Shown in pieces: positions 1 through 35,524 of a stretch of DNA of 35,524 nucleotides. The notes under the pieces were generated by a model. The model made no database searches. It saw nothing but the letters and a program-made list of their open reading frames with translations, and was not told the DNA's origin. Position 1 is the first letter of the stretch; each line of letters begins with the position of its first letter. Origin of the DNA: Nitriliruptorales bacterium (GTDB lineage: Bacteria > Actinomycetota > Nitriliruptoria > Euzebyales > Egibacteraceae); NCBI GenBank assembly GCA_007133145.1, contig SLNF01000250.1, positions 1 through 35,524 on the forward strand, given 5' to 3'. Both the position numbers and the translations under genes were made by a program.

Positions 1-688
1 GCCGAGGTTGGACTGCATGACGTCGCCGGCGCCGGTGACGAGGGGGATGCCGGCCACGAGGCCGCAGGCCTCGGCCTGGCGCGGGCTGAGCTCGCCCACG
101 ACGTCCCAGGGCTTGTTCATCGTCGGGATGAGCTCGCGGGGGATCTTCAGCGCGTCGAGCTGACGGTCCGACCACTGCCGCTTGCGGGGGTCGACGCCGA
201 TGATCCAGCCCGAGGCGCGGCGGCCCAGTCGGTGAAGGCGTCCTCACCGCGGAGCTCGCCGAGTCGGCCGAGGAGGTAGTGCGCGTCGTGGACGACCGAC
301 GTGGCGCGGCCCATGTTCTCGGGCTCGTGGGCCAGGAGCCGCTTCATGAACATCGGCGGCATGTAGGCGCCGGGCTCGGCGTTGCCGGCCTCCTCGTACC
401 ACGGCTTGTCGACGAGGTGGGCGACCTCCTCTGCCTCCTTCTTCGCCCGGGTGTCGAGGAAGCAGATGTAGGGCCTCGTGGGATCCCAGTTCTCGTCGAT
501 GGGCACGAACCCGCAGACGATCCCGCTGCAGGAGATCCCGCGCACCTGTTGGCGGTCGATGCCGCTCGTCGTCACGCACTCCTTGATGCCGTCGACGACG
601 CATCGGGAGAACTGGTCGGGATCCATCTCCGCCCAGCCCGGCTTCGGGAAGTCGATCTTGTGCGGGCGGAATGCCTCGCCACGAGGGT
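1..688 (-). pseudogene. FGGY-family carbohydrate kinase, 3' fragment (interrupted by group II intron at its 5' side, internal frameshift, runs off the window)
   Basis: Minus-strand translation ...EAFRPHKIDFPKPGWAEMDPDQFSRCVVDGIKECVTTSGIDRQQVRGISCSGIVCGFVPID... then, after a 1-nt frame change near 213-225, ...SGWIIGVDPRKRQWSDRQLDALKIPRELIPTMNKPWDVVGELSPRQAEACGLVAGIPLVTGAGDVMQSNLG, typical of FGGY kinases. The first ~30 residues are absent. Confidence 0.75.
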
Positions 689-751
689 GTTGGGTCGGGG
701 ACGGGACGCCGTGCGGTCTTTCGACCGTCGGTCTTCCCGTCCCCGCCCGCC

Positions 752-787
752 GAACCGGACGTGCGCGTCTCACCGCGAATCCGGCTC
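752..787 (-). ncRNA. Group II intron domain V-like hairpin of the outer intron
   Basis: GAGCCGGATTCGCGGTGAGACGCGCACGTCCGGTTC; complementary GAGCCGGA.../...TCCGGTTC arms. Confidence 0.75.
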
Positions 788-805
788 TCCACAAGACCCG
801 AGTGC

Positions 806-1251
806 TCACGCGGCGTCCTCGAATGCCTGCGGCCACGGCGAGGGGACGTCGCTGCCCCGGTAGCGGTAGCGCACGGTGCGCACCGTGGTGGGGTTGAGCA
901 GTTCCACCTTGCCGTCCGTGGGGCACCAGCCTCCTGCGAGGTAGCGGTGGGCGGATCTGGCACAGGTCGCACGGGGATGTGTGGCCCGTAGCCAGCCGAT
1001 CGCCCGCCGCCGGGTGTAGGCGCGCAGGTACTCGAATGTGGCGTAGGACACCCCGTGTTTGAAGTACTTGGCCCACCCTCGCAGGATCGCGTTGAGGCGA
1101 TACAGCAGGGTGTCGTACGGCACGTGCGGTCCGAATCTGCTGCGCTGCCGCACCGTGTCCACGATCCGCAGCACGGACCGTTTCGAGGGGGAGGTGTCGA
1201 CGTAGCGCTTGCTGGTTCCCTTCTGGGTGTGACGCTGGATGCGCCAGCGCC
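806..1251 (-). pseudogene. Group II intron RT/maturase, C-terminal fragment of the outer intron
   Basis: Translation WRIQRHTQKGTSKRYVDTSPSKRSVLRIVDTVRQRSRFGPHVPYDTLLYRLNAILRGWAKYFKHGVSYATFEYLRAYTRRRAIGWLRATHPRA...: end of RT plus maturase (LNAILRGWAKYF) domain. Confidence 0.85.
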
Positions 1252-1289
1252 GGGTAGCCCCGGCGCATTGCTGCGCCGGGGCCCCCTCA

Positions 1290-1324
1290 GAACCGGACGT
1301 GCCCGCTTTCCAGGCATCCGGCTC
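1290..1324 (-). ncRNA. Group II intron domain V hairpin of the inner intron
   Basis: GAGCCGGATGCCTGGAAAGCGGGCACGTCCGGTTC. Confidence 0.82.
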
Positions 1325-3158
1325 AAGCAAGCCGCGAGGGCGACGTGGGTTCTGCTGAAGCCGTTCGCTGGGCTGCTGCCTTGCTATGACGCCGCAGGCA
1401 GGCAGCGTGCACGAGTTGGTACAAGGACCGTCCGCTTGGCCGGCTGTCCGCCCGCTGGAGTTGTTGCTTGCGCAGCGTCCGACGGGCGGTGGTGAACCAT
1501 TGCTCCCACTCGCGTGGGGACTGCGGCTCTTGGTCGGCGTCGAGCAGCGCGTCCCCGCATGCTGGGCAGCGGCCGTCTTGAGCTGCAAGCAGCTTGACGG
1601 TGTGCTGATCCAGCGGTGGGGGCTTGCGTCGACGTCGCCGTTGGGCCCAGTACTCGGCCAGAGCCGGGTCGTCGGGGGACGCCCGTCCCTGAACGGGCAC
1701 GTGACGAACGATCCTGGTCCAGGAGAACTTGGTGAGATAGGCGCCGGTCGCCCGGTCGCCGAACACCCACCGGTCCTGCCTGGCGCGGTTGAACTTGTCG
1801 AAGTAGCGGGCCGCGACCCAGCCCCTCGTCTTGTTCGGGTGCGTGTGGCGCGCCCACCGATAGGTGAGGTGCCACACGTGGTGGTCCAGCCCCGCGAAGA
1901 TGCGGGAGGAGACCACACTCCGGTAGTAGGCCGACCAACCCCGAATGATGGGGTTCAGCCGTTCGATCACCGCTGTGGCGTTGGCCCCTCGCAGGGCCCG
2001 CACCTCGGCGGCGAGCCGTTTCCGGAACCGCTTCACCGACTCCTGGCTCGGTGTGATGAGCAGCTTGGCGCTGCCCCGCCGGTCGACGAAGCGGCGGATG
2101 CTGAACCCCAGGAACGAGAACCCGTCTTCGACGTGGACGACGTTCGTTTTGTCCTCGTTGAAGGAAAGGCCTCTGGGTGTCAGCCACGCCGCCAGCCGCT
2201 GCTTGACCTCTTCGGCCTGCTCACGGCTGTGACACATGGCCACGTAGTCGTCGGCGTACCTCACCAGCACAGGAGCACCACGCACCGTCTCAGCGTCGCT
2301 GCGGGCGCTGTTGCGGTAGCGGACCCCTGCGGCGTGTTCCATCCCGTGCAAGGCCACGTTCAACAGCAGGGGGCTGATCACGCCACCCTGAGGAGTGCCC
2401 TCCTCGGTCGGCGCGAACCGACCCTTGTCGATCACCCCCGCCTTCAACCACGCTCGGATCGCCGCTCTCGCGGGAAAGGCGCCCAGCTGGTCGACGAGAC
2501 GGTCGTGATCAAGGTGGTCGAACGCCCCGGCCAAGTCCGCGTCCAAGATCCAGCGACGCTGCGCGTCACCGCGCAGCGTCTTGAAGATGATCTCGATCGC
2601 GTCATGGCAGCCCCGACCAGGCCGAAACCCATAGGATCTCGGCTCGAACCGGGCCTCCCACTCGGGTTCCAGCGCCTGCTTCACGCGTGCTTGCTGCACG
2701 CGATCGACGATCACGGGAACCCCGAGCGGGCGCTGCTTGCCGTGTCCCTTCGGGATGAAGACCCGCTTGACGGGCAAGGCCTCGCCGGCCGGGGCATGGC
2801 GCTGCAACTGCTGCGCCAGCTCCGCCTGTTCTCGAGCGGTCAGCACGACCTGCCCGTCGATGCCTGCCGTCTTGCGGCCAGCGTTGCGCTGCGTGACCTG
2901 CCGCACGCTCAACAGCGTGTTGCTCCAGCTACGCAGCATCAGCTTCTGCAGATTGCGGACCCGCTTGAGGTCCCCATCCTGCGTCGCCTTGAAGATCCGT
3001 TGCCGCAGTCGCCGTACGCTGTCCTCTTGGGCGCGCCAGTCAATGGCCTCCCAGTCGAGGATCGCGTCCTCTGGTCCGTTCGCTTTGGCGGCTGCCACGG
3101 CCATCGCCGTTGCTGGTCCCGTCATCGCGTCCAACTTGTCCTTCGGTTCCGGCCCCAC
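1323..3158 (-). CDS. Group II intron reverse transcriptase/maturase with C-terminal HNH endonuclease domain
   Basis: 611 aa ORF with IPKGHGKQRPLGVP, YGFRPGRGCHDAI, GTPQGGVISPLLLN, RYADDYVAMC (YADD), maturase LNPIIRGWSAYYR and HNH-type CPACG...HAACLRRH. Confidence 0.95.
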   Translation of the reverse strand: MGPEPKDKLDAMTGPATAMAVAAAKANGPEDAILDWEAIDWRAQEDSVRRLRQRIFKATQDGDLKRVRNLQKLMLRSWSNTLLSVRQVTQRNAGRKTAGIDGQVVLTAREQAELAQQLQRHAPAGEALPVKRVFIPKGHGKQRPLGVPVIVDRVQQARVKQALEPEWEARFEPRSYGFRPGRGCHDAIEIIFKTLRGDAQRRWILDADLAGAFDHLDHDRLVDQLGAFPARAAIRAWLKAGVIDKGRFAPTEEGTPQGGVISPLLLNVALHGMEHAAGVRYRNSARSDAETVRGAPVLVRYADDYVAMCHSREQAEEVKQRLAAWLTPRGLSFNEDKTNVVHVEDGFSFLGFSIRRFVDRRGSAKLLITPSQESVKRFRKRLAAEVRALRGANATAVIERLNPIIRGWSAYYRSVVSSRIFAGLDHHVWHLTYRWARHTHPNKTRGWVAARYFDKFNRARQDRWVFGDRATGAYLTKFSWTRIVRHVPVQGRASPDDPALAEYWAQRRRRRKPPPLDQHTVKLLAAQDGRCPACGDALLDADQEPQSPREWEQWFTTARRTLRKQQLQRADSRPSGRSLYQLVHAACLRRHSKAAAQRTASAEPTSPSRLA

Positions 3159-3793
3159 AGCAGCAGAGCGTCAAAGGCTCACCTGGTCCACGTCAGCTCC
3201 CTTTCGGGCCAGGCAACCGCCTGTATCCGGCCAGTTATGCGCGACGGCCGCTGGAGAGTGCGGCCTTGCGGTCCCGCTTTCCTGTCGCCTTTCGGCCACC
3301 GGCATTCGCTTGTTGGACCATCCTGCGCCCGCCGCGGGAGTTGGGCCTTCCTTACGGTCGGCTTACCGGGCTACGCCCGGACCCCGACGGGGTTTCCACG
3401 TTCCGCACGGTCGAGACCCGACCGGGGAGGGTGCTCTCTGTACCCCGGGGCGACGGTGTTCCCACGACCGGCTCCTAGTCACCGGCCGCCGCTGCCGCGT
3501 TCCAACGACCCGCCCTGCCCTCGGTGCTGCAACCCATCTCCGAGGGGTTCGATCACGAGGCATCAACGAGAATTCGCTTGCGCTCACCCGTCCGGTCTTC
3601 CCCTGGCCTGTAGCCCCCGGATGGAACGGGCGCCCTTGGGCTTTTCCCCCGATGCTTCGAACCCCGCCGTTACCAGCGACGCACGTCAGGGTGGGGACAG
3701 ATCTACGAACACTCATCCGGAGTCCGCTGTCCTCTACATGCCTGACCCTCCAATCAGCGAACCCACTCGTACCGTGCGACCTCGTGTCGCAAC

Positions 3794-3925
3794 GAGGAAG
3801 TCGAACCCCTCGTCGATGTGCACGACGCTGGTCTTGGCCTCCGACAGCCGCAGACCGATCGGCGCCAGGACCTCGGCGAGTTCGTTGCGTAGCTCGCAGG
3901 CGTCGGCCTTGCTGAGGCCCTGGGC
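3794..3925 (-). pseudogene. Group II intron RT internal fragment of the outer intron
   Basis: Translation SKADACELRNELAEVLAPIGLRLSEAKTSVVHIDEGFDFL, the conserved RT block just C-terminal of YADD; the YADD region and everything upstream are lost. Confidence 0.8.
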
Positions 3926-3936
3926 GTGACCGCCCG

Positions 3937-4650
3937 TCAGGACGCGACGTCGCCGACGTCGATGACGTCGCCGGTCGTGATCGACGGGTGGTCGAGCGTG
4001 GCCGCCCCCGCGCTCGCCGCGGCCGCGGGGTCGTTGAGTGCCCGGGTCTCCTTGAGCGTGACGCAGGCGTCGCGGTCGGGGAAGTCGCGGGGGTCGTGCT
4101 CGCGCAGGCTCGCCTGCATCGCCGTGTCGACCTTGCCCGGCGCCACCGAGTAGACCATCACCGGCTCCACGCCGGTCTCCTCGGCGCGGTGGCGCTGCTC
4201 GCACCCGGCGACGCGGGCAAACTGGTCGAGCCCCGCCTTCGCCGCGCAGGACACCCCCAACCGCGGTAGGGGTTCGCTGCGGCGCCCGAGGAGATGTTCG
4301 CGACGACGCGGCGGCACGTCGCCCCCCGGTGTGGCGCAGGACGAGTGAGGTCAGCCGCATCGGGGCCACGAGGTCGACCATGACGTGCAACGTCGTCGCC
4401 TCGGGGGCGAGGTGCTCGACCGCCGCGACGGGGTCGAGGAGGCCGGCGTTGTTGACGAGGGAGAGCCCCTCGGCGTCGGCGAGGTCGACCTGCGCGAAGA
4501 GGTCGTCCATCAAGCCCTCGAGGGCGTCGAGGCGCGCGAGCTCGAAGGGGACGTCGACGACGTGCGCGGCACCGGAGCCGAGCCCGCGCGTGTCGGTCCC
4601 CCCGGTCGCGTGCGGTGCGCTGGGCGCGGCGGCGTGCTCCGCCATCGCGG
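3937..4650 (-). pseudogene. Short-chain dehydrogenase/reductase (sepiapterin/benzil reductase-like), frameshifted and N-terminally incomplete
   Basis: Pieces in three frames: VDVPFELARLDALEGLMDDLF...LSLVNNAGLLDPVAAVEHL...MRLTSLVLRHTGG / RRVVANISSGAAANPYRGWG / VSCAAKAGLDQFARVAG...VYSVAPGKVDTAMQASLREHDPRDFPDRD...TGDVIDVGDVAS*. Confidence 0.75.
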
Positions 4651-4737
4651 CGCGCAGCCTACGCGACGGTGGACGTCGCGGGCACTGGCTTGCGAGCCAG
4701 CCTCCCCGCGGCCGCGTCGCGGTTAGACTCCGACGCG

Positions 4738-4811
4738 GGGCGCTTAGCTCAGGTGGCGAGAGCGCGTGCCTTACAAGCACGAGGTCGCAGGTTCGAGCCC
4801 TGCAGCGCCCA
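4738..4811 (+). tRNA. tRNA-Val (anticodon UAC)
   Basis: GGGCGCT-TA-GCTC-AGGTGGCGA-GAGC-G-CGTGC-CTTACAA-GCACG-AGGTC-GCAGG-TTCGAGC-CCTGC-AGCGCCC-A: full cloverleaf, anticodon loop CUUACAA; CCA not encoded. Confidence 0.95.
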
Positions 4812-5007
4812 CGGTGGGGGACGCCGACGTCTCCGTCCGGCCGTTCTCGCGCCCCCGAGCGACGTGGATGAAGTCGGCTCGGCGGGCTCGCGTGGTGCGG
4901 GTCGAGGGCAACACGCCGCGCACCGCACGGATGCGCACCATGGGTCACCACCGCCGGAGGCGACATCCGACAGCAGCGACTTCGCACATGCGGGTCTTCG
5001 CCGGTCG

Positions 5008-5691
5008 GTGACCGCCCGGACCTGGCGGTCGAACGCCACGGTCGTGTCCGCGAGGCGTCGGCACGACGAGCGACGAGGCCTCACCGACGCTCGATCCCGA
5101 TCGAACGGCGAACCCATCGAGCGCGAACGCCTGGCCACGCTGCTCGAACCTCGGCTCGACATCCCCATGGCCGTGCACGCCGTCGCGTGGGCAGGGTTGG
5201 TGGCCGACGAGCTGATCGCGCCACCCGACCAGCGCGAGGTGCTGGCCGTCGTCAGCACCGTCGTGTCTGCCCGCGGCCAGCTGCTGTCCGTGCTCGAGCG
5301 CGGACGTGAGGGCGCGCTCACCAGCCTCGGCGATGCCCTGTGGTGGTCGGCGAACCTGGGCCTCGCAGGCACCACCGTCGAGGAACCGGTGACGCCGACA
5401 GGCCGCCTGCCGGCCATCGCGCTCTCCGTCTACGCCCTCGTCATCTCCGCCTCCCTGGCCGGGACGATCGGCGCCTACTTCCTCGAAGCGCGGCGGGGCC
5501 GGCATCGCCGCCGCCTCCGACGTCCACGCCGACGTGCCCACCGCCGACACCCACCACCGATACCCCACCGCCGATACCCCACCGCCGACGCCCCACCGCC
5601 GATACCCCAACGCCGACCCCCCACCGGAGCGGGGGTCCGACGTCTCGAGGCGAATCCCATAGCCTTCGCCTTCCGGGGCGACGTGCCTTGA
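5008..5691 (+). CDS. Ion-channel-like membrane protein (pore-helix/S6-like segment, non-canonical selectivity filter); start uncertain
   Basis: Translation LEPRLDIPMAVHAVAWAGLVADELIAP... and LERGREGALTSLGDALWWSANLGLAGTTVEEPVTPTGRLPAIALSVYALVISASLAGTIGAYFLE resembles the P-loop/S6 of voltage-gated-type channels (SxGDALWW...PVTPxGR). Confidence 0.45.
   Translation: MTARTWRSNATVVSARRRHDERRGLTDARSRSNGEPIERERLATLLEPRLDIPMAVHAVAWAGLVADELIAPPDQREVLAVVSTVVSARGQLLSVLERGREGALTSLGDALWWSANLGLAGTTVEEPVTPTGRLPAIALSVYALVISASLAGTIGAYFLEARRGRHRRRLRRPRRRAHRRHPPPIPHRRYPTADAPPPIPQRRPPTGAGVRRLEANPIAFAFRGDVP
5540..5622. repeat. 14-bp tandem repeat, about 6 copies (consensus ACCGCCGATACCCC)
   Basis: accgccgacaccc / accaccgatacccc / accgccgatacccc / accgccgacgcccc / accgccgatacccc / aacgccgacccccc. 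Confidence 0.9.
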
Positions 5692-5893
5692 CCGCTCCTC
5701 GACTTCGCCGGCCCGGGCACCGTGCGCTTCGCCGAGTGGGAGCAGGACAGCGGCGACGTTCGCCTCGAGCACGTCCTCGCCGACGCCTACCAGGCATGCG
5801 GCATCGTCGTCCGAGCCCGTGCCGCCCTCCAAGTGCGGGAGCTCGAGGCCCCCGCGGGGTGCCGTCCCAGGCGGGCGGAGGCGGCACGCCTCG

Positions 5894-5928
5894 CCCGGCG
5901 GGCCCCGGCTCCGCGGGGGCCCGCCGGG
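5894..5928. terminator. Strong 13-bp inverted repeat, probable terminator downstream of the SGNH gene
   Basis: CCCGGCGGGCCCC-ggctccgcg-GGGGCCCGCCGGG, directly next to the minus-strand stop at 5929. Confidence 0.65.
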
Positions 5929-7041
5929 CTAGCCGTCGGGAGCCCACCGCTCCAGGACCGCCTCGGCGAGGAGCGTGTCGACGACGAGGCGGCCGCCGTC
6001 GGGGGTGAGGTGGATGCCGTCGTCGCGACGCATCCGGTCGACCCCGCCGTCGGGGCCCTCGAGGTAGGTCGCGTAGGACCCGTCGTCGGCGAGGAGCTCA
6101 CGGATCGGCAGATGCGTCGTGTCGGCGCGGGCTTCGGCCGCCTCGGCGTAGGCGGCGTCGAGCTCGGCCATCGCCGCGTCGAAGTCTGGGTCCTGCATCA
6201 CCGGCAGGCCGAGCCACAGCACCTCGGCGCCCTCGCCGGTCAGCGCGTCGAGGAGGTCGTCGACGCGGCGGCGGTACTCCTCGACCCAGCCGTCGTCGCG
6301 GCGGAGGATGACCTCGTCGCCGCGCATGTCCTGGTCATCGTTGCCGCCGAGCATGACGACGACGACGTCGGGGTCCTCCGCGGCGACGGTGGCCTCGGCA
6401 TGCGCCGGCCAGTCGAAGTAGTCGGGTCGGGCCAGACCGGTCGAGTACTGCGGCTCGGCGGTGACCTCCGCGGGCAGCCGCCCCTCCAGCGCCGAGGACA
6501 GCGGCGCGGCGAGCGGCTCGACGAGCGAGTCGCCGGCGACCCACACCGTGAGCGGGTCCTCCTCGCTCGGGGCACGCCGTGGGGTGGTCGCCTCCGCCTC
6601 CTCCGCGCCGTCGGTGCCGCCCCCGTCGTTGGCGTCGGCGTCGTCGTCGGTCGTGGCCGCCTCGGCGTGGTCGCCGCCCGCCGCCCGCTCGTCGATCCGC
6701 CCGCCGGGGGCGGCCGGCTCGCGGACCGTCGGTCGGAACCAGCCGCCGATGCCGTCGACGAGCCAGGCGTGCGCGCCGCCGAGCCCGGTCACCTCGGAGA
6801 GCGTCTCGACGGGCCCGACGACAGCGACGGCGACGCTGCGCTGCCAGCCGAAGGGCTGACGCTCGGCGGTGGCCGCGAGCGACGAGGCGTTCATGATCGC
6901 GCCGAGCAGCAGCGCGCCGAGGAGCACGGCGACGGTCTGCGCCGGGCTCAGCCGTCGCCGCGTGGCCGCTCGGTCAGCCTCGCCTGAACCGGTGGCGGCT
7001 CGCCGCGAGGACGCGTTGCGGGGCTCGGTGTCGGTGCTCAT
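5929..7041 (-). CDS. DUF459/SGNH-hydrolase family protein, membrane anchored
   Basis: N-terminal TM; VWVAGDSLVEPLAAPLSSAL, VVVVMLGGNDDQDM, DDGIHLTPDGGRLV (GDS, GxND, DxxH motifs). Confidence 0.85.
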   Translation of the reverse strand: MSTDTEPRNASSRRAATGSGEADRAATRRRLSPAQTVAVLLGALLLGAIMNASSLAATAERQPFGWQRSVAVAVVGPVETLSEVTGLGGAHAWLVDGIGGWFRPTVREPAAPGGRIDERAAGGDHAEAATTDDDADANDGGGTDGAEEAEATTPRRAPSEEDPLTVWVAGDSLVEPLAAPLSSALEGRLPAEVTAEPQYSTGLARPDYFDWPAHAEATVAAEDPDVVVVMLGGNDDQDMRGDEVILRRDDGWVEEYRRRVDDLLDALTGEGAEVLWLGLPVMQDPDFDAAMAELDAAYAEAAEARADTTHLPIRELLADDGSYATYLEGPDGGVDRMRRDDGIHLTPDGGRLVVDTLLAEAVLERWAPDG

Positions 7042-7093
7042 CGCACGTGCCAGGATCGCAGCGTGGCGCCGGAGTCTCCGGGGGTCCGGCCCA

Positions 7094-8530
7094 TCAGAAC
7101 TGGAAGTAGATGAACGGGGCGACGCCCGGTGGGCCGAGGGCGTCGATGACGACGAGGGCGCCGGCGAGCGCGAGGGCCTGCCCGGCCAGCGGCAGGCGGC
7201 TGAACTGCGCCTGGATCGCCTCGCCGGTGCCCTCGGGGAGGAACTGCACGGCGATCGTCGCGACGATGACCGCGAGCACCGGCACGGTGACGAGCGGCGC
7301 GGGACCCGGCGCGGTGGCCAGCCGGGTGAGCATCGTCGTGGCGACCTCGAAGGACTCGGCGCGGAAGAAGACCCAGCCGAGGCAGACGACGTGGAAGGTC
7401 ACGAGCCAGCGCCGTGTCTCGATCCACCACGGCTCGAGGGGGGCGAGGCCGGGCCGGCGCGGCGCCGGCCGGGCGCGGCGGCGCTCCTCGAGGAAGCGCT
7501 CGAGCGCGAGCCAGCCGCCGTGCAGGGCGCCCCAGGCGACGAACGTCCAGGCCGCCCCGTGCCACAGCCCCCCGAGCAGCATCGTGAGCAGGAGGTTGCG
7601 GTACGTGCGCGCGCGCCCGTGCGCCGACCCGCCCAGCGGGATGTAGAGATAGTCGCGCAGCCAGCGCGACAGCGTCATGTGCCACCGACGCCAGAAGTCC
7701 CGCAGCGTCCTCGCCGCGTAGGGGCGGTTGAAGTTGTCGGGGAAGGTGAACCCCAGCAGCATCGCGCAGCCGATGGCGATGTCGGTGTAGCCGGAGAAAT
7801 CGGTGTAGATCTGCGCGGCGTAGCCGTAGACCGCGATGAGGATCTCCCCCGAGGAGTACGCCGAGGGGTTGGCGAAGACCTCGTCGACGATCGCGCTCGC
7901 GAGGAAGCTCGCGACGACGACTTTCTTGAACAGCCCCGCGGTGATGAGGCCGAAGGCGCGTCCGGTGTCGAGGACCTGCCCGGCGCGCGTCGCGAGCTGC
8001 GGCAGGAACTCCCGGGCGCGGACGATCGGCCCGGCCACGAGCTGGGGGAAGAAGGCGAGGAAGACCGCGACGTCGAGGTGGCTCGCTGGCTCGAGCTCGC
8101 GGCGACCGATGTCGACGACGTAGCTGATCGCCTGGAAGGTGAAGAACGAGATCCCCACCGGCAGGACGATCTCGAGCAGCGGGAACGGCGAGGACACCCC
8201 GAAGCGCGCGAGGAGGTTGGCCATCGAGGCGACGAAGAAGCCGTAGTACTTGAACCAGCCGAGCACCGCGAGGTCGCCAGCCACCGTCCAGCGAACGAGG
8301 GTGCGGCGGCGTTCGTCATCGTCGGCGGCGGCGATGCGCAGCGCCATCACTTGGTTGAAGACCGTGACCCCCGCGAGCAGGAAGAGGAAGCGGGGGTCCC
8401 AGGCGGCGTAGAAGACATAGCTCGCCCCGAGCATGAAGAGCTTCCAGCGCACCGGTTGCGGCGTCAGCAGCCAACTCGCGACGAGCACGACCGCGAAGAA
8501 GATCGCGTACTGCACCGTCGGGAAGAGCAT
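7094..8530 (-). CDS. MBOAT-family O-acyltransferase (AlgI-like)
   Basis: 478 aa polytopic protein; GISFFTFQAISYVVDIGRRELEP, FPQLVAGPIVRAREFLPQL, DFWRRWHMTLSRWLRDYLYIPLGGS, LLGGLWHGAAWTFVAWGALHG. Confidence 0.95.
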   Translation of the reverse strand: MLFPTVQYAIFFAVVLVASWLLTPQPVRWKLFMLGASYVFYAAWDPRFLFLLAGVTVFNQVMALRIAAADDDERRRTLVRWTVAGDLAVLGWFKYYGFFVASMANLLARFGVSSPFPLLEIVLPVGISFFTFQAISYVVDIGRRELEPASHLDVAVFLAFFPQLVAGPIVRAREFLPQLATRAGQVLDTGRAFGLITAGLFKKVVVASFLASAIVDEVFANPSAYSSGEILIAVYGYAAQIYTDFSGYTDIAIGCAMLLGFTFPDNFNRPYAARTLRDFWRRWHMTLSRWLRDYLYIPLGGSAHGRARTYRNLLLTMLLGGLWHGAAWTFVAWGALHGGWLALERFLEERRRARPAPRRPGLAPLEPWWIETRRWLVTFHVVCLGWVFFRAESFEVATTMLTRLATAPGPAPLVTVPVLAVIVATIAVQFLPEGTGEAIQAQFSRLPLAGQALALAGALVVIDALGPPGVAPFIYFQF

Positions 8531-8767
8531 CGCACCGTCAGCGAGGGCGGCCTGCCCCGGCGCGGAGATGGCACCGAGCGCCCCATCGGGGAGGTCGACG
8601 GCAGTCTACGCAGACGGCTCGTCCACGCGGGCAGGCCTCGACGGCGTCAGCCTCACGGCCCGACGAGTCGGCGGGCGCTGAGCGTGGGTACCGCGGCGGG
8701 GCCCGGCGCTCATGGCAGTCTGCGCGGATGCGGGGCGCGACAGCGGGCCCCCCGGGATGGAGGCGAC

Positions 8768-9433
8768 GTGGGCGCTGAGCAGGCCGACCTGCGCGTGCTG
8801 CGGGTCTTCACCGACGCCGACGGCAGCGGCGGCAACCCCCTGGGGGTGCATCTCGCCGGCGCCGCGGTCCCACCGGTCCACCGTCAGGCCGAGGCCGCCC
8901 GTCTGGGCTTCAGCGAGACGGTCTTCGTCGACGACCCCGAGCGCGGCGTCGTCGACATCCGGACGCCGACGATGCCGCTGCCCTTCGCCGGGCATCCCCT
9001 CGTGGGCGTCGGCTGGCTGCTCGCGCGGGAGGGCGCCGGCCCTGCCGTGCTGCGCCCGCCCGCAGGTGCGGTGCCGACCTGGACGGAGGGCCCGCGGCGC
9101 TGGATCCGTGGGCGCGCCGCGTGGGCCCCGCCGATGGTCTTGTGGGCCTGCGCCTCACCCGCCGAGGTCGAATGCCTGGAGGGGCCCCCGCCGGGTGTGG
9201 GCTTCGCCTACTGCTGGGCCTACCTCGACGAGGAGCGCGGGCTCGTGCGCGCCCGGGCCTTCGCCGAGGAGGCCGGCATCGCCGAGGACGAGGCGACCGG
9301 CTCGGCGGCGCTGCGCCTCGCCGCCGCCCTCGACCGGCCCCTCACGATCCGCCAGGGGGCCGGCTCGGAGCTGCGTGCACGACCCGGACCCGCCGGCACG
9401 ACCGAGGTCGGCGGGCTCGTCGGCTTGGCCTGA
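8768..9433 (+). CDS. PhzF family epimerase/isomerase-like protein (short form, GTG start)
   Basis: LRVFTDADGSGGNPLGV, LGFSETVFVDD, MPLPFAGHPLVGVGWLL, DEATGSAALRLAA. Confidence 0.85.
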   Translation: MGAEQADLRVLRVFTDADGSGGNPLGVHLAGAAVPPVHRQAEAARLGFSETVFVDDPERGVVDIRTPTMPLPFAGHPLVGVGWLLAREGAGPAVLRPPAGAVPTWTEGPRRWIRGRAAWAPPMVLWACASPAEVECLEGPPPGVGFAYCWAYLDEERGLVRARAFAEEAGIAEDEATGSAALRLAAALDRPLTIRQGAGSELRARPGPAGTTEVGGLVGLA

Positions 9434-9540
9434 GGCCGCTCCGCGGCGCGGGTGAGACCGCCGCCCGGGGGGAAGGCACGGGGACGTGACGATGGCGGCG
9501 GCCCGCCGCCGTGGCCGAACCCGAGCCGAGGAGGCATCCC

Positions 9541-9882
9541 ATGGCCGTGACCCACGTCGCGCTGTTCCGCTTCACCGAGGAGTCCACGAGCGGGCAGGTG
9601 GCCGCGTTGGCCGACGGGCTCGCGGGCCTGCCCTCGGAGGTCCCGACGCTCCGCTCGTTCACCTTCGGCCCCGACCTCGGGCTGCTCGAGGGCATCAGCG
9701 ACGCGAGCTGGGACTACGGCGTCGTCGCGACCTTCGACGACGCCGACGGCTACCACGCCTACCGAACCCATCCCGCCCACGTCGCCGTCGTCAAGGAGCG
9801 CCTCTCGCCGATCGCCGCCGACCGCGCGACGATCCAGCTCCACGGTGCCCCGGACCGGCCGGCCCCCCTCGCGAGTCCCTGA
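9541..9882 (+). CDS. Dabb (stress-responsive alpha/beta barrel) domain protein
   Basis: MAVTHVALFRFTEESTSGQVAALADGLAGLP...FGPDLG...YGVVATFDDADGYHAYRTHPAHVAVVKE. Confidence 0.85.
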   Translation: MAVTHVALFRFTEESTSGQVAALADGLAGLPSEVPTLRSFTFGPDLGLLEGISDASWDYGVVATFDDADGYHAYRTHPAHVAVVKERLSPIAADRATIQLHGAPDRPAPLASP

Positions 9883-9912
9883 CCCCGGGGTGCGCCGCGC
9901 ACCGGCGATCCC

Positions 9913-9918
9913 TACGAT
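9913..9918 (+). promoter_or_regulatory. Candidate -10 element (TACGAT) for leaderless nif3-like transcript
   Basis: TANNNT hexamer 8 nt before ATG at 9927. Confidence 0.45.
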
Positions 9919-9926
9919 GCGCGGCG

Positions 9927-11111
9927 ATGGTTGACCGCGTGGCGGACTGGGTTGCCCTCCTCGCTGCGGCGTACCCCCCGGGTGATGCCGAGCCCTGGGA
10001 CAACGTCGGGCTGCAGGTGGGCGCGCGCGACGACGCGGTGACGCGGGTCCTCGTGGCCCTCGAGGTCGTCGACGCCGTCCTCGACGAGGCCGCCGACGTC
10101 GGCGCCGACCTCGTCGTCACGCACCACCCCCTGCTCTTCCGGCCGCTCGCCGCGCTCACCCCCGACAGCGCTGCGGGGCGCCTCGCGCTGCGGGCGGCAC
10201 GCGAGGGCCGGGCGGTGCTCGCCGCGCATACGAACTTCGACGTCGCGGAGGAGGCGACGACGACGCCGATCGTCGAACTGCTCGGGCTCGAACGTGTGCG
10301 GCCGCTCGACCCTCGCCCCGACCGCGGCGGGGAGATCGGCAAGCTCACGACCTTCGTGCCGCGCGAGCACACCGGCGCGGTCATCGCCGCGTTGTCGGCG
10401 GCGGGCGCGGGCGTCATCGGCGAGTACGACGAGTGCACCTTCCGCGTGCCCGGGACCGGCACGTTCCGACCGTCGGCGTCGGCGAACCCCGAGCGCGGCG
10501 CGCGTGGTCAGCGCAACGAGGTCGCCGAGGACCGCCTCGAGGTCGAGGTGCGTCGCGACGGGCTCGACGCCGCGCTCGCCGCGCTCGAGGAGGCCCACCC
10601 CTACGAGGAGGTGGCCTACGACGTCTACCTCCTCGACGACCAGCGCCGGCCCCGAAAGGGGCTCGGACGGGTCGGAGCGTTGCCCGAGCCGGCGAGCCTG
10701 CGCGCGGTCGCCGACGCCCTTGCGGTGGGCCTGCCGAGCCCACACCTGCGCGTCGCCGGCGACCTCGACCGCCCGGTGCGGCGTGTCGCAGCCTGTGGCG
10801 GTGCCGGCGACGGACTCATCGGCGCGGCCCTCACCGCCGGGGCCGACCTCTACGTGACCGGCGACCTGCGCCACCATCCCGCGCTCGACGCCCGCAGCCA
10901 GGGCCTCGCGCTCATCGACGCGGGGCACCACGCCACCGAGGCCGCCGCGCTGCCGCTGCTGCGGACCGCGCTCGTCGAGGGCGCCGCCGGCCGCGGCCTC
11001 ACCGCGGCGGTGGCCGCGAGCGCCGTCGACACCGACCCCTGGTCGGCCTACCGTCCGCCACCTCCCGCGGCAGGCGCCGCGGGCCGCGACGAGGAAGGCA
11101 TCGCTCGATGA
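9927..11111 (+). CDS. Nif3-like dinuclear metal center hexameric protein
   Basis: WDNVGLQVG, DLVVTHHPLLFRPL, AAHTNFDVA, HPYEEVAYDVYLL, GADLYVTGDLRHHPALDA, LIDAGHHATE. Confidence 0.93.
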   Translation: MVDRVADWVALLAAAYPPGDAEPWDNVGLQVGARDDAVTRVLVALEVVDAVLDEAADVGADLVVTHHPLLFRPLAALTPDSAAGRLALRAAREGRAVLAAHTNFDVAEEATTTPIVELLGLERVRPLDPRPDRGGEIGKLTTFVPREHTGAVIAALSAAGAGVIGEYDECTFRVPGTGTFRPSASANPERGARGQRNEVAEDRLEVEVRRDGLDAALAALEEAHPYEEVAYDVYLLDDQRRPRKGLGRVGALPEPASLRAVADALAVGLPSPHLRVAGDLDRPVRRVAACGGAGDGLIGAALTAGADLYVTGDLRHHPALDARSQGLALIDAGHHATEAAALPLLRTALVEGAAGRGLTAAVAASAVDTDPWSAYRPPPPAAGAAGRDEEGIAR

Positions 11112-11842
11112 CGACGGCCACGCCAGAGCAGCAACGCCAGCTCCTCGACCTCCAGGCCGTCGACACGACGATCCGCCAACTCGAGCACCGTCGCGCGAAC
11201 CTGCCCGAGCAGCAGCAGCTCGACGCCGAGGTCGAGACCCTCGAGCGCGTGCGGGGTGAGCTCGCGACCGCGCGTGAGGAGCTCGCGACCGTCGAGCGCC
11301 GCCAGAGCCGTCTCGAGGGTGAGGTCGCCGCCGTCGACAGCCGGCGGAAGTCCGAGGAGGGCCGGATGTACTCCGGGCAGATCACCTCCGAGAAGGAGCT
11401 CGCGGCGATCCGCGGTGAGCTCAACTCGCTCAAGACCCGCAAGTCCGACCTCGAGGACGAGCTCCTCGAGCTCATGGAGCGCCGCGAGGAGCTCGAGTCG
11501 CTCAGTGAGGAGCTCACGACCCGCCGCGCCGAGCTCGAGGACGCCGTCGAGACGCTCACCCGCGAGCGGGACGAGGCCGCGACGGGCATCGACGCCGAGC
11601 TCGTCGAGCGCCGCCGCGAGCGGGCCGACGTCGCCGAGCCGCTGCCGGCCCCGCTGCTCGCCTTCTACGACGAGCTCCTCGCGCGCAAGCAGGGCCTCGC
11701 CGTCGCCGAGCTCCAGGGGCGGATGTGCGCCGGGTGCCGCCTCGAGCTCACCGCCATCGAGCTCGAGGAGGTCCGCGCGGAGGCGAAGGGCGGCCTGCCG
11801 CGCTGCGAGCAGTGCGAGCGCATCCTCGTCATCGCCAAGTGA
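11108..11842 (+). CDS. Zinc ribbon coiled-coil protein (C4-type, CT398-like)
   Basis: Long heptad coiled coil followed by CAGCRLELT...RCEQCERILV; start overlaps the upstream stop (ATGA). Confidence 0.9.
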   Translation: MTTATPEQQRQLLDLQAVDTTIRQLEHRRANLPEQQQLDAEVETLERVRGELATAREELATVERRQSRLEGEVAAVDSRRKSEEGRMYSGQITSEKELAAIRGELNSLKTRKSDLEDELLELMERREELESLSEELTTRRAELEDAVETLTRERDEAATGIDAELVERRRERADVAEPLPAPLLAFYDELLARKQGLAVAELQGRMCAGCRLELTAIELEEVRAEAKGGLPRCEQCERILVIAK

Positions 11843-11909
11843 GGGCACCCCGCCCTGGGGGCGGCGCCATCGGGCGTCGCCGGTCCCCCGCAGTGGGTAC
11901 CCTCGGGGT

Positions 11910-12286
11910 GCGAGGGGAGTTGGCCAGGCGACCGCGGCGGCGCGAGCCGTCGAGGAAAGTCCGGACTCCACAGGGCACGACGCTGGGTAACCCCCAGGCG
12001 CGGTGACGCGCGGGAGCAGCCAACAGAGAGCAGACCGCCGAACGGCGCCCGCCAGGGCGTGCGTGGTGAGGGTGAAAGGGTGCGGTAAGAGCGCACCGGC
12101 GTCGGCGGTGACGTCGACGGCCAGGGAGCCCCGTCGGGAGCAAGGCCAAGCAGGCGCGTCGAGGTGGCCCGCCAAGCGCCAGGTAGGCCGCACGAGCCGG
12201 ACGGTGACGTTCGGCCCAGACAGATGGTCGCCGCCCGGCGGGATGCCGCCGGGCACAGAATCCGGCTTACCGGCCGACTCCCCTCG
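11910..12286 (+). ncRNA. rnpB: RNase P RNA component (bacterial class A)
   Basis: GAGGAAAGTCCGGACTCCACAGGGC, ACAGAGAGCAGACCGCC, GGTGAAAGGGTGCGGTAAGAGCGCACCG, ACAGAATCCGGCTTACCGGCCGACTCCCCTC; P1 pairing gaggggagttggcc / ggccgactcccctc. Confidence 0.95.
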
Positions 12287-12567
12287 TGTCCGGACCCCGA
12301 CCATCCCTCGTCCCTCGCTCGAGGTTCGTCTGAGGTCCCGACGCCGCGGCTGCGGGGGCGCGGCGGCAACCGTGCGCCGCACGGAGGTGGTCGCGCCGGA
12401 CCACCCGCGCGCCCGTCGGTGGTCGGCGTCGGCGCGGTCTGCGGGTCCGCCCGCATCGCTATGGTGGTGAATGGGCGGCGCCCGCCCGGGTGGCGCAGCG
12501 TTCGATGAGGTCTTCTCGGCGTCGTGAAGCGCCCAAGGTGGCGTACGGACGGAGGAAAGGACGGCAT

Positions 12568-13725
12568 ATGGTGACGAGACGGTGGGCCTACCTCCTCGCC
12601 CTGGCGCTGCTCGGCGCCCTCGCCCTCGCGGGCTGCGCGGAGGATGCCGGGGAGGCGACCGACGACGACGCAACCGAGGAGGACGCCGCGGTCGACGAGA
12701 CCGAGGACGACGTCGGCGACGCCGAGCAACCGTTCGCCGGCGAGACGCTCACGGTGCTCAACTGGAACGACTACGGCTCGGACCAGGACTACGCCATCGA
12801 GGGCTTCGAGGAGCGCACCGGCGCGACGGTCCGGCACGTCTACCACTCCAGTGGCGAGGAGCTCCGCGAGATCCTGCGCACTGGCGGCATCGGTGAGATC
12901 GACGTCACGAACCCGAACTTCTCCTTCCTCCAGCAGATGGTCGACGAGGGCATGCTGCAGCCGCTCGATGAGTCCCAGCTCGACAACCTCGACGACGTCT
13001 ACGACGACTTCCTCGCGAGCGAGGACCTCTACGCCGACGGCGAGCTCTACGGAGCCCCGTGGGTCTGGGGGAGCACAGGGCTGACGTACAACACCGAGCA
13101 CTTCGACGAGGAGCCCACGAGCTGGGAGGTCCTCTGGGACCCCGAGTGGGAGGGGCAGGTCGGCTTCATGGACAGCCCCATCGAGGCGATCATGCTCGCC
13201 GCCCTCTACCTCGGCGACGACCCCCACGACCCCGACCTCGACGCCGTGCGCGAGGCGCTCGTCGAGATGCGACCCAACGTCGAGCTCTACTGGGGTTCGA
13301 GTGACGACTGGACGCGGGCCTTCACGACCGAGGCGATCAGCGTCGGCAACTTCTGGGCCGGCGACGCCGGCAGCATGATGGCCGAGGGCGAGCCGGTGGG
13401 CTACACGATCCCCGAGGAAGGGGCGGTGGGCTGGATCGACGCCTGGACGGTCGTCGCCGACGCGCCGAACCCCGAGCTGGCCCACGCCTGGATCGACTGG
13501 ATGATCAGCGAGGACTTCCTCGTCGAGTGGGGCGAGGACCCCGCGGGCAACGCCCCCGCACCCGCGAACGAACGGGCACAGGAGCAGCTCTCCGACGAGG
13601 CGAGGGAGCGCATCCAGGCCTTCCCCGAGCAGGTCGAGGACCTCGCGATCATGGGGGCGCTCACCCAGGAGGAGCAGCAGGCCTACACCGACCTCCTCGC
13701 CGAGGTCAAGGCCGGCGTGCAGTGA
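12568..13725 (+). CDS. ABC transporter substrate-binding lipoprotein (spermidine/putrescine PotD-like family)
   Basis: Lipobox LALAGC; LTVLNWNDYGSDQDYAIEGFEERTGATV, APWVWGSTGLTYNTEHF, SWEVLWDPEWEGQVGFMDS, GWIDAWTVVADAPNPELAHAWIDWMIS; RBS GGAGGAAAGG. Confidence 0.9.
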   Translation: MVTRRWAYLLALALLGALALAGCAEDAGEATDDDATEEDAAVDETEDDVGDAEQPFAGETLTVLNWNDYGSDQDYAIEGFEERTGATVRHVYHSSGEELREILRTGGIGEIDVTNPNFSFLQQMVDEGMLQPLDESQLDNLDDVYDDFLASEDLYADGELYGAPWVWGSTGLTYNTEHFDEEPTSWEVLWDPEWEGQVGFMDSPIEAIMLAALYLGDDPHDPDLDAVREALVEMRPNVELYWGSSDDWTRAFTTEAISVGNFWAGDAGSMMAEGEPVGYTIPEEGAVGWIDAWTVVADAPNPELAHAWIDWMISEDFLVEWGEDPAGNAPAPANERAQEQLSDEARERIQAFPEQVEDLAIMGALTQEEQQAYTDLLAEVKAGVQ

Positions 13726-13732
13726 CCCGGCC

Positions 13733-14659
13733 ATGACGGCAGCCAGCGGCGCCGCCTCTCCGCCGTCGGCCGGCGTCCCCCCGCACCGGTCGGCGACGGC
13801 AGCGTGGCGCCGCTGGTCCCGCGCGGGGCTCATGCTCCCGAGCGGGCTCCTTCTCGTCGCGCTCGTCGTCGCGCCGCTCGGGCTCCTCGTCTACTTCGGA
13901 CTGCTCTCCGGCCCCGGCGTCGACGGCCGCGTCACCGGCGAGGAGTGGGGCCGCATCGCCGGGCAGCCCGAGCTCTACGGCCGCCTGCTCCTGCGCTCGC
14001 TGGGGCTCGGCCTCGCGGCCACCGCCCTGACGATCGTCGTCGCGTGGCCGACAGCGTGGGCGCTGTCGCGCCACGTCCGTCGCGTGCGCGCGCTCTACCT
14101 CGCCCTCGTCATCATCCCCCACCTCACGTCGTCGCTGCTGCTCATCTACGCGATGTACGTCCTCATCGCCCCAGGCGGTCCGCTCATGGCCGCGCTCGTC
14201 GGCGTGGGCCTGGCCGGGGCGGGTGACTCGCTGCTCTTCACGAGATGGGCGGTGCTGCTCATGCTCGCCTACCTCTTCCTGCCGTTCATGGTCATCGCGC
14301 TCTACGCCGCCGTCGAACGCATCGACGACACCGTGCTCGACGCCGCCCGTAGCCTCGGTGCCGGGAGTTGGCAGCGCTTCCGTCACGTCGTCCTGCCCCT
14401 GACCGCGCCAGGCATGCTCGCCGGACTCGTCATCGTCTTCACACCCGCGGCCGGGGCGTTCGTGGAGGCGCAGATCCTCGGCGGCACCGACGGGATGATG
14501 TTCGGCACGCTCATCAGCGAGCAGGTCTCACGGGTGAACAACCAGCCGCGGGCCGCGGCGATGTCGGTCATCCTCCTCGTGTCGATCCTCATGCTGCTCG
14601 GCGGTCTGCGCTGGGGCCTGCGCCGGGCCTTCCCCGGTGCCCTGCGGGCGAGGAGGTGA
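13733..14659 (+). CDS. ABC transporter permease (PotB-like)
   Basis: Polytopic; ALYAAVERIDDTVLDAARSLGAGSWQRFRHVVLPLTAPGMLAGLVIVF (EAA loop). Confidence 0.9.
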   Translation: MTAASGAASPPSAGVPPHRSATAAWRRWSRAGLMLPSGLLLVALVVAPLGLLVYFGLLSGPGVDGRVTGEEWGRIAGQPELYGRLLLRSLGLGLAATALTIVVAWPTAWALSRHVRRVRALYLALVIIPHLTSSLLLIYAMYVLIAPGGPLMAALVGVGLAGAGDSLLFTRWAVLLMLAYLFLPFMVIALYAAVERIDDTVLDAARSLGAGSWQRFRHVVLPLTAPGMLAGLVIVFTPAAGAFVEAQILGGTDGMMFGTLISEQVSRVNNQPRAAAMSVILLVSILMLLGGLRWGLRRAFPGALRARR

Positions 14660-14661
14660 CG

Positions 14662-15561
14662 GTGGCCACGACGACCGAGGCCCCCACCGCGCACCCCGGC
14701 GCCGACACCGCCCTCGACGCGGCCGACGCGCCACGACGCAGCGTGCGTCGGCGGGGACGTCCCGGCTGGCTGGCCTGGCTCTGGCTCGTGCTCGGGATCG
14801 TCTACACGCCCGTCGCCGTCGTCATCGTCCTGTCGTTCAACGCCTCGCGCTACGGCACCCTGCCCTTCCAGCCGACGACGCAGTGGTACGCCGCGCTCGC
14901 CAGCAACGACGCCCTCATCGCCGCGACCGGGCGCAGCATCGTGCTGTCGACGACCGTCGCGCTCGCCGCGGCGCTGCTCGGCACCGCGCTCGCGCTGTGG
15001 ATCGTGCGGGTCGCCCAGCGCGGGGCGACGGTGTTCACCGTCCTGCTCACCACGGCGATCACCGTCCCGTGGCTCATCCTCGCGGTGGCCATGCTCCTCG
15101 TCGCCAACGCCGTTGGCCTCGGCCGCGGCCTGGGGCTGCTCTTCCTCGGCAGCCTCGCCGTCGCCCTGCCCTACGTCGTCCTCGTCGTCGTCGCGCGTCT
15201 GCAGGGGCTCGGCACCGAGCTCGAGGACGCGGCGCGCTCGCTCGGTGCGCGCCCCATCACGGCGTTCCGCCTCGTGACCCTGCCGCTCATCGCCAAGGCC
15301 GTGCTCGGCGGTACGCTCCTCGCCTTCGTCATCACCTTCAACAACTTCCCCATCCACTTCTTCCTCGCCCCGTTCGGCTACAACACCCTGCCGATGGAGA
15401 TCTACACCTTCGTCCTCTCCGGCTACGACCCCGACATCAACGCCCTCGCCACGGTGCTCATCGGTGTCGCGGTGACCGTGGGACTCGTGCTGCTCGCCGT
15501 CGCGCGGCGCCGGGGAGGCGACCGCACCGCAGCCGCCGGCATCGAGGAGGTCTGGGGATGA
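14662..15561 (+). CDS. ABC transporter permease (PotC-like), GTG start
   Basis: Polytopic; LGTELEDAARSLGARPITAFRLVTLPLIAKAVLGGTLLAFVITFNNFPIHFFL. Confidence 0.9.
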   Translation: MATTTEAPTAHPGADTALDAADAPRRSVRRRGRPGWLAWLWLVLGIVYTPVAVVIVLSFNASRYGTLPFQPTTQWYAALASNDALIAATGRSIVLSTTVALAAALLGTALALWIVRVAQRGATVFTVLLTTAITVPWLILAVAMLLVANAVGLGRGLGLLFLGSLAVALPYVVLVVVARLQGLGTELEDAARSLGARPITAFRLVTLPLIAKAVLGGTLLAFVITFNNFPIHFFLAPFGYNTLPMEIYTFVLSGYDPDINALATVLIGVAVTVGLVLLAVARRRGGDRTAAAGIEEVWG

Positions 15562-15567
15562 GCCGCG

Positions 15568-16692
15568 ATGGCTGACCTGCGCCTCGACGACGTATGGCTG
15601 TCCTACGCCGCCGACGAGCCCGCGGTCTTGCGGGGGCTGTCGATCGACGTCGCCGACGGGGAGTTCTACGCGATGGTGGGCCCCTCGGGCTCGGGCAAGA
15701 CCTCGATCCTCAAGGTCCTCGGCGGCTTCCTCGCCCCCGACGCCGGCAGGGTGCTCCTCGACGGCTCGGACGTCAGCGGCGTGCCCCCTGAGCGTCGTGA
15801 CCTCGGCATCGTCTTCCAGAGCTATGCCCTCTTCCCGCATCTCACCGTCGGCGAGAACGTCGGCTTCGGGCTGCGGATGCGCGGCATGCGCCCGCGCGAG
15901 CAGCGCGGCGAGGTCGCCCGGCTGCTCGAGCTCGTCGGCCTGCCCGGGCTGCAGGCGCGCTACCCCGACGAGCTCTCAGGGGGCCAGCAGCAGCGCGTCG
16001 CGCTCGCGCGGGCGCTCGTGACCCGCCCGAAGGCGCTCCTGCTCGACGAGCCACTCAGCGCGCTCGACCGGAAGATCCGTCAGGAGATGCAGGGCGAGCT
16101 GCGCCGGATCCAGCGCGAGGCGGGAGTCACCGCGATCATCGTCACCCATGACCAGGAGGAGGCGCTCGCCCTCGGCGACCGGCTCATGGTCCTCGACGCC
16201 GGCGAGGTCCGCCAGGAGGGCCGGCCCTCGTGGGTCTACAGCCACCCCCGCAACCGGTTCGTCGCGACGTTCCTCGGCAGCGCGAACCTCCTGTCGGGCA
16301 CCGTCGAGGCGGTCGAGCCGAGCCGGATCGACCTCGGGGGACCGATCGCGGACGGTCTCGCCCTGCCCGATGACGCGCGCGCCGGCGACCGCGTGACCGT
16401 GTGCGTGCGCCCCGAGCGCTGGCGCCTGGCGGCCGTCGGCGAGCCGCGCGACGCCGGCGTCACCCTCGATGCGACGGTGCGCCGCGTCCAGCTCAGCGGA
16501 CAGGTCGGCGAGGCCCTGCTCGACAGCGAGCTCGGCGAGCTCGCCGTCACCGTCCTGTCGAGCCAGGTCGCCGAGCTCCGCGAGGGCACGAGCGTGCGCC
16601 TGCACGCCAGGCCCCGGGAGATCCACGTCCTCGATGAGCTCGAGTCGGCGGCCTCGGGCGCGGCGACTGCGGCCACCGGGCCGGCGCGGTGA
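15568..16692 (+). CDS. ABC transporter ATP-binding protein (PotA-like, TOBE domain)
   Basis: Walker A GPSGSGKTS, signature LSGGQQQRVALARAL, Walker B LLLDEPLSALD, H-loop VTHDQEEAL, C-terminal TOBE-like region. Confidence 0.95.
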   Translation: MADLRLDDVWLSYAADEPAVLRGLSIDVADGEFYAMVGPSGSGKTSILKVLGGFLAPDAGRVLLDGSDVSGVPPERRDLGIVFQSYALFPHLTVGENVGFGLRMRGMRPREQRGEVARLLELVGLPGLQARYPDELSGGQQQRVALARALVTRPKALLLDEPLSALDRKIRQEMQGELRRIQREAGVTAIIVTHDQEEALALGDRLMVLDAGEVRQEGRPSWVYSHPRNRFVATFLGSANLLSGTVEAVEPSRIDLGGPIADGLALPDDARAGDRVTVCVRPERWRLAAVGEPRDAGVTLDATVRRVQLSGQVGEALLDSELGELAVTVLSSQVAELREGTSVRLHARPREIHVLDELESAASGAATAATGPAR

Positions 16693-16741
16693 GCGCCGCA
16701 GCGCAGGACAGGGGAGCGCACCGCGGGTGCGGAGCGGCGTC

Positions 16742-19057
16742 ATGGTGAGACCCGTGTCCGCCGACCGGCGGTGGGGGACGTACCACCCCGGCTACCCCAC
16801 CGTGCTCAGCGACGCCGCGAGCGGCCTGCAGCTGCGCATCGCGGGCTACAGCGGACGCGAGGGACGTGTCGTCGACTTCGTCGCCGCCGAGGGCGTGCGC
16901 CTCGGCGCCCACACCCTCGACGGCGCCTATCTCGAGGCCGGTCTCGACGTCGCCGGCAGCCGGCTGCGCCTCGAGGCTGCGAAGGACCCCGACGCCCCGA
17001 CGACGCTCGTCGGGCGCCTCACCCTCGAGCACGCCGCCGAGCTGCGGCTGCGCTTGTGGACCCTGCTCGTCCTTGAGCGCGACGCCGCCGGCGGCCGGCT
17101 CGATGATGCGACCCTCGGGGCGGTGCCCGTTCGCCCCGCAGCGCCGGGCGCCGACGCCTTCGTGCTGCGCGCGAGGGCCCGCAGCGAGCACCTCGCCGTC
17201 GTCTGCGACCCCGAGCCGTCGGTCTGCGGCGGCTACGCCGAGGCGGCGGAGGCCAGCGCCGAACTCGAGGCCGAGGGCTACGTCCCGCCATTGCGCGAGC
17301 CGGTGGCCGAGCCCGGTGCCGCGGTGGCCCGCTTCAACCACGAGGTCGGCGCCGACGTGCGCTTCGCTGCGGCGCTGGCCACCGATGCCACGGCGGCCGA
17401 GGCCGCCGCACGGGCCGCGCTCGCCGAGGCCGATCGGACGATCGCGGCAGCGCGCAGCCGCGCCGAGGCCCAGCCCGGCGGCGAAGCCGCCGCGGCGGTA
17501 CGTGACGTCCTCGCCTGGAACACCTGCTGGGATCCTGCCAACGGGCGGGTCGCCACGGCGGCCAGCCGGCGCTGGACGAGCCGCAGGTTCGGCGGCTGGC
17601 TCGTCTGGCAGAGCGACGTCCTCTACGCCGCGCTGCTCGCCGCCACGCTCGGCGACGCCGACCTCGCCTACGCGAACCTCGAGGCGGTCCTCCACGGCGC
17701 GCAGCCCGCCGGCAACCTCGCCTGCCTGCTCAGCGCGCGCACCGAATGGGTCGACCGCGCCCACCCGCCGCTCGCCGCGCTCGTCGTCTGGCAGTGCGCC
17801 GCCCGTCTCGGGGACCGCTCCCTGCCCCGGCGCTACCTCGACACCCTCCTGCGCGCGCACCGCTGGTGGGAGCGCCACCGTGCCGTCGGCGACGGGCTGC
17901 TGGCCTACGGCACCTCCCCGACCGGTCGCGGCCTCTACGTCGGCACCGCGTTCGCGGCGCGCAACGAGTCCTCGATGGACAACTCGCCGATGTTCGACGA
18001 CGTCGCGCTCACCGGCGACGGCCTGCTCGACCTCGCCGAGGTCGGTCTCAACGCCCTTCACGTCCTCGACGGGCAGGTCCTCGCCGCGATCGCCGCCGAG
18101 GCGGGCCGCCTCGACGACGCGGCGGCGCTCGCCGACGGCGCCGCGCGCCGTGCCGAGGCGGTACGTCGCCGGCTGTGGGACGACGCGCGGGGCGTCTACG
18201 CAGGCCGCCGTGGCGACGGGACGTTCACGTCCTCGCTGTCGCCGACGAGCTTCTACCCGCTGCTCGCCGGCATCGCCGAGGAGGCCGAGGTCGAGGCCCT
18301 CGTCGAGGGTCACCTCCTCGACGAGGAGGGCTTCTGGGGCGGCCCACCGCTGCCGGCCAACGCCCTGCGCGAGCCTGTGGCCGGCGAGGGGTCGTACTGG
18401 CGCGGCCGGGCGTGGCCGCCTCTGGCCTACCTCGTCCACCTCGGGCTGCACCGCTGCGGAAGGCGGGATGTCGCCGCCGAGCTCGCCGAGCGGGCGTGGC
18501 GGCTCTTCGCCGGGCCGTGGCGCGAGCGGCGCGCCGCCCTCGAGTACTACGACGTGCGCTGGGAGTCCGGCCACGGCGACCCCGACGTCGACGCCTTCTA
18601 CACGTGGTCGGCGCTGTTGCCGCTGCTCACCCTCACCGAGGCCGGCGACATCACCCCGTGGCACGGCGCGCGGCTCGGGCCGGGCCGCGGCGCGGTGCAC
18701 CTCGCAGGGCGCTGGTGGGGGGTCGAGACGGCTGCGGGGGCGCTCGAGGTACGGCCACCGTCGGGTCCGGCGCTGCGCGTTGACGGCGTCGATCACCTCA
18801 CCGGGGTGGCGGAGGTTCCCGGGGTCGCCGGGGGCACCGGTGTCGACGCCGAGCCCGTCGCCCTGCGGTGCACGCTGCCGGCCGGCGCCACCCCGGCGCG
18901 TCTGCGCCTGGCAAGGGGCGACCTCGTCGCAGCGCTCGTCGGTGGCAGGCCCGTCGAGGTCGAGCGCGACCGCGACGGCGTCGGCGTGACCGTCGGAGCG
19001 CGACCGGCTCCGACGCCCGTCGTCTTCCTGCGCGCCGGGGCCGGTGCCGATGGCTGA
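16742..19057 (+). CDS. GH63/MGH1-like (alpha/alpha)6-barrel glycoside hydrolase-family protein
   Basis: DVLAWNTCWDPANGRVATAASRRW...FGGWLVWQSDVLYAALLAA...AYANLEAVLH, HPPLAALVVWQ, ESSMDNSPMFDDV, FWGGPPLPANAL...YWRGRAWPPLAYLVHLGL. Confidence 0.75.
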   Translation: MVRPVSADRRWGTYHPGYPTVLSDAASGLQLRIAGYSGREGRVVDFVAAEGVRLGAHTLDGAYLEAGLDVAGSRLRLEAAKDPDAPTTLVGRLTLEHAAELRLRLWTLLVLERDAAGGRLDDATLGAVPVRPAAPGADAFVLRARARSEHLAVVCDPEPSVCGGYAEAAEASAELEAEGYVPPLREPVAEPGAAVARFNHEVGADVRFAAALATDATAAEAAARAALAEADRTIAAARSRAEAQPGGEAAAAVRDVLAWNTCWDPANGRVATAASRRWTSRRFGGWLVWQSDVLYAALLAATLGDADLAYANLEAVLHGAQPAGNLACLLSARTEWVDRAHPPLAALVVWQCAARLGDRSLPRRYLDTLLRAHRWWERHRAVGDGLLAYGTSPTGRGLYVGTAFAARNESSMDNSPMFDDVALTGDGLLDLAEVGLNALHVLDGQVLAAIAAEAGRLDDAAALADGAARRAEAVRRRLWDDARGVYAGRRGDGTFTSSLSPTSFYPLLAGIAEEAEVEALVEGHLLDEEGFWGGPPLPANALREPVAGEGSYWRGRAWPPLAYLVHLGLHRCGRRDVAAELAERAWRLFAGPWRERRAALEYYDVRWESGHGDPDVDAFYTWSALLPLLTLTEAGDITPWHGARLGPGRGAVHLAGRWWGVETAAGALEVRPPSGPALRVDGVDHLTGVAEVPGVAGGTGVDAEPVALRCTLPAGATPARLRLARGDLVAALVGGRPVEVERDRDGVGVTVGARPAPTPVVFLRAGAGADG

Positions 19058-19655
19058 GCAGCCGCGCACGGCCGTCGACGGGCCGCTCGCCGGCCACCGC
19101 GCGCTCGTCGTCGTCGACCTCCAGCGCGTCGTCGGCCCCGGCGCTCCCTGGGAGGTCCCCGAGGTCGAGGGGATCCTCCCGAAGGTCGCGGCGCTGCTGG
19201 CCGCCTTCGGACCGCGGTCGGTGCTCACGCGGCACCGTCTCGCCGCGGCGGGGCGCGGACGCTGGCGGTCCTTCGCCGAGCGCTGGGTCGAGCTCGACGC
19301 CGACCCGGGGCACTGGGAGTTGCTCGACGCCGTCGCCGCGGCGGTCCCTGTCGGCGCGGCCGTCGTCGACAAGACAACGTACGCCGCCTACCCCTTGCCC
19401 GCCCTCGCGGCGCGGCTCGGCGACGCCGCGACGGGCGAGCTCGTCGTCGCCGGCTGCGAGACCGACTGCTGCGTCGCCGCGACGCTCTACGCCGCCGTCG
19501 ACGACGGCGTCGCGGTCACCCTCGTCACCGACGCGCTCGTCGGCTCCGGTCCGCAGGGGCACGGCGGTGTCCTCGCCGCTGCGGCGCGGCTGCCCGAGCA
19601 GGTACGGCTGGCCACCGTCGAGGAGGCCGTCACCACGCCGTTCGATCTGCGCTGA
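19050..19655 (+). CDS. Isochorismatase-family cysteine hydrolase
   Basis: ALVVVDLQRVVGPG, VVDKTTYAAY, VVAGCETDCCVAATLYAAVDDGVAVTLVTDAL. Confidence 0.88.
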   Translation: MAEQPRTAVDGPLAGHRALVVVDLQRVVGPGAPWEVPEVEGILPKVAALLAAFGPRSVLTRHRLAAAGRGRWRSFAERWVELDADPGHWELLDAVAAAVPVGAAVVDKTTYAAYPLPALAARLGDAATGELVVAGCETDCCVAATLYAAVDDGVAVTLVTDALVGSGPQGHGGVLAAAARLPEQVRLATVEEAVTTPFDLR

Positions 19656-19788
19656 GCGCTGCCCCGGTCGGGGTGGGCAGGTGCTCGGCAGCCGGGTCGT
19701 GGCTGGCCACCGGGGGCACGGGTAGGCTCGGTCGGACGTCGTCGACTTCGCGCGCTCTGCCCGCGCGCGTCCCCGCCCGGGAGGTGGC

Positions 19789-20643
19789 ATGGCGCTTCGC
19801 AGCACGCGAGCTCGGGTTCCTGCGGTCGTGGCCTCCGACCTCGACGGGACGCTGCTGACCTCCCTCGGGGAGGTCTCCCCGCGCTCCCGGCGCGCTCTCG
19901 TCGCGGTGCGTGCAGCCGGGGGGCACGTCGTGCTCGCCACCGGCCGGCCGACGCGCTACGTCGTGGACCTCGCGCGTTCCCTCGACCTCGATACCCCGGT
20001 GGTCTGCGCCAACGGCGCGGTCCTCTACGACGCCCGCCGCGACGAGGTCGTCGCCGAGCGCACGCTCGCGACGCGGGTCGTCGGCGAGCTCGGCGCCGCA
20101 CTGCGCGCACGCCTGCCGGGGGTGGCCTTCGCCGTCGAGGGGGCGCGGGGCTTCCGTTGTGAGCGGCGCTTCGCCGAGCACAACGAGTGGCCGATCCCCG
20201 TCGATGCCGTCGTCGACGACGAGGGCTGGGTCGACGGCGAGCCCGTCGCCAAGCTCCTCGTCCGCCACCCCGGGCTCGAGCTCGGCGAGCTCCTTGCCGC
20301 CGCCGGGGAGGTCCTCGACGGGCAGGGCGAGGCGACGTACTCGAGCGCGACCCTGCTCGAGGTCGCCGCGCCAGGCGTGGACAAGGCCGCAGGGCTCGCC
20401 GAGGTCGTCGGCGCGCTCGGCGTCGAGCAGGGGGACGTCGTCGCCTTCGGCGACATGCCCAACGACATCCCGATGCTGCGCTGGGCGGGCACCGGGGTCG
20501 CCGTCGCCAACGCCCACCGCGAGGTCCGCGCGGTCGCTGACGCGGTGACCGCGAGCAACGACGACGACGGCGTCGCCCGCGACCTCGAGGAGCGCCTCGC
20601 CGCGCAGCAGCCTCGCCTCGCAGAGGGCGGCCGGCGCGGCTGA
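19789..20643 (+). CDS. Cof-type HAD-superfamily hydrolase
   Basis: VVASDLDGTLLTSLGEVSPRSRRAL, LATGRPTRYV, VCANGAVLYD, DKAAGLAEVV, VVAFGDMPNDIPMLRWAGTGVAVANA. Confidence 0.93.
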   Translation: MALRSTRARVPAVVASDLDGTLLTSLGEVSPRSRRALVAVRAAGGHVVLATGRPTRYVVDLARSLDLDTPVVCANGAVLYDARRDEVVAERTLATRVVGELGAALRARLPGVAFAVEGARGFRCERRFAEHNEWPIPVDAVVDDEGWVDGEPVAKLLVRHPGLELGELLAAAGEVLDGQGEATYSSATLLEVAAPGVDKAAGLAEVVGALGVEQGDVVAFGDMPNDIPMLRWAGTGVAVANAHREVRAVADAVTASNDDDGVARDLEERLAAQQPRLAEGGRRG

Positions 20644-20668
20644 CCCGACACGGCCGGAGGGCGGTGGC

Positions 20669-21604
20669 TCAGTCGAGGTCGGTGAGCGCGGCCTCGCCGA
20701 GGCGCTCGGCGATGATGCGCTCGAGCGTCGCGGCGCGCTCGGCGTCGCGCGCCTGGCGGCGGCGCAGGCGCCGCAGCTCGTTGACCGCGGTGCCGGCGAC
20801 GTCGGGGCCCTCACCGGCGAAGGCGGGGCACTCCGCCCGGAAGTCGCACCAGTCGCAGAGCGGTGAGGGCCGCGGCGTGAACGTCCCGGCGCGTACCGCT
20901 GCGGCGACCTCGCCGATGGCGCGCCGCGCGGCGTCGGCGTCGATCCTGTCGCGCGGGACCGTCACCCGCACGCCCGGCACGACGAAGTCGAGGGCGACCC
21001 ACTCCGGGGGCTGACCCCAGAGATGCTCGACGGCGAGGGCGTAGATCGCGAGTTGGAGGCTGCCGGCGACCTCCTCGCGGGTCTTCGCCCGACGGTTGGT
21101 CTTCCAGTCGACGACGCCCAGGCCGCCCGCGGGCGTTGGCTCGACGAGGTCGATCGCGCCGACGACCTCGACGTCGTCGGGCAGCGGGAGCCGGAACCAC
21201 TGCTCGACGGCGACCGGAGTCAGCGTGACATCGGCGAAGCGGCGGTGGTAGGCCGCGAGGACCTCCTGGGCGTGGCGGTAGAACCGCACCTGCTCCTCGC
21301 GGTCGGTCTCGGCGAAGCCACTGGAGTCCCAGCGCTCGTAGAGCGCGGCGAGCAGCGCCTCGCGCGGCGGGGGATGGGGCAGCTTGCGGTCCCAGAACAC
21401 CTCGAGCGCAGCGTGGATCGACGATCCGAACGACAGGTGCGGGCTCGGGCGCTCCGCAAGGAGGTCGACGTAGCGGTAGCGGTACTTCAGCGGGCACTGC
21501 CGGTAGGTGTCGACGCGGCTGAACGACAGGCGCAGGGGCGAGCCGCCGTCGCTGGTGGCACCGCCGAGCAGGTCGGTGATGCCGGGTGCGGGCTCGGAGG
21601 GCAT
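20669..21604 (-). CDS. PD-(D/E)XK nuclease (RecB/AddB-like C-terminal domain) with Cys cluster
   Basis: LRLSFSRVDTYRQCPLKYRYRYVD, FGSSIHAALEVFW, VVGAIDLVEPT..LGVVDWKTNR, CDWCDFRAECPAF. Confidence 0.92.
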   Translation of the reverse strand: MPSEPAPGITDLLGGATSDGGSPLRLSFSRVDTYRQCPLKYRYRYVDLLAERPSPHLSFGSSIHAALEVFWDRKLPHPPPREALLAALYERWDSSGFAETDREEQVRFYRHAQEVLAAYHRRFADVTLTPVAVEQWFRLPLPDDVEVVGAIDLVEPTPAGGLGVVDWKTNRRAKTREEVAGSLQLAIYALAVEHLWGQPPEWVALDFVVPGVRVTVPRDRIDADAARRAIGEVAAAVRAGTFTPRPSPLCDWCDFRAECPAFAGEGPDVAGTAVNELRRLRRRQARDAERAATLERIIAERLGEAALTDLD

Positions 21605-21612
21605 GGCCAGGC

Positions 21613-21618
21613 AGCGTA
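21613..21618 (-). promoter_or_regulatory. Candidate -10 element (TACGCT) for the RecB-like gene
   Basis: TANNNT hexamer 8 nt before the minus-strand ATG at 21604. Confidence 0.45.
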
Positions 21619-21650
21619 GCGGGCGCCGGTGGGTGCCGGCGGCGCGGCGG

Positions 21651-21656
21651 TAGCCT
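21651..21656 (+). promoter_or_regulatory. Candidate -10 element (TAGCCT) for the DUF368 gene
   Basis: TANNNT hexamer 7 nt before ATG at 21664. Confidence 0.45.
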
Positions 21657-21663
21657 CGCGCCC

Positions 21664-22548
21664 ATGCCATCCCCGCCGCGCCCGCTCGTCCACCTCGCCC
21701 AGGGGCTGCTCATGGGCGCTGCCGACGTCGTGCCCGGCGTCTCCGGAGGCACCGTCGCGCTCGTCGTGGGCATCTACGCCCGCCTCGTCTCCTCGATCCG
21801 TGCCGCGACCTCGGCCCCGGTCGCCCTGGTCCGCGGTGGCACGCGTGCAGCGCGGTTGCGCCTGGCCGACGTCGACTGGGGCCTCGTCGTGCCGCTCGCC
21901 GTCGGCATCGCCACGGCGATCGTCATCGGCTCGCTGGTGATCCCGCCGCTGCTCGAGGCCTACCGCGCCGAGACCTCCGCGGTCTTCTTCGGGCTCATCG
22001 TCGCCTCCCTCGCCCTGCCGTGGGGGCGCATCCGCCGCCGGACCGCCGGCTCGTACGCTCTCGCCGCGGCCGCCGCGGTGCTCTCGTTCGCCCTCGTCGG
22101 GCTGCCCGAGCTCGCCGCCGGCGACCCCTCGATGCTGCGCGTGGCCGCCTCGGCGGCAGTGGCGATCTGCGCGATGATCCTGCCGGGGGTCTCCGGGGCC
22201 TTCCTCCTCGCCGCGCTCGGCATCTACGAGGCGACGCTGACCGCGCTGCGCGAGCTCGACGTCGTCTACATCGTGACGTTCGCCGCCGGTGCCCTCCTGG
22301 GGCTCGCCGCCTTCGCCAAGCTCCTCGAGACCCTCCTTGAGCGCCGTCGCGACCTGACGATGGCCGCGTTGACCGGGCTCATGCTCGGGGCGCTACGCGC
22401 GCTGTGGCCGTGGCTGGGCGAGGGCCGTGCGCTCGAGGCGCCCCCGGCCACCGCCGACGCCCTGCTCGTCGGCGCGCTCGCCGTCGGCGCGTTCCTCGCG
22501 TTGCGGCTGCTCCTGCACGCCGGCGCCCGTCGCGCCGACGCAACCTGA
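21664..22548 (+). CDS. DUF368-family membrane protein (family proposed to transport undecaprenyl phosphate)
   Basis: GLLMGAADVVPGVSGGTVALVVGIYARLVSSI and MILPGVSGAFLLAALGIYEATLTAL (paired PGVSG motifs), polytopic. Confidence 0.9.
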   Translation: MPSPPRPLVHLAQGLLMGAADVVPGVSGGTVALVVGIYARLVSSIRAATSAPVALVRGGTRAARLRLADVDWGLVVPLAVGIATAIVIGSLVIPPLLEAYRAETSAVFFGLIVASLALPWGRIRRRTAGSYALAAAAAVLSFALVGLPELAAGDPSMLRVAASAAVAICAMILPGVSGAFLLAALGIYEATLTALRELDVVYIVTFAAGALLGLAAFAKLLETLLERRRDLTMAALTGLMLGALRALWPWLGEGRALEAPPATADALLVGALAVGAFLALRLLLHAGARRADAT

Positions 22549-22575
22549 GCCCTGCTGCGGACGCCGACACCCGGC

Positions 22576-22598
22576 CGCCCCGGTGTGCCGCCGGGGCG
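22576..22598. terminator. Probable bidirectional terminator between convergent genes
   Basis: CGCCCCGG-tgtgccg-CCGGGGCG between the stops at 22548 (+) and 22614 (-). Confidence 0.5.
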
Positions 22599-22613
22599 TG
22601 GTGCGCGCCCTGT

Positions 22614-24401
22614 TCAGCGCGGCTCGGGCGTGCCGAGGTGGGTGGCGGCGAAGCGCAGCGCGAGCTCCTGCTGGCGGATCTGCTCGTCGACGGCGAGCGA
22701 GCCGTGGCCGGCCTCGAAGACGTCGAAGTGGTGATCGATCCCGCGCGTGGCGAGCGCGGCGACGTAGCCCTCCACCTGGGGCAGGGGACAGCGGGTGTCG
22801 TTCGCGCCCGTGATCACGAGCACCGGGGCGTTGACCCCGTCGACGTGGGTCAGTGGCGAGCGCTCGCGGTAGAGCGCCGGAAGCTCTGCGGGTGAGCCCC
22901 CGAAGAGCCCGCGGTCGTAGGCCTGGAGGTCCGGTGACTCGTCGCGGTAGGCCGAGGGGTAGTCGGCGACCGGCACGGTGGCCACCCCCAAGCTCCAGCT
23001 CTCAGGCTGGGTGCCGAGGCCGAGCAGGGTGAGGTAGCCGCCCCAGGAGGCGCCGGCGAGCACGACGCGGTCGGGGTCGGCGAGGCCGTCGGCGACGAGG
23101 TGGTCGCGCCCGCAGCGCAGGTCGACGAGCTCTGGACCGCCGGGGTCGCCGATGAGCCGCTCCTCCCAGTCCTTGCCAAAGCCCGTCGAGCCCCGGTAGT
23201 TCGGCTGCAGCACGGCGAAGCCGTGGTCGACCCAGGCCTGGACGTAGGGGTCGAGGTGGTCGCTGACGTGGGCAGCCGGGCCGCCGTGAACCTCGACGAC
23301 GAGGGGGAAGGGGGCCTCGCCCTCGGGCACGGCGAGGAACGCGTGGACCTGCTCACCCGCTTCGTTGGGGTACCGCAGCGCGTGGTACGGCGAGCCCGGC
23401 GGTGCGGGCTCCCCCTCCGGCGTGAGCAGGACGCGGTCGCTGGTGGCGTCGCGGACCCGCGGCCGGGAGGGCTCGGCGGCGCTGCCGAAGCGGTACCACA
23501 CCGCGCCGTCGGGTCGGACGAGCGCGCCGCCGACGGTGCCCGGCCCGATCTCGAGGGGGGTGAGCGCGTCGCGCTCGAGGTCGAGGACGGCCAGGGTACT
23601 GCGGCCTTCGTGCTCGGCACGCAGCAGCACCCTGCGCCCGTCGGGCCAGAAGTCGGCGAAGTCGACCTCTCCGGGCAGGTCGGCGCCGAGGACGCGACGC
23701 TCGCCGGTCGCGACGTCGACGAGCTCGGGCAGCTGTCGGCCGTGGTGGTCACCGGCGAGGGCGAGGCGGGTGTCGCCGAGCAGGGGGCTGAACGCGACGG
23801 GGGCGAGGGTCGCGTCGGCGTCGCCGAGGTCGAGGAGACAGCGCCCGTCGACGGTGTCGTAGACGCGCGTGGAGGGGTGCAGGACGTCGCCGTGCTCGGC
23901 GTGCTCGAGGGCCACGAGTCGTCCGTCGGGCGAGAGGTCGGCGACGCCCAGCGGGTGGCGGAAGTCGTCGAGGCGGCGCAGGCCCGCGTCGTCGTCGACC
24001 CACGCGTGGAAGCCGTCGCGGTCGGCGAGCCCGACGACGGTTCGACCAGGGCGCTGGGCCAGCCCGGCGGCCCAGCCCTCGGTGACCCCCTCGCCGAGCA
24101 CGTTCCGGGACGGCCCGCCCTCGAAGGGCGTGACGACGTAGCGGCCGACCTCGTCGCCGTCGCCGTCGTCGAACCAGATGACCCCGGTGCCGTCGGCGGT
24201 GACCTGGCCCGCGCGCACGCCGGTGGGCTTGTCGGTGATCGTCCGGTGCGAGCCGTCAGCGAGGTCCCAGGTCGCGAGTTGCCAGACCCCGGAGGCGCTC
24301 GTCGCGTAGACGCAGCGCCCCGGTGCCTCCCGCGGGGCATGGGGAAGCGAGACCTGCGGCGCGCGGAACCGTCGGCGCCAGGCGGCCTCCCCGCCGCTCA
24401 A
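22614..24401 (-). CDS. S9-family prolyl oligopeptidase / acylaminoacyl-peptidase-like (TTG start inferred)
   Basis: Beta-propeller N-terminus; FPLVVEVHGGPAAHVSD, VLAGASWGGYLTLLG (GxSxGG), PVLVITGANDTRCPLPQ, FEAGHGSLAVDEQ. Confidence 0.9.
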   Translation of the reverse strand: MSGGEAAWRRRFRAPQVSLPHAPREAPGRCVYATSASGVWQLATWDLADGSHRTITDKPTGVRAGQVTADGTGVIWFDDGDGDEVGRYVVTPFEGGPSRNVLGEGVTEGWAAGLAQRPGRTVVGLADRDGFHAWVDDDAGLRRLDDFRHPLGVADLSPDGRLVALEHAEHGDVLHPSTRVYDTVDGRCLLDLGDADATLAPVAFSPLLGDTRLALAGDHHGRQLPELVDVATGERRVLGADLPGEVDFADFWPDGRRVLLRAEHEGRSTLAVLDLERDALTPLEIGPGTVGGALVRPDGAVWYRFGSAAEPSRPRVRDATSDRVLLTPEGEPAPPGSPYHALRYPNEAGEQVHAFLAVPEGEAPFPLVVEVHGGPAAHVSDHLDPYVQAWVDHGFAVLQPNYRGSTGFGKDWEERLIGDPGGPELVDLRCGRDHLVADGLADPDRVVLAGASWGGYLTLLGLGTQPESWSLGVATVPVADYPSAYRDESPDLQAYDRGLFGGSPAELPALYRERSPLTHVDGVNAPVLVITGANDTRCPLPQVEGYVAALATRGIDHHFDVFEAGHGSLAVDEQIRQQELALRFAATHLGTPEPR

Positions 24402-24438
24402 CGCCGCCCTCCCGGTCCCACCGGCCTTGGCCGGGCCC

Positions 24439-24909
24439 TCACCCGATGACCACGAGCTCGGCGCGCGCGAGGACGTGGGGCGCGGCCGCCTTGCGCAGCT
24501 CCTCGCGGGTCGCCCCCGGTGACACTTCGAGCAGCTCCCGGCTGATCGCCGAGATGCGGAAGAAGATGCGGTGCGGGCCGCGCTCCTCACGCGCCTGCGG
24601 ACCGACGTAGCCGACCTCCCCGAACTCGTTGAGCCCCTGCAGCAGCTCGACGGGCCCCTCGAGGACCGCATCGCGCGGCAGCCCCTCGGGCAGTCGGTCG
24701 GTCGTCGGCGGCAGGCCGAACACGACCCAGTGGGTGAGCACCCCCTCGTCGGCGTCGGGGTCCTCGCAGACGAGGACGAGCTCCTCGGTGCCCTCGGGCA
24801 CCCCCTCCCAGGCCAGGGGAGGGGAGAGGTTCTCGCCGTCGCCGCGATAGCGCGACGGCATCTCCTCGTCTGGCGCGAACGCCGGGCTCGTGAGGCGGAG
24901 CTCCGCCAT
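24439..24909 (-). CDS. YbhB/YbcL-family (Raf kinase inhibitor-like, PEBP) protein
   Basis: LTSPAFAPDEEMPSRYRGDGENLSPPLAWEGVPEGTEELVLVCEDPDA...THWVVFGLP...GPHRIFFRISAI. Confidence 0.93.
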   Translation of the reverse strand: MAELRLTSPAFAPDEEMPSRYRGDGENLSPPLAWEGVPEGTEELVLVCEDPDADEGVLTHWVVFGLPPTTDRLPEGLPRDAVLEGPVELLQGLNEFGEVGYVGPQAREERGPHRIFFRISAISRELLEVSPGATREELRKAAAPHVLARAELVVIG

Positions 24910-24941
24910 CTCGTGATCGACCTCCTCGTTGCGGTGACGGT

Positions 24942-24962
24942 GGCCGGCGGCACCCGCCGGCC
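24942..24962. terminator. Perfect 9-bp stem-loop just after the aminotransferase stop
   Basis: GGCCGGCGG-cac-CCGCCGGCC, 3 nt past the minus-strand stop at 24966. Confidence 0.5.
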
Positions 24963-24965
24963 GGA

Positions 24966-26171
24966 TCAGGAAAGGGCGTCGGCGATGCGCGCGAGCCCGC
25001 GTTCGATCTCGGCATCGGCGAGGGCGTAGGACACGCGCATCGACCCCGGCGAGCCGAAGCCCTCCCCGGGCACGAGCGCGACGCGGGCCTCCTCGAGGAG
25101 GTAGTCGCAGAGCTCGAGGGAGGAGGTGATCTCCCGCCCGCCGTAGCTCCGGCCGAGCGCGCCCTCGACCGACGGGAAGGTGTAGAACGCGCCCTCGGGC
25201 ATCGGGCAGCTCACCCCGGGGATGGCGCTGAGGCGCTCGTGGGCGAGGTGGCGGCGGCGCTCGTAGGTCGTCCGCATCTCCTCGACGATGTCCTGCGGGC
25301 CGGTGAGGGCGGCGATCGCGGCGTGCTGGGAGACGTTGGCGACGTTCGAGGTCGCGTGGCTCTGCATCTTCGCCATCGCCTGCGTGAGCTCGGCGGGGGC
25401 GATCGTCCAGCCGACCCGCCAGCCGGTCATCGCGTAGGCCTTCGCGACACTGTTGACGACGACACAGCGCTCGGCGATCTCCGGCGCGATCACGGGCATC
25501 GAGGCGTGACGTGCTGGCTCGTAGACGAGTTGCTCGTAGATCTCGTCGGTGACGACCCAGAGCCCCCGCTCGGCGGCCCAGCGGCCGATCGCCGCGATCT
25601 GCTCCGGCGGGTAGACCGCGCCGGTCGGGTTCGAGGGGGAGGTGAAGCACAGGGCCTTGGTCCGGGGCGTGACCGCCGCCTCGAGCTCCTCGAGGGTCAC
25701 CCTCCAGCCGCTCAGCGCCGTCGTCGGCAGGGGGACTGCGCGCCCGCCGGCGAGCGCGACCTGCTCGGGGTAGCTCACCCAGTAGGGCGCGGGCAGCAGG
25801 ACCTCGTCACCGGGGTCGATGAGCGCCTGGAACGCAGCGTAGAGGGCGTGCTTCGCGCCGTTGGTGACGACGACGTCGCCCGCGCTGCAGTCCAGCCCGG
25901 AGACGACCTTCGTGCGCTCGGCGATGGCCTCGCGCAGCGCCGGGAGGCCGGGGGGCGGGGTGTAGCGGTGGTTCGTCGGCTCCGCGCAGGCCCTCTGCGC
26001 CGCCTCGACGACGTGGGGCGGGGAGGCGAAGTCGGGTTCACCGGCACCGAAGCCGATGACGTCCTCGCCGGCGGCGCGCATCTCCTTGGCCTTCGCGGTG
26101 ATCGCCAGGGTCACCGAGGCAGAGAGGCCCTGGACGCGTTGCGACCGGGGGTCGGGGGTGGTCGGGCTCAT
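24966..26171 (-). CDS. Pyridoxal-phosphate-dependent aspartate aminotransferase (class I)
   Basis: VIGFGAGEPDFASPPHVVEAA, SNPTGAVYPPEQ, VVTDEIYEQLVYE, VNSVAKAYAMTGWRVGW (PLP Lys), GSPGSMRVSYA. Confidence 0.95.
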   Translation of the reverse strand: MSPTTPDPRSQRVQGLSASVTLAITAKAKEMRAAGEDVIGFGAGEPDFASPPHVVEAAQRACAEPTNHRYTPPPGLPALREAIAERTKVVSGLDCSAGDVVVTNGAKHALYAAFQALIDPGDEVLLPAPYWVSYPEQVALAGGRAVPLPTTALSGWRVTLEELEAAVTPRTKALCFTSPSNPTGAVYPPEQIAAIGRWAAERGLWVVTDEIYEQLVYEPARHASMPVIAPEIAERCVVVNSVAKAYAMTGWRVGWTIAPAELTQAMAKMQSHATSNVANVSQHAAIAALTGPQDIVEEMRTTYERRRHLAHERLSAIPGVSCPMPEGAFYTFPSVEGALGRSYGGREITSSLELCDYLLEEARVALVPGEGFGSPGSMRVSYALADAEIERGLARIADALS

Positions 26172-26336
26172 CGTGTTCCTCGCTTCTCGTCGTTGAGACG
26201 TGCGCCGTCAACGGTGCGGGGGGAGGCGTCGGTCGTCAAGCGGCCGCGCCGCCGGGTTGGTCAGCGTGTAGGGTGCCGGCTCCCCGGGAAAGGCTCCCCC
26301 ACACCCTCCTGCCAACCTTGACAAGGAGTGCCCCGC

Positions 26337-26813
26337 ATGGACCGCTACACCGTGCCCGGCCTCGATGAGGCGACCGCCGACAAGATCATCGAGATGCTGC
26401 AGCAGCGACTCAACGCCACGATCGACCTTCAGCTTACGCTCAAGCACGTGCATTGGAACGTCGTCGGAGCGAACTTCATTGGCGTGCACGAGATGCTCGA
26501 CCCGTGGGTCGCCGACGTGCAGCTCATGACCGACGACATCGCCGAGCGCATCGCCACGCTCGGAGGCGAGCCGATGGGCACGCCCGGCTACGTCGCGGGC
26601 CACCGGACCTGGGACGACTACAAGCTGGGCAAGGCCAACGTGCCCGACCACCTCGCGGCGCTCGACCGCGTCTACGACGGGGTGATCGGGGACCACCGCA
26701 AGGTCGCCGCCGCGCTCGACGACCTCGACCTCGTCTCCCAGGACATGATCCTCACCCAGCTCGAGAAGCTCGAGATGCAGCAGTGGTTCGTCCGCGCCCA
26801 CCTCGAGCGCTGA
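26337..26813 (+). CDS. dps: Dps/ferritin-like DNA-binding protein
   Basis: LNATIDLQLTLKHVHWNVVGANFIGVHEMLDPWVADVQLMTDDIAERIATLGG; RBS AAGGAG upstream. Confidence 0.92.
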   Translation: MDRYTVPGLDEATADKIIEMLQQRLNATIDLQLTLKHVHWNVVGANFIGVHEMLDPWVADVQLMTDDIAERIATLGGEPMGTPGYVAGHRTWDDYKLGKANVPDHLAALDRVYDGVIGDHRKVAAALDDLDLVSQDMILTQLEKLEMQQWFVRAHLER

Positions 26814-26860
26814 GCTGACCGCGGGCGACGCGCAGGCGTGAGGTCCGCGTCGGTCGGGCC

Positions 26861-28081
26861 TCACCCGTGGCTCCGCGCGGCTGCGGTATCAACGAGCGCC
26901 GGGTCCTCGGCGTCGGCGGCCTCGATCTCCTCCCGGGTGATGCCTAGGAGGAAGAGGATCGCGTCGAGGTAGGGGACGCTCACGGCGGTATCGGCGGCCT
27001 GCCGTACGACCGCCTTGGCGTTGAAGGCGATCCCGAGCCCCGCGCGGCCGAGCATGTCGAGGTCGTTGGCGCCATCGCCGACCGCGACGGTCTGGCTGAT
27101 CGGCACCCCGGCCTCTGCGGCGAAGCGCTCGAGCGCGTCGCCCTTGGCCTCGCGGTCGACGATCGGGCCGACGAGACGGCCGGTGAGCCGGCCGTCGACG
27201 ACCTCGAGGGTGTTCGCCTCGGCAAAGTCGAGGCCGAGTTCGTCGCGCAGGTGGTCGGTGATCTGCGTGAAGCCGCCCGAGACGATCGCGAGCACGAAGC
27301 CGAGCCGACGCAGGGTGCGCACGAGCGTGCTCGCCCCCGGTGTGAGCTCGAGACGGTCGCGGACGTGCTCGACGGTCTCGACCGGCAGCCCCTCGAGCAG
27401 CGCGACACGCTCGCGCAGCGACGCCTCGAAGTCGAGCTCGCCGGCCATCGCCCGCGCGGTGATGGCCTCGACGGCCTCCCGCGCCCCCGCGTGCTCGGCG
27501 AGATGCTCGATGACCTCCCCCTGGATGAGCGTCGAGTCGACGTCCATGACGATGAGGCGCTTCGCGCGCCGGTAGATCGTCGCGCGCTGCACCGCGACGT
27601 CGATGTGCTGCTCGGCGGCGGTCTGGGCCAGGGCCGCGCGGAGCTGCTCGGGGTCGCCCCCGGCGACGAGCAACTCGAAGCTCATGATCGGGTACCGAGA
27701 GAGGCGCACGATGCGGTCGATGTTCGCGCCACACTCGGCGATTGCGGTCGCGCACGCCGCGATCGCCCTCGCGGGCAGCGGCTGGCCGAGCACGACGACG
27801 GCATGGCGCACCGTCGGCGCCTGCGGTCGCCGGGCGGCCATCGTCTGGCACTCGATGTCGACGCCGACGCGCTCAGCGGTGGCGTGGAGCTCGCGGCGCG
27901 TGGCCTCCTCGTCCTCCCCGCAGGAGATGAGGATCCCGAGGATGAGGCGGTCGCGCAGCACGACCTGCTCCATGTCGAGGATGCGGGCGCCCCGCTCGTC
28001 GAGGGTCGTGCACAGCGCGGAGGTGATCCCCGGCCGATCCCGCCCGGTGATCGTCACGAGCAGGGCCGTCGCGTCGTCCAT
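26861..28081 (-). CDS. serB: Phosphoserine phosphatase with N-terminal ACT domains
   Basis: ITGRDRPGITSALCTTLDERGARILDMEQ; VMDVDSTLIQGEVIEHLAEHAG; VSGGFTQITDHLRDELGLDFAEANTLE; VAVGDGANDLDMLGRAGLGIAFNAK. Confidence 0.96.
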   Translation of the reverse strand: MDDATALLVTITGRDRPGITSALCTTLDERGARILDMEQVVLRDRLILGILISCGEDEEATRRELHATAERVGVDIECQTMAARRPQAPTVRHAVVVLGQPLPARAIAACATAIAECGANIDRIVRLSRYPIMSFELLVAGGDPEQLRAALAQTAAEQHIDVAVQRATIYRRAKRLIVMDVDSTLIQGEVIEHLAEHAGAREAVEAITARAMAGELDFEASLRERVALLEGLPVETVEHVRDRLELTPGASTLVRTLRRLGFVLAIVSGGFTQITDHLRDELGLDFAEANTLEVVDGRLTGRLVGPIVDREAKGDALERFAAEAGVPISQTVAVGDGANDLDMLGRAGLGIAFNAKAVVRQAADTAVSVPYLDAILFLLGITREEIEAADAEDPALVDTAAARSHG

Positions 28082-28088
28082 GGCGCGC

Positions 28089-28094
28089 AGCCTA
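28089..28094 (-). promoter_or_regulatory. Candidate -10 element (TAGGCT) for serB
   Basis: TANNNT hexamer 7 nt before the minus-strand ATG at 28081. Confidence 0.45.
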
Positions 28095-28135
28095 GCCGAG
28101 CGCGCCCCCTTCGCCGAGCCGACCCCTGCACCGTA

Positions 28136-28141
28136 TAGCCT
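28136..28141 (+). promoter_or_regulatory. Candidate -10 element (TAGCCT) for the 28149 hypothetical gene
   Basis: TANNNT hexamer 7 nt before ATG at 28149. Confidence 0.45.
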
Positions 28142-28148
28142 GCGTCGC

Positions 28149-28655
28149 ATGCACGATGCCGAGGACCTGCCGAAGCCCCGCGAGCTGCTCGCCGCACGCG
28201 ATGCCGCGGCGACGCTCTTCGCCACGCTGCAACGTTGGTTCGCCGTCCCCGCCGCGGTGACGATCGATCTGCGCACCGTCGACTCCGCGGTCGAGGAGCT
28301 CGGGGACCCGCAGTACGTCATGGCCATGGCGATGCGCAAGCTCCAGGCGCTGCATCTGCTCACGACGCCGGGGGTGCGCACGACGACCGACGTCGTGCTC
28401 ACCGTCATCCAGGACCTCGAGCGGGCGCTCATGCAGGCCCCGGGGATGCACCTGCGCCACGCGGCGGCGGAGACCGACTGGGACGCCGCGCTCGCCGAGC
28501 TCGACGACAGGGACGGCGCAGAGCTCGGTGCCCCTGCCGGGGACACGCAGGCCGCCGACGACATCGACGCCTTCCGGGCGGCGCACGCCATGCTCCACGA
28601 GGCCGCGCGCGCGGTGCTGCGGGCCTCAGACGGGGAGATCCGGCGCCTCGTCTGA
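28149..28655 (+). CDS. Hypothetical protein (168 aa)
   Basis: Open frame with ATG preceded by a -10-like TAGCCT at 7 nt; no recognised motif. Confidence 0.65.
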   Translation: MHDAEDLPKPRELLAARDAAATLFATLQRWFAVPAAVTIDLRTVDSAVEELGDPQYVMAMAMRKLQALHLLTTPGVRTTTDVVLTVIQDLERALMQAPGMHLRHAAAETDWDAALAELDDRDGAELGAPAGDTQAADDIDAFRAAHAMLHEAARAVLRASDGEIRRLV

Positions 28656-29636
28656 GCCGGCGGGGGCCTCGGCGTTCGCCGAGAGCGCCGTGAGCAGCCC
28701 GGTGAAGCGGTCGAGGTCGATGTTGCCCCCCGACAGCGTGACCCCCACGCGGGCGCCGCTGACGTCGACGGCGCCGGCGAGCAGCGCGGCGAGGGCCGAG
28801 GCACCGCTGGGTTCGAGCACGAGCTTGAGCTCGCGGGCCGCGAAGGCCATCGCCGTGACGATCTCGCCGTCGGTGACGGTGACGACCTCGCAGCGGTGGG
28901 CCTGCAGCAACGGAAAGGTCAGCTCCCCGGGGCTGGTGACCTGCTGTCCGTCGGCGATCGTGTGCGGCACCGGGATCGTGACGCGGTGTCCGGCGGCGAG
29001 GGAGCGTCGGACGTCGTCACCGGCGGCCGGCTCGACGCCGACGATCCTCGCCGCCGGGCTCCTCGCGTGCGCGGCGATCGCGCACCCGGCGGCAAGGCCG
29101 CCGCCGCCGACGCAGACGATGAGGACGTCGAGGGGCCCGGCCTGCTCCCAGAGCTCCGCGGCGACGGTGCCCTGCCCGGCGATGACCGCGGGGTGGTCGA
29201 AGGGCGGTACGAGGACGCGTCCCTCGCGTTCGGCGAGGTCGGCGGCGATGGCGGCGCGGTCCTCGCGGTAGCGGTCGTACCCGACGATGCGCCCGCCGGC
29301 CTCCCGCGTCGCGGCCACCTTGCCTGCGGGGGCGTCGTGGGGCATGACGATGACCGCGGAGGTGCCGAGCCGCGCGGCGGCCTCGGCCAGCGCCCCGGCG
29401 TGGTTGCCCGAGGAGTACGTCACCACCCCGGCGCGGCGTTCGTCGTCGGTGAGACTCGCCACGGCGTGGTAGGCCCCGCGGAACTTGAACGAGCCGGTGT
29501 GCTGGAGGCTCTCGGCCTTCAGCGCGACCCGGGCCCCGGTCGCGGCGTCGAGCGCGTCCGAGGACAGCGCCGGGGTGCGGCGCGCCACCCCGGCGAGGGT
29601 GGCCTCGGCACGGGCCACGTCGTCGGCATCGACCAT
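28626..29636 (-). CDS. Threonine/serine dehydratase-like PLP enzyme
   Basis: LKAESLQHTGSFKFRGAYHAV (PLP Lys), TYSSGNHAGALA, VCVGGGGLAAGCAIA, TLSGGNID. Confidence 0.93.
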   Translation of the reverse strand: MVDADDVARAEATLAGVARRTPALSSDALDAATGARVALKAESLQHTGSFKFRGAYHAVASLTDDERRAGVVTYSSGNHAGALAEAAARLGTSAVIVMPHDAPAGKVAATREAGGRIVGYDRYREDRAAIAADLAEREGRVLVPPFDHPAVIAGQGTVAAELWEQAGPLDVLIVCVGGGGLAAGCAIAAHARSPAARIVGVEPAAGDDVRRSLAAGHRVTIPVPHTIADGQQVTSPGELTFPLLQAHRCEVVTVTDGEIVTAMAFAARELKLVLEPSGASALAALLAGAVDVSGARVGVTLSGGNIDLDRFTGLLTALSANAEAPAGSDEAPDLPV

Positions 29637-29642
29637 GGCCCC

Positions 29643-29648
29643 ACGCTA
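29643..29648 (-). promoter_or_regulatory. Candidate -10 element (TAGCGT) for the threonine dehydratase gene
   Basis: TANNNT hexamer 6 nt before the minus-strand ATG at 29636. Confidence 0.42.
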
Positions 29649-29734
29649 GCGGGCCCCGAGGCCTCGCAGGCGCCTGTGCCGGTTGGACGAGCCGGGGGGC
29701 CCGGCGCCGTGTGGAGCCTGGCACTCTGGCTCCC

Positions 29735-30913
29735 GTGAACCTCCTCGACGCCATCCTCCTCGTCGTGCTCCTCGTGACCGCCGTCCGCGGCTTCCGTCGC
29801 GGCGCGCTCGTCCAGCTCGGCTCGCTGCTCGGCGCGGTGGCCGGCCTCGTCGCCGGCTTCGCCCTGGGACCGGCGGTGGCAGGCTGGGTGATCGGCGAGC
29901 CGGGCCCCGCGCTCGCGCTCGTGACGATCGGGGTCGTGCTCGCCGGGCTCATCGCCGGGCAGGCCCTCGGCGTGTGGCTCGGAGCCTCGCTCGGGCGTGG
30001 GCTCGCGGGTGCCGGCGGTCGTCCCCTCGACCAGGTCGGTGGCCTCGTCGTCAGCGTCGTGACCCTCGTGCTCGCCGTGTGGGTGCTCACGAGCATCCTC
30101 GCGCAGGGTCCCTCGGCGTGGCTTGCCCAGCAGATCACGCAGTCCCGCGCGACGAGCGAGATCGCCAGCCTCCTGCCGCCGCCGCCCGACCTCGTCGGCC
30201 GGGTCGGGGCCTACCTCGACCAGCAGGGCTTCCCGCAGGCCGTTGCCGGGCTCGGTGCCGGGGTGGCGCCGCCGGTCGACCCGCCCGACGAAGGCGCGGT
30301 CGAGGCCGCGGTCGCCGCCGCCGCGGACGGTGCGGTGCGGGTGCGGGCGAGCGGCTGCGACGCCTCGTCCTTCGGCAGCGGCTTCGTCGTCGCCGAGGGC
30401 TTCGTCGTCACCAACGCCCACGTGGTCGCCGGTGCCGACGAGGTGCTCGTCGACGACCGTGGCGGGGCCCGCGAGGCCGACATCGTGCACCTCGACGTCG
30501 ATCGCGACCTCGCGGTGCTCCGTGCCGAGGGGCTCGTCGCGACGACGCTGGGCTGGGCCGAGGAGGCGCCCGGGCGGGGGGAGACCGTGGCGATCCTCGG
30601 CTACCCGGGAGGCGGGGAGGCGCTCGTGCCCAAGAGCGCGTCGGTGCGCTCGCTCGCGCCGGCGGTCGGGCGCGACATCTACGGCCGCGGGCGCGTCGAC
30701 CGGCAGGTGCTCACGCTCTCGGCCAGCGTCGAGCAGGGCGACTCGGGTGCCGCGCTCGTCACCCCCGGCGGTGCGGTTGGCGGCGTGGTCTTCGCCTCCT
30801 CGGCGGGCCAGGCCGGCGTCGGCTACGCCCTCAGCGTCGGGGAGGTCCGCGACGTCGTCACCGAGGCGGTCGCGCGCGACACCCCGGTGGGCAGCGGTGC
30901 CTGCCGCTTCTGA
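29735..30913 (+). CDS. MarP-like membrane serine protease (CvpA-type N-terminus + trypsin-like domain), GTG start
   Basis: NLLDAILLVVLLVTAVRGFRRGALVQLGSLLGAVAGLVAGF; SFGSGFVVAEGFVVTNAHVVAG; DVDRDLAVLRAEG; SVEQGDSGAALVTPGGAVGGVVFA. Confidence 0.93.
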   Translation: MNLLDAILLVVLLVTAVRGFRRGALVQLGSLLGAVAGLVAGFALGPAVAGWVIGEPGPALALVTIGVVLAGLIAGQALGVWLGASLGRGLAGAGGRPLDQVGGLVVSVVTLVLAVWVLTSILAQGPSAWLAQQITQSRATSEIASLLPPPPDLVGRVGAYLDQQGFPQAVAGLGAGVAPPVDPPDEGAVEAAVAAAADGAVRVRASGCDASSFGSGFVVAEGFVVTNAHVVAGADEVLVDDRGGAREADIVHLDVDRDLAVLRAEGLVATTLGWAEEAPGRGETVAILGYPGGGEALVPKSASVRSLAPAVGRDIYGRGRVDRQVLTLSASVEQGDSGAALVTPGGAVGGVVFASSAGQAGVGYALSVGEVRDVVTEAVARDTPVGSGACRF

Positions 30914-30917
30914 GCGC

Positions 30918-32279
30918 TCACGCCCCGCGCAGCATCTCGGCGACCTGGAAGGCGAGCTCGAGTGATTGGCGGTTGTTCAGGCGCGGGTCGCACGCGGTCT
31001 CGTAGCGTTGGCCGAGGTGGCTGTCGACGATCTCCTGGGCCCCGCCGAGGCACTCGGTGACGTCCTCGCCGGTGAGCTCGATGTGGATGCCGCCGGGAAC
31101 GGTGCCCTCCTCGGCGTGCACGGCGAAGAACGTGCGGATCTCGCTGAGGACCTCGGTGAAGTGCCGGGTCTTCGTGCCGCCGTTGACGGTGTAGGTGTTG
31201 CCGTGCATCGGGTCGCAGGACCACACGACCGGCAGGCCGAGGTCGCGCACCCCGCGGACGATGGCGGGCAGCCGCTCGGGCGCCCGCCCGGCGCCCATCC
31301 GGGTGATGAGCGTGAGCTTGCCAGGCACGCCGTCGGGGTTGAGGCGCTTGGCGAGCTCGGCGACGTCCTCGGGCTCGGTGTCGGGGCCGATCTTGACGCC
31401 GACGGGGTTGCCGACCCCGGAGAGGAAGTGCACATGGGCGCCGTCGACGTCGCGGGTGCGCTCGCCGACCCAGAGCATGTGCGCCGAGCAGTCGTAGTAC
31501 GACCCGGTGAGGGAGTCCCGTCGGGTCAGCGCCTCCTCGTAGCCGAGCAGCAGCGCCTCGTGGGAGGTCCAGAAGTCGACGGTGTGGAACGTCGGGTCGG
31601 TGTCGACGGCGACACCGCAGGCGCGGAGGAAGGCGAGCGCACGGGTGATCTCATCGGCGAGCGCGGCGTAGCGCTGGCCCTGGGCGCTCTCGGCGACGAA
31701 CTCGCGGTTCCACTGGTGGACGCGCTCGAGGTCGGCGAACCCGCCCCGCGTGAACGCGCGCAGGAGGTTCAGCGTGGCGGCGGACTGGTGGTAGGCGCGC
31801 ACGAGCCTCGAGGGGTCGGGCACCCGCGCCTCGGCGTCGAAGGCGAGGCCGTTGACGGCGTCGCCGCGGTAGACCGGCAGCGTGACCCCGCCGACGGTCT
31901 CCTCGGGCTTCGAGCGCGGCTTCGCGAGCTGTCCGGCGATGCGGCCGACCTTGACGACGGGCAGCTGCGCGCCGTAGGTCAGCACGACGGCCATCTGCAG
32001 GAGGACCTTGAGCTTGTCGCGGATGCTGTCGGCGGAGAAGGCCGCGAAGGTCTCGGCGCAGTCACCGCCCTGCAGGAGGAAGGCCTCTCCGGCGGCGACC
32101 TTCGCGAGTTGGTCCTGCAACGCGCGGGCCTCGCCGGCGAAGACGAGGGGGGGCTGGGAGCGGAGCTCGGCGAGGGCGGCCTCGAGGGCGTCGGCGTCGG
32201 GCCAGTCGGGCTGCTGGGCCGCGGTGCGCTCGCGCCAGGCGTCGGGCGTCCAGGCCGAGGTGGGGACGGAGGAGCTCAT
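30918..32279 (-). CDS. 3-deoxy-7-phosphoheptulonate synthase, class II
   Basis: [107 protein letters not shown]. Confidence 0.97.
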
Positions 32280-32346
32280 GGACGTATCGTCGCTCGCCGT
32301 GGCCGCCAGCGCAATCGGGATGCCCCCCGTCTGCGGCGTGGCGTGC

Positions 32347-32817
32347 TCAGGAGACGACGATCTCGCGCAACGCGGGCAGCCAGAGGCACGCCGTCGTCGT
32401 GCGACGTTCGAGCTCGTTGACGAGCAGTCCCTGGACCCTGCTGGCCACCGCAGCGCCGAGCCGCGGGTCGACGCCTCGCTCGAGGCAGGTCAGCACCCGG
32501 CCATGGAAGCCGTAGAGGCCGCCGATCTCGTCTGCGGCGTCGTGCTGACCGCGTGCGTGGAGCGTGGCGATGAGGGCGAGCCACAACTCGTGGTCGAGCT
32601 CGACCACCGCGGGGTGGACGCCCTCGTCGGGGGCTGCTTCGAGGGCGTGCTCCAGCGCGGTGGCCTCGCGGCGCAGGAAGGCCTCCGCGTCGGCCTCGTC
32701 GGACGGGAACGGCTTCGGGTGCTGCCTCGCGCGTGCCTCGTCCACGAGCCGCGACACCTCCGCCGATGCCTGGGTCCACGGTCCACACCGTGACGCGTAC
32801 GCTGAGGTCTTCGGCAT
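32347..32817 (-). CDS. Hypothetical protein (156 aa)
   Basis: Open frame between aroG-type and mutM-type genes; helical, acidic; no motif recognised. Confidence 0.6.
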
Positions 32818-32889
32818 TACCAAGGGTAAGGTTGAGAGCCTCCTTCGGCGTCGCGCCCGAGGAGGCCGTGGGCGCCGGCACGCGCGATC

Positions 32890-33711
32890 ATGGTCGGCGT
32901 GCCCGAGCTGCCCGAGGTCGAGAGCGTCCGCCGCCAGCTGCTGCCCCGTCTCGCGGGGCGGACCATCCGTGCCGTCGACGCGGTGCCCCAGGCCCGCTTC
33001 AGCGGGCTCCCGCGTGCGGCCGGGGCGACGGTCACCGACCTGCGCCGACGCGGGAAGTACCTCCTCGCCGCCCTCGATGCCGCGCAGGGTCCCCTCGAGC
33101 TCGTCGCCCACCTCGGCATGACCGGGGCGTTCCGCCTCCGCGACGAGGAGGGCTGGGAGCCCGATGCCTACGTGCGGGCCACGCTCGTCCTCGATGACGG
33201 CGTGCTCGACTTCCGGGACGTGCGCCGCTTCGGTCGCCTCTCCGTCGTCGACGCCGGCGACTACGCCGGGATCCCCACGCTCGCCGCCCTCGGCCCCGAG
33301 CCGCTGTCACCCGCCTTCACCCCCGACGGCCTGCACGCCGCTCTCGCGGCGTCGCGACAGCCGGTCAAGGCCCAGCTGCTCAGCCAGCGGCCGGTGGCCG
33401 GGGTCGGCAACATCTACGCCGACGAGGCCCTGTGGCAGGCGCGGATCAACCCGCGTAGCCGGCGGGTCGGCCCCGAGCGCTCGGCGCGGCTGTGGGCGGC
33501 CCTGCGCGAGGTGCTCGCCGCGGCGATCGAGCGCGAGGGCACGACCTTCCGTGACTACCAGATGGTCAACGGCCAGTCGGGGCGTTACGCCACCCACCTC
33601 GCCGCCTACGGTCAGGCGGGGCGGCCCTGCCGCCGCTGCGGCGACCCGCTGCGGGCGACCACCGTCGCCGGACGCGGGACGACCTACTGCCCGGCCTGCC
33701 AGCGACGCTGA
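32890..33711 (+). CDS. mutM: Formamidopyrimidine-DNA glycosylase family (Fpg/MutM)
   Basis: VPELPEVESVRRQL, DFRDVRRFGRL, GVGNIYADEALW, zinc finger CRRCGDPLRATTVAGRGTTYCPACQ. Confidence 0.94.
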   Translation: MVGVPELPEVESVRRQLLPRLAGRTIRAVDAVPQARFSGLPRAAGATVTDLRRRGKYLLAALDAAQGPLELVAHLGMTGAFRLRDEEGWEPDAYVRATLVLDDGVLDFRDVRRFGRLSVVDAGDYAGIPTLAALGPEPLSPAFTPDGLHAALAASRQPVKAQLLSQRPVAGVGNIYADEALWQARINPRSRRVGPERSARLWAALREVLAAAIEREGTTFRDYQMVNGQSGRYATHLAAYGQAGRPCRRCGDPLRATTVAGRGTTYCPACQRR

Positions 33712-33716
33712 GCAGG

Positions 33717-34319
33717 CTACACCCCGCCGTGACGGGTGTGGACCTCGTCGATCGCGCCGTACTCCACGGCTTCCTCCGCAGAGAGCCAGAAGTCGCGGTC
33801 GGCGTCGCGACGGATCGTCTCGAGGGTCTGGCCGGTGCGCTCGGCGAGGATCTCGTAGAGCCGCTCGCGGAGGTAGACGATCTGCTTGGCCTGGATCTGG
33901 ATGTCGACGGCCTGCCCGCGCGCCCCGCCGAGGGGCTGGTGGAACATGATGCGGGCGTTCTGCGTCGCCGAGCGCGTGCCCGTCGGGGTCGCGAGAAGGA
34001 ACGCCGCCGCTGACGCGGCGATGCCGACGCAGACGGTGTTGACCTTCGACCGCATGATGTGCATGACGTCATACACGGCGAACATCCCGGAGACGAGGCC
34101 ACCGGGGGAGTTGATGTAGAGCGTGACGTCCTCGTCGGACTCGGCGTCGAGCGACATGAGTTGCGCCACGAGCGTGTCGGCGACGGTGTCCTCGATCGGT
34201 CCCCGCAGGTAGAGGATGCGGTTGTCGTAGAGCCGGCGGAAGGTGCTCGCCTGCGCGAGGTGCTCGAAGGGCAGCTCCTCGCTCTCCGCGCGCGGGTGGG
34301 GGAGCGAACGATCGTCCAT
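33717..34319 (-). CDS. clpP: ATP-dependent Clp protease proteolytic subunit
   Basis: FRRLYDNRILYLRGPIEDTVADTLVAQLMSLDAES, LYINSPGGLVSGMFAVYDVM, GIAASAAAFLLA (Ser), IMFHQPLGGARGQAVDIQIQAKQI (His). Confidence 0.95.
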   Translation of the reverse strand: MDDRSLPHPRAESEELPFEHLAQASTFRRLYDNRILYLRGPIEDTVADTLVAQLMSLDAESDEDVTLYINSPGGLVSGMFAVYDVMHIMRSKVNTVCVGIAASAAAFLLATPTGTRSATQNARIMFHQPLGGARGQAVDIQIQAKQIVYLRERLYEILAERTGQTLETIRRDADRDFWLSAEEAVEYGAIDEVHTRHGGV

Positions 34320-34489
34320 GCGGAAAACCTCACGGGTCGTGGCCGTCGGTGGGCGCGGCGCGCCAGCGTAGCACCGGCAGGCCCAACCCCGGCTTGACGG
34401 CGGGAGCCGAGCGGGAAACACTCGCCCCCCGGTGACGGATCGCCGCCGGGGCGGGAGGTCGTCGCCGCGGCAGCGACGAGGGGGTGCCG

Positions 34490-35242
34490 ATGGGCCCGAA
34501 CGCGTCCGAGGTAACGGAAGGCGAAGGGAGCAGGTCACGCACGCTCGGTCGGGGGATCGCCGTGCTCCACGCGCTCGCGGCCGCGCCCGACGGGGCCACC
34601 GTCGCCGGGCTGTCGACGGCGACCGGTCTCGACCGCGCCGTCCTCTACCGGCTGCTCGGCACCCTCGGCGACGAGGGCCTCGTCGTGCGTGACAACGGCT
34701 CCCGTCGCTACCGGCTCGGTGTCGCGCTCATCGAACTCGGCGCGAGGGCGGCGCGCGGTCTCGAGGTGCGCCGGCACGCCCTGCCGGGGATGCGCCAACT
34801 GCTCGAGCAGGTGCGCGAGGCGGTCTGCCTCGCCGTGCGCGACCGTGGCGACGTCGTCGTCGTCGACCGTCTCGAGCCTCCGGGGAGGGGCACGCGTATC
34901 GGCTACCCCGTGGGCCTTCGCCATCCGCTCGGCGTCAACGCCCATGGGAGGGCGGTGCTCTCCCGGCTCGACGCCGAGGCGGGCGAGGACCTCGCGAGCC
35001 ACCCCGGCGCCGATCCCCTCACCGACCGGGCCCGCGGCTTCGCGATCGCCACCGACGAGGCTGGGGGCGAGATCGTCTCGGTCGCCGCGCCGATCCTCGA
35101 CGCCGACGGCGACGGGATCGCGAGCGTGGGCATCGTCGCCCCTTCGAGCCGCGTGCAGGACCCTGCGCTGCTCGGCCCCCCGGTGCGCGCGCTGGGGCGC
35201 GAGGTCTCCCGCCGCCTCGGCTACCGCGAGGAGGCCACCTAG
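34490..35242 (+). CDS. IclR-family transcriptional regulator
   Basis: RGIAVLHALAAAPDGATVAGLSTATGLDRAVLYRLLGTLGDEGLVVRDNGSRRYRLGVALIELG; C-terminal effector domain with GYPVGLRHPLGVNAHGRAVLS. Confidence 0.9.
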   Translation: MGPNASEVTEGEGSRSRTLGRGIAVLHALAAAPDGATVAGLSTATGLDRAVLYRLLGTLGDEGLVVRDNGSRRYRLGVALIELGARAARGLEVRRHALPGMRQLLEQVREAVCLAVRDRGDVVVVDRLEPPGRGTRIGYPVGLRHPLGVNAHGRAVLSRLDAEAGEDLASHPGADPLTDRARGFAIATDEAGGEIVSVAAPILDADGDGIASVGIVAPSSRVQDPALLGPPVRALGREVSRRLGYREEAT

Positions 35243-35524
35243 CCGAGCACGAGTCGGATGACGAGGAGCCCGACGATCCCGCCCGCAGCGAGCAGCAGCA
35301 GGCCGCCGAGCACGGTGAGCAGGATCGTCACCGCTCGGCGACCGCCCCCACCCTCCTCGTCGTAGTCGTCGTCATCGAAGCGCATCGCCTCCTCGGCGGT
35401 GCCACCGTCGACGGGTTCATCGACGCCCTCGGCCGGCCGCGCCGGGCTTGGGTCGCCGCCGCCGATGCGGATCGGCTCACGGGCGGGCGGGGGGGCGGCG
35501 AGCTCCTCGTCGTCGGCGCTGAAC
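35239..35524 (-). CDS. C-terminal part of a hypothetical single-pass membrane protein (runs off the window)
   Basis: FSADDEELAAPPPAREPIRIGGGDPSPARPAEGVDEPVDGGTAEEAMRFDDDDYDEEGGGGRRAVTILLTVLGGLLLLAAGGIVGLLVIRLVLG*; stop overlaps the convergent IclR stop. Confidence 0.65.
   Translation of the reverse strand, partial: FSADDEELAAPPPAREPIRIGGGDPSPARPAEGVDEPVDGGTAEEAMRFDDDDYDEEGGGGRRAVTILLTVLGGLLLLAAGGIVGLLVIRLVLG

What the first reader, a model, noticed from the sequence alone, without database searches (positions are those of the whole stretch)
689..3925. Group II intron nested inside the RT ORF of another group II intron (twintron-like)
On the minus strand an RT reads ...KTSVVHIDEGFDFL (ends ~3794), is interrupted by ~2.54 kb carrying its own RT-maturase-HNH ORF, domain V and domain VI, then resumes as WRIQRHTQKGTSKRYV... 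(from ~1251) to a normal maturase C-terminus, domain V and domain VI. Removing about 1252-3792 rejoins FDFL and WRIQRH in one frame (FDFL-G-R-WRIQRH), in the block that normally reads GFDFLG-x-RIQR. Nested group II introns are known in organelles, some archaea and cyanobacteria; an actinobacterial-type example with an RT ORF as the target is worth documenting.
Basis: partly seen in the sequence, partly recalled or inferred. Interest (0 to 1): 0.8.

Follow-up and report, generated by a model that had tools for sequence, protein, structure and literature searches.

The report
Group II intron inside dead intron
A self-splicing mobile intron has jumped into the reverse-transcriptase gene of another mobile intron, but only the last third of that second intron is left, so this is a real nested insertion in a dead relic and not a working intron-within-intron.

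Summary
The nesting is real. A complete 2,544-nt group II intron (3792..1249, minus strand) interrupts the Gly codon of the GFDFL^G motif of another group II intron's RT. A relative in the same family (G003) has the uninterrupted RT with exactly the predicted empty site. Domain I (consensus fold of 149 pairs, 85 with double changes), RT ORF, DV and DVI are recognisable. EBS1/EBS2 pair with the flanking RT sequence, so insertion by retrohoming is well supported. The nearest relative (Streptomyces plasmid, support 100/98) sits at the same codon of another RT, and 6 of 22 copies examined lie inside other group II introns.

The "twintron" reading fails. Only the last third of the outer intron survives (RT from just after the YADD block, DV, DVI). 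Synteny with a same-genus genome shows a deletion that removed its 5' domains, the RT N-terminus, a neighbouring gene and the start of the kinase gene it had entered, so it cannot splice. The inner intron begins with U instead of G, with an A-to-G change at the penultimate base; a U start has precedent. Nested bacterial group II introns are known: a new member of a known kind.

The parts
1249..3792 (-). Inner group II intron, 2,544 nt, complete; starts UUGCGACACG, ends CUACCCGGC
   Evidence: Empty site in G003; ends of relatives
3193..3792 (-). Inner intron 5' ribozyme region (domains I to III)
   Evidence: Consensus fold of 16 relatives, 149 pairs, 85 with double changes; RF02012 match at 3632-3720
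3472..3478 (-). EBS1 (CTAGGAG) in a hairpin loop of domain I
   Evidence: Exon-intron complementarity scan over 20 introns
3548..3552 (-). EBS2 (TCGAA); complementarity to the exon extends over 3542-3552
3793..3799 (-). IBS1 (TTCCTCG) in the outer RT
3801..3805 (-). IBS2 (TTCGA) in the outer RT
1323..3158 (-). Inner intron-encoded protein, 611 aa: RT plus maturase, C-terminal En-like region without HNH histidines
1249..1326 (-). Inner intron domains V and VI
   Evidence: RF00029, 50.0 bits
3793..3915 (-). Outer RT, upstream fragment, ending ...HIDEGFDFL plus the first base of the Gly codon
   Evidence: 84% nt identity to L110:8476-8593
806..1248 (-). Outer RT, downstream fragment (thumb/maturase) to the stop codon
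   Evidence: 88% nt identity to L110; GIIM domain
689..789 (-). Outer intron domains V and VI
   Evidence: RF00029, 41.2 bits
3916..3943 (-). Deletion junction between the SDR gene end and the truncated outer intron
   Evidence: Comparison with G018 L143 and G003 L110
1..688 (-). FGGY-kinase gene, 3' exon of the outer intron; lacks its first 25 or so codons and has a frame change
   Evidence: 89-93% aa identity to G018 kinase in two frames
3944..4601 (-). SDR gene with frame changes, upstream flank
   Evidence: 87% nt identity to G018 L143; tblastn in three frames

Best explanation
An intact and probably once mobile group II intron retrohomed into the GFDFL^G codon of a group II RT gene. Shown: exact insertion and empty site, complete ribozyme domains and RT frame, EBS1/EBS2 complementarity to the exon, and a sister intron at the same codon of another RT. 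Inferred: that insertion was by RNA-guided reverse splicing and reverse transcription. The interrupted RT belonged to a second group II intron that had itself entered an FGGY kinase gene at a YADD-encoding stretch. A deletion, before or after the inner insertion, removed the front two thirds of that outer intron together with an upstream gene and the kinase start. Splicing of the inner intron would restore the outer reading frame but not a whole RT, and the outer intron cannot splice.
For: Empty site in G003 without a base gained or lost. Conserved ends in relatives. Covarying domain I-III fold and Rfam matches. RT motifs intact and dN/dS 0.26 against the sister intron. EBS/IBS: own exons score 138.5 against a shuffled mean of 82.1, not reached in 20,000 shuffles. 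Sister intron L137 at the same codon and phase. Truncation of the outer intron and synteny SDR - quinone oxidoreductase - kinase in G018.
Against: No RNA or mobility data. The first base is U where all relatives have G, which could impair splicing. EBS1 has one mismatch (position -2) to this exon and fits the L137 exon better. Order of deletion and insertion is not resolved. The genome is a fragmented metagenome assembly.
Confidence: 0.88

Rival explanations
1. A functional twintron: both introns splice in sequence, with the outer intron's missing 5' domains lying elsewhere and acting in trans.
For: The inner insertion is in frame, and the outer DV/DVI and RT C-terminal part are preserved. Trans-splicing group II introns exist in organelles (general knowledge).
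Against: No other piece of the outer intron in the assembly; the kinase start is also gone and the kinase has a frame change; outer 3' part dN/dS 0.60.
Confidence: 0.03
2. A misassembly joined unrelated contigs, so the truncation of the outer intron (or the nesting) is an artefact.
For: Fragmented MAG, 359 contigs; repeats often break assemblies.
Against: SDR and kinase lie in the same order and orientation 1.6 kb apart in G018, and a chance join would not restore this. The inner junctions match an independent empty site to the base. No second copy of either intron in the assembly that could have caused a join.
Confidence: 0.06
3. The outer relic arose as a 5'-truncated retrohoming product (incomplete cDNA) with loss of upstream target DNA, and not by a later deletion of a full intron.
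For: Truncation is at the 5' side, as expected from reverse transcription starting at the 3' end; the L137 host RT is also 5'-truncated.
Against: 1.58 kb of upstream DNA including a whole gene is missing as well, more simply explained by one deletion. Sequence alone cannot decide.
Confidence: 0.25
4. The inner intron is now inactive because of its U start, and is itself a remnant.
For: All 21 relatives have G at position 1.
Against: The penultimate base changed too (A to G), which may compensate; TeI4h starts with U and prefers it for mobility (PMC2882425); RT under purifying selection.
Confidence: 0.3

Closest known systems
Thermosynechococcus elongatus twintrons (TeI3 introns in TeI4 introns; PMC2882425)
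   Same: Group II intron inserted in the ORF region of another group II intron; [quoted passage not shown] one T. elongatus intron (TeI4h) also starts with U
   Different: There the inner introns are ORF-less and sit between two start codons near the RT N-terminus, and the outer introns are complete; here the inner intron encodes its own RT, the site is the GFDFL^G codon, and the outer intron is a relic
Methanosarcina acetivorans nested group II introns (reviewed in PMC4424553)
   Different: Up to five nested introns in one genome there; here one level, actinobacterial lineages
Trichodesmium erythraeum twintron (PMC4649490)
   Same: Two distantly related RT-encoding group II introns, one in the other
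   Different: There both splice in vivo and restore a host mRNA; here the outer 5' half and the host gene start are missing
Inner-family copy on Streptomyces sp. YIM 121038 plasmid NZ_CP030772.1 (L137)
   Same: Sister intron (80% nt identity), same EBS1, same GFDFL^G codon of an RT gene
   Different: Starts with G; its host RT belongs to its own wider family and keeps an HNH motif

Membership tests
Mobile group II intron (inner element) | Domain V and domain VI at the 3' end | tested here: met
   RF00029, 50.0 bits, 1249-1326
Mobile group II intron (inner element) | 5' domain I with EBS1 and EBS2 matching the exon | tested here: met
Mobile group II intron (inner element) | GUGYG 5' end | tested here: not met
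   UUGCG: first base U where all relatives have G; a U start is accepted in TeI4h (PMC2882425), so this does not exclude membership
Mobile group II intron (inner element) | Intron-encoded RT/maturase with YADD | tested here: met
   TIGR04416 337 bits against a cut-off of 300; RVT_1, GIIM; YADD present
Mobile group II intron (inner element) | C-terminal HNH endonuclease (part of many, not all, members) | tested here: not met
   No HNH match; histidines absent in the actinobacterial family
Mobile group II intron (inner element) | Precise insertion without target duplication | tested here: met
   Empty site in G003
Mobile group II intron (inner element) | Splicing and retrohoming activity | not testable with these tools
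   Needs RNA and mobility assays
Twintron (intron within a spliceable intron) | Inner intron lies within another group II intron | tested here: met
   Both RT fragments and the outer DV/DVI match one intron in G003
Twintron (intron within a spliceable intron) | Outer intron has its 5' splice site and domains I-III | tested here: not met
   Homology starts at about 3915; front two thirds absent here and elsewhere in the assembly
Twintron (intron within a spliceable intron) | Sequential splicing in vivo | not testable with these tools
   RT-PCR needed

The most novel reading that the evidence does not exclude
Actinobacterial group II introns form a network of intron-on-intron parasites in which different lineages have exon-binding sites for conserved protein motifs of rival RT genes (GFDFL^G for the inner intron and its sister, YADD for the outer family, PQGG in L163), so that RT genes themselves are self-renewing homing sites.
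Probability: 0.3. Interest if true: 0.6.

Novelty: new member of a known kind. Interest (0 to 1): 0.42.

Why it matters
It shows that intron-into-intron homing, reported mainly from cyanobacteria and one archaeon, recurs in an actinobacterial intron family (6 of 22 copies examined), and that one sublineage is found at the same RT codon in two genera and two host RT families. L163 on a Streptomyces plasmid is a better experimental twintron than this window: with the inner intron taken out in the computer, its outer intron is full length with a 613-aa RT frame. The paired change of first and penultimate base is a testable case of interaction between the intron ends.

Tried and rejected
The first genome-contig query used the outer C-terminus in a wrong frame and found nothing. 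Boundary alternatives: a GTTGCG start at 3793 would need one insertion plus one deletion; removing 1252-3792 leaves a codon that the empty site lacks. A search for further copies at the same motif gave only chance matches. No match among phages. EBS assignment for the outer intron gave several equal candidates and is not claimed. The quinone oxidoreductase gene of G018 is not in the window and has only distant paralogs elsewhere in the assembly, as expected after a deletion in a 76%-complete genome, though not proof. My first assumption that the 21 relatives are a random sample is wrong: they were picked by similarity, so 6 of 22 is not a rate.

Full report
What is there. The window is a whole contig (C88) of a 2.44-Mb, 76%-complete metagenome-assembled genome. 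On the minus strand, from about 4601 downward: a short-chain dehydrogenase (SDR) gene with frame changes, an RT fragment (about 3915-3793), a complete group II intron (3792-1249), the rest of the same RT (1248-806), domain V/VI of the outer intron (789-689), and an FGGY kinase without its start (688-1).

The insertion is exact. A complete genome of the same family (G003) carries the uninterrupted outer RT. Its DNA matches the window up to 3793 (84%) and from 1248 (88%) with no base between: TTCGACTTCCTCG^GCTGGCGC, read FDFLGWRIQRH. The relatives start GTGCGAC[AG]CG; 20 end CTACCCGAC and one ends CTACCCGCC.

It is a complete group II intron. Sixteen introns give a consensus fold of the 5' region with 149 pairs, 85 of them with at least one double change. 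RF02012 (33.5 bits, E 3.7e-5, just under its cut-off) and RF00029 (50 bits) match the two ends. The ORF has RVT_N, RVT_1 and GIIM and the RT motifs including YADD, but the C-terminal domain lacks the HNH histidines throughout the actinobacterial family, while the host RT in L137 still has them. dN/dS against the sister intron is 0.26.

It fits its target by base pairing. A scan over all alignment columns and exon offsets singled out two positions in the expected order, EBS2 then EBS1 (means 0.645 and 0.62 against a background of 0.32, s.d. 0.054). The pairing sum over 20 introns was not reached in 20,000 shuffles of exons among introns (the two positions were chosen on the same data, so this overstates significance somewhat). 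The window intron scores 10 of 11 on its own exon; of the other 19 exons, only that of its sister L137 scores as well (10.5) and the next best is 6. Complementarity at EBS2 runs over 11 nt; the CCCC part is conserved in the family, so the extension may be incidental.

A lineage found twice at one RT motif. The sister intron (Streptomyces plasmid NZ_CP030772.1; support 100/98) sits at GATTCGACTTCCTGG^GGTTC, the same codon and phase, in an RT of its own wider family. Other inner-family copies lie in the PQGG^V codons of a same-family RT (L163; the resolved outer intron is 2,557 nt with a 613-aa ORF), within two complete outer-type introns (L138, L153) and at the DV/DVI border of another intron (L142); one is tandem at the end of an identical copy (L162). 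Others lie in IS4 or IS256 transposase genes. So 6 of 22 copies examined are nested; these were picked by similarity, not at random.

The outer element is dead. About 34% of the 2,033-nt homologous intron is present and nothing else of it is in the assembly. The same-genus genome G018 has SDR, quinone oxidoreductase and intact kinase in this order; the window lacks about 1.58 kb between the SDR end and kinase codon 26. This shared synteny makes a chimeric contig unlikely. The kinase in G018 reads TACGCAGACGATTCG^AACCTCGTG (YADDS^N), in register with TACGCCGACGATCTC^GTCGTG, the YADD site where the G003 relative of the outer intron sits in a third RT gene. The outer intron probably took a chance YADD-like stretch for its usual RT target (inference). 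dN/dS of the outer 3' part is 0.60.

The unusual ends. The window intron starts with U where all 21 relatives have G, and its penultimate base is G where 20 have A and one has C. That the first and penultimate nucleotides of group II introns interact is from my own knowledge (yeast work of the 1990s); no paper on it was found in the held library. TeI4h starts with U and prefers it for mobility (PMC2882425). Impaired splicing is possible but not implied.

Verdict. A real nested insertion, best explained by retrohoming into a group II RT gene; not a working twintron. Comparable nested introns are published for Thermosynechococcus, Trichodesmium and Methanosarcina (PMC2882425, PMC4649490, PMC4424553). 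A literature search for twintrons with Streptomyces found no dedicated report, but the library is incomplete.

Noticed in passing
L163 (NZ_CP108391.1, Streptomyces sp. NBC_01320), about 1409-6484: A complete nested pair of same-family group II introns; the inner one interrupts the PQGG^V codons of the outer RT, and the resolved outer intron keeps a 613-aa frame. Annotated only as separate RT N-terminal and maturase proteins.
   Followed up: partly
L110 (G003), 7120-9152: The intact homolog of the outer intron sits in the YADD codons of a third group II RT gene, in the same register as the YADD-like stretch of the kinase gene entered by the outer intron of the window.
   Followed up: partly
window 1326-1600 (-) and relatives L022, L137-L163: The C-terminal endonuclease-like region of the actinobacterial inner-intron family lacks the HNH histidines in all copies examined, although the family is evidently mobile.
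   Followed up: partly
L162 (NZ_CP109405.1), 206-5313: Two introns encoding an identical protein in tandem; the second begins directly at the 3' end (CTACCCGAC) of the first.
   Followed up: no
L139, L148, L157, L161: A sublineage of the same intron family inserted at a YHERW-encoding stretch of IS4-type transposase genes, with matching EBS1.
   Followed up: partly
L030 (Hormoscilla), about 3833-7768: A cyanobacterial relative lies in antisense orientation within another group II RT gene, splitting it near RT residue 340.
   Followed up: no
window 3944-4601 and 1-688 (-): SDR and kinase genes both carry frame changes against G018; pseudogenes or assembly errors.
   Followed up: partly
window 4738-4812 (+) and 11916-12285 (+): tRNA-Val(TAC) gene and RNase P class A RNA.
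   Followed up: no
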